From: Opitutales bacterium | GTDB lineage: Bacteria; Verrucomicrobiota; Verrucomicrobiia; Opitutales; T3Sed10-336 | DNA: 42,473 nt | Direction: 5' to 3' | NCBI GenBank assembly: GCA_007130045.1 | Contig: SLTG01000124.1 | Span: 1-42,473, forward strand | In this document: positions 1 to 42,473 of the stretch, in pieces | How positions within the stretch are numbered: the stretch's first letter is position 1 | Layout: each line of letters begins with the position of its first letter | Made by a program: the position numbers and the translations under genes | The notes under the pieces: generated by a model | Told to the model about the DNA's origin: nothing | What the model saw: the letters and a program-made list of their open reading frames with translations, nothing else | Database searches by the model: none

Positions 1-68
1 AAAGCAAATCAAGAAAAACAAAACACCTTGACCCAGTTACAGAATCACCATGAAATCCCGACCCACCA

Positions 69-114
69 GTGGCTGGTTTTGAATCGACCACAGGTGGCTG
101 GTTTTGAACCGACC
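69..114. repeat. Two tandem 21-bp repeats resembling an IS21-family terminus
   Basis: Two copies of a 21-bp unit beginning GTGGCTGGTTTTGAA lie at 69-89 and 94-114, 25 bp apart, differing at one base (ATCGACC versus ACCGACC). Multiple short terminal repeats of this kind are typical of IS21-family ends, and the wording resembles IS21 ends I know, but no transposase gene is inside the window. The alcohol dehydrogenase fragment begins immediately to the right and lacks its N-terminal half, so an insertion truncating that gene is the natural reading. The IS body would lie to the left of the window. Confidence 0.5.
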
Positions 115-603
115 CGTGACACTCAGCGCGTCCGCCCTGATCCTGGCCCAGGTAGCCATCCATCAGGGACGGGACGTGTACCTGTTCACCCGTCCCGGCG
201 ACACGGCCCGGCAGGAGCTGGCGCGTGAAATCGGGACCGCGTGCACCGGTGATGTCGTTGATGAATCCCACCCGCTGCTCGACGCCGCGATCATCTTCGC
301 CCCGGTCGGTGCGCTCGTCCTGCGCGCGCTGCGTGCGATCGTCAAGGGAGGGAGGGTCGTGTGCGCGGGGATCCACATGACTGACATTCCACAATTCCCC
401 TACGAGTGGCTCTGGGGAGAGCGCCAGATCGGGTCCGTGGCAAACCTCACCCCCCGGGACGGCGAGGAGTTTTTTCAATGGTTCCACGCGTTTCGATTCC
501 CACACAGATCAACACCTATAATCTTGAGTCGGCCAACGAAGCGTTCGGTGCGTTGCGGAAAGGTGAGATTGAAGGATCCGCTGTCCTTGTGAACGGGAGA
601 TGA
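105..603 (+). pseudogene. Zinc-dependent alcohol dehydrogenase remnant (C-terminal half, frameshifted)
   Basis: The translated remnant matches the NAD-binding and C-terminal part of the zinc-type alcohol dehydrogenase family. Landmarks are LFTRPGD, AAIIFAPVGALV, GGRVVCAGIHMTDIP and LWGERQIGSVANLTPRDGEE. The catalytic N-terminal domain with its zinc ligands is absent, and the homology starts right after the IS21-like repeats. Near 480-490 the reading frame shifts: the first frame runs into unrelated sequence and stops at 592, while the true family ending (INTYNLESANEAFGAL, ending in GSAVLVNGR) continues in another frame to a TGA at 601-603. With 5' truncation plus frameshift the gene cannot make a working enzyme. 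Identification as this family is secure; substrate is unknown. Confidence 0.8.
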
Positions 604-640
604 TTCGATCCTTCGCCCCACACTCTCCCGAAATGCGTTC

Positions 641-811
641 ACCAAACCGTCGGTAGAATCGGTGCGCACGGGTGTTGTTCGCCAGGGGATCGACAATTAC
701 GGCAGTCACTCCCGACGACGCGAAACACTACTCCAGCGCCTGCCGCATCATTTCCGAACCGTAACTTCCGGACATTACGATTACCATGACCGTTAGGCTT
801 GTTTTACTCAT
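641..811 (-). pseudogene. GNAT acetyltransferase remnant with in-frame stop
   Basis: Reading leftward from an ATG at 811, the frame gives MSKTSLTVMVIVMSGS, then YGSEMMRQALE, a TAG stop at 730-728, and CFASSGVTAVIVDPLANN followed by TRAHRFYRRFG. The part from YGSEMM to RRFG matches the acetyl-CoA-binding and C-terminal core of GNAT N-acetyltransferases of the type ending in 'DP..N.RAHRFYERLGF'. The TAG sits where homologues commonly have an aromatic residue. Beyond 641 the homology is lost, so the 3' end is missing, and the first ~14 residues do not look like GNAT sequence. This is probably a chimeric, dead fragment. The alternative is a genuine 27-residue peptide from the well-placed ribosome-binding site. 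Confidence 0.6.
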
Positions 812-816
812 TTTCT

Positions 817-822
817 CCTCCT
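817..822 (-). promoter_or_regulatory. Strong Shine-Dalgarno AGGAGG before the GNAT remnant
   Basis: AGGAGG on the minus strand lies 5 nt upstream of the ATG at 811. It is one of only a few textbook ribosome-binding sites in the window. Most genes here have weak or no such site, so its conservation in front of a fragment is notable. Confidence 0.6.
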
Positions 823-959
823 GTTATCCATGGCTGATAATTGGAATCGACCGCACTTGCTTTCACCTGATATTCGGGTTGTAAGATGAATTTACGGAGG
901 CTGAAGCCCTATGTCCCGAATGCAATTACAGGGTGAAGTGAAGCTCATGCGGTGAATGG

Positions 960-1727
960 TCATCGATTTGAATCAACCCTTCTCCTCGGGCCGGTTTCCA
1001 AGCTCCGGTCAAGCATTCTCCGGGCATCCGCTTCGTCGAAGTCGGGGTGTTCCATGAGAGTTTCCGTGGCGGACTCTTGAAATTGGCTGTAGTTTTCGAG
1101 AAGCTCGTCAACTTTTCCGCGCAACTCCACGAACTCCTCAGAACCCCGTTCGGCCGCGCTCATTGCATCGCCCAAAGTTCGCATCTCCTCGCGATACGCG
1201 GTGAAACGCTCACTGATTGCTTCGATTTCGGGCGAATTTTCGGCGACAGTTCTCAAGCGCTCCCGTAAATCCCGCCATTGATCTCTTTCGTCCTGGCGAG
1301 CCTCCCGCTCACTTTGACGTTCCACTCTTTCAGTCTGGCGCTGTTGTCGTTCACTTCCTTGTCCTTCCCTATCCGGCACCTCTTCGCCCGAGATTATATG
1401 GCCTCTGGCCAATCCGGCATGTCGATCATTCTCGCCATGTCTGAGATGGAGGTGGTTTTTTTCCGGATCGAATGCAACCGCTTCGATTCCGTGACGCGTT
1501 TCGCCGATTCGGATCCAGAATCGTTGATTGTTTTCCGGGTCGTGAAGGCTGAACATATGCATGCCGGGCAGAGCGGTGATCGAACGAAGCTCAATCCGCT
1601 CCAGGTATTCGGAGACATCGACTTCGGTTTCTTCGACGCCATCCTCACCCGCAAAGGCAAAAGGACCTGTCAATAAGGCCGTTGCCGCCAATAGAGCGGC
1701 GCCATGTTGGAATATTGAGTGTTTCAT
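960..1727 (-). CDS. Exported coiled-coil protein of unknown function
   Basis: The 255-residue product begins MKHSIFQHGAALLAATALL and has a classical signal peptide cleaved near AFA-GEDG, so it should be periplasmic or outer-membrane associated. The mature protein has a predicted beta-rich N-terminal part (about residues 45-95). A strongly charged Glu/Arg/Gln-rich segment follows (about 115-160), then a helical region (to about 240) with heptad-like spacing suggesting a coiled coil. No enzymatic motif was recognised. The ATG at 1727 is the only start that keeps the signal peptide. It is flanked by degraded genes on both sides but is itself intact. It could be a stress-type periplasmic chaperone-like protein, but that is only a guess from the charged helices. 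Confidence 0.7.
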   Translation of the reverse strand: MKHSIFQHGAALLAATALLTGPFAFAGEDGVEETEVDVSEYLERIELRSITALPGMHMFSLHDPENNQRFWIRIGETRHGIEAVAFDPEKNHLHLRHGENDRHAGLARGHIISGEEVPDREGQGSERQQRQTERVERQSEREARQDERDQWRDLRERLRTVAENSPEIEAISERFTAYREEMRTLGDAMSAAERGSEEFVELRGKVDELLENYSQFQESATETLMEHPDFDEADARRMLDRSLETGPRRRVDSNR

Positions 1728-1786
1728 AACACCCTACCCATTCCCGCCCGCACGAAAATCTTACAGGTATTTTCAAAAAAAGAGCC

Positions 1787-1927
1787 TCAGCGCGATTGCC
1801 GGGAGAAGACCACATACAATACGGGCATGAGGAACAGGGCGACCAGGATCTCGGCACCCGGACCGCCGATCGCGGCCACCGCCATGGGTTGCAGCATGTC
1901 CCCGCCCCCGACTTCGCGGCTTGCGAA
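1787..1927 (-). pseudogene. RND efflux transporter, C-terminal remnant
   Basis: On the minus strand the frame contains GGGDMLQPMAVAAIGGPGAE and then ILVALFLMPVLYVVFSRQSR before a TGA at 1789-1787. This matches the last transmembrane segments of AcrB/Mdt-type RND permeases, where 'GGDMLQPMAVAVIGG...LFVVPVLY' is conserved. An in-frame TGA occurs a few codons upstream of the recognisable part, and no further RND sequence could be found before it. About 46 codons remain of a protein normally over 1000 residues long. The usual glycine/leucine pair after AVIGG is replaced by PG-AE, so even the remnant has drifted. Family assignment is confident. Confidence 0.75.
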
Positions 1928-2359
1928 TCATCCATCGATGGTCCGGAAGTCACCCCGCCCATCGCCACGGCACGGGGAAACTTTTTTAAACATAAGACTT
2001 TGGTTTACAGGATAATAAGGAAATGCCCATCCGGTATCGAAAAAAATTCTTGAACTGGCCCAAGAGTGGCCCTATGACATGCACTGCATTGCAGGCAAGT
2101 TATTTGCGTTTTATATTCCCCTTAATGCCAATCGAACCCGAAGCGTCCCGTGAAGACTCCCTCCCCGTATCCGCGTTTGCTTTCCGGCACGCGCTGGTTT
2201 GTAAATAGGACCGCCGGCGGTCTGCTCGGGGCAAGCAGCGAACAACCGTTCGTTCGTTTTCCTGCCTCTCCGTTTGCAAGACGAGAGGTCGGCGCGGAAC
2301 GGTATGATCGCGGTGGTTGTGTGGGAGCGGAGAGCGCCCTCCCCCCCCACACTCTCTCT

Positions 2360-2380
2360 AACGTTAAGCCCTTTAACGTT
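2360..2380. promoter_or_regulatory. Perfect 8-bp inverted repeat, candidate operator or hairpin
   Basis: AACGTTAA (2360-2367) and TTAACGTT (2373-2380) are perfect inverted copies with a 5-nt spacer, about 80 bp before the PEP-CTERM gene. Each arm contains the palindrome AACGTT. The symmetry suits a dimeric regulator site; there is no direct evidence of function. Confidence 0.35.
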
Positions 2381-2398
2381 CTCGCGGCTCCGTCAACA

Positions 2399-2425
2399 TC
2401 CGGAGAAACCGGACCGTTGCCGGTT
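2399..2425 (+). promoter_or_regulatory. Two mutually exclusive small hairpins in the PEP-CTERM gene leader
   Basis: TCCGG-AGAAA-CCGGA (2399-2413) and AACCGG-ACCGTTG-CCGGTT (2407-2425) share the central CCGG at 2409-2412, so only one can form at a time. They lie just upstream of the start at 2463. The stems are short (5 and 6 bp), so chance is quite possible. Confidence 0.25.
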
Positions 2426-2462
2426 CGCTTTTCGCTGTGGATGAAGGCACGCTCATGTTAAG

Positions 2463-3167
2463 ATGTATGAAGGATTGACAAGATCTATGGGATCTTTTGC
2501 AGTATCGTGGCGCAAAGCATTGCTTTGTTTAGTGGGGATGTTGTCTTTGCTCCTTACGGTTCGTAGCGAAGGAATCGTCTACGTTGGCGATCAGGGATTT
2601 GACTTGCGGTATGTGTCAGGGACGAGCAGCGAGTCTCAGAGGTTTTCGTTTGCGGGCATAGCTCCGGGTTTGGAGTTTTCCGGGCCGATGGACGATAGTC
2701 CTTGGTGGGACGTTACCGGGCTGACCAGACAGGCTTTTCAGGTGGTTTCGACCGACGTAGAAGAGTCCGCGAGACCCGCACGATTCGACATTGCCGTTGA
2801 GATCGGTGCCGGGCTTGATTGGAGGGCATTGCCTTCGCAGCAAGGGTTGGGGTTGGCGAGTATCGACGGGTCGGGAGAGTTTTTTGACTCGAAAGGGTTT
2901 CTGGGAGTTAGAGCCTACTTCGAAACGAATGGTTGGGAGATTGAAGATGCTCTGCCTTATTACGGTTGGATCCGTGTGTCGCACAGCGCCGAAGACTCCG
3001 TGCTCACCTTCAACGACTGGGCCTGGAACAGCGCGCCAGGGGAAACGATCCTGGCCGGGGAGATTCCGGAGCCGAAGGTGTATGCCTTGCTCCTGGGAAT
3101 CGGGGCGCTGGTATTTGTCGCGGGACGACCGCGTTGGCGCCGTCGCTCAGTGGTCTGCGGGAAGTAA
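2463..3167 (+). CDS. PEP-CTERM sorting-domain protein
   Basis: The 234-residue exported protein has an N-terminal signal peptide (hydrophobic core ALLCLVGMLSLLL). It ends in a PEP-CTERM sorting signal: the PEP motif in EIPEPKVYALLLG, a hydrophobic stretch, then a basic tail (RPRWRRR). In this system an exosortase, normally encoded elsewhere, cleaves near PEP and the protein is exported, often with exopolysaccharide. The middle (about residues 40-195) is a Gly/Asp-rich beta-type domain with YYGWIRVSH near its end, a wording common in verrucomicrobial PEP-CTERM proteins. A start at the second Met (2487) would place the signal peptide more conventionally. No exosortase or partner is encoded nearby. 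A terminator-like hairpin follows at 3379. Confidence 0.8.
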   Translation: MYEGLTRSMGSFAVSWRKALLCLVGMLSLLLTVRSEGIVYVGDQGFDLRYVSGTSSESQRFSFAGIAPGLEFSGPMDDSPWWDVTGLTRQAFQVVSTDVEESARPARFDIAVEIGAGLDWRALPSQQGLGLASIDGSGEFFDSKGFLGVRAYFETNGWEIEDALPYYGWIRVSHSAEDSVLTFNDWAWNSAPGETILAGEIPEPKVYALLLGIGALVFVAGRPRWRRRSVVCGK

Positions 3168-3378
3168 ACCGAGCAAAAGGGAGGTGTCTCTTGAAAAATT
3201 AAAGACGACGACGTTTGTGTTAAGCCCTGCTCCCGTTTACCTTTCAGGAATAGCCGTAAGCATTTTTTCAGGAAAGAGTTCACGCTACGGAAAACCGCGA
3301 CGAAGGATCCGTTTCAGGGGGAATATTTTCGAGTTCATAAACCATTGAATGTTGTTCTCATAATTCAATCACGAAAAG

Positions 3379-3404
3379 GGCCGGCCTCATTCTTGAGGCC
3401 GGCC
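3379..3404. terminator. Bidirectional terminator hairpin between convergent genes
   Basis: An 11-bp perfect GC-rich stem (GGCCGGCCTCA at 3379-3389, TGAGGCCGGCC at 3394-3404) with a 4-nt loop is followed by TTT on the right and preceded by AAAA on the left. It sits between two genes that converge on it (ends at 3167 and 3443), which fits a shared rho-independent terminator, although the T tracts are short. Confidence 0.65.
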
Positions 3405-3442
3405 TTTCCGGTCAATGATCCGCTCGGGTTCCGTTGACCCTG

Positions 3443-6400
3443 TTAATTCGATTCGACCGAAACCCGCATAAAGGCGGACGGGTTGTCGTCAATGTTCATG
3501 GCGGTGGCCGTGAACTCGTAAACGCTGCCTTCGATAAGGGTTCCCTCACTGATGGAAACATACGGAGCGTCACCCCCGGTGTCTTCCCTGAACCATCCAT
3601 CGTGAAGGAGCGACAGTCCCACTTCCGGCACTACGCTCACGCCTTCCGCGTCCATATCGACCCGGTAGGTGATCGTTAAGCGCCCTTCTTCATCACGTCC
3701 GATAACGACCAGATCCGCAATGTTGACCCGCTGCATCGGATCGAGACCGAAGGCGAATTTGATGCCGTTGGCCACGCCGTCTCTCACCGCACTGGCCGCA
3801 AAGCCACGGTCGAACCCTTCCGGAATGTTTTCCCCGGCCCACGCGTCAAACCCGGGCGCCGGCAGCGCAATGGGGGTCAGCTGGACTGTCGCACTCGTGA
3901 GCGAGCCGACGATACCCACATCCCGCACATCCCCGTAAAATCCGATTGCTTTTCCGACGTTGGGATTGGTCGCCGTGCGGGTGACCAGCACGTGGCGATC
4001 CTCCCCGTCATACCAGCCCACGTCAAAGGTGATCGGTCCCGTGCGGGCGATGAACAGGGAATCGAATGATTCAACCCCCTCCGTCACGGTGTTGTAATTA
4101 TCCGTGCCGGCAAACCCATGCCCAACGATCATAGTAGCCCCGCCCTGGTTGCGCATGAAGACGTTGACATAGTTCTCCCGGACATTTTCGACCGGGTGGC
4201 CGGCGCCGACGTAAAGACCTATATCCTGCAGGGCGGTGAAGTCCTCAATGGCTGAGGCCCTCCATTCATAGCCAACAAAGAGCTGGACATCCGTGCGGGT
4301 AAGAGCGTGCTGCTGGGCGCCGTCCTCGTGAAAGGTGGTGTTAAGGCGGAGTGCGCCGTCCACCGTCTCCCACTCAGTCACATGACTTCTATCCGCACCC
4401 AGGATTACCGTCGCAGTGTAGGGATCCAGTCCCTCGTCAAAGTTCTCATTAAGCGCTTCCATATTGATGGTAAGGCTGACCTGCCCCTGAGAATTAAGCA
4501 GGTGATAACTTTGGGCTCCTTCAGGCTCCCTGCCCTCGTTTATGCGAAACCAGATCTTACCTTCCGCCGAGATCGGAGTCCCGTTCGCATCATAGAATCC
4601 TTCGAGGATCTCCTTGCTGAGAGTGAGGCTTACGGGACCGTGTGGAGTGGCGGGTGTGATCGCGTGGAGATCCACCGTTCGGACCAAATCGCTGGGATCC
4701 TCCTCCGTACTCGCCCACCATATATCGTTGGCATCGGCGACATTCGGCGGAGTTACTTCCGGGCTGAAGATGTAAGCTTGTACATCCCAAGCCGGACCGG
4801 AGATATTCAAAATCATCTCGAACGTCGCACTTGCTATCTTATCGAAGGAGTCAATCTGAGGGAGCGCGAAGCCCTTGATCAGACTTCTCGAATTTCGATT
4901 TCCCACGTTTCCAGACGATCCGATAATCCTTTCAAAATCCGCATTATACTGCGCGGAAGGAGTGGCAAAATTGGTGCCGAAATTGTACCGGAGACGATGC
5001 TCGTCAGTCAGCTCGGCGGGCACGCTCCACGGCGGGGTCGCCTCTTCCACGGTCAGGAGGAAACTGGTGCTGGCGGTCTGTTCCCCGTCATTGACAGTTA
5101 CCGTGATAGTGGTCTGGCCAAACCAGCCCGACGCGGGTGTCACGGTAACGGTGCGATCGGCGCCGCTGCCGCCAAAGACGATATTTTCATCAGGAACCAG
5201 GTCCGTATCCGAGGAGGAGCCGGAAAATGTCAGCTGCCCGAGATCGTAGGTCTCATCCTCATGGCCAACCGTGAATGCCAATGCCTCCGTACTTGTGTCC
5301 ACCAGAACCATTTGATTGGCGATGTTTGTAATCGTCGGAAGGTCCGGTCTCACGGTCAGGAGGAAACTGGTGCCTGCCGTCTGTTCCCCGTCGTCAACCG
5401 TCAGCGTTATCGTCGTCTCGCCCTCCATGTCCGCCACGGGGGTCACCGTAACGCTGCGATCGGCGCCGCTACCGTCGAAGACGATATTTTCATTCGGAAC
5501 CAGGTCGGTATTGGAGGAGGAACCGGAAACCATAAGGGAGTCCGGATCAATGAACTGGTGGCCGACCGTGAACGCCAGTGGTCCGGTGCTCGCGCTAAAC
5601 GCAATCCTTTGATCGTCGATTCCGGTGATTGTGGGCGGATTCGGCGCAATAACCATCAGTAAAAACCCTGTGCTGGCCGGCTGGCTCCCATTAGTGACCG
5701 TAAGGGTGATCACGGTCTCCCCGGATTCGCCGGCGGCGGGGGTCACGGTGACCGTGCGCTCCGCCCCGTCGCCTTCAATGACGACGTTTTCATCGGGCAC
5801 TAGATCGGTGTTCGAAGAGGAACCCTCCACCGTCAAGGAGGCGACATCGATCTCAGCGTCACCCACTGTAAACGATAGCGGTCCGAGGACGGTGCCGCCG
5901 AAGATCGTCTGGTCCAAAATGGCGGTGATTGTCGTCGCCGGCGGCTCTGCCAGTTCGATAATAAGATTGTCGAAATCGAATATCGGTCCCCCGGTCTGAT
6001 TCCTGCCCCCGATGCCGAAGAACTTCCCGAAAGAAGGTTGCTCGATCAAAGTCGATATTGTCCGTTCGAGACCGTTCCCGTCGGAAACGGTGAAATCCAA
6101 CGTCAGGCCACCCGAGGTATCGAACGTGCCTTCCGCCTTGAGGAGAAAGGTCGCGGGCAAACCAGCGGACGACGAAACCGCCACGTCGGCAATGGACCAG
6201 CCGGCAAGGGGCTGAGTCGGCGGCCAGTCGTCGGTCTTAATGTAAAACTCGAAGATTACCTGACCCGCATTGATGCTGTCCTCGGAAAGGGAAAAAGCCC
6301 GGTCCCGCCAGGCGGCGTTGCCGGTGGTTTCGGAAAGCACCTCAAGCACGTCATTGGGGTTGCTTGCGCGAAGAACGGAAACCCGTGCCGAATGAAATTC

Positions 6401-7741
6401 AAGATTATTATCGAGCTGATGAAAGTCGGAATAGGACAGCACTGCCTGACCAAAACCCGTCAAGTCGATAATCGGAGAGCGGAGAGCGCCATCCCTGACT
6501 CGTCCGGCGGCCGGTCCATCCAGGTCGGTGGCAAAGACATTTCGGCCGTCCTGCAGGCCCACTTCCCACGGAACTTGATTATCCCACGCCGAGGCGGAGG
6601 CTGCGTGATCGGAAAAGTCGTCTGCGAACACCTCCCCGATGAACGATTCGCCCTCCCATTCCGCATCGACCAGGATTTCGCCATGAAAACCCTCGCGAAT
6701 CTGCAAAACCGCGGACTCGCTCTCCGGTTCCGCCGGAGTAAAGGTTAATGTATAAAAATCATCGTTCGCGACAACCGTGAACGGTTCGCCTCCGCCCAAC
6801 ACCACCAGTCCCGCCCGGTTGAGCCCGCCGCTGGGAACACTCTGGAGCGTTACATTCGTCTCCACAAGGAAGTCCTGCCCCTGATTATAATTACCTACAG
6901 AGGCAAGCGCGACGCTCGTGGAACGGCTTGCGGCGATCGACTGGTACCTTAAGCTGTCCTCCTGAAGCGTCATGTCCGCCGGACGGATCTGAAGAAGGTC
7001 ATCCGGCGTATCCTTGTCCTCACCAATGCCAAAATCAAGCGCTATGGGCGCAGCCATGTCTTCAAGATCGGCAAAGAGCGGTTCGATTATAACACTCGTG
7101 AAGCTCCCAATATACCCCGCGTTCGTAAGGTCGGCATAAAAGCCGATTCGATCCAAAATGGCTCCCGATGTCATCGTGCGAGTAACAAGAACGTTGCGCG
7201 TGTCGCCATCATACCAACCGATCTCGAATGTATCCATTGCGATACGCGCAATAAACATCGCATCAATTTGGGGGACACCTGGTGCCGTGACCGTGTTCAA
7301 TCTGTTTCCCGTTCCCTCTCCGTCGAATCCCTGGGAACGGAATATCTGCTGGTGCGGTCGCCAATAGACTTCGATGTAGTCCTGTCTTATCCCGTCTTGC
7401 GGTTCAACCCCGATGTACAGGCCAATATCCCGAATGGCGGTATTTTCCGGGACAAAGTAGGCTCTGAATTCGAAACCGACCTCGATTCGCGCTTTGTTAT
7501 GAGTAAATGCCATTTGGTTGGAACCGCCTGTGTGAGCCGTTTGATTGCGACGGAGGGCGCCATCCACAACCTCCCACTCGCCCACTTGGTTTTCGCCGCC
7601 ACCGAGCAGATCTGCGTGGGTATATGCGTCAATGCCTTCACTGAAGTCGTCGAAAAAAGCGGCACCAACCGCCGCCGGCACAGCTATCGCCAGTGCCGCC
7701 GATAGTATAACCTTCACGAGCATAAGGATAATCGATTTCAT
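3443..7741 (-). CDS. Large secreted multi-domain repeat protein
   Basis: With the start chosen at the ATG at 7741 (MKSIILMLVKVILSAALAI), the protein is 1432 residues and has a normal signal peptide. The open frame extends 15 codons further upstream without improving it. After the signal, a jelly-roll-like module starts with FFDDFSEGIDAYTH. A second copy of the same module occurs near the C-terminus (ENFDEGLDPYTAT, about residues 1100-1300); both contain EVVDGALR/ETVDGALR, DIGLY and WYDG. Between them lie other beta domains and three tandem ~98-residue repeats (about residues 600-900) with SSSNTDLVPDEN and TITLTVDDGEQTA. A further domain starts EHRLRYNFG. The end is a verrucomicrobial-type module (NGIKFAFGLDP ... 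AFMRVSVES). No catalytic motif is seen. It is probably a surface or matrix protein, possibly binding glycans. Confidence 0.8.
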   Translation of the reverse strand: MKSIILMLVKVILSAALAIAVPAAVGAAFFDDFSEGIDAYTHADLLGGGENQVGEWEVVDGALRRNQTAHTGGSNQMAFTHNKARIEVGFEFRAYFVPENTAIRDIGLYIGVEPQDGIRQDYIEVYWRPHQQIFRSQGFDGEGTGNRLNTVTAPGVPQIDAMFIARIAMDTFEIGWYDGDTRNVLVTRTMTSGAILDRIGFYADLTNAGYIGSFTSVIIEPLFADLEDMAAPIALDFGIGEDKDTPDDLLQIRPADMTLQEDSLRYQSIAASRSTSVALASVGNYNQGQDFLVETNVTLQSVPSGGLNRAGLVVLGGGEPFTVVANDDFYTLTFTPAEPESESAVLQIREGFHGEILVDAEWEGESFIGEVFADDFSDHAASASAWDNQVPWEVGLQDGRNVFATDLDGPAAGRVRDGALRSPIIDLTGFGQAVLSYSDFHQLDNNLEFHSARVSVLRASNPNDVLEVLSETTGNAAWRDRAFSLSEDSINAGQVIFEFYIKTDDWPPTQPLAGWSIADVAVSSSAGLPATFLLKAEGTFDTSGGLTLDFTVSDGNGLERTISTLIEQPSFGKFFGIGGRNQTGGPIFDFDNLIIELAEPPATTITAILDQTIFGGTVLGPLSFTVGDAEIDVASLTVEGSSSNTDLVPDENVVIEGDGAERTVTVTPAAGESGETVITLTVTNGSQPASTGFLLMVIAPNPPTITGIDDQRIAFSASTGPLAFTVGHQFIDPDSLMVSGSSSNTDLVPNENIVFDGSGADRSVTVTPVADMEGETTITLTVDDGEQTAGTSFLLTVRPDLPTITNIANQMVLVDTSTEALAFTVGHEDETYDLGQLTFSGSSSDTDLVPDENIVFGGSGADRTVTVTPASGWFGQTTITVTVNDGEQTASTSFLLTVEEATPPWSVPAELTDEHRLRYNFGTNFATPSAQYNADFERIIGSSGNVGNRNSRSLIKGFALPQIDSFDKIASATFEMILNISGPAWDVQAYIFSPEVTPPNVADANDIWWASTEEDPSDLVRTVDLHAITPATPHGPVSLTLSKEILEGFYDANGTPISAEGKIWFRINEGREPEGAQSYHLLNSQGQVSLTINMEALNENFDEGLDPYTATVILGADRSHVTEWETVDGALRLNTTFHEDGAQQHALTRTDVQLFVGYEWRASAIEDFTALQDIGLYVGAGHPVENVRENYVNVFMRNQGGATMIVGHGFAGTDNYNTVTEGVESFDSLFIARTGPITFDVGWYDGEDRHVLVTRTATNPNVGKAIGFYGDVRDVGIVGSLTSATVQLTPIALPAPGFDAWAGENIPEGFDRGFAASAVRDGVANGIKFAFGLDPMQRVNIADLVVIGRDEEGRLTITYRVDMDAEGVSVVPEVGLSLLHDGWFREDTGGDAPYVSISEGTLIEGSVYEFTATAMNIDDNPSAFMRVSVESN
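5040..5930 (-). repeat. Three in-gene ~98-residue Ig/cadherin-like repeats
   Basis: Three consecutive copies of a beta-sandwich-type unit are encoded here. Each has a core of SSS-x-TDLVP-x-EN, an acidic GSGADR or GDGAER, VTVTP, and T(I/V)T(L/V)TV ending in SFLL(T/M)V. The two copies nearer 5040 and 5340 remain very similar even as DNA (for example the shared AGGAGGAAACTGGTG near 5055 and 5355), indicating recent duplication. The third is more diverged. Confidence 0.8.
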
Positions 7742-8317
7742 ATTATAAACCATTATTAGGGTTGAGTTCTCTTTTGTTCCGGACACACCAAAGCAATCCC
7801 GGCTCTTCGTTCAGGATAAGAACCGGCGAAAGACCAATTTTCAGGGACGGGTTGTGCCTTGATCAAGGCACTCTATTGTTAGCAGGATGACTTGTTATGT
7901 GGAATTTTTAAATTACGCATTACCGCGCTTGTTCCTGATTTAATCTCGCCGCGCTGGAACTTCAAGAGGATATTAATTATACTCGTAAAGTGCTTCTCCG
8001 CCCGGTCTGTCTCCGGCAACCCGAATTCTTCACCAGTTCGGCAGGTGGGCTTGCCAGGCATGTTCTTGGTGACATTCCAGGAGATGCCCCATTTTTTTAC
8101 AAATTGCAAGTCGTTCGCGGAAAGGCGCAGGGGATGCGCAACTTTACGTGTATAACAAATAATAGATTGAATCTCCCTCAGTAAGTTGATTATAGTACGA
8201 AACTACAAAGCGCAGCTCTTCTACCTTTTTTTTGAAAAGGCGGCAAATGAATCCGATGCGGCGCAATGCAATGGCAGCACAACGTTATCAAAATTAATCC
8301 CACCTATCACTAATCAA
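7742..8317. other. Divergent intergenic region, no gene recognised
   Basis: This region separates two divergently transcribed exported-protein genes, so it must hold both promoters. It is visibly more AT-rich than the surrounding genes. Open frames on both strands (for example 7879-8109) resemble no family, and no ribosome-binding site precedes them. No clear sigma-70 pair could be assigned by eye. Confidence 0.45.
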
Positions 8318-9055
8318 ATGAAACCCATACCAGTTGGTTGTTACTCTCGTTCGCGTGGATTCACGCTGATCGAACTTTTGACCGTTATTGCGATTATCGG
8401 TATTCTCGCGGCTATCCTGATTCCCGTTGTCAGCCGGGTGCGCGAAAGCAGCCGTGCCGCAGTATGTACTTCGAATCTGCGACAGATTGGCAACGCGTTT
8501 CACCTTTGGTCACATGAGCATGACGATCGCCTCGTTCCGATTCGAATCACTGCGGGCCGAGAAAGCGGTCTTGAAACGGAGTTCAATTGGCACAACGAAT
8601 TCATCCCTTATGCAATGGGTCTCCCGAGGACGCCTCAGACTGGGTTCCATTTCGGGACTCTTGGATTTGAGAGCATCTTCGTGTGCCCGTCAGCCTACAC
8701 CCCGCATGTCAATGTCGCCCGACATGACCGGGCCGCCCACACTTACGCGTTGAACAAAATCACCTCGGGCGGAAACCGTTCCGGCGGTCATAGTTTTGAC
8801 AGAGCCGGCGACCTGTCCGCACCTTCGCGAACCGCTTTTGTGTTGGATGGTGGATGGTCCGCGGGGGCTAGACACTGGGTGATGAGCGTTCATCCCGAAC
8901 GCATGATGGACTTCGTGCACTCCGGTTCCGCGAATGTCGCCTTCTTCGACGGACATGTGAAACGAATCCCTGAAGGAGAAATGCCAGTGCACCCAGACCA
9001 CATCTTCTGGAAGGGAATTGGCCATAGCTTTGGAGGAACGACAATATACGATTAG
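8318..9055 (+). CDS. Prepilin-like exported protein with H-X9-DG motif
   Basis: From the ATG at 8318 the product is 245 residues. It carries a class III (type IV pilin) leader: a short basic N-terminus, then the prepilin peptidase site and hydrophobic helix [20 protein letters not shown]. The C-terminus has [12 protein letters not shown], exactly the H-X9-DG spacing that names this family, which is expanded in Planctomycetes, Verrucomicrobia and Lentisphaerae. The family is processed like type II secretion pseudopilins, but its function is largely unknown. The open frame extends 44 codons further upstream, but those residues do not resemble the family, so the internal Met is preferred. A GspE-like ATPase occurs in the window at 31799-33502, far away and in a different context. 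Confidence 0.88.
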
Positions 9056-9189
9056 ATCCCTGAGACGGAAACGGATTATCGGTTTTTGGCTCAAACGGCT
9101 GGAGCGGGGACGTTTTTCCTGGCCAAAACTTTCCGAGGCACCTGAGACGGGAGTGCCGCCCGGCGGCGTTAATCCGTATCCGCGTTCAA

Positions 9190-9463
9190 GCGAACGGGCA
9201 ACCGGAGAAACAGGCGTGGACCATTACGGATGGTTTCCTCACCCGAATCGACTTTCCATACGCGTATCGTGTGTTCACGCGATTCGGTAACGAACCCGTT
9301 TACCATCGGGTGAAAACTTCACCGACTCAACAAAGTGTTCATGCCCTTCCAATCGATGCAAGATCTGCCGGGTTTCGACATCCCGGAGAATGGCCGTACC
9401 GTCCGCGGTTCCTGTCAGGTTGCGTCCCCATCCGGTGATAATGCAATCGAACCAATCGGTGAA
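9190..9463 (-). pseudogene. WD40 repeat remnant downstream of the main WD40 gene
   Basis: Directly after the stop of the upstream WD40 gene, the same frame continues for 62 codons. It includes GTADGTAILRDVETRQILHR and LEGHEHFVESVKFSPDGKRV, clear WD40 blade sequence, then reaches a TGA at 9277. The next blade segment, TESREHTIRVWKVDSGEET, is found in a shifted frame. It therefore represents part of a second, decayed WD40 protein, probably a tandem paralogue. There is no start codon context and no C-terminal domain. Confidence 0.7.
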
Positions 9464-10694
9464 TCATTGCTCTTCATCCATAAGTGATCCGCTCAATCTA
9501 TAGAAAAATGAAGTGGGTTTTCCGGCACCTGCCTCCGGGTACGGCACGACCCGGACCCTGAATCCGGCGCCTGAGGCGCTTTCGTCATCAACCTCCGCGG
9601 AAGCCTCCTGAACGCTCTTCATCGGCTCGGCGCCTTCGGCTTGAGCAATGACCTCCCAGAATACAAGATCACTGGAAATCTCAAGGCTCAATACGACGTC
9701 GGCTCGCCAGGCATATCTTGAAAACTCTATAGCCACCTCGCTTCCGCTCTCAAATTCAGCCCGCACCAAATCCTCGGGAATCGCTTCCGTCGCTTCGATT
9801 CCCAAAGCATACCGGCTGAGATTTGGATAACGGTGATCCACCCTTGTGCCGTCCGGTTCACGCGCTCCGATTCCGCTGATGCCACCCGCCCAATCGAAGT
9901 AAACGACGGGCGAATCCCATCTGACATCCCACAATCTGACGGTCCGATCACTTCCCCCGGTTGCGACCATCGTGCCATCGGGCGAAAAGGTCGCCGCGTT
10001 GACCGGTCCTTCGTGTCCGAGGAATTCCAGCACAACCCTTCGGGCAGATATGTCCCATACCCTGACCGTTTCGTCAATGCTTCCAGTAAGAAGCCGCATG
10101 CCATCGGGAGAAAAACCGACCACCGATACGGATGAAGTGTGGCCCTCCAGGGTCCGCACCGCATCTCCGGTTTCAACATCCCACAATACCGCCCTCGCAT
10201 CCGAGTTGCCGGTAATCGCCAGCTTGCCGTCAGGGGAAAAGGCGAGGTCCGTGATTGAGAAATCATGCGCCCCGTCAAGCACCCGTAGAGGCCACTCGGT
10301 AAAAACGTCCCATAACCATACCATGCTCCAGCCGCTGCGGCCGCCCAGCACACTCCGGCCATCCGGAGCAAACGACACCGCTATTCGATGAAGATCCATT
10401 GGGTTGATCTCTCCCTCGGTAATTACATGCTCACCTTCCAAAGAAGGTGTTCAAGAACGTCGGGGAAATAACCGGAGAATAATATATGAGCCCCTGCCGC
10501 GACTGCAAATCCCAGAGGCGAAAGCGATTGTCCCGCGCCCCCGAAACAAGTTTTCCGCCGTCGGGTGAAATACCCGCCGGCAACCCTTTCGTGCGCGGCG
10601 GAAAAATGCATTCTGAGTATAGGTTCAGGGTCATCTCCTCCCTATGACGACAATGCAACCCGAATCCTTGGGATTTTGCAGTGTTGGGATTCAT
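9464..10694 (-). pseudogene. WD40 beta-propeller protein, interrupted by a frameshift
   Basis: Two overlapping frames together encode a WD40 protein. The 5' piece (10694-10431) holds GISPDGGKLVSGARDNRFRL and then WDL. The 3' piece (open from 10441 to 9464, up to 325 residues) holds at least four more blades, with FAPDGRSVLGG, FSPDGKLAITG, FSPDGMRLLTG and FSPDGTMVATG, each followed by a WD-type ending. The C-terminal ~130 residues form a verrucomicrobial module with LEISSDLVFWEV and SFFYRL. The pieces join sensibly if one base is gained or lost near 10431-10441, so this is a frameshift or a sequencing error. If the 3' piece is expressed alone it has too few blades for a normal 7-blade propeller. 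No signal peptide remains. Function unknown, likely a protein-interaction scaffold. Confidence 0.7.
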
Positions 10695-10742
10695 TTGAGG
10701 GGACAGCGTTCGACAGTAAAAGATCGCTTAAGCAATCTTCCA

Positions 10743-12071
10743 TTACCATCGAACCGGCTCGAATTTCCATCCGGGGACGACTTTTTGCATCTCCGTCTCG
10801 TCGTCCCGCCGGGTCAGGCCGGACTCCAGGTAGTTCCGATGCAGCCGGGCCAGGGCATCCCGGTCCAGTTCGACACCCAGGCCGGGCTCGCGGAGCACTT
10901 CCACGGCGCCATCGTCAAATGAAAAGCGTCCGCGTGTGATCACTTCGTCCGATTGCCAGGGATAGTGCGTATCCAGGGCGTACGAAAGCTGAGGCAGGGC
11001 CGCGCCCAGATGCACCATGGCCGCCAGGGATATGCCCAGGTGACTGTTGGAGTGCATGGACAGGTCGCGTCCGAAGGTCTCGCATATGCGGGACAGTTCC
11101 ATGGATGCGCGCAAGCCACCCCAGAAATGATGATCGCTCAGGATGATGTCTTCCGAACCCAGGGCGATGCTTTGCGGGATCTCCTCAAAGGAGGTGGTGC
11201 ACATATTCGTCGCCAAAGGGACGGATAAAGCCTCTCGCACTTTGGCCATGTTTTCCTGACCCCGTACCGGATCTTCCAGATATTCGAGCAGACTTTCCAG
11301 CTTTCCGCCGTGCTCGATCGCCGTTTCCGCTTTCCACAAGGCATTCGGGTCCAGGCGAAGGGGCACGCCGGGGCCGAAGGCTTTCCGCAGCGCGACGATG
11401 GAATCCACTTCCACGCCGGGCTCGAACACGCCTCCCTTCAGTTTGATGGACTGGAACCCAAACGTTTCGCACATGGACCTGGCCTGATCGACGATTCCAT
11501 CGGGATCCAGGGCGGCGGCCTGGCGGGCGGCGGCCCATCCCCGGACTTGAGGATCGGTGTCGAACCCGAGTTTCCCGCCGGCGCCTTCGTATTTGTAAAA
11601 CAGATAGGCGGCAAAAGGCACCCGTTCCCTCATCATTCCGCCCAGGAGATCCACCACGGGCCGGCCGGTCGCCTTCCCTATGATGTCCATGCAGGCCACC
11701 TCTATGGCGCTGAAAATGTGTATCAGCTTCCTCTGGTCCCATGGAGCGTCGCCGCGCTGGGAGGCGCTCTCCTTTCCGAAATGATCTTCCAGGATCCGCC
11801 GGATCCCGTTCAGTTGAAAAACGTCCCTGCCTGCGACGAGGTCCCGGGCCGATTCCAGTGCGGCATTGATGCCGTCGTTGCCGGGGATTTCACTGATGCC
11901 CGTAATATTGTCCTCGGTGACCAGTTCCACGATTGTGCGCAGCGCATAGGGAGCGTGCAGGCCCCCCGCATTCAACAGGGGCGGATCCACGATGGCAATG
12001 GGGGTTATGGTGATGTCCCGGATAGCCAACCCAGTTGTATCCGGCAACCGCGTCTGTGTTTTCCTGTGCAT
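10743..12071 (-). CDS. gudD: Glucarate dehydratase
   Basis: The enzyme dehydrates D-glucarate (and usually L-idarate) to 5-dehydro-4-deoxy-D-glucarate in the cytoplasm. The 442-residue protein belongs to the enolase superfamily, and its active site can be read directly: the K210-L-K212 base motif (SIKLKGG), metal ligands D241 (RLDPNALW), E266 (LEDPVRG) and N289 (ATNMCTT), and the H340/D367 dyad (SMHSNSHLG, DTHYPW). These positions nearly coincide with the characterised E. coli enzyme (446 residues). It is the last gene of the leftward garL-garR-gudD operon, 82 bp after garR. The leading TGGCTATCC-type intergenic bases show no strong ribosome-binding site. Assignment is firm; a galactarate-active variant is unlikely because that activity normally belongs to a different family (GarD). 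Confidence 0.93.
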   Translation of the reverse strand: MHRKTQTRLPDTTGLAIRDITITPIAIVDPPLLNAGGLHAPYALRTIVELVTEDNITGISEIPGNDGINAALESARDLVAGRDVFQLNGIRRILEDHFGKESASQRGDAPWDQRKLIHIFSAIEVACMDIIGKATGRPVVDLLGGMMRERVPFAAYLFYKYEGAGGKLGFDTDPQVRGWAAARQAAALDPDGIVDQARSMCETFGFQSIKLKGGVFEPGVEVDSIVALRKAFGPGVPLRLDPNALWKAETAIEHGGKLESLLEYLEDPVRGQENMAKVREALSVPLATNMCTTSFEEIPQSIALGSEDIILSDHHFWGGLRASMELSRICETFGRDLSMHSNSHLGISLAAMVHLGAALPQLSYALDTHYPWQSDEVITRGRFSFDDGAVEVLREPGLGVELDRDALARLHRNYLESGLTRRDDETEMQKVVPGWKFEPVRW

Positions 12072-12153
12072 AAGACTTTGACTTCAGGACGGGCGGCTCT
12101 GTCCGGATGCTGTCAAAGCGCCGGAGTCCGCCGTTGCGATCGTTTCTTGAAGG

Positions 12154-13035
12154 TTATTTGTTTTCAACGCCGGCCAGTTGCTCCATCAGCAGTGCGAGCG
12201 CACTGTGATCGGCTTCGCCCCTGCCCTGCGCCAGCAGGGCGTCCAGATGGGCGGCCACGAGGGCGGCCCCGTAAAGCGGCACGGAAAACTCTTTTCCCGA
12301 CTGCAGGGCAATGTTCATGTCCTTGCGGTGCAATTTGACCTTGAAACCGGGCTCGAAATTCCGGTCGATCATGCGTTTTCCGTGCATCTCCAGAATGCGG
12401 CTCTGCGCGAAACCGCCCAGAAGGGCTTCCCGCATCTTCTCCAGATCGACGCCGGCTTTTCCCGCCAGCGTGAATACTTCGGCGACAGCCTGAATGTTGG
12501 AGCCGACAATAATCTGGTTGCACAGCTTGGTCATCTGACCCGCGCCCGGCCCGCCGATCAGGACAAAACTCTTGCCCATCACCTGGAACAGCGGTTCGGC
12601 CCGTTGGAACGCCGATTCGCTTCCGCCCGCCATGATTGACAGGGACCCCGCTTCGGCGCCCGTCTGTCCGCCGGACACCGGGGCGTCCAGCGCTTCCACA
12701 CCCTTCTCCTGCAGGGCCGAATACAGCGATTTGGCAGTCGATGGGGCTATGGTGGACATATCGATGAACAGCGAACCCTCGCGGATGCCTTCCGTCACAC
12801 CTCCGGGGCCCAGTACAATCGCTTCCACTTCCGGCGAATCCGGCAGCATGGTGATGACAACATCGCTTTCCCGCGCAAGCGTTTTGGCATCCGGGGCGGA
12901 CTCGGCGCCCGCTTCGCCAAGCTCGCGGGCCGCGTTGCTGCTTTCCAGAACCCGCACCGGGAATCCGGCCTTTAACAAATTCAGGGCCATGGGCTTGCCC
13001 ATGATACCCAGTCCTATGAATCCTGTTCTTTCCAT
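12154..13035 (-). CDS. garR: Tartronate semialdehyde reductase (2-hydroxy-3-oxopropionate reductase)
   Basis: It reduces tartronate semialdehyde to D-glycerate using NAD(P)H. The 293-residue product shows the beta-hydroxyacid dehydrogenase signature. There is an N-terminal Rossmann motif (GFIGLGIMGKPMALNLL), the substrate-binding loop DAPVSGGQTGAEAGSLSIM, and the catalytic lysine K170 in GAGQMTKLCNQI. The C-terminal helical domain has KDMNIALQSGKE. Length and all motifs are typical of GarR/GlxR. It sits between garL (30 bp upstream) and gudD, exactly the step that consumes one product of the GarL aldolase. A related hydroxyisobutyrate dehydrogenase cannot be excluded by motif alone, but the context decides the call. 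Confidence 0.92.
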   Translation of the reverse strand: MERTGFIGLGIMGKPMALNLLKAGFPVRVLESSNAARELGEAGAESAPDAKTLARESDVVITMLPDSPEVEAIVLGPGGVTEGIREGSLFIDMSTIAPSTAKSLYSALQEKGVEALDAPVSGGQTGAEAGSLSIMAGGSESAFQRAEPLFQVMGKSFVLIGGPGAGQMTKLCNQIIVGSNIQAVAEVFTLAGKAGVDLEKMREALLGGFAQSRILEMHGKRMIDRNFEPGFKVKLHRKDMNIALQSGKEFSVPLYGAALVAAHLDALLAQGRGEADHSALALLMEQLAGVENK

Positions 13036-13065
13036 AATTCGAGCGTTCTTAATGGTCTTTGATAT

Positions 13066-13848
13066 TCAGCGTTTCGTGTTTGAGATTTTCCCGGCGGCTT
13101 TCAATTTATCCACTATCGCCCGGGCTCCGTGTTCCACAAACGTGGTATCGGCGCCGCAGGCGATCATCTGCATGCCCATGTCCTGATAAACCGTGTAATC
13201 ATCCGGATTGGACAGGAGAATCCCGGCCGCCTTGCCGGCATTGCGTGCGGCGCTTACGGTAGCACCCAGGGCTTTCTTGAATTCGGGATGATCAAACTGA
13301 CCGAAGACTCCCAAGGCCATGGACAGGTCGGCCGGACCGACGAAGAGCACGTCCACCGCGTCGATCGCCGCGACCTCATTGAGATGTTCCAGCACTTCGA
13401 TGGTCTCAACCTGCATGACGCCGAGGATGTTCTCGTTCTGATCGCGGTAGTAATCGGAAAAATGGCGTCCGAATCCGCTGGCCCGGACGATCCTCGCCAC
13501 GCCCCGGTTGCCATCCGGCGGATAACGCAGGGCGCTTGCGAATTTCCGGGCTTCCCCCCCGTTGTTGATTCGCGGGCACATGATTCCTTCGGCTCCCAGA
13601 TCCAGTACCCGGTGGATGCGCTGCCTTTCACAACTCTCCACGCGGACGACGGAAGCCGCCGGTGTATGTTCGATAGCCTGCAACTGGTGCAGCGCCTCCT
13701 GTTCCGTCCCGGCTCCGTGTTCCAGGTCGATCAGCAGCCAGTCAAAGCCGGCCTGTCCCGCGATTTCCGCGGTTACGGAGCTGCCGAGATTCAACCAGCA
13801 GCCGCTCAGGGTTTCTCCTTCCTTCAGTCGTCTTTTCAGGCCCTTCAT
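13066..13848 (-). CDS. garL: 2-dehydro-3-deoxyglucarate aldolase (HpcH/HpaI family)
   Basis: This class II, metal-dependent aldolase cleaves 5-dehydro-4-deoxy-D-glucarate (or the 2-dehydro-3-deoxy isomer) into pyruvate and tartronate semialdehyde. Visible signatures are FDWLLIDLEHG with the catalytic His, the VVRVES arginine, GAEGIMCPRINN, the metal-ligand region GVMQVETIEVLEH, and VGPADLSMALG with the second metal ligand. The start at 13848 (MKGLKRRL) fits the family; the frame stays open 26 codons further to 13926, and neither start has a good ribosome-binding site. From 13848 the protein is 260 residues, the usual size. It is the first gene of the operon with garR and gudD, which argues for a hexarate role rather than the 4-hydroxy-2-oxoheptanedioate role of close relatives. 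Confidence 0.88.
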   Translation of the reverse strand: MKGLKRRLKEGETLSGCWLNLGSSVTAEIAGQAGFDWLLIDLEHGAGTEQEALHQLQAIEHTPAASVVRVESCERQRIHRVLDLGAEGIMCPRINNGGEARKFASALRYPPDGNRGVARIVRASGFGRHFSDYYRDQNENILGVMQVETIEVLEHLNEVAAIDAVDVLFVGPADLSMALGVFGQFDHPEFKKALGATVSAARNAGKAAGILLSNPDDYTVYQDMGMQMIACGADTTFVEHGARAIVDKLKAAGKISNTKR

Positions 13849-13926
13849 GGGAATAACGTAAAATTTCTCCGGCGCTGCTTTCCGGCGATTACTTTCGGAA
13901 TGTCCGTTCACTGGCCTGTTCGGCAT

Positions 13927-14264
13927 ACTGCTTTACAGCCCAGAGGATCTTTCTGTTTGTCGGCGTTTCTGACACGAGTAACTGTCGTTGTCAAACTTCG
14001 GCTCCATTTCCGGGAACGCCCTGTTCGCTCCTCCTCGATGGAAAAAGTTCAACACGGAGAGTTTCAATCGACCGGAAATGTCCCGCGGGGCGTCCGTATC
14101 GCCTTTCGGGGATTCGAACGGGTTGGGGAAATCGGGCTTTCGTAAAGAAGCTCGGAGAATCATATTATAATCAACGGATAGGCGTAACGCCTCGTACGAT
14201 TCGCCCGTTCGGTTCCGATCGGTATGCTCGAGGAATCGTCGGCGGAAATGCGGGGAATGCGATT
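13927..14264. other. Upstream region of the garL operon, no gene recognised
   Basis: This is a divergent spacer between garL and the broken phosphatase gene. A TATAAT hexamer occurs at 14166-14171 on the plus strand and an AGGCG-TAA-CGCCT palindrome at 14180-14192, either of which could belong to a promoter or operator. No convincing -35 box was found, and no regulator gene is adjacent. Confidence 0.35.
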
Positions 14265-15229
14265 TTGGCTCGACTACCCTGGAACCGCTATCCCAATGTT
14301 CGGCCCATGATAAACCACATGGATGCTCGACAACCCCTGCGATCCCTCAGCCTATTGACCACCGCTGCGGCGACACTCTTTGCTTTCGCCGCGGCCGGGC
14401 CGGCTGCGGCGAACTCGGAGCCGGTCCCGAAAAACATCATCATTTTTGTCGCCGACGGCTGGGGATTCAATCAAATGGAGGCCGCGAGCATCTACCATTT
14501 CGGTTGGCGCGGCGGTCAGACTTATCAGCGGTTTCCGGTGCGCCTGGCCAACGCGACATTCCCCTACGGCGGCGGTTATGATCCGGAGCAGGCCTGGACG
14601 GATTTTGACTATTTTAAGAGGGGTGCCACCGGTTCGGGGTCTGCGGCGACGGGGACGCGGATCCTTTCGAGGTTCCTTTTAATGAGAGCGTCCCGACCCT
14701 TGAGGAGATGACCCTGGGGGCGCTGAACATATTATCGCGGAACGATAAGCGGGGCTTTCGGCGCGCGTTGAATATTTTCTCACGGAACCGCGAGGGCTTT
14801 TTCCTCCACGTTGAGGGCGGCGCCATCGACTGGGCCGGTCACCGGAACAATTCTCCCAGGCTGATCGAAGAACACGTCGATTTCGACAACACGGTGGAAG
14901 CGGTCATCGCATGGATTGAAGAGCACACTTCGTGGGACGAGACCCTGCTGGTGATTACCGGCGACCATGAAACGGGATATCTGACCGGCCCCGGTTCCGG
15001 ACCCGACGCCCGGCCCATGTGGCAACCGATCGAGAACCGCGGAAAAGGCGTGTTGCCGGGAATGGAATGGCATAGCGGCGGTCACACCAACCAACTCATC
15101 CCCCTCTTTGCCAAGGGGGCCGGCGCCGAACGGTTGCGCGACCGGGTGATCGACATCGACCCGGAGCGGGGTCCGTCCATCCACCACATCGACATCGGGA
15201 AGGTATTCTTTTCCCTTCTGGAGGACTGA
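14265..15229 (+). pseudogene. Alkaline phosphatase, internally deleted and frameshifted
   Basis: Both ends of a secreted alkaline phosphatase are present. The N-terminal part has a signal sequence (FAFAAAGPAAA), the first metal site NIIIFVADGWGFNQMEA, and the active-site serine region GATGSGSAATGT. The C-terminal part has GFFLHVEGGAIDWAGH, VITGDHETGYL and WHSGGHTNQLIPLFAKG, which contribute the remaining zinc/magnesium ligands. After GSAATGT the first frame runs out at 14711. The matching sequence DPFEVPFNESVPTLEEMT starts in another frame, in which the second half runs to 15229. The roughly 150-200 residues normally lying between are missing. A ~45-bp tandem duplication follows the junction (14720-14800). 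The gene is almost certainly non-functional. Confidence 0.8.
14720..14800 (+). repeat. Diverged 45-bp tandem duplication inside the phosphatase remnant
   Basis: Two in-frame copies encode ALNILSRNDKRGF (14720-14758) and ALNIFSRNREGF (14765-14800), spaced by 6 bp. Homologous phosphatases would have one copy leading directly into FFLxVEGG. The copies have diverged at several positions, so the duplication is not brand new. Confidence 0.65.
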
Positions 15230-15619
15230 GCACCCGCGCCATTGAGAAAGGTCCATCGGTTCATCACTGGAAGCGTATTCAGAATGTCAATTGCCGGAAT
15301 GCGTTTGCAGCATTTCAGGATAATTCAGGCGATTCTCTCAGGTCGAATCGGCAAAATCTTCCGCCTTTTCCACACTTGCCAAGCGCTTCCCCATCTGTTT
15401 CGCTCGAAAGTTTCCGGAAACAGCCGGCTCTTCCCGGATTTGTTCTTTACAGGTATTACCACACGTTTGCCAGCTTCCGATAGCAATCGTTGCAATTGCG
15501 CTTTGCCGATCGACTCCCGGGTATTGACAATTCGTGGTAAGGTTCGGGATATGTTTCAGCTATTAACCACAGGTGAATTCGGTTGAAACTCCTGAAACCC
15601 GGTAATCTGATAATCTTAA
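15230..15619. other. Intergenic region before the tRNA, no gene recognised
   Basis: This 390-bp stretch lies between the phosphatase remnant and tRNA-Thr. A plus-strand open frame (15242-15586) starts with signal-like hydrophobic residues but has no family resemblance. The sequence just before the tRNA is AT-richer and probably holds its promoter. Confidence 0.4.
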
Positions 15620-15692
<73 letters not shown>

Positions 15693-15957
15693 CCCCTTTT
15701 TGCCTCGGATAATCAAGCCGTTTCCCCCTCAACCATGCGGGTTTCCGGCCGGTCGGCGGTCGCTGAAACCGTTTTGCCAATATGTCGCGTTATGCCAGAA
15801 AATGCCCTGAATAGCCTTCAAAAAGTGTTCCAAACCTGTTCCGGCGTGTTCCAGGGTGTTCCGCAATCGGCGGATTCCGTCACGGCCCCGTCCACTTGCT
15901 GTCAGAATATGCCCCAAAGTGTCTTTACATCCGATATCGCCCGGTTTACCTCCCCAC

Positions 15958-16272
15958 ATGAATGAAGTGACTTTCACCGTCTCGACCGATTCCGAAAGCG
16001 GCTGGCTGGTCGCGTCATGGGATGCGCCAGGCGGCGGCGGAATCACAACGCAGGCCGAAACACCCGAAAAACTCTTCGATGAGATTCGGGACGCCGTGCT
16101 TTGCTATTTTGATGATCACGAGTTGCCGGAAGAGGTGAAGGTCCACTTCCAGAACGACCCCTCCCTGTCCGTTCTCGAAACGGCGTGGAGTTGCCCCGCG
16201 ACATTTCCGGCAAGGAAGCCGTTAAGGCTCTCCAGCGTGCCGGGTTCGAGGGTAAGCCGAAGACCGGAGTAA
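15958..16272 (+). CDS. hicB: HicB-like antitoxin (DUF1902 type), apparently extended by stop loss
   Basis: The product begins MNEVTFTVSTDSESGWLVAS and has the small alpha/beta fold of HicB/DUF1902 antitoxins, with the family's ETPEKLFDEIRDAVLCYF segment and a domain end at VHFQNDPSLSVLETA. In relatives the frame normally stops about there, a few bases into the hicA start. Here the codon after LETA is TGG (16186-16188), so the frame runs 28 codons further through hicA in another frame, to 16272. A single G-to-A change would restore TGA. The extra tail is Pro/Arg-rich and unlikely to be selected. The region just upstream has four near-copies of GTGTTCC (15826-15870). It would bind and neutralise HicA and repress the pair. 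Confidence 0.75.
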   Translation: MNEVTFTVSTDSESGWLVASWDAPGGGGITTQAETPEKLFDEIRDAVLCYFDDHELPEEVKVHFQNDPSLSVLETAWSCPATFPARKPLRLSSVPGSRVSRRPE

Positions 16273-16406
16273 GTCACGTTCGCCTTTCCAAGGCTTCCCG
16301 GCGTGTGGTTGTCCCGATGCACCCCGCGATCAAACCCGGGATGTTGGCGAATATTCTCCGGCGAGCGGGCATGACCCCGGAAGAGTTTCAACGGCATCGG
16401 CGGTAA
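16185..16406 (+). CDS. hicA: HicA-like mRNA interferase toxin
   Basis: The 73-residue protein from a GTG start at 16185 reads MELPRDISGKEAVKALQRAG and shows the YcfA/HicA double-stranded-RNA-binding fold. The first helix is GKEAVKALQRAGF, the catalytic histidine is in GVSHVRLSK, and the C-terminal part is VVVPMHPAIKPGMLANILRR plus AGMTPEEF. It would cleave mRNA when free of its antitoxin. The start overlaps the hicB frame, which suggests translational coupling. The histidine and all core residues are kept, so the toxin looks intact. The catalytic strand has VSH where many relatives have GSH, a mild change. Confidence 0.85.
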   Translation: MELPRDISGKEAVKALQRAGFEGKPKTGVSHVRLSKASRRVVVPMHPAIKPGMLANILRRAGMTPEEFQRHRR

Positions 16407-17119
16407 CTGACGGAAATGCCCCGTCCCGCCTTCACCGTTCGACCAGGAATCGCTTTTGCTCCGTCCGAGTGCCCCAAGGACCCTGCGCAACCCCTCGCGG
16501 CTTCTCACGGCGAGTGTGTTACCTGCTCCCGAAGCCTCCCGGGGTCGCGCCGAATGCCTCCGAAAACGGCCTCCGGGTGGAACCGCTCGCGAAACGGCCT
16601 AGCGGTCGCTGGGGCGCAGCGGGTATCGGCGGCCCAGGGTCATGATGTGCTTCCGGCGAAACCCTCCCAGCCGCGTGGCTCGTCGTGCGAAAACCCGGAG
16701 CGGATTTCACCTTTTTCGAGATCAAGCTGCAGGATGCGCCGATAGCCTCCGCGCCCTTTTATTCAGGCTGCCGCAATCGCGACCGTCTTGCAGTCCGCCT
16801 GCCAGGAAAATTTGCCCACGAAACACACCAAACACACGAAAAATGAGCCCCCGCTTTCGCTCAGTCCGCAGCCCTCCCCTCTCCCCCTTTTCGTGTGTTT
16901 CGTGCCTTTCGTGGGCAAACAAAAATGCCTCCTTGCCAAGAGTTCGCAGACAGGAATGTCCGCGTCACTGGTCTTGTCGCTTCCTGGGAACGGTCTTCTT
17001 CAATGACATGAACGCCTCGATAAAGTGCAACCGATGTCCTTGGGATAACTGTTACCGATATCTTTGGGTCGTACCGGGTCGCCTATGACGTCTTCCGGTC
17101 CCCCCGTCTTTGGCGCTCC
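16407..17119. other. Intergenic region with degenerate sequence and a long inverted repeat
   Basis: No intact gene was recognised in this 713-bp stretch. A minus-strand frame near 16740-16640 reads RILQLDLEKGEIRSGFSHDE before a stop. It has a coding feel but no family could be named, so it may be a decayed gene end. The region contains the 109-bp inverted repeat described separately. Confidence 0.45.
16811..16919. repeat. Long inverted repeat of the CACGAA family
   Basis: A 32-bp left arm (16811-16842, starting TTTGCCCACGAAACACACC) and a right arm (16888-16919) are inverted copies with only 3 mismatches, separated by a 45-bp GC-rich, C-rich loop. The arms consist of CACGAA-type units. Similar units recur at 19291-19320 and 19460-19485. 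As RNA it would form a very stable hairpin. It could be a mobile palindromic intergenic element or a transcription end point. Confidence 0.8.
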
Positions 17120-18271
17120 TCACGGCGTATCAATTCCAGCGATAAGGTTGGCAAGGCGATCAAAGAGGGAAACGACGGCAGCTGTTTCGCGTTCATTGAC
17201 ATAGTCGCTGTCCATGAAGGAATAGTTGGAACTGACCACTCGGTTATCCTTATCTATCTCCAAGTGCAAAGGCTCGGCCAAGCGAACTACCGGTACTGTC
17301 ATAGCAAATGAGCCCATCACCTCGCCGGTATCGACGTCGACCAATCGACCGGTGAAATCGAGGACTTTGTCGTCGATCGTTTGGTAGCGTCGTGGATTGA
17401 ACCTGGAATTCCTCGGTGCTTCCTCGCGCAGGTATGTGCGGTAGTCCCGAGGGGTTACCTCGATTAGTTCCGGTTCGTCATATTCGACAAAATAACGGAT
17501 CCCAACCTCTGTTTGCCGCCAGCGCCAGGTACCGATCTGTAGGACACCGTCCGCGTTAGTTTCTTCTGCAAGTACCAGAGCCCGCTCAAGGTCCGATAGA
17601 TTCAAGCCGCTTTCCTCCTGATGGCGTTCGCCACGCTCAAGTATTATCCGGCTGGTAACCGCTGTGGAAATTACAGTAATTCCACGGCGCATGAAAGCGC
17701 GCTCGGCTGCGGCAAGGTTTTCCTCGAACGCCGGGCCCGCCGATCCTGTAGGGGGGACGATCATGATGCGGGAATACTGCTCTGCCTGGTGGGCGCTCGA
17801 GATTGATGAGTCGTCCCACCAGGGTGGGTCGATCGGATTCATTACAAGCGATGTATTGCTCACGCACCCGACGGTCCCAAACGAAAATGAAAGGCCGAGT
17901 GCCAGCGTAACAAATTTCCGTGTTCGTCGTACTCGGGCTGGTGGAGGATTATATGAAGGAAGGTAATCGGAATCGGCTTTTCGCGATATCGGACCAAGAC
18001 AGATTAAGAAGGCCCTCCGGATGAAGTCATTATGCCTGGAGGGCGAGTTCCGCGGGGTTTGTCGGTCGGCGGCATTTATCACACGGAATTCAGACGACAG
18101 GTCTTGTTTTCGAAAAATAGTCTCCATTGCGATTAAAGTTGATAGATTTTGAGGCGATGGTCCGTGATTATTTAAAATCTCTGGCGGCCAATATACAGGA
18201 GACTTCATTTGTCTGAACGTCTGCAACGACGCAAGCCCAAAAATGCTGATTATTGAATGGTTTAGGTTCAC
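17120..18271 (-). CDS. Lipoprotein of unknown function, start uncertain
   Basis: The frame encodes 383 residues, but the export signal lies unusually deep: RRTRKFVTLALGLSFSFGTV followed by GC, with the lipobox cysteine at residue 136. The likely mature lipoprotein is therefore about 248 residues and contains IMIVPPTGSAGPAFEENLAA, ALVLAEETNADGVLQIG and FTGRLVDVDTGEVMGS. These resemble the beta-alpha-beta pattern of CsgG/LpoB-like periplasmic proteins, in which a recessive ADGVL(Q/V)G segment is common. That assignment is only suggestive. No ATG, GTG or TTG lies shortly before the signal in this frame, while TATAAT appears there. The N-terminal 110 residues are therefore probably untranslated, or the true start has been lost. 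Confidence 0.6.
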   Translation of the reverse strand: MNLNHSIISIFGLASLQTFRQMKSPVYWPPEILNNHGPSPQNLSTLIAMETIFRKQDLSSEFRVINAADRQTPRNSPSRHNDFIRRAFLICLGPISRKADSDYLPSYNPPPARVRRTRKFVTLALGLSFSFGTVGCVSNTSLVMNPIDPPWWDDSSISSAHQAEQYSRIMIVPPTGSAGPAFEENLAAAERAFMRRGITVISTAVTSRIILERGERHQEESGLNLSDLERALVLAEETNADGVLQIGTWRWRQTEVGIRYFVEYDEPELIEVTPRDYRTYLREEAPRNSRFNPRRYQTIDDKVLDFTGRLVDVDTGEVMGSFAMTVPVVRLAEPLHLEIDKDNRVVSSNYSFMDSDYVNERETAAVVSLFDRLANLIAGIDTP

Positions 18272-18486
18272 CGTAAGCGTCCGATAAACCCACCTACCAT
18301 TTCCGGGCGTCGGTTTGGTAGATTGGGAGCATGGAAAATGGATCCTTCTCGGAGAAGTCTCTGTCGCGGGTGCGGCGGCGGTTCACACCTTGACAAAAGC
18401 ACGCGATTCTCGAACGCTTCCGAGCCAGTGGCTTGAGCCAGGGCCAATTCGTGGGGCCAGACAATACCACATCAGGTAACATGAAA

Positions 18487-18556
18487 GGAAAAATCCTCGG
18501 ATTTGGGCTAAATTAGGGCGGTAAACGAACCTAACGCCAAACCAAAGGATTTTTCC
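18487..18556 (+). other. Structured leader of the IS110-type remnant, possible bridge-RNA region
   Basis: An 11-bp inverted repeat, GGAAAAATCCT (18487-18497) and AGGATTTTTCC (18546-18556), ends exactly at the transposase ATG. Nested inside are AAATCC-TC-GGATTT (18491-18504) and TTAGG (18513-18517) pairing with CCTAA (18530-18534). IS110 elements are known to encode a guide ('bridge') RNA in a non-coding end, often upstream of the transposase. This segment is a candidate for part of it, by position and structure only. Confidence 0.35.
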
Positions 18557-18820
18557 ATGAAAGATCATAATATATTCGTAGGAATCGACTTCCACAAGCG
18601 ATATTCGGTGATTTCGGCTCAGGACGGCGCCGGAAATCGAGTGCTTGAAGCACGAATAAACGGAAACACGCCGGAGGGTTTCAAGAGCGTTTTCTCACAA
18701 CTCCCCGGAAAATAGAAAGTTGCGATGGAGGCGTGCTGGAACTGGGGGAAGCTCTATGACATCCTCGACGGCCTGCCCGGGATCGAGGAGATCATTCTCT
18801 CGCATCCCTGCAAGACCTGA
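18557..18820 (+). pseudogene. IS110-family transposase, N-terminal remnant
   Basis: The frame starts MKDHNIFVGIDFHKRYSVIS, with the DEDD-type RuvC-like first motif (GIDFHK), and continues EARINGNTPEGFKSVFSQ to an in-frame TAG at 18713-18715. It resumes in frame with KVAMEACWNWGKLYDILD and IILSHPCKT, then hits TGA at 18818-18820. The E in the 'MEACWNW' segment is the second catalytic position of the family. About 87 of roughly 330-400 codons remain, and the C-terminal serine-containing domain is gone. The element is dead. No matching element end could be found to the right. Confidence 0.82.
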
Positions 18821-19150
18821 CGTCTTTGGTTGACGGCGTTAATCGTCGTTGACGGCAGCTTCATGCACAATCCCCTTAACAACCTGGCAGTGGAGTCATG
18901 ATTCGCGGAGCTGTTGCATCAAGCTGTCCGGTATCTGTATGGTTAACGTGCTCATCAAACTCACCAAGGATTTCCATTAGAATAACCACAGTTCTTTACT
19001 CATGGTGCGGCGGCCTCACCTTCCCCGGTGGCCGGGACGGGTTGAGGATCGGTCTGAGGGGAGGAACTCACAGGGGGTGAATTTGCCGGTAAAGGGTTTT
19101 GGGATGGAAAGAAAAAAGGGTGCGGCTCAGGGTCTCTCACGGAATTTTTG

Positions 19151-19225
19151 ACCACAGATTACGCAGATTGCACGGATTTAAAGGCAGAGGATTTCTTATC
19201 TGTGCCCATCTGTGAAATCCGTGGT
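19151..19225. repeat. Imperfect inverted repeat of ACCACRGATT units
   Basis: The left arm begins ACCACAGATTACGCAGATT (19151). The right arm, read on the opposite strand from 19225, begins ACCACGGATTTCACAGATG. The arms agree at roughly three quarters of positions over ~28 bp. Similar ACCACGGATTTCACAGAT-like sequences are familiar from intergenic regions of PVC-group genomes. Confidence 0.6.
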
Positions 19226-19233
19226 TGAAGATC

Positions 19234-19282
19234 GGTTCCTGGTTCTTGGTTCTTGGTTCTTGGTTCGGAGTTCTTGGTTCCG
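19234..19282. repeat. Seven tandem heptamers (GGTTCTT type)
   Basis: Seven successive 7-bp units, GGTTCCT, three GGTTCTT, GGTTCGG, AGTTCTT, GGTTCCG, occupy 19234-19282. The three central units are identical and the outer ones vary at one or two bases. This is a short tandem repeat that could slip in length between strains. On the minus strand the unit is AAGAACC. Confidence 0.85.
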
Positions 19283-19290
19283 CTGCCTTA

Positions 19291-19320
19291 CCCTTCGTGC
19301 TCTTCGTGTCCTTCGTGGTG
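19291..19320 (-). repeat. CACGAAG repeat, minus-oriented copy
   Basis: On the minus strand this reads CACCACGAAGGACACGAAG followed by AGCACGAAGGG: three CACGAAG units spaced 9 bp. It matches the arms of the inverted repeat at 16811-16919 in unit sequence and forms an inverted pair with 19460-19485. Confidence 0.7.
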
Positions 19321-19459
19321 AGGCCTGGTTCCGGTTCTGATGCGCGGGCGGTTTGTCGACCGGTTGGGGACGCCGTCTGAAGAGCGGCGCTACGGTTGAG
19401 CGCCCGCAGGGGGCGGGCGTGAAACCAATTGCGGAGCCCAAGGGTCGGATCCGGATATT

Positions 19460-19485
19460 AACCACGAAGGGCTCGAAGAACACGA
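19460..19485 (+). repeat. CACGAAG repeat, plus-oriented copy
   Basis: ACCACGAAGGGCTCGAAGAA followed by CACGAA carries the same 9-bp-phased units as 19291-19320, in opposite orientation, about 140 bp away. Together they could fold into a long stem enclosing the sequence between. Confidence 0.65.
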
Positions 19486-20068
19486 ACCCTTGTGAGGTCG
19501 AGACAAAGATAACCAAGCAGTCAATTTTAGCCATCCCTTTATGGAAACAGTGCCAGCGAAGCTTCACAGAGGCACGGAATGCCGGGCCTAACCGTTTGTT
19601 CCTCACGGACAAAGGCAACAGAAAGACACCCCGGACGTGTCGTGTGTTATTCTGCTCTTGTCCCTTTGTGGACAAGTGGGTGCTTTCCTCGAAACTTCTG
19701 CCTTCCGGTTTACGGCACGGCATCCGTTTCCAGGGGCCAGCTCCCTTCAATAGAGAAATAAGGCAAAGAGCGTATCGTTTAACACTCTCGAACACACCAG
19801 GGTGTCGGGAACAAACGTAGAGAATCTTTCATCTCCGGTCAAATCAGAAGAATCGATTTTTGCAACGCGGGGATTCGCGGCGGTTGGTGTCCGTTCCGTT
19901 TCGCCATCCGAGCGACCGCTTCGTCTGCTCCCCGGCAACCGATCCGCGGTTCCCCGCCCCGGCTGCGCCGGACGCGGCAACGGACAACCCGGTCTCCATT
20001 TTTTTCTCGCGCCCTTCCTTCGCGCGGTTTTGGGATAGGTTCGGTTATATTTCGATCCGACGTTGATT

Positions 20069-20503
20069 ATGAGAAGGAAACGCAAACCAGTCGTCTGGAC
20101 GAAGGACGCATTCGAGATCCGGCGCTCCACGATTCCCGGCGCGGGAAAAGGTCTGTTCGCCGCAGTGGACATCGAGGTCGAAGACATGATCGGGTACTAC
20201 ACCGGGGAAGTCATCGACAATGACGAACTCGAAGACGGCGTTCATTCCGACTCGATCTACATCCTCTGGGTTTCACAAACCCACATCATCGTCGGTGAAG
20301 GTCCCCGTGCGAACTACACGCGTTACATCAATCACAGCAACCGCCCCAACGCGTTCCTGGTTGTCTCGACGCGCTGGAAAACCGCCCGCTTCGAAGCGCT
20401 GCGGAAAATCCGTTCGGGACAGGAGATTTTCTTCGACTACGGAGAGGACTACTGGAACCAGATGGAATTTTCCCCGAAGAGACCGAAGCGAATCGGAAAA
20501 TAA
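20069..20503 (+). CDS. SET-domain protein (putative lysine methyltransferase)
   Basis: From the ATG at 20069 the product is 144 residues and consists essentially of one SET domain. The S-adenosylmethionine motif is IPGAGKGLFAA, the conserved pseudoknot segment is YTRYINHSNRPNAFL, and the C-terminal GQEIFFDYGEDYW carries the catalytic tyrosine. SET enzymes transfer methyl groups to protein lysines; bacterial single-domain versions are scattered and their substrates mostly unknown. There are no pre- or post-SET cysteine clusters. A TTG two codons upstream is an alternative start. The next gene (OGG-type glycosylase) follows by 110 bp and may be co-transcribed. Possible substrates include a histone-like or ribosomal protein, but nothing here decides it. 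Confidence 0.85.
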   Translation: MRRKRKPVVWTKDAFEIRRSTIPGAGKGLFAAVDIEVEDMIGYYTGEVIDNDELEDGVHSDSIYILWVSQTHIIVGEGPRANYTRYINHSNRPNAFLVVSTRWKTARFEALRKIRSGQEIFFDYGEDYWNQMEFSPKRPKRIGK

Positions 20504-20613
20504 ACCGCAAGGAGCAGGAACCTGATTGGAAAACCGGTGTTTGCTCGACTCCCGCCGCATTCCTCCCTGCCGGCTCGACGCCTTATCATTGGCGTGTCAG
20601 GGTAACGCGCACG

Positions 20614-21519
20614 ATGGAACTCAAAGAAGCCGCACATCGCCCTTCAAAACCCGCCTGGACTCCGTGGCGCCCGATTAAGCCGGCAGTCGGCTTTACCGCT
20701 TGTTCTCTGGCGGAAACGCTGGACGGAGGGCAGGCGTTCCGGTGGCGTTGCGACGACGGTGTATGGACAGGGCAATGGTCCGACGTGGTGGTTCGGGTGC
20801 GGCTGCGGACAGACGGCGCCCTTGAATGGTCCGCTCCGGACGTGCTCGCAAAGCGGGTTTCGACAAGCCTTCCCGGTTACTTCGCGACCGGCCGCGATTT
20901 TGCGTCGCTGACGGACGCCCTGCCATGGAGGAGCGATCATCGCCTTGCGATTGCCATCCAGGCCCTTACCGGGCTGCGGATACTCCGGCAACCCCTGGAC
21001 GAAACCCTTCTTGCCTTCCTCTGCAGCCCGACCAAACAAATCGTTCAGATCAAGCAAATACTCGCCCTTCTGGCCAAACGATTCGGCGCCGAGATCCTTC
21101 CGGGAATGCACGCGCTGCCGACTTGGCCGGTTCTCGCGGAAGTTTCCGAGCCGGAGTTGCGCGCATGCTCATTGGGATTCCGCGCGCGCCACATCAAAGC
21201 CGCGGCAGTGGCGCTCTCGGAGACCCCTGATTGGAGCAACCGCGTGGAGTGCCTCCCGTATCCCGAAGCAAGAGAATGGCTCATGCGCCTTCCGGGCGTC
21301 GGGGAGAAAATCGCCGACTGCGTATTGCTGTTCGGCATGGGCAAACTGGAATCTTTTCCGGTGGACGTCTGGATCCTCAAGGTGATGTGCCGCCGCTATG
21401 GACTGGAGGGCTGGAAAAACAGCTGGATCGCCCATTTCGGCCGGGTCCATTTCGGACCGGCCGCGGGGCTGGCGCAACAGTATCTTTTTGCCTTGGAACG
21501 TCGGAACGGCCGTCAGTAA
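20614..21519 (+). CDS. ogg: 8-oxoguanine DNA glycosylase/AP lyase, OGG1 type
   Basis: The 301-residue protein removes 8-oxoguanine paired with cytosine and cuts the strand by beta-elimination. The N-terminal OGG domain has the family's LDGGQAFRW. The HhH-GPD domain has LTGLRILRQPLDETLLAFLC, SPTKQIVQIKQIL, and the helix-hairpin-helix LMRLPGVGEKIADCVLLFG. The Schiff-base lysine is K232 and the catalytic Asp is D251 (FPVDVW), the same 19-residue spacing as human OGG1 K249/D268. Most bacteria use MutM instead, so the eukaryote-like OGG1 form is of some interest, although it occurs sporadically in bacteria. It would act together with MutY and MutT, which are not encoded here. Confidence 0.92.
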   Translation: MELKEAAHRPSKPAWTPWRPIKPAVGFTACSLAETLDGGQAFRWRCDDGVWTGQWSDVVVRVRLRTDGALEWSAPDVLAKRVSTSLPGYFATGRDFASLTDALPWRSDHRLAIAIQALTGLRILRQPLDETLLAFLCSPTKQIVQIKQILALLAKRFGAEILPGMHALPTWPVLAEVSEPELRACSLGFRARHIKAAAVALSETPDWSNRVECLPYPEAREWLMRLPGVGEKIADCVLLFGMGKLESFPVDVWILKVMCRRYGLEGWKNSWIAHFGRVHFGPAAGLAQQYLFALERRNGRQ

Positions 21520-21721
21520 AGGCGACATATCCGAAGGAACAAACGCCGTCTTTATCGCGCGAAGCCCCAATGCCAACCCCAAAAGCCGAGGCCCGCCCGC
21601 ATAATCGCACCGACCGAAACCCGGCGCATTGAACCCAAAATACTGAACCGGTTGACATTGCAGTCCGCATCTCTTTATTGATCAGAGTGTTTCAAGCGAC
21701 CGAATCTTCAGCGATTTAAGT

Positions 21722-23128
21722 ATGATGAGCGACTCAAACGGACGGCGGGATCCAACTGAAACCGAGCGGTGCCGCGAGTCGTTCCTTAACTCGAAGCGGC
21801 CGCACATTCTCCAGATCACGAATCACGGGGTCCACGACTGGCAGGTCATTCCCGGACTGCCCGACACCGGCGGCCAGAATGTCTTTGTCAACCAGATGAC
21901 GGAAGCGCTCGCCGACCTTGGTTACAAGGTGACCATCGCAAACCGGGGAGGGTTTCCCCATCCGAAAACCGGGGAGATCCGCCGCGGTGTCGATTACCTC
22001 GACGAACACCGGCGGCTGCTTTATCTGGAAGACTCGGTCCCGGAGTTCGTGCTCAAGGAGGAGATGAAGAACCGGATTCCGGAGTTGGCGGATTTTCTGC
22101 TCCGCTTTCTCGTCGGCGAAGACGACTCGCCGGACCTGATCGTCTCGCACTACTGGGATGGCGCCGCAATTGCCGTCGCACTCAACCGGAAGAACAACAA
22201 CATGCGCGAACATTTTTGGGTTCCCCATTCGCTGGGCGCCGTAAAAAAGAGGAACATGGACCCTTCGACCTGGGAGGACCTGAGAATCGACGAACGCATC
22301 GAAGAGGAGAAACGCCTCCTCGAGGAGGTCAACGGCGTGGCGGCCACGTCAAAGGTCATCCGAGACTCCCTGTACAACGATTACGGGTGCGCGACCGACA
22401 TCTTTTTGCCTCCCTGCGTGAATCCCAAACGGTTTTATCCGCGCGAAGTTGCTCCCGATGACGATATCTGGGATTTTCTGTCGAATGAATCCGGTCTTTC
22501 GAAGGACGACCTCCGAAAAGCGGAGATCATCACCGAGGTCAGCCGGACCGATAAGACCAAACGCAAGGACGTCCTGATCGAAGCGTTTGCTTCGGTGCTC
22601 AAGGAAGTTCCCGAAGCACTTTTGCTGCTCACCGTGGACAAGGACGCCGAACCGCTCGCCGGAGAACTGAGCGCCCTCGCAGAGGAAAAAGGCGTGGCAC
22701 GCCGTATCGTCATGCTGGGCTCGGTTTGGGAATCGCTGCCGAAGCTCTACGCGGTCACCCACGTGTACTGCACGCCGTCGGTGATGGAGGGGTTTGGAAT
22801 GGCCATTCAGGAGGCCGCGGCGACCGGGGTTCCGGCTGTCGCAAGCGACCTGGTCCCGTTCGCCGTGGAGTACCTTCTCGGCGAAGAGCCAAGGATCCTC
22901 GAAGGCGATGAGGAGAATCCGGCGATCCGGGAGGGCGACGGAGCGATCGTCGTTGCAGCGGACGCCATCGACGGATTCGCCCGCGCCCTGATAAGATTGC
23001 TCGGGAACGACGAACTGCGCGGGGAAATGGGCGACCGTGCGTACCGGATCACCGTCCCCTACTTTACATGGAGGAACATGACGGATAAATTCCTCGAAGC
23101 GGCCGGCCTCACCTCCTCCGGCGAATAA
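21722..23128 (+). CDS. GT4 glycosyltransferase, sucrose-phosphate-synthase-like
   Basis: The 468-residue retaining glycosyltransferase has the GT-B fold of sucrose-phosphate synthase relatives. The N-terminal nucleotide/acceptor loop is GLPDTGGQNVFVNQMTEAL (Gly-Gly at residues 50-51). The linker VPHSLGAVKKRNM follows, then the donor-site arginine/lysine in SRTDKTKRKDVLIEAF. The E-x7-E segment is MEGFGMAIQEAAATG. It should build a phosphorylated disaccharide or glycoside from an NDP-sugar and a sugar phosphate. The next gene, 47 bp downstream, is a phosphatase of the sucrose-phosphatase family, the standard partner that removes the phosphate. Products such as sucrose, mannosylfructose or a glucosyl-polyol are all possible, typically compatible solutes. 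The acceptor cannot be read from sequence. Confidence 0.8.
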   Translation: MMSDSNGRRDPTETERCRESFLNSKRPHILQITNHGVHDWQVIPGLPDTGGQNVFVNQMTEALADLGYKVTIANRGGFPHPKTGEIRRGVDYLDEHRRLLYLEDSVPEFVLKEEMKNRIPELADFLLRFLVGEDDSPDLIVSHYWDGAAIAVALNRKNNNMREHFWVPHSLGAVKKRNMDPSTWEDLRIDERIEEEKRLLEEVNGVAATSKVIRDSLYNDYGCATDIFLPPCVNPKRFYPREVAPDDDIWDFLSNESGLSKDDLRKAEIITEVSRTDKTKRKDVLIEAFASVLKEVPEALLLLTVDKDAEPLAGELSALAEEKGVARRIVMLGSVWESLPKLYAVTHVYCTPSVMEGFGMAIQEAAATGVPAVASDLVPFAVEYLLGEEPRILEGDEENPAIREGDGAIVVAADAIDGFARALIRLLGNDELRGEMGDRAYRITVPYFTWRNMTDKFLEAAGLTSSGE

Positions 23129-23175
23129 TCCGCGCCACGCGCCCCGAATCCCGATACCAGAAACATCCAACCGCA

Positions 23176-24024
23176 ATGTCCATCACGCTCGCCACCGATC
23201 TCGACCGGACGCTGTTTCCCAACGGGAATCAGCCCTGCGACAACGCGATGCCGCTGTTCCGGCGCGTGGTCGAGGCGAAACGCCTCCCGTTGATCTTCGT
23301 CACGGGCCGCCACCTCCGCCAGATTGAAGACGGTATCCGCGAGTACGGTCCGCCGCTCCCCGACATGGCGATCGCCGAGGTCGGGACCCGGCTGTACCGC
23401 CGCGCCGGAGAGCGGTTTGAAGAGGATACCGACTTCGTTGGGTTCATCCAGGAGAATACCCGGAACTGGGACCTCGAAGCGTTTAAAAGCGCCCTCGACG
23501 ACCTGCCCCTTCGCCTCCAGCCCGAAGAGCACCAGAATCGCTTTAAGCTGAGCTTTTTCGTCGACGATCTCGAGGGGGCCGGCCATGTGCGCCGCGACGC
23601 GGAAAACATCCTGGAAGGGATTTGTCCGGACGCGCACATCATCTGGAGCGTGGACGAAACGCTCGGACTCGGAATGCTCGACGTCCTTCCCGCGAAGGCC
23701 AACAAAATGGAAGCCCTTGAGTACGTGCGCCGCCGCCGCGAAATCCCAAAGGAGCAGATCATCTATTGCGGAGACAGTGGAAACGATATCATTCCACTCA
23801 CCGGCGGGTACAATGCGATCGTGGTTGCGAACGCGATTGACGACGTCCGTGCCGAAGTCAAACGGATCGCCGAAAAAAAGGGCGTCGCCCACAGGGTTTA
23901 CTTCGCCCGCGGCTCGGATGCCCTGTCATTGAACGGCAACTACGTCTCGGGGATTATCGAAGGTCTCCTCCACTTCGGCATCTTCGATGAAGAGGAGTGG
24001 AAGACCCTGCGAAGCGCCCCCTGA
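23176..24024 (+). CDS. HAD-family sugar-phosphate phosphatase (sucrose-6-phosphatase-like)
   Basis: The 282-residue protein belongs to HAD subfamily IIB. Motif I is ATDLDRTLFPNG with nucleophile D8 and acid/base D10. Motif II is the Thr in FVTGRHLRQI. The motif III lysine is in AKANKMEALEYV, and motif IV is IYCGDSGNDIIPL. The cap is of the C2 type used by sucrose-phosphatase, phosphomannomutase and trehalose-phosphatase relatives. Position directly behind the GT4 gene implies it dephosphorylates that enzyme's product, making the pathway irreversible. Motif I has R at the position often G (DLDGT), a variation seen in S6PP-like members. It ends 107 bp before the convergent gcvH. Confidence 0.85.
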   Translation: MSITLATDLDRTLFPNGNQPCDNAMPLFRRVVEAKRLPLIFVTGRHLRQIEDGIREYGPPLPDMAIAEVGTRLYRRAGERFEEDTDFVGFIQENTRNWDLEAFKSALDDLPLRLQPEEHQNRFKLSFFVDDLEGAGHVRRDAENILEGICPDAHIIWSVDETLGLGMLDVLPAKANKMEALEYVRRRREIPKEQIIYCGDSGNDIIPLTGGYNAIVVANAIDDVRAEVKRIAEKKGVAHRVYFARGSDALSLNGNYVSGIIEGLLHFGIFDEEEWKTLRSAP

Positions 24025-24131
24025 CAGTGAAACGCAGGCGTCTTGCCGTTTCGCGTGACTCAGTTGCGGCGGCTGAAACACACCGCTCCCCTCCTCCGGG
24101 CACTCCGCCCCGAGTCCCTGGCAAAGTCGGG

Positions 24132-24512
24132 CTAACCGTTCTGGGCCTGGTAGTCGGACTCGGGCATGAGGTCGTCAAGGCCCGAAGGATCCTCCATCCG
24201 CACGCGGATCATCCAGCCCTCGCCGGCCGGCGACTCGTTCACCTTTTCCGGCGCGTCCTCGAGCGCCTCGTTCACGGCAATGACTTCTCCGCTGACCGGC
24301 GCGTACAGGTCGGACGCGGCCTTGACGGATTCAACGACCCCGAAGCTCTCGCCCCTGGTCACCTTGTCGCCGGCGGAAGGGAGCTCCACGAACGTGATAT
24401 CCCCGAGGTTTTTCTGGGCGTAATCGGATATTCCGATGACCACCTCGCCGTTGTCCTCCTGGCGCACCCATTCGTGGGTTTTCGCGTATTTAAGGTCCTT
24501 GCTGTCGCTCAT
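24132..24512 (-). CDS. gcvH: Glycine cleavage system H protein
   Basis: The H protein carries the aminomethyl group between the P, T and L proteins on a lipoyl-lysine. The 126-residue product shows [35 protein letters not shown] and the lipoylation site [12 protein letters not shown] with K64, the same position as in E. coli. The ATG overlaps the gcvT stop by 4 bp (ATGA, 24509-24512), so translation is coupled. gcvP is not in the window and must be elsewhere. The lipoyl synthase gene lipA lies 3.5 kb to the right on the opposite strand. Confidence 0.96.
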
Positions 24513-25648
24513 GATTTTCGTTGTCGGGAAGTGTAAAAGGGAGGTTTGACCAATTGCAACGGAAAGCTTTTGCCTCGTAAATCGGCGTGCAGATTCCCCT
24601 GCTCGACGGCATCGGAATCCACCAGGGCGCTGCCGATCGCCTCGTTCAGCATCGGAGAGAGCGTCCCGGAAAGCACCCGGCCGGCCTCGCGCCCGTCCGC
24701 CACAACCGGCGTACCTTCACGAAGAATGCGCCGCGTCCCGGTCCGGAAGTGGACGACTTTTCGCTTCAACCCATCGCTCTTCTCGCGCCGGAGCGTCTCC
24801 TTTCCGATGAAGTCCGCCTCTTTCTTAAGCTTGACGGCCCATCCGAGGCCGGCCTGGAGCGGGGTGATTTCCCTGCTCAGCTCGTGCCCGTAGAGCGGAT
24901 ACCCGGCTTCGAGCCGAAGGCTGTCGCGGGCGCCGAGCCCGATCAACTGAAGCCCTAGCGCGCTCCCCGCCTCCAGTATCGCTTTCGCAAGGGGCTCGGC
25001 GTCGCCCCAGGGAGTAAACAGCTCGAATCCCGGCTCGCCCGTGTAGCCGGTCCTGCTGAGAATGACATCCCGTCCGGCGACGGACGTCTCCTCGGTCGCG
25101 AACGCCTCCAGGTGCTCGATGACCGCGCGGGTCAGCGGCTTGAGAATCTCGTCCGCCCGCGGCCCCTGCAGCGCGAGCAACGCGTACTTATCGGAGACGT
25201 TCTGGAGCGTACAGTCGTAGCTGTTGACGTGCCGCTCCAGCCATTCGAAATCCTTCGCGGTGTTGGCCGCATTCACACAAAGAAGAAACGCCTCCTCGCT
25301 GCGCCGGTAAACAATCAGGTCGTCCACAACACCCCCGTCCGGGTAGCACATCAGGTTGTACTGAGCCCGCTCTTCACTCATTCGCGAGATATTGTTTGTG
25401 AGCATGAGGTTGAGAAACGCCTCCGCCTGGGGGCCGGCCACAATGAACTCCCCCATGTGACTGACGTCGAAAAGGCCCGCCGCCTCGCGCACGGCGCGAT
25501 GCTCCTCGAGAATCCCCCGGCACTGAACCGGCATCTCCCATCCTTCAAAATCGACGAAGCGGGCGCCTTGCTCCCGGTGAAGCGCGTGAAGCGGCGTTCG
25601 CTTCAACTGCGGCGTCCGTTCTCCCGTGGTTTGATTGCTCTCTGACAT
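24509..25648 (-). CDS. gcvT: Aminomethyltransferase (glycine cleavage T protein)
   Basis: GcvT transfers the methylene group from aminomethyl-lipoyl H protein to tetrahydrofolate, releasing ammonia. From the ATG at 25648 the protein is 379 residues. The family signatures are visible: [27 protein letters not shown], the folate-site [16 protein letters not shown] with its conserved Asp/Glu environment, [15 protein letters not shown], and [15 protein letters not shown]. The frame is open from a GTG at 25675, but the ATG nine codons in gives the usual N-terminus. It overlaps gcvH by 4 bp and follows coaC by 48 bp, apparently in one leftward transcript. Confidence 0.96.
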
Positions 25649-25696
25649 ATCCGGTTTCCAGCCTTCGTCATGCACGGAACGATTTAAAGCAAAAAA

Positions 25697-26254
25697 TCAT
25701 GTTCCTCCGATCATCTTCTCAACACGAGTCACAATATTCTCCACCGGCCAGAGGCGCCCCAGCCCTTCGTACCCGCAGGCCAGCATCCCCTCCTCCGGCC
25801 CAATGAACACGTGGCCGCGCTTCTCCAGGACTTCGCGGTTTTGCCGTGTCGCCGGGTGATCGTACATCTTTCCGTTCATCGCCGGAGCCAGCATCACAGG
25901 CGCCCGGCAGGCCAGGTAAAGCGAGGTCAACTGGTCGTCGGCCAGACCGTGCGCAAGCTTCGCAAGGACGTCCGCGGTTGCCGGCGCAATCAGTAGCAGG
26001 TCCGCCGTGTCCGCCAGTTCGATGTGGCCCGGCTGCCAGCCCTTGCCTTCGTCCCACAGGCTTGTCGTAACCGGATTCCGGCTCAACGCCTGGAGCGTCA
26101 GCGGTGTAATGAATCGGGTCGCCGCGGCGGTCATGACCACGAAGACATTCGCGCCCGCCTTGCGCAGCAGGCTCGTCAGCTCCGCCGCCTTAAACGCGGC
26201 GATCGACCCCGTCACCCCAAGCACAATCGTCCTGTTGTCCAATGAACCCGGCAT
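25697..26254 (-). CDS. coaC: Phosphopantothenoylcysteine decarboxylase (stand-alone CoaC domain)
   Basis: This flavoprotein decarboxylates 4'-phospho-N-pantothenoylcysteine to phosphopantetheine, a step of coenzyme A synthesis. From the ATG at 26254 it is 185 residues. It has the FMN-binding GVTGSIAAFKAAELTSLLRK, the catalytic histidine in PGHIELADTADLLLIAPA, the substrate signature APAMNGKMYDHPATRQN, and the C-terminal ACGYEGLGRL flap cysteine. Most bacteria have a fused CoaBC of about 400 residues. Here the synthetase (CoaB) half is absent and the neighbour is gcvT, so coaB should be a separate gene elsewhere. The frame extends 20 codons upstream without family similarity. Confidence 0.9.
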   Translation of the reverse strand: MPGSLDNRTIVLGVTGSIAAFKAAELTSLLRKAGANVFVVMTAAATRFITPLTLQALSRNPVTTSLWDEGKGWQPGHIELADTADLLLIAPATADVLAKLAHGLADDQLTSLYLACRAPVMLAPAMNGKMYDHPATRQNREVLEKRGHVFIGPEEGMLACGYEGLGRLWPVENIVTRVEKMIGGT

Positions 26255-26326
26255 AGGGCCAACAAACAAGACGCCCGCGCAGGATGCAATCCGCAAATGA
26301 CACGAGATAATCACCGGACGAGGCGA

Positions 26327-27346
26327 TTACGGGCCAAACAAAAGCTCAAGCACCCGATCGGTAGTGGCTCCGATGCGCGGCTGCCCGCCCTGAAGTTGAA
26401 CGGTGGACCGGCAGGTATTCGCGGCGACAACGTCCGCATCAAACGATACAATCTCGACCCGGCTCCCTCCCTCGCCCGGCAGGTCCTCGTCCCGAAGCGG
26501 GCGCCATCCTTTCGGAAGTCCGTACCAACTGAATTCGATCTCCCACCCCGCAACTCCGCCGCCGGGTACGCCGCCTTCAACGAGGTCCGGGTATCTGCGG
26601 ACAAAATCGGGGATCTTTGAATCGGCGACTCGCAGGGTATAAGCGACCGGTTCCTGACGGAGGTAACCCAGGACATCCCGCACCTCCCCGCTGCGATATT
26701 TATTGTAGAAATCGAGCGGGTCGAATCCGATGATATTGAAGCCGCTGAACGCACCGTGGCGGTTCGGACTTTCGAAATTCCGTGCATCGTACCACTTCTG
26801 GAAGTCCTCGGTGAGCCAGAATCCGATTTCCAGGTGGACGTGAGCGCGCGCGACCGGAATCGTGTATCCGCCCGCCGAGCGCCCCATGATTCCGATCCTC
26901 TGACCCGCCTCCACTCCGACTCCCTCCGAGATGTTCTCATCGATCGAACCGAGATGCGCGTAAAGCGAAATCACCGCCGGAGTCGTCCCTGTGTGTTCGA
27001 TCACGACGTAATGTCCATAGGAACTGTGCCATGCGGTCCGGTTGGCGTACAGGACGCGACCCGGCATGATCGAAAAGACGGGATCGAGCGGCTCGCCCCG
27101 GCTGTCGCGCCGAATCGGTTTGAGGTCGATTCCCTCATGAAAACGGGTGGCACCGGTGCGCGTGCATCCGAAAAGCGCCGACTCGGTACGGCCTGAAGCG
27201 GCCGGCTGCACGAAATCCTCCAGGGGACCCCGTTCCAGCCAGGCCGGATTGGGCGTCGGCCAAACGATTTCAAGCGCCCGCGCATCGGAAACCAATATCC
27301 ACCCGCCGAAACATGCGAGCAGAAAACACAGCAGAAAACGCTCCAT
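26327..27346 (-). CDS. Exported M23-family (LytM) metallopeptidase
   Basis: From the ATG at 27346 (MERFLLCFLLACFGGWIL) the protein is 339 residues with a signal peptide. The M23 zinc site can be read: H70 and D74 in FHEGIDLKP, and H169-x-H171 in ARAHVHLEIG, with H131 in LYAHLGS nearby. The domain YGHYVVIEHTG is typical. Such enzymes cut peptidoglycan cross-links or activate amidases. The C-terminal ~140 residues (after NIIGFDPLDFYNKY) form a separate domain of unknown function. The frame is open for 56 codons upstream, overlapping the lipoprotein gene, but these lack a signal peptide, so the internal start is preferred. It follows the lipoprotein by 22 bp and precedes coaC by 72 bp. Confidence 0.88.
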   Translation of the reverse strand: MERFLLCFLLACFGGWILVSDARALEIVWPTPNPAWLERGPLEDFVQPAASGRTESALFGCTRTGATRFHEGIDLKPIRRDSRGEPLDPVFSIMPGRVLYANRTAWHSSYGHYVVIEHTGTTPAVISLYAHLGSIDENISEGVGVEAGQRIGIMGRSAGGYTIPVARAHVHLEIGFWLTEDFQKWYDARNFESPNRHGAFSGFNIIGFDPLDFYNKYRSGEVRDVLGYLRQEPVAYTLRVADSKIPDFVRRYPDLVEGGVPGGGVAGWEIEFSWYGLPKGWRPLRDEDLPGEGGSRVEIVSFDADVVAANTCRSTVQLQGGQPRIGATTDRVLELLFGP

Positions 27347-27368
27347 ATACAACAAACGATTTTCTCCC

Positions 27369-27869
27369 TTACATTCTCCGACGCGCCGCTTCCGAAGTCT
27401 TGGTGATGTACTCAGCCAACTCCTCCAGTTTTTCATCCGGCACTTCGAGGTACATCGTGATAACGCCGTTGTCGATACCGCGGTGTATCCTCTGGGCTCC
27501 GACGACCCGGTCATTGACCGTCAGGACGATACGCCTTCCCTGATTGTTGTAGCTCATCATTTGAAGGTCCCGGACGGCGTCACGGACGAGGTGGAACGCA
27601 ACCGCGTCACCCAGCTCAGCCTCAAAAACGTCAACCCTGGCAATATCCCATTCCCCGATGCGCGCCCGCGGATCGATATTGATCACCGTTTCGGTGTATG
27701 GAAGCATCACCGCCTGGCTGTAACGTTCGGGATAGATTTCGCTGGTTTCCATATAGAAACGGGCCACATGATACGGAAAATCATCCCCGCGGAAAGTCCG
27801 GCATCCCGAAACAAATACGGTGCCTGCCAGAATGGATAGAATCAGGAGGAGTCGGAATTTGAATATCAT
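27369..27869 (-). CDS. Lipoprotein of unknown function, partner of the M23 peptidase
   Basis: From the ATG at 27869 the 166-residue product has a lipoprotein signal, MIFKFRLLLILSILAGTVFV followed by SGC with the lipid-modified cysteine at 23. The mature part contains RFYMETSEIYPERYSQAVML and VFEAELGDAVAFHLVRDAVR. A nearly identical layout (leader, 'Y.E', 'LP.SG..I.V....V..E.DI') is known for the SecDF P1/PPC-like lipoproteins, but I cannot name a family with confidence. It is the first gene of the leftward run with the M23 peptidase 22 bp behind it, so the two are probably co-expressed and may act on the cell wall together. The frame's earlier Met (27896) would spoil the signal peptide. Confidence 0.75.
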   Translation of the reverse strand: MIFKFRLLLILSILAGTVFVSGCRTFRGDDFPYHVARFYMETSEIYPERYSQAVMLPYTETVINIDPRARIGEWDIARVDVFEAELGDAVAFHLVRDAVRDLQMMSYNNQGRRIVLTVNDRVVGAQRIHRGIDNGVITMYLEVPDEKLEELAEYITKTSEAARRRM

Positions 27870-28055
27870 AGGAAAATCGAAGGTGAACTCTCTCACAAAT
27901 CACCCTGGCAGGCAACTGAAATGCACTACTCGTGACGAGTTTTGGCCACGGCTTGCCATTCGTGGTTGAACAAACGCCCTCGAACCCTCAAAGTACGACT
28001 GTCTGGCGCTTTTCTCGGCGCCGAATTTCACTCGAAATCACGAATTCATTGATTC

Positions 28056-28943
28056 ATGTCGAATAGAAAACCAGAATGGCTGCGGGCCCGGCTTCCCGGC
28101 GGCCCCGAGTATAAGAGCGTGCGCAACATCGTGGACAGCCACGAGCTTCACACCGTCTGTGAAAGCGCCCAATGCCCCAACATGGGTGAGTGCTGGTCGC
28201 GGGGAACCGCGACTGTGATGATCCTGGGCAATATCTGCACGCGGTCCTGCAGCTTCTGCGCGATCGAAACCGGCCGCCCGACCGAGCTCGACCTCGGCGA
28301 ACCCGCCCGCGTCGCCGAGTCGGTGGCCAAAATGCGGCTTCGCCACTGCGTGATTACCTCGGTCGCCCGCGACGAGCTCAAGGATGGAGGCGCTTCGGTC
28401 TGGGCTGCGACGATCCGGGCCATCCGGCACCGGAATCCGGACACCGCGGTCGAAGTCCTGATCCCCGATCTCCAGGGCAATCAGGAAAGCCTGGACACCA
28501 TTCTCGACGCCGAACCGGATATCCTGAACCACAACGTCGAAACCGTTGAACGCCTTCAGCGCCCGGTCCGAGTCCAGGCACGCTACGATCGCTCCCGCTG
28601 GGTCCTCCGCCATGCCAAGTCGCGCGGCTTCGTGACCAAGACCAGCATGATGCTCGGCGTGGGCGAAACCAGGAACGAAATCGTGCGGACAATGAAAGAC
28701 CTGCGCGACGACGAGGTGGATATCCTGACGCTCGGCCAATACCTTCAACCGACCCCAAAACACCTGCCGGTCGACCGTTGGGTCACTCCCGAGGAATTCC
28801 GGGAGTGGCACGAATACGGACTTTCCATCGGTTTCGGCGTGGTCGAGTCCGGCCCCCTTGTCCGTTCCTCGTACCATGCCGAGGAACAGTCCGAGCTCTA
28901 CTTCGGAAAGGCACGGGAAAACGGTTCGCTCGCCAGCGCATAA
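28056..28943 (+). CDS. lipA: Lipoyl synthase
   Basis: LipA inserts two sulfur atoms into octanoyl chains on carrier proteins such as GcvH, using radical S-adenosylmethionine chemistry. The 295-residue protein has both clusters: the auxiliary cluster C35-x4-C40-x5-C46 (CESAQCPNMGEC) and the radical-SAM cluster C61-x3-C65-x2-C68 (CTRSCSFC). The C-terminal RSSYHAEEQ supplies the conserved serine that ligates the auxiliary cluster. Length is normal. It is transcribed away from the lipoprotein/M23/coaC/gcvTH run, sharing a ~185-bp divergent promoter region. lipB was not seen nearby. Confidence 0.97.
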   Translation: MSNRKPEWLRARLPGGPEYKSVRNIVDSHELHTVCESAQCPNMGECWSRGTATVMILGNICTRSCSFCAIETGRPTELDLGEPARVAESVAKMRLRHCVITSVARDELKDGGASVWAATIRAIRHRNPDTAVEVLIPDLQGNQESLDTILDAEPDILNHNVETVERLQRPVRVQARYDRSRWVLRHAKSRGFVTKTSMMLGVGETRNEIVRTMKDLRDDEVDILTLGQYLQPTPKHLPVDRWVTPEEFREWHEYGLSIGFGVVESGPLVRSSYHAEEQSELYFGKARENGSLASA

Positions 28944-28975
28944 TCCGGATTTCGGAGGAATCCGCGAAGACGTCG

Positions 28976-28993
28976 CCATTCAAAAAAGAATGG
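28976..28993. terminator. Possible terminator hairpin between lipA and the hybrid kinase gene
   Basis: CCATTC-AAAAAA-GAATGG forms a perfect 6-bp stem with an A6 loop in the short gap between two convergent genes (ends at 28943 and 29015). No T tract follows on either side, so termination is only suggested by position. Confidence 0.3.
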
Positions 28994-29014
28994 TGCGGCG
29001 TGGGAATGGCTCGC

Positions 29015-31783
29015 CTACAGGCTCGGGTAGCGCTGGTTGAGCACGTTCTCGACCTCACGAAAGGCCGCTTCGATTTCTCCAATCAGACGATCCGCACCAT
29101 CCAGGCGCCCATCCCGTCCGCGTCTCTCGAGCGCCTCGCATTTCTCCTGAAGGCGAACCGCCCCGAAATTCGCGCTCATTCCCTTGACCGAATGCGCGGC
29201 GCCGCTCACCGCGCGCGCATCGCCGTTTTCGATTCCTTTGCGCATCCCGCCGATCTGCCGGGGGACGTCGGCCAGAAACATCTCCACCAATTCGCGGACA
29301 AAACCGTCGTCACCCGAATCACCCAGTTCCGCGAGCTGCGACAGCAATTTTTCCGAGAATCCCGGATCACCCGACGGCTTATCCTGAACCGACTCGGCGC
29401 CGTGCGGAGCTCTTCTGAGAGCGGACGCCAGGTCGATACTCTTGACCGGCTTGCTGAGATAATCGTTCATTCCCGCTTCGAGCGCTCGTTCGCGATCTCT
29501 CGGAAGGGCGTCCGCGGTCATACCCACAATCCACGGAACGATCGGATCATCGCTGATCCGCCGAATCCGCCGTGTCGCCTCCAGTCCGTCCATCTCCGGC
29601 ATGTGTACATCCATAAAGACGACGTCCTGCCGGTCCTTTTCCCAGCGTTCGACCGCCTGCTTCCCGGTCACTGAATGGTCGGGTTGAATCCCGAGTCGCC
29701 GCAGCAATCCCACGGCCACCTTTAGATTCACCTCGTTGTCCTCCGCGAGGAGTATCCGAAGATTCCGGTCAAAACCCGTCTGCTGCCAGGCGCTGCCATC
29801 CGTGACCTCCTCGTGCCGGGCGCCCTCCACTTCAAAGATCTCACCTAATAAGGAACTCAACTGAAACTGCCTGAAAGGTTTCGACAAATAATACAATCCT
29901 TCATCCTCCACCTCCCGTTTCAATTCGGCGTAATTCCCAAGAGAGGTCGATAGAATCATCGGCGGGGATTCAACATGGAAACGGCGCCGGACCTCGCGGG
30001 AAAACATCAGTCCGTCCATTTCGGGCATCTGCATGTCCACCACGATCACATCGTATCGCGTGCCACTCTTCAGTTTCGCCAAAGCCTCGCGGCCTCCTGG
30101 CGCTTCGTCCACTCGCATCCCCTGCCGGCTCGCCTGGTGCCTCACCATCGAGCGATTGACCTCGTTGTCGTCCACCACGAGCAAAGTTCTACCGGACAGA
30201 TCGAGATGAACGGCCCGACGGCTTGTCGAACCTCTCTCCGCCTTCAACGGCAATGTAAAATGAAACGCCGAACCCTTTCCCGGGCGACTTTCCACCCAGA
30301 TTTCACCATCGAGGAGTTCGACGAGGCGACGGCAGATCGACAGGCCCAGCCCGCTTCCTCCGTAACGCCGTGTCGTCGATGGATCGACCTGGCTGAAGGG
30401 CTTGAACAGTTTTTTCTGGTTCTCCTCGGAGATCCCGATACCGGTATCCCTCACTGTGAAGTGCAGTGGAATCCTATCCGGATCCGCGACGCTGTCGGGC
30501 AGCGAATCCGAACCCAGAAGGTTCACTTCGATGACAACTTCTCCCCGTTCGGTAAACTTGATTGAATTTCCAAGCAGATTGATCAACACCTGTCGAATTC
30601 GATTCTCATCGCTGCGAAAACGTTCGGGCAATCGCGGATCGATGAGATATCCCAGATCGAGCTTCTTCCGTCCTATTCGCCCCCCGACAACGGCGATGGC
30701 GTCCTCGATCAACGAAAGAAGGTCAAACGGCTCCGAGTCCAACTCAAGGCGCCCGGATTCAATCTTCGAGAGGTCGAGCAGATCATTGATAAGGATTAAG
30801 AGATTGTCTCCGCTGGTCTGGATCGTGGAGAGAAAATCGCGCTGCTCGTTCGTCACATCGGTCTGCAGGAGGATTTCGGTCATGCCGAGGATCCCGTTGA
30901 GCGGCGTACGAATTTCGTGGCTCATGTTCGCGAGAAAACGCGATTTCGCCAGGCTGGCGGCTTCAGCCTCCCTTCGCGCCTCGCCAAGCCGGTGCTCGAA
31001 CTCGCGCTGCTGAGTGACGTCACTGAAATACCACAACCACCCGTAAAATTGTCCCTGGGGAGAACGTGTCGCAACAAAGTACCGTTCGAAGATGCGTCCG
31101 TCCTTCAACTTCACCTCATCCTGAAACTGCTTTTGTTTCGAATGCTGAAACTCCTCGACTTTCGCTCGAAAGCCGTCCGGATCCTCGACCTTCGCAAGCA
31201 CGTGCTGAAGAAGGTCCGCCCACTGCGCGCTGGCAAAAGATTCCAGCGGTATTCCCCACATTTTCTGAAACCGCCCGTTATACGCAATCACGCGCCCTTC
31301 GTCGTCCACTACCAGAATTCCGTCGGGGGACAGCTCCATCTGCACCGAAAGAACGGCGTTGATCCGCTGCATCTCGTCGGCCCATATCCGGTGGTCGGTA
31401 ACCTCGCGCCGGACGCAAACCCACCGGACGATTTCACCGGCATCATCGCGAACCGGACTGATGTGCAAGTGTACCCAATGGGTCGAGCCATCCTTCGCGT
31501 AATTGAGCACCTCCCCCTCAAACTCCCTTCCTCGTGCGAGAGTCCTCCGGATTTGATCAAGGGTGGCCCGGTCCGTCTCAGGCCCCTGAAAAATCCTTGG
31601 CGTCCGACCGATAAGCTCCTCGCGCCGGTACCCGCTCATATCCAGGAGCTGCCGGTTCACGTAGATTATACGCGGACCGGGGGGCTGAAGGTCTTTCTCG
31701 GTAATGAGGACCGATGCCCCGAGTTGGTCGACGGCCGCATTCAGCATTTCCGAATCATCGTGCTCCCCTTTCATCCTGTCCAC
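29015..31783 (-). CDS. Hybrid sensor histidine kinase (PAS-PAS-HisKA-HATPase-REC-REC-Hpt)
   Basis: The 922-residue phosphorelay protein has no membrane segment, so it senses a cytoplasmic signal. Domains in order: PAS (about 15-130, MSGYRREELIGRTPRIFQG), PAS (about 140-265), and HisKA with the phospho-accepting His in ANMSHEIRTPLNGILGM (about 292). Then come the ATPase domain with LINLLGNSIKFTE, RDTGIGI and GGSGLGLSICRRL, and REC1 (VVDDNEVN, DMQMPEMDG). REC2 (AEDNEVN, MDVHMPEMDG) and a C-terminal Hpt with AHSVKGMSANFGA follow. The first PAS has the NYAKDGSTHWVHLHISPV hallmark of LOV/PAC-type domains but lacks an obvious photoactive Cys motif. It is the last gene of a five-gene operon, 15 bp after the GspE-like gene. 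All relay residues are present. Confidence 0.92.
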   Translation of the reverse strand: MDRMKGEHDDSEMLNAAVDQLGASVLITEKDLQPPGPRIIYVNRQLLDMSGYRREELIGRTPRIFQGPETDRATLDQIRRTLARGREFEGEVLNYAKDGSTHWVHLHISPVRDDAGEIVRWVCVRREVTDHRIWADEMQRINAVLSVQMELSPDGILVVDDEGRVIAYNGRFQKMWGIPLESFASAQWADLLQHVLAKVEDPDGFRAKVEEFQHSKQKQFQDEVKLKDGRIFERYFVATRSPQGQFYGWLWYFSDVTQQREFEHRLGEARREAEAASLAKSRFLANMSHEIRTPLNGILGMTEILLQTDVTNEQRDFLSTIQTSGDNLLILINDLLDLSKIESGRLELDSEPFDLLSLIEDAIAVVGGRIGRKKLDLGYLIDPRLPERFRSDENRIRQVLINLLGNSIKFTERGEVVIEVNLLGSDSLPDSVADPDRIPLHFTVRDTGIGISEENQKKLFKPFSQVDPSTTRRYGGSGLGLSICRRLVELLDGEIWVESRPGKGSAFHFTLPLKAERGSTSRRAVHLDLSGRTLLVVDDNEVNRSMVRHQASRQGMRVDEAPGGREALAKLKSGTRYDVIVVDMQMPEMDGLMFSREVRRRFHVESPPMILSTSLGNYAELKREVEDEGLYYLSKPFRQFQLSSLLGEIFEVEGARHEEVTDGSAWQQTGFDRNLRILLAEDNEVNLKVAVGLLRRLGIQPDHSVTGKQAVERWEKDRQDVVFMDVHMPEMDGLEATRRIRRISDDPIVPWIVGMTADALPRDRERALEAGMNDYLSKPVKSIDLASALRRAPHGAESVQDKPSGDPGFSEKLLSQLAELGDSGDDGFVRELVEMFLADVPRQIGGMRKGIENGDARAVSGAAHSVKGMSANFGAVRLQEKCEALERRGRDGRLDGADRLIGEIEAAFREVENVLNQRYPSL

Positions 31784-31798
31784 ATCTCTTCAGTCGGA

Positions 31799-33502
31799 CT
31801 ACAGAGGCGTCTCTTCGACGGTAATCCTCTCCACCTCTTCGATCGTCGTAAGTCCGAGCAGCACTTTCTTCAGTCCGTCGTAACGCATCGGTCGATATCC
31901 TCCGCGCCGTGCCGCGCGTGCAAGATCGAGCATGGAAGCGCTCTCCGAGATCATCGAGCGTATTTCATCGGTAATCACCACAAGCTCGTGAAGCGCGACC
32001 CGCCCGCGAAAACCGGTTTCACCGCATTCCGAACAGCCCTTTCCACGGAAGAACGGTACTTTCCCGAGACCTTCATCCAGGAAATAGGTCCGCATCTCAT
32101 CGCGACTCGGATAATATGGCTCGCTGCAATTCTCGCAAACGCGTCCGGCGAGCCGCTGGCTGACCACCCCCAAAATCGACGGAGCTACAATGAACGGCTC
32201 CACTCCAATCTCGATCAACCGCAAGGTCGCCTGCACCGCATTGTTGGTGTGCAGCGTCGCGAAAACCAAGTGCCCCGTCAGCGCCGCTTCGGATGCGATC
32301 TTCGCCGTCTCCAGATCCCGAATCTCTCCCACGAGGATCACGTCGGGATCCTGTCGCATCGCCGCTCTCAACACCCGGCTGAAGGTCAGCCCGATATCCG
32401 GTTTCACCTGAACCTGCGTCAATCCTTTAAGTTGATATTCAACCGGATCCTCGACGGTCATGATATTCTGCCCCGGAACGTTGATTTCGTCCAGAGCCCC
32501 GTAAAGAGTCGTGGACTTTCCCGATCCCGTGGGGCCCGTGATGAAGATAATCCCGTTGGGGCGGCGAATCAGGCGGCGGAATGGCTGAAGCACCGTTTGG
32601 GAGAACAACATCTTGTTCAGTTCCATGACCTGTCGGACACCGGAAATGTTCAGCACCCGGACAACCACCTTCTCTCCGTGTATGGACGGCACGATCGATA
32701 CCCGGAAATTCGCCTTGTTGCCGCCGAGTTCGAGCGAAAAGCGCCCGTCCTGCGGCAACCGCCTTTCCGATACGTCCAGTTCGCACATCACCTTGATCCG
32801 CGCGGCAAGCGCCGGGCCGATCGACTTGGGCAGCCGAATGGCCTCGCGCAGGATTCCATCCACGCGAATGCGGATCGGTACGCTCGCCTCCTCGGGCTGG
32901 ATGTGGATATCCGATGCGCGCTCACGCAGTGAATAATAAACCAATGCGTCAACGAGTTCGACCATTGGGACCGCTTCAGCGAGCATGGCGACGTCATCGT
33001 CCGATTGAACGCCGTCGATACGAAATCCGCTGCTGGTAATCTTTTTCAGGAGGTCATCCAGATTTTCACGGGTCTGGTACTGGATCGCGATCGCAGTCTC
33101 AATCTCCCATGGCAAGCCGAAGATCGGGCTGATCGGACTCTGGGTGATCCGTTCGAGCTGCTTCATGAAAACCGTGTCATTCGGGTCGGGCGTGATCACG
33201 GTCAGAACATCGCCAAAGTAGTACAATCCGAGCACGGTTTTCTTCTTGGCGATCTCGTGGGGAATCACTTCGACCGCTTCACGGCTGATCACGACTTCGA
33301 GCGGATCGACGTACGTCTTGCCGATCGAGTCGCCCCACAATTGGCAGGCATGGGCTTTCCCAAGGAGCCCATCGTCCATGAGCGCCCTCAAAAGATTCAA
33401 GGTTCCTCCTCCATGGCGCGCGACCAGGGCGTCGAGGTGCGCGGGAGGCACGGCCTCGGTCTCGCGCACCTTCTCGACGAAAGCCGGATTACCTTGGTCC
33501 AT
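31799..33502 (-). CDS. GspE/PilB-type secretion or pilus ATPase
   Basis: The 567-residue protein powers assembly of type II secretion or type IV pilus systems. An N-terminal GspE_N-like domain (about 1-170) precedes the ATPase. The arginine-rich segment SDIHIQPEE follows, then Walker A ITGPTGSGKSTTLYGALDEI (about 320-332), the Asp/His boxes, and Walker B VILVGEIRDLETAKIASEAA (about 390). Zinc-binding cysteines CENC and CSEC lie near 459 and 489. The composition matches GspE/PilB, not the PilT retraction ATPase, which lacks the N-terminal domain and zinc site. Unusually, the neighbours are two-component genes, with no secretin, inner-membrane or pilin genes beside it. Its start overlaps the small upstream gene by 14 bp. 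Confidence 0.92.
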   Translation of the reverse strand: MDQGNPAFVEKVRETEAVPPAHLDALVARHGGGTLNLLRALMDDGLLGKAHACQLWGDSIGKTYVDPLEVVISREAVEVIPHEIAKKKTVLGLYYFGDVLTVITPDPNDTVFMKQLERITQSPISPIFGLPWEIETAIAIQYQTRENLDDLLKKITSSGFRIDGVQSDDDVAMLAEAVPMVELVDALVYYSLRERASDIHIQPEEASVPIRIRVDGILREAIRLPKSIGPALAARIKVMCELDVSERRLPQDGRFSLELGGNKANFRVSIVPSIHGEKVVVRVLNISGVRQVMELNKMLFSQTVLQPFRRLIRRPNGIIFITGPTGSGKSTTLYGALDEINVPGQNIMTVEDPVEYQLKGLTQVQVKPDIGLTFSRVLRAAMRQDPDVILVGEIRDLETAKIASEAALTGHLVFATLHTNNAVQATLRLIEIGVEPFIVAPSILGVVSQRLAGRVCENCSEPYYPSRDEMRTYFLDEGLGKVPFFRGKGCSECGETGFRGRVALHELVVITDEIRSMISESASMLDLARAARRGGYRPMRYDGLKKVLLGLTTIEEVERITVEETPL

Positions 33503-33719
33503 TCTTCTCCTTCTCCTTTTCCCTCCAGGCCGCGAACATGGCCGTAATCTGATCCTGACTCAGAAGGTTGCCGCCCTCGCGCACCGACTCGCGGTCCCTG
33601 GCAATCTCGTCCAACATGGCCGGGAGCGAATAACGCACGGCCGAAAGGGGATTCGGCGTTTCCGTCGGTTCGTTGCCGGGTGGCTGATCCGTTTCTTCCG
33701 GCATAGGCGCTTGCATCAT
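33489..33719 (-). CDS. Small protein of unknown function in the signalling operon
   Basis: The 76-residue product is acidic and Pro-rich at the start (MQAPMPEETDQPPGNEPTET) and helical and charged at the end (LSQDQITAMFAAWREKEKEK). There is no signal peptide, membrane helix or known motif. Reality is supported by packing: its ATG overlaps the stop of the response regulator as ATGA (33716-33719), and its 3' end overlaps the GspE-like start by 14 bp. That implies coupled translation between the three genes. It may be an adaptor linking the regulator to the ATPase, which is inference from position only. Confidence 0.7.
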   Translation of the reverse strand: MMQAPMPEETDQPPGNEPTETPNPLSAVRYSLPAMLDEIARDRESVREGGNLLSQDQITAMFAAWREKEKEKNGPR

Positions 33720-34114
33720 TCGGACCGACCGTGCCCGTGGTCGGCAAGGGTGGTCCGCAAAATCTCAACGATCTGTTCTTTCGGAGTATCCTTTCGGATG
33801 AAATTGCTGGCGCCGGAGTGCATGCATTCCCGGACCGCGTAATCGGTGGCTTTCGCGGTGAGCATAATAATCACGGTCCCGGTATCGAACTCCCTCATTT
33901 TCTGAAGCGCGGCCACTCCGTCCAAATTGGGCATATTGATGTCCATCATCACCGCATCGGGACGCTCGGACCGCAGCATCTCGACCGCCTCCTCCCCGTT
34001 TCGGGATTCGATCACTTCAAAATCACCCGATTGCCTGAGAAGCGCCTTCAGAAAAGCACGGATATGATCTTCGTCATCCACCAGCAGAATCTTCGTTTTC
34101 GCGCTCATTGTCAT
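33716..34114 (-). CDS. Single-domain response regulator (CheY-like)
   Basis: The 132-residue protein is one receiver domain without an output domain. The acidic pocket is ILLVDDED (D13, D14), the phospho-acceptor is D58 in AVMMDINMPNLDG, the switch Thr is in IIMLTAKA, and the conserved Lys is in SNFIRKDTPKEQI. It would be phosphorylated by one of the operon's kinases and act through protein contact. It lies 16 bp after the REC-kinase gene and overlaps the next gene as ATGA. CheY, Spo0F-like relay or pilus-control roles are all possible. Neighbouring the GspE-type ATPase makes control of a motor-like ATPase attractive, but that is inference. Confidence 0.9.
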   Translation of the reverse strand: MTMSAKTKILLVDDEDHIRAFLKALLRQSGDFEVIESRNGEEAVEMLRSERPDAVMMDINMPNLDGVAALQKMREFDTGTVIIMLTAKATDYAVRECMHSGASNFIRKDTPKEQIVEILRTTLADHGHGRSE

Positions 34115-34130
34115 AATTTTCCGAATTCCG

Positions 34131-35321
34131 CTATCGCGGCACGGTCACTTTGAACTCGCACCCTTTGTCAGGTAAATTGCCGACATTCAGACTACCGCCG
34201 TGAGCTTCGACAATCTTCCGGCAAATCGCAAGCCCAAGGCCGGTACTTTTTTCGCCCGCGGTCGGACGAACCGACGTCTTCCCATAGTCCTGAAACAACC
34301 GGTCCCTTTCGGCTTCAGGAATTCCCGGCCCTTCGTCGCGCACGGAAAAATACCCTCCCTGCTCCGAACACCCCCACTCGACCTCGATTCGCGCACCAGC
34401 CGGAGAAAACTTGATCGCATTGCTGAGAATATTTTCCGCCACCTGCTTCATGCGAACGCTGTCGAAAACGCACCGCACCGGAGAGGGAGGAGCCTTCATT
34501 TCAATAGTCATTTCTTTGCCTTCGGCATGCCCGCGGTAGAGAAAAACCGCCATGTTGATGACTTCGCCAAGGTCGTTTTCCTTCTTGCAAAGCTTAAGCT
34601 CTCCTGCTTCAATCGATGACAGATCCAGCAGATCGTCGATCAATTCGAGCATCGACGTTGCCGCCGAGGCGATAAACGCCGCCATCTCTTTCTGCTCGGC
34701 ATTCACCGCCCCCACCGCCTCGTCCCTCAGCATTTCGGCGAAGCCCTGTATCGAAATCATGGGATTCCGAAGATCATGCGCCGTCACCCCGAGGAGTCGG
34801 TTGCGCGCCTTTACCGCGGCATCAAGGTCGGCGATGATCGCCGCCTGCCGCGCGTGGAGCTCCCGAAGCTGCAAATGCGTCCGCACGCGCGCGAGCGTCT
34901 CGCGCGGCTGAAACGGCTTTGGAATATAGTCCGCGCCGCCCGCCTCGAATCCGGCGACGATATCGTCGGCGTCCTTGCGCGCGGTGATAAATATAACCGG
35001 CGCCTCCGCGCTTGCCTCGGCACTCTTCAGTTGGCGGCAGACCTCCAGCCCGTCAATCCCCGGAAGCACGACGTCCAGAAGCACGAGATCGAACGAAAGT
35101 TCGTCAAAGCGCTCGAAAAAACGCTCGCCGGACTCGAACCACGTTATCGAATAACCTTCGCGCTCCAGGATCTTCTGAAGAATCTTCGCATTGAGCGCGT
35201 CGTCTTCGATCAACACGAGATGCTTCCGTTTCTCCTCTAATATTGAAGGTGCGCCCGAACGGTCGGTTGATTCACCTGAAATAGCGCCGGACGGCTTGTT
35301 CGCTTTCGTATAGGCTTCCAC
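34131..35321 (-). CDS. Response regulator-histidine kinase fusion (REC-HisKA-HATPase)
   Basis: The 396-residue cytoplasmic protein starts with a receiver domain (HLVLIEDDALNAKILQKIL; phospho-acceptor near D79 in DLVLLDVVLPGIDG) linked by a coiled coil to a histidine kinase. The HisKA box is GVTAHDLRNPMISIQGFAEM (His near 183), and the ATPase domain has ENILSNAIKFSPAGARIEV, RDEGPGIPEAE and STGLGLAICRKIVEAHGG. An N-terminal receiver means the kinase is itself switched by another kinase, probably through the relay in the same operon. It is the first gene of the leftward five-gene cluster. The HDLRNP H-box marks the HPK group with a DL rather than EI after the His. Confidence 0.92.
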   Translation of the reverse strand: MEAYTKANKPSGAISGESTDRSGAPSILEEKRKHLVLIEDDALNAKILQKILEREGYSITWFESGERFFERFDELSFDLVLLDVVLPGIDGLEVCRQLKSAEASAEAPVIFITARKDADDIVAGFEAGGADYIPKPFQPRETLARVRTHLQLRELHARQAAIIADLDAAVKARNRLLGVTAHDLRNPMISIQGFAEMLRDEAVGAVNAEQKEMAAFIASAATSMLELIDDLLDLSSIEAGELKLCKKENDLGEVINMAVFLYRGHAEGKEMTIEMKAPPSPVRCVFDSVRMKQVAENILSNAIKFSPAGARIEVEWGCSEQGGYFSVRDEGPGIPEAERDRLFQDYGKTSVRPTAGEKSTGLGLAICRKIVEAHGGSLNVGNLPDKGCEFKVTVPR

Positions 35322-35431
35322 TGGTCACGGAGTATTCGTAAAATCAAGAAGCCTTTCAAGGATTAGTCTCCTAAAAATCACCTTGCTGTCCCTCGTCCGA
35401 AAATCACCCCGAAAAGCGCCCGATATGCCAC

Positions 35432-36271
35432 TCAATAGTTGAACACGTTGTAGCGCCGTTCGTTTTCAATGGTGGTCAGCGGACCGTGTCCCGGCGCCAC
35501 TACCGTTTCCCCGTCCATTTCCACGAGGATGCGCCGGACGTTCGACAGGAGTTCCCGGGGCGAATGGAACCCGCACGCGACGGACCCGGCGAAGATCAGA
35601 TCCCCGGCCACCAGAACTCCGCCCGAATCCGCCGCGCTCTCCCGCCGCACATGATACGAGATGTGACGCTCCGAGTGCCCGCGTGTATCGATCGCTTGAA
35701 TCCAAAAACCCTGAATACGAATCGAATCCCCTCCTGACAGCAACGCAACCCCGGAACTGCTGCCGGGGGGAGCGTAAACGGGAATATCGGGGTTGTGTTT
35801 CAGAAGTTCGCCCAATCCGCCCGCGTGGTCCGCATCCCAATGCGTCAGGAATATGGCCGCAATCTCGCGTATCGACGATGGCCAGGCATCCATCAACTCC
35901 CCGTACCCATTGCCGGTATCAAACATGATGCCCGTCGGGGATCCGCGCGCGGCGATAAGAAACGCGTTGACCCGCCCGACACTGAACGGCATCGCCAGGG
36001 TATGGAGTTCGAACGGAAGCCCCTTGAAATCCGGCAGCGGATAGCGTCCGCCGCTCAAAGCCGACAGGCCGACTTCGTTTAACTTGAGGACGTTCGCCAG
36101 GTTGCGCAACTCCCCCGGCGTCAGATCGTACCGGTAATCCTCCGCGTCTTTGATCTTGGAAATGGAAACACCGGATTCCCTGGCGAGGCACTCCTCCGTC
36201 ATCCCGGAATACTTCATCGCCTTCTCCAGCACGTCTCCCAGTTCGTCCTCCAACTCCGAGTAATTCACCAT
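35432..36271 (-). CDS. HTH-metallo-beta-lactamase-fold fusion protein
   Basis: The ATG at 36271 is chosen because GGAGG precedes it by 5 nt. The protein is then 279 residues. An N-terminal XRE-like helix-turn-helix (about 5-72; MTEECLARESGVSISKIKDA) is fused to a metallo-beta-lactamase fold. The metal site is H144-W-D-A-D-H149, H199 (TRGHSERH), D224 (VAGDLIF) and H262 (APGHGPLTT). The canonical motif is H-x-H-x-D-H; here the second histidine is Asp (D146). Hydrolases of this fold cleave thioesters, lactones or phosphodiesters. The fusion suggests a metabolite-sensing regulator or an enzyme tethered to DNA. The gene is divergent from pyrE with only ~70 bp between starts. Confidence 0.88.
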   Translation of the reverse strand: MVNYSELEDELGDVLEKAMKYSGMTEECLARESGVSISKIKDAEDYRYDLTPGELRNLANVLKLNEVGLSALSGGRYPLPDFKGLPFELHTLAMPFSVGRVNAFLIAARGSPTGIMFDTGNGYGELMDAWPSSIREIAAIFLTHWDADHAGGLGELLKHNPDIPVYAPPGSSSGVALLSGGDSIRIQGFWIQAIDTRGHSERHISYHVRRESAADSGGVLVAGDLIFAGSVACGFHSPRELLSNVRRILVEMDGETVVAPGHGPLTTIENERRYNVFNY

Positions 36272-36276
36272 GACTG

Positions 36277-36281
36277 CCTCC
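36277..36281 (-). promoter_or_regulatory. Shine-Dalgarno that fixes the HTH-MBL start
   Basis: GGAGG on the minus strand lies 5 nt upstream of the ATG at 36271. It is the reason for choosing this start over the upstream in-frame Met codons at 36286 and 36367, which have no such site. Confidence 0.7.
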
Positions 36282-36342
36282 AGCATAAGCGATAAATCCG
36301 GCCCATGGCAAAATTCATTTTGTTTTTTCACGGCGTTTGACC

Positions 36343-36927
36343 ATGATTCGGCACCAAATGCCAACATCCGAAGATGAAGCTCTCGATTTGTTCCGGAAAA
36401 GCGGCGCTCTTCTCAAGGGGCACTTCGTACTGCGTTCCGGACTGCACAGCGAATATTTCTTCCAGTGCGCGCAGGTCTGCCAGAACATGGAATTCGTGGG
36501 ACGGCTGGCCGAGCTCCTTCTGGAAAAACTCGACCACGTCGCCTTCGACACGGTTCTGGCGCCGGCGTTGGGCGGGCTGGTCATCGGTCAGGAGGTCGCG
36601 CGCCAAAGCGGAAGCCGCTTTATTTTTGTGGAGAAGGTCAATGACCGCCTCGCGCTTCGCCGCAATTTCAGGATCGAACCGGGAGAGAAAATCCTGGTGG
36701 TGGAAGACGTCGTGACCCGTGGAGGTCGCGCCCGCGAAGCGATCTCGATCGCAGCCGGCCACGGCGGCGCCCCCCAGGCGCTGGCGGTGCTGGTGGACCG
36801 AAGCGACGACAAATCATCATTCTCCATCCCTATGATCTCCCTGGTCAAACTGAGCTTCCCATCCTACCCGGCGGACGCTCTGCCGGAACATCTTTCCGTT
36901 ACTCCCGCGATCAAACCCGGAAGCTGA
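36343..36927 (+). CDS. pyrE: Orotate phosphoribosyltransferase
   Basis: The enzyme joins orotate to PRPP, giving orotidine 5'-phosphate in pyrimidine synthesis. From the ATG at 36343 the product is 194 residues. It shows the N-terminal GALLKGHFVLRSGLHSEYFF, the catalytic-loop region FIFVEKVNDRLALRR, and the PRPP-binding ILVVEDVVTRGGRAREAI with the two acidic residues. An ATG five codons further in (36358) is an alternative start, and a TTG two codons upstream is less likely. No ribosome-binding site is clear. Its promoter must overlap that of the divergent HTH-MBL gene. Confidence 0.93.
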   Translation: MIRHQMPTSEDEALDLFRKSGALLKGHFVLRSGLHSEYFFQCAQVCQNMEFVGRLAELLLEKLDHVAFDTVLAPALGGLVIGQEVARQSGSRFIFVEKVNDRLALRRNFRIEPGEKILVVEDVVTRGGRAREAISIAAGHGGAPQALAVLVDRSDDKSSFSIPMISLVKLSFPSYPADALPEHLSVTPAIKPGS

Positions 36928-37030
36928 CCGCCCTTCCCGAATCGACGCCGCCTTGCTCATGACTGTGAAAACATGGACCGCAATTTTCCCGTGCAATCCG
37001 GGCGGACTTCTCCCAACCTTATACTGATAG

Positions 37031-38500
37031 ATGAAAAATCCGCGCTTCATTTTCCGCCTGTTCTTCCTCCTGTGCCTGGCGCCGGTCGCCGCCGGCGTTT
37101 CGTCCGTTGCGGGCGATACGGAATCCGGCGAACTACCCGACGGCCTGTACGCCCGGTTTGAAATTACCTTTACCCGGGACGACGAACCGGAATCCGGCGA
37201 GTTCATCTGCCGGCTCTTCTTCGAAGACGCCCCGATGACCGTCGCCAACTTCGTGACCCTGGCCGAGGGCACCCGGCGGTGGCTCGATCCCGAAACCGCG
37301 AAAATCACGAGCGACCGCTTCTACGACGGCCTTATTTTCCACCGCGTCATCGAGGATTTCGTCATTCAAACCGGCTCGCGCCGCGGTGATGGGACCGACG
37401 GTCCGGGATACACCTTTGGTGACGAGATCCGTCCCGACTTGAACCACGCTTCGGCGGGAATCCTTTCCATGGCGAACGCCGGACCCCACACGAACGGCAG
37501 CCAGTTCTTCATCACGCTCGAAGCAACCCCGGAGCTCGACGGGCTGCACACCGTGTTCGGGGAAGTCGTCGAGGGCATGGAAACCGTCGAAGCCATCGGC
37601 GCCGCCCCGACCGGAAAAGACCTGCACGACGACGAAGAGGAAGAGGAGAATGGGGACACCGAAAATGGCGACACTGAAAACGGAGATACCGAGAACGGCG
37701 GCGAAAACGGGACCGGTGAATCCAATGGGGAGAACGGAAACGCAAATGGAGCGAACGGCGAGGACGAAGACGAGAACGGCGAGGAATCTCCCATGATCCC
37801 CGACGACCGTCCCATCAACGACATCGTGATCGAGCGAATTACCATTATTCGCAACGGCCCCGAGGCGGAAGCGTTCGACGCCAACGAACTCCCTCTTCCG
37901 GACGTTCGCGGCATCGAGACCCGGATGATCGCCGAACCCCGCGAGGGACGTGCCGAACCGGATATTATCCTTGGTTTCGAGCAGTCCCTTTTCGAAGACT
38001 ACCCGATCCATTTTTCGAACGATCTGGAAGAGTGGAACTCTCTCGGGTTCCTGCGAGTGACCACGTTCCCTGAGAGCGAATTCAATCTTACCCGGGAAGC
38101 GAACCTGAGTATCGCGGCGAATCCGCGGCTGTTCTTTCGGGTCGCCCGCGTCATCTATCCGGCCGACGTCGCATTCCTGCAGCTTCACGACAAGACATTC
38201 GATCTCGTCATAACCTCGTTTGACCCGGATCAGACATTGACGCTGTCGATCGACTCATCCGGGTCATCCGGTTCCTATATCCTTAACGAAGGCAAGGACC
38301 AGGTGATCACGGGATCCATCCTGTCGGCGTCCGAAGGAAATCCCTACAGTTTGGACCTTGAAGTCCAATACGATCTCCTTGCGCCCATGCGCCTTAATTT
38401 CGTTTTCGAAGATAATGTTTCCGGCACGTTCTCCGGCACGGCGTTCGCCAATCCTCAGGTGAACCTATCCGGAATCTTTACCGTCTCCGGAGGCGATTAA
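37031..38500 (+). CDS. Exported cyclophilin-type peptidyl-prolyl isomerase with acidic repeat insertion
   Basis: The 489-residue protein begins with a signal peptide (FIFRLFFLLCLAPVAAGV) and a cyclophilin domain (about 40-275). Its catalytic core is LIFHRVIEDFVIQTGSRRGD, and ILSMANAGPHTNGSQFFITL and LDGLHTVFGEVVEGMETVEA follow. Before the final strand (RPINDIVIERITIIRNG) a ~54-residue low-complexity Asp/Glu/Asn/Gly segment (about 200-253) is inserted. A verrucomicrobial 'IHFSNDLEEWNSL ... RLFFRVARV' module follows, then a C-terminal beta domain. It would assist folding of exported proteins. The start at 37031 gives a good signal peptide. hrpB begins 4 bp after the stop, so the two are co-transcribed. 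Confidence 0.88.
   Translation: MKNPRFIFRLFFLLCLAPVAAGVSSVAGDTESGELPDGLYARFEITFTRDDEPESGEFICRLFFEDAPMTVANFVTLAEGTRRWLDPETAKITSDRFYDGLIFHRVIEDFVIQTGSRRGDGTDGPGYTFGDEIRPDLNHASAGILSMANAGPHTNGSQFFITLEATPELDGLHTVFGEVVEGMETVEAIGAAPTGKDLHDDEEEEENGDTENGDTENGDTENGGENGTGESNGENGNANGANGEDEDENGEESPMIPDDRPINDIVIERITIIRNGPEAEAFDANELPLPDVRGIETRMIAEPREGRAEPDIILGFEQSLFEDYPIHFSNDLEEWNSLGFLRVTTFPESEFNLTREANLSIAANPRLFFRVARVIYPADVAFLQLHDKTFDLVITSFDPDQTLTLSIDSSGSSGSYILNEGKDQVITGSILSASEGNPYSLDLEVQYDLLAPMRLNFVFEDNVSGTFSGTAFANPQVNLSGIFTVSGGD
37628..37789 (+). repeat. In-gene low-complexity repeat (E-N-G-D-T type)
   Basis: A run of acidic and Asn/Gly codons includes three to four near-identical 12-bp units encoding ENGDT-ENGDT-ENGDT-ENGG. 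It lies inside the cyclophilin domain, between its last helix and last strand. Such short in-frame units can expand or contract without shifting the frame. Confidence 0.85.
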
Positions 38501-38503
38501 GCG

Positions 38504-41053
38504 ATGATCGGTTCGAGCCTGCCGGTTCGCGAACTGGAGGGCGCCATCGCCGCCGCCTTCCGGAAACGAAACAGGCTCATCCTCGAAGCGCCCACAGGCT
38601 CCGGAAAATCGACCCAGGTGCCTCAGATCCTTTTGGAACAGGGGTTCTGCGAACGGGGCGAGGTCGTCATTCTGCAACCCCGCCGCATCGCGGCCCGAAT
38701 GCTCGCGAAACGAGTCGCCCGGGAACGCGACGTCCCGCTCGGCGGTGAGGTCGGCTATCAGATTCGGTTTGACCGGATGGTTTCCTCCCGAACCCGCATT
38801 CGCTTCGTCACGGAAGGCATTCTTCTTCGCCGGATCATGGACGAGCCCGACCTCCCGAATGTCGCCGCCATTCTTTTCGACGAATTTCACGAACGCCACG
38901 TTTACGGTGACATCACCCTGGCACGCGCCCTTCAGATTCAGGAAACACGACGTCCGGATCTGAAATTGGCGGTAATGTCGGCCACTCTTGACCGCTCGGC
39001 GGTCAAGCAATACCTGCAGCCTTGCACAATGCTTCGCTCGGAAGGACGGATTTTTCCTGTTGAAACCGAATTCCTTCCCGCGTCCGCCAGGCATTATCAG
39101 GTGCCGGTGTGGGACCTCGCCGCGCGGGAACTCGACCGGCTCGTGCGCGAGGGTGTCGAGGGAGACGCCCTCGTGTTCATGCCGGGCGCCTGCGAGATCG
39201 AACGCACGCTTCGGGCCGTCGAAGGCTTTTCCTCGCTAAAGCCTTTTACCGCGCTTCCGCTTTACGGTGACCTTTCGCCCGAAGCACAGGACCTCGCACT
39301 GGCACCCTGCGACCGCCCCAAAATCGTGGTCGCGACCAACGTCGCCGAAACCTCCCTCACAATCGAGGGAATCCGAATCGTGGTGGACGGCGGACTCGCG
39401 CGGATCGCTCGCTTCGACCCCCACCGCGGGATCAACACCCTGCTCGTCGAGAAGATCAGTCGCGCCTCCGCCGACCAGCGCGCCGGGCGTGCGGGACGGA
39501 CCGCACCCGGCCGCTGCCTTCGCCTCTGGACCGAGGACGATCATCTCCATCGCCCCGAAAACGAGCTTCCTGAAATCAAGCGCCTCGATCTCGCCGAAAT
39601 CTTTCTCACCCTCAAAAACAGCGGCGTCCACAACCTCGCCTCCTTCCCGTGGCTGGAAACGCCGGATCCCGTTTCAGTTGAGCGCGCGGAACGTCTTCTG
39701 CGCGAATTGGGCGCCCTCGAAAACGAATCCGGCGAAATCACGCCTCTGGGCCGGCAAATGACCGCTTTCCCTCTCCACCCGCGGTACTCCCGCATGCTCA
39801 TCGCCGCACGCGAGTACGGTTGCGTACCTGAAATCGCGCTGATCGCCGCCCTGACGCAAACCCGCGAGCTGCTTGAACGCCGTGTCGGAGAACGCGTGGT
39901 TTCCACGCGGGAAGATCGTCTGGGCGACGAAACGGAATCCGATTTTTTCGCCCGAATGCGAGCGTGGGAATACGCCGCCCGACACCGCTTTTCCGTGCGG
40001 GAATGCCGACAAGTCGGCGTTCACGCGGGAGCCGCACGCCAGGTGGCACAGATTCAAACACATTTTCTAGGAATCGCGGGCTGGAAGGCGCCGGATACAA
40101 GACCGGATCTCCCGACCTCCGAATCGGTCCGGCGCTGCGTGCTTCTCGGATTTTCCGACCAGGTCGCCCGGCGCGCCGCCCGCGGCACGCTCCAGTGCGA
40201 AATGGTCCATGGAAGACGCGGAACCCTCAGTCGCGAAAGCGTCGTTCAGGACGCGCCCCTGTTCGTCGCCTCCGAAGTGCGCGAGGTCCAGACCGCCGGA
40301 AAGGGGTCCGATGTTGCCGTGCGCCTGAGCCTTGCCACTGCGATCGAGGAAAACTGGCTCAGAGAACTTTTCCCGGATGATTTCCGCCTGGAACGCGCGG
40401 TCCGATTCGATCCCTCCAGCCGCCGCGTTGTCGAAGAAAAAACAATTCGGTTCCGGGACCTCGCCCTCCAATCAAGAACCGGCGAAACCTCGGACGCCGC
40501 GGCCGCGGCGTCGATCCTCGCGGATGAGGTCGTCGCCGGTCGATGCCCACTCAAGAATTGGGACCACTCGGTCGAGCAATGGATCGCGCGCCTCAATTGC
40601 CTCGCCGAGTGGATGCCGGAACTGGAACTGCCCCCCATCCGATCCGGCGATCGCAAGGCGCTGATCGAACAGATCGTTTACGGCGCCTGTGGATACAAGG
40701 AAATCAAGGATCGCCCGGTGCTTCCCACGATTAAGGCCTGGCTGTCCAATGAGCAGGATGCCCTGCTCGAACACTACGCGCCCGCCACCGTTTCGCTTCC
40801 GCGCGGACGAAACGCCAGACTGGTTTACTCGGAGAACGATCCCCCCGTACTTTCGGCCCGCGTACAGGAGCTTTACGATCTCAATGAGAACATCACTATC
40901 GCCGACGGGCGGGTCGACGTCGTGATTCAGGTCCTCGCCCCGAATCAGCGCCCGGTCCAGATCACGAAAAATATCGCCGAATTCTGGAAGACGAGCTACC
41001 CCGACGTCAGAAAGCAGCTTCAGGGACGTTACCCCAAGCACGAATGGCGGTAA
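38504..41053 (+). CDS. hrpB: ATP-dependent helicase HrpB
   Basis: The 849-residue DEAH/DExH-type helicase has motif I EAPTGSGKSTQVPQILLEQ (K35), motif Ia QPRRIAARMLAKRVA, motif II DEFHERH (DEFH instead of DEAH) and motif III VMSATLD. Motif V is ATNVAETSLTIEGI and motif VI is SADQRAGRAGRTAPGRCLRL. The HA2/winged region and the long C-terminal HrpB domain follow, giving the family's usual length of about 820-850. Its biological role in bacteria is poorly defined; some relatives act in RNA processing. The start ATG is 4 bp after the cyclophilin stop. It ends 14 bp from the convergent GHMP gene. Confidence 0.94.
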   Translation: MIGSSLPVRELEGAIAAAFRKRNRLILEAPTGSGKSTQVPQILLEQGFCERGEVVILQPRRIAARMLAKRVARERDVPLGGEVGYQIRFDRMVSSRTRIRFVTEGILLRRIMDEPDLPNVAAILFDEFHERHVYGDITLARALQIQETRRPDLKLAVMSATLDRSAVKQYLQPCTMLRSEGRIFPVETEFLPASARHYQVPVWDLAARELDRLVREGVEGDALVFMPGACEIERTLRAVEGFSSLKPFTALPLYGDLSPEAQDLALAPCDRPKIVVATNVAETSLTIEGIRIVVDGGLARIARFDPHRGINTLLVEKISRASADQRAGRAGRTAPGRCLRLWTEDDHLHRPENELPEIKRLDLAEIFLTLKNSGVHNLASFPWLETPDPVSVERAERLLRELGALENESGEITPLGRQMTAFPLHPRYSRMLIAAREYGCVPEIALIAALTQTRELLERRVGERVVSTREDRLGDETESDFFARMRAWEYAARHRFSVRECRQVGVHAGAARQVAQIQTHFLGIAGWKAPDTRPDLPTSESVRRCVLLGFSDQVARRAARGTLQCEMVHGRRGTLSRESVVQDAPLFVASEVREVQTAGKGSDVAVRLSLATAIEENWLRELFPDDFRLERAVRFDPSSRRVVEEKTIRFRDLALQSRTGETSDAAAAASILADEVVAGRCPLKNWDHSVEQWIARLNCLAEWMPELELPPIRSGDRKALIEQIVYGACGYKEIKDRPVLPTIKAWLSNEQDALLEHYAPATVSLPRGRNARLVYSENDPPVLSARVQELYDLNENITIADGRVDVVIQVLAPNQRPVQITKNIAEFWKTSYPDVRKQLQGRYPKHEWR

Positions 41054-41067
41054 TCAGATCGCATCGG

Positions 41068-42336
41068 TTATCGCACCAACGGGCGCACCGCATTCGCAAG
41101 AAATGCCGTCCGCTCCGGGATCTCTCGGGCGCGGGCGAGCCCCTGCCGGGTCATGAGCGCCACGACGGTGCCCGCCACGCCTTCACCGCTGAGGCGCGCT
41201 CCGTAAATCCCGTGTTCCGGGCCGAACTCCATCAATGCGTCGACCCTCCGGTCCGCCTCCCGGCTTCCGAGACCGACCGGGGAATACCCTTCGTGTGATT
41301 GCAGCATAAGTTCCCCGAACTCACGCATGCCCTCATCGCGATTCCGCTCGTTCAAATCCTGAAGAAGCGCGAGGGCCGTTGAACAGCGGGCATGCTCCTC
41401 GATTGCAAAACGCAACGCCGCGTTAACGTTGTATGTTTCCTGTGGATACACGTTTAACGGAGACGGCATTTCGGAGCCGATCAGCTCGTAATAGGGCGCC
41501 CCCTTCATCGTCAAGGGAACGTTCTCCCTCTCGTAACGCAGGAAGAGAGAAAGCGGAATATCCGCCGTATGGTGCCAGGCGCGGCGTAAACATTTCTCTA
41601 AAATCCATTGCCCCATGACCGTCGCCGTGCGCGCCTTCAACGCCGCGTTCGCCCTTTCTTCTCCGGACTCGTTTCCGGGAAATGCGACAACGAACACTCC
41701 TTCGGGCATCGGGATGGCGGGATAAAGTTTGTCGGGTTGGCAGAGAATCGGAAGCAGAACTCCCGGCTCACCGTATGCCGAGGCCAGCTTGTCCGCCAAT
41801 GCCGACGGCAGACCCATCAGATCGGTTTCGGCCCCGTGCGCAATCCGGGCGGCCTCCGTACTTAGGAACTGCCTTCCGGCAAGTTTCTCCAAAGCAAGCA
41901 AGAGAGCGATTTCGGCCGCGGACTTTTCGCCGAGATCCGCATCCGGAGGGACCTTCAAATCGATTGTGATTCGAAGGCCCTCCTCGAAGATCCAAACCCG
42001 CGTCTCGCAGAAAACAAGGAGGCAGCTCACGAGACAAAGCCCCCGTTCCGGAATCTCCGCCTGTTGGAGCAATCCCCTCAGCTCGGACCGCGGCGCTTTG
42101 CGACGTAACGCTTTCTTGAACGGCTGAAAATCAAATTCAACCGAAGGCTCTCCATCCAGCGCGAGAACCACCGCGCTTCCAGCGATCTCTTCAACCGCCA
42201 CCCGATTCCCGCACGACAGCACGCTCTCAAAAACCCACGCGCCGTGGTGGCGCCCTGATCCGCCCAGGACATCAATCCGCCCCGGTGCGGAATTTTCCTC
42301 CCTGCCGCGTTGACTGATACCTCGTTTGAACCACAT
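41068..42336 (-). CDS. GHMP-family sugar kinase-like protein (galacto/arabinokinase-like, divergent)
   Basis: The 422-residue protein resembles galactokinase and L-arabinokinase. Motif 1 is SAPGRIDVLGGSGRHHGAWV. The middle segment ETDLMGLPSALADKLASAYG aligns with the family's 'VGxPCGIMDQMTSxxG', keeping the catalytic Asp, and is followed by PGVLLPILCQPDKL. Motif 3 is GIYGARLSGEGVAGTVVALM. The ATP-binding motif 2, normally P-x-G-x-G-(L/V)-S-S-S-A, reads VPPDADLGEKSAAEIALLLA, so the serine run and glycines are replaced. This could mean a changed nucleotide site or a non-catalytic relative. The phosphorylated sugar cannot be told. It is read leftward, convergent with hrpB; upstream 137 bp to the window edge show no gene. 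Confidence 0.82.
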   Translation of the reverse strand: MWFKRGISQRGREENSAPGRIDVLGGSGRHHGAWVFESVLSCGNRVAVEEIAGSAVVLALDGEPSVEFDFQPFKKALRRKAPRSELRGLLQQAEIPERGLCLVSCLLVFCETRVWIFEEGLRITIDLKVPPDADLGEKSAAEIALLLALEKLAGRQFLSTEAARIAHGAETDLMGLPSALADKLASAYGEPGVLLPILCQPDKLYPAIPMPEGVFVVAFPGNESGEERANAALKARTATVMGQWILEKCLRRAWHHTADIPLSLFLRYERENVPLTMKGAPYYELIGSEMPSPLNVYPQETYNVNAALRFAIEEHARCSTALALLQDLNERNRDEGMREFGELMLQSHEGYSPVGLGSREADRRVDALMEFGPEHGIYGARLSGEGVAGTVVALMTRQGLARAREIPERTAFLANAVRPLVR

Positions 42337-42473
42337 AGAAACCGAATCGCAACTAACCCATCTTCGACAGTTCCGAAAGAACGATTAGCTGTTCAAGCGG
42401 GTTTCCTGAAGATTTCACTGATTTTTCTCCACTACATTTTCGATGATTTTTGGGCGGGTGGGCAATTTCAGCC

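Follow-up and report, generated by a model that had tools for sequence, protein, structure and literature searches.

Organization of the operon

The locus analysed here raises the question of why a motor ATPase of the GspE/PilB type is encoded among the genes of a phosphorelay, and through which contact the phosphorelay could control the motor. The window, a stretch of 42,473 nucleotides from an Opitutales bacterium, is an entire contig (C2) of a 3.4-Mb assembly in 146 contigs. Five open reading frames lie head to tail on the minus strand between positions 29015 and 35321, and they are spaced, in operon order, by a 16-bp gap, a 4-bp overlap, a 14-bp overlap, and a 15-bp gap. The layout and domains given in a preliminary description of this DNA were borne out by the ORF and domain check. 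The features are as follows.

35432..36367, minus strand: HTH + metallo-beta-lactamase protein, 110 bp upstream of the operon (domain search)
34131..35321, minus strand: REC-HisKA-HATPase histidine kinase, 396 aa, GTG start (domain search)
33716..34114, minus strand: CheY-like single-domain response regulator, one REC domain, 132 aa (domain search)
33489..33719, minus strand: putative adaptor of 76 aa, termed SM, between the CheY and ATPase genes
33585..33638, minus strand: conserved SM segment VRYSL..(M/L)L.E(I/V)..(D/E)R.S, proposed ATPase-docking half (conservation; helix in the L059 model)
33534..33563, minus strand: FliM-like SM motif LSQDQITAMF, proposed CheY-P binding half (likeness to FliM N-termini of the same order)
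31799..33502, minus strand: PilB/GspE-type hexameric motor ATPase, 567 aa, T2SSE domain and degenerate MshEN N-domain (domain search)
29015..31783, minus strand: hybrid kinase PAS-PAS-HisKA-HATPase-REC-REC-Hpt, 922 aa (domain search)

The true start of the REC-HisKA-HATPase kinase may be further in than the GTG codon. The transcription unit may begin with the HTH + metallo-beta-lactamase gene, which was retained at the locus only in two near relatives. As had been described, no pilin gene was found inside the operon, and no secretin or platform protein gene anywhere on the contig; its only prepilin-like gene, of the DUF1559 type, is located at 8186-9055, 20 kb from the operon. The absence of pilus parts is nevertheless a local one, as some relatives carry prepilin genes in or beside the operon.

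Conservation of the CheY-SM-ATPase trio

The SM profile alone was used as the query against 273 Opitutales genomes, and matches were obtained in 55 of them. The order CheY-SM-ATPase was observed in all 31 contexts newly fetched from these matches. A scan of the GTDB species genomes with the ATPase N-domain alignment yielded 49 loci, each of which contained both CheY and SM (49/49); 48 were titled as members of Verrucomicrobiota, mostly Opitutaceae/Opitutia, and one only as 'bacterium'. Since the scan relied on two peptide patterns, distant members may exist in other phyla. In a sample of 388 genomes of the phylum outside Opitutales, four weak matches were detected, two of which (L222 and L225) retain the trio and two (L223 and L224) the CheY-SM pair.

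Among 25 orthologues, the ATPase gene was preceded by a CheY-like gene and a small ORF even though the wider flanks varied, with lipid A kinase, SMC, S-AdoMet synthetase, and LptF among the neighbouring genes. The module is patchy: of the four other members of the family that are more than 90% complete, G005 and G007 lack it. Because the order recurs in every locus examined, the linkage of CheY, SM, and ATPase is far beyond chance. The trio is, with near certainty, a conserved unit, which many lineages extend with the REC kinase and Opitutaceae with an Hpt protein. The whole five-gene set, in contrast, was rejected as the conserved unit, because the seven-domain, 922-aa hybrid kinase adjoins the ATPase only in family f1 and is a family-specific addition.

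Identity of the ATPase and the filament served

Seven ATPases of GspE/PilB size are encoded in the genome (the operon copy and six more), together with four of PilT size, and four platform proteins and four secretins are encoded elsewhere in it. The operon ATPase is thus not the sole GspE/PilB copy displaced among unrelated genes: that reading was rejected on the copy number, and the neighbours are conserved in relatives. Its orthologues in 88 relatives scored 522-962 bits with 46-74% identity, and the next copies scored from 421 bits. In the maximum-likelihood tree, the operon ATPase subfamily formed one clade (100/99), including three Verrucomicrobiota copies from outside Opitutales; the PilB-like ATPase of the main pilus cluster, encoded on C92, was placed as its nearest paralogue but was weakly supported (82/64).

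The T2SSE domain of the window ATPase scored 404.8 bits against a cut-off of 24.9. The Walker A/B, Asp, and His boxes are intact, and the GPTGSGK, GEIRD, TGH, and TLH columns are invariant. The N-terminal MshEN/N1 domain, which is absent from PilT, was detected in the window ATPase (PF05157, 5e-8) and was present in 11 of 11 members. The equivalog cut-offs of TIGR02538 (PilB; 501.2 versus 675.65) and TIGR02533 (GspE; 522.3 versus 630.25) were both missed, and the nearest solved structures were those of Thermus thermophilus PilF and PilB. By inspection of the family alignment, the N-domain does not keep the RLG and Q positions of the two c-di-GMP motifs RLG...LxxQ, which suggests that CheY input may replace c-di-GMP input in this ATPase.

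Prepilin genes were found beside the trio in L049, L050, L052, L053, L057, and L225. In the f5 and f9 genomes, a prepilin-like gene (GFTLIELAIVGLIVGILGALAIP) directly follows the ATPase gene with a membrane protein gene beside it, and in L057, the f3 genome, the gene for the membrane protein lies between the ATPase gene and the prepilin-like gene. The prepilin-like and membrane protein genes precede CheY in L225, and the order in L223 is CheY, SM, two prepilin-like genes, a gene for a 427-aa protein whose N-terminus looks PilX-like by eye, and ATPase. The Opitutaceae encode this prepilin and membrane protein at other sites in the genome. The prepilin family occurred in 48 of the 55 genomes with SM and in 42 of the 218 without it (Fisher 5e-21), a comparison that ignores kinship and genome size and thus lends weak support only. 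Since prepilin genes adjoin the ATPase gene in several lineages, it is likely that the ATPase powers a type IV filament.

Conserved segments and the FliM-like motif of SM

SM matched no Pfam or NCBIfam family, including the FliM middle and C-terminal domains of Pfam, and the comparison with solved structures gave a chance match only (E 0.36). The alignment revealed two conserved blocks, (V)RYSLxxLLxEVxxERxxS and, in the C-terminal half, the FliM-like L(D/S/N)QxEIxxLF, after which comes a basic tail. The second block reads LSQDQITAMF in the window, and LDQQEIGKLF and LQQDDIDALF (the latter in the outgroup L225) in relatives, and the FliM N-termini of Opitutales read LDQSEIDKLL, LDQSEIDRLL, LSQSDIDQLM, and LSQDDIDSLL. 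A position-specific scoring matrix (PSSM), built only from eight FliM N-termini of Opitutales, gave a median of 12.2 bits on SM and about -3 bits on shuffled SM, and on 1206 random 70-aa windows the 99th percentile was 7.9 bits and the maximum 11.2 bits. The motif of the window SM scored 10.7 bits, which is near the limit, at about the 99.9th percentile of the random windows. SM ranked first by this matrix among the 23 protein families of these loci. The Asp of the FliM sequence EIDALL is not conserved in SM, which often has EIGKLF. The C-terminal helix of CheY is mostly acidic (mean -2.6) and the tail of SM basic (mean +5.5), and the two charges were correlated with r = -0.43 over 55 related pairs, uncorrected for kinship.

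SM forms the N-terminal part of the ATPase chain in the f3, f8, f21, and f22 genomes, where the two are read in one frame and the protein totals 617-633 aa. The four fused ATPases formed a single subclade in the tree (100/99), and the fusion therefore probably arose once. We consider it highly probable that SM works together with the ATPase and, from the likeness of the motif, probable that it binds CheY through the FliM-like segment.

Structure models were obtained with AF2. For the CheY-SM chain, the one in-frame stop in L054 was read as a residue, which served as a tether; CheY was modelled confidently, and SM was helical with a pLDDT of 57-71, the motif reaching only 57-61. In the model of the naturally fused ATPase L059, the RYSL helix had a pLDDT of 80-90 and the FliM-like part 44-50, a predicted pattern that fits one docked and one exposed half of SM.

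Two other functions of SM were weighed against these data. It could be a CheZ-like CheY phosphatase or a phosphate sink, with the regulator contacting the ATPase by another surface in the manner of EmvR or the PATAN regulators. CheZ binds CheY by a short C-terminal peptide that resembles the SM motif. EmvR is not known to use an adaptor for binding PilB (PMC11973254). However, SM has no conserved catalytic Gln or Asn, several members having A, S, R, or T in place of the motif Gln, and its fusion to the ATPase suits an adaptor better than a free phosphatase, so that this function appears unlikely. Alternatively, SM could serve as an N-terminal domain by which the ATPase docks to some other component of the pilus machinery, much as GspE binds GspL, and its FliM likeness would then reflect convergence on a generic amphipathic helix. 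Such a domain would fit the lack of conservation of the FliM Asp and the finding that no part of SM is better conserved or better modelled than the RYSL helix. It is nonetheless improbable, because the CheY neighbour is obligate in every locus, the PSSM statistics favour a genuine motif, and the outgroup L225 has the full QDDIDALF.

Kinases, Hpt proteins, and the response regulator

As in the window, the REC-kinase gene is located upstream of CheY in L039, L040, L043, and the Opitutaceae loci, in the last of which the gene order is REC-kinase, CheY, SM, ATPase, and then usually Hpt. A stand-alone Hpt protein often replaces the hybrid kinase outside its family; the hybrid kinase itself is likely to be both a phosphorelay input and the Hpt donor.

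The window CheY has the features of a single-domain response regulator, namely one REC domain, the acidic pair, the phospho-Asp, Thr/Ser, and Lys, and the acidic pair, phospho-Asp, and Lys are invariant across the aligned family of paired CheY proteins. No DNA-binding or other output domain was found in it by domain search. A flagellar CheY was considered and rejected, because the phosphorylation residues are kept while no FliM was found in the window genome. It is very unlikely that the target of CheY and the kinases is transcription or something else and that only co-expression links them to the ATPase: kinase genes do differ between lineages and phosphorelays often neighbour unrelated genes, but this CheY is without a DNA-binding domain and the CheY-SM-ATPase order survives many different flanking contexts.

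Proposed mechanism

In the reading that we regard as fairly probable, the locus encodes a phosphorelay-controlled motor of the pilus type in which CheY-P is read through the FliM-like peptide of SM. Signals would enter via the REC-kinase and the PAS-PAS hybrid kinase, or in Opitutaceae via the REC-kinase and a separate Hpt protein, and the phosphate would reach the CheY-like regulator by way of REC and Hpt domains. Once phosphorylated, the regulator would dock on the FliM-like motif of SM, which the RYSL helix may hold on the N-terminal region of the ATPase, the two being a single chain in one subclade. Binding of CheY-P would then recruit, activate, or restrain the ATPase, which may build a filament like that of type IV pili, using a platform whose gene lies at another site in the genome. 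We infer the order of phosphotransfer, the CheY-SM binding, the SM-ATPase docking, the sign of the effect, and the filament served. The suggestion in the preliminary description that the ATPase is directly controlled by a phosphorelay is strongly supported by the conservation of the trio, the SM-ATPase fusion, and the FliM-like motif, but not in the form of a five-gene unit.

Comparison with known systems

The window ATPase shares with PilB, PilF, and GspE the T2SSE domain, an MshEN-like N-domain, and intact Walker A/B and His boxes. It differs from them in falling in a clade apart from the other copies of the genome (100/99) and in being encoded with CheY and SM, not with a platform protein and a retraction ATPase.

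The EIDALL motif of FliM binds CheY in the groove between alpha4 and alpha5 (PMC9126983). SM resembles the FliM N-terminal peptide in its LxQxEIxxLL/F core, its helix, its genetically paired CheY, and its putative attachment to a motor, whereas it is without the FliM body, carries the motif in its C-terminal half, does not conserve the Asp, and has a basic tail after the motif.

Control of pilus motors by response regulators is known from several bacteria. EmvR of Xanthomonas oryzae is, like the window CheY, a response regulator with a single domain, and its target is a PilB-type ATPase: by binding to PilB it reduces the ATPase activity. It differs in being an orphan regulator, and it is not known to have an adaptor peptide (PMC11973254). 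In Synechocystis, the PATAN regulators and PixG contact the PilB1-PilC pilus motor, but there a PATAN domain is present and no FliM-like adaptor is described (review PMC12288463). In the Pil-Chp system of Pseudomonas, PilB is controlled by the CheY-like regulators PilG and PilH, as proposed for the window, although the input is of the CheA-type chemosensory kind (PMC12632253). PilG affects the localisation of PilB, and no contact with PilB was reported for PilG or PilH in a 2024 review (PMC11656802).

According to the preliminary description, the module would be an undescribed one. This holds only in part, since direct control of PilB by response regulators has already been reported; the putative adaptor with a FliM-type CheY-binding motif is the new part, and the open-licence literature yielded no description of a pilus motor that carries a FliM-like peptide.

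A short co-encoded adaptor, sometimes fused to the motor, offers a simple and concrete way in which regulator and motor could make contact, and it reduces the question of that contact to two small proteins and one motor, which can be tested. More tentatively, Verrucomicrobiota may have evolved a dedicated switch in which a FliM-type peptide, joined to a type IV pilus motor at its N-terminus, replaces c-di-GMP as the input, giving a CheY-switched pilus in cells that lack flagella; we hold this to be possible, if somewhat doubtful. The adaptor itself suggests that flagella and pili could share one peptide code for switching.

Prepilin-like genes and additional ATPases near the trio

The conserved trio of CheY-like regulator, small protein and ATPase is adjoined in some lineages by a member of a prepilin family that conserves a DDGxxxTG motif close to the C-terminus and by its partner gene, which encodes an unnamed membrane protein (cluster 5), but in Opitutaceae this pair lies away from the trio. 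At locus L259, the pair adjoins a TolC-like gene.

Prepilin family members with the DDGxxxTG motif
L049:6439-6954
L053:8789-9313
L057:5650-6153
L225:2176-2652

At L049 and L052, a second PilB-like ATPase with a REC-kinase of its own adjoins the trio.

Second, divergent PilB-like ATPases, on the strand opposite to the trio
L049:9543-11231
L052:9555-11240

The trio itself occurs twice in each of the genomes G227 and G231 (L135/L148 and L136/L149). The small protein or the ATPase carries stops, deletions or frameshifts at L058, L062 and L133, which are possibly decaying modules or assembly errors.

Other neighboring and candidate partner genes

The position of the HTH/metallo-beta-lactamase gene upstream of the REC-kinase was retained only in L039 and L040. 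The window's prepilin-like protein, 20 kb from the operon, is of a type common in Verrucomicrobial genomes, and the insertion in L223 belongs to a non-Opitutales genome. An orphan platform protein in the window's own genome (G000), adjoined by a 426-aa REC-containing regulator, is a candidate partner platform.

Window 35432-36367 (-), fusion of an HTH with a metallo-beta-lactamase fold, separated by 110 bp from the REC-kinase downstream
Window 8186-9055 (+), prepilin-like protein that partially matches DUF1559 and has an N-methylation motif
L223:2241-4565, pair of prepilin-like genes plus a protein whose N-terminus is PilX-like, between small protein and ATPase
L258:5712-6815 (G000 C39), orphan PilC/GspF platform protein
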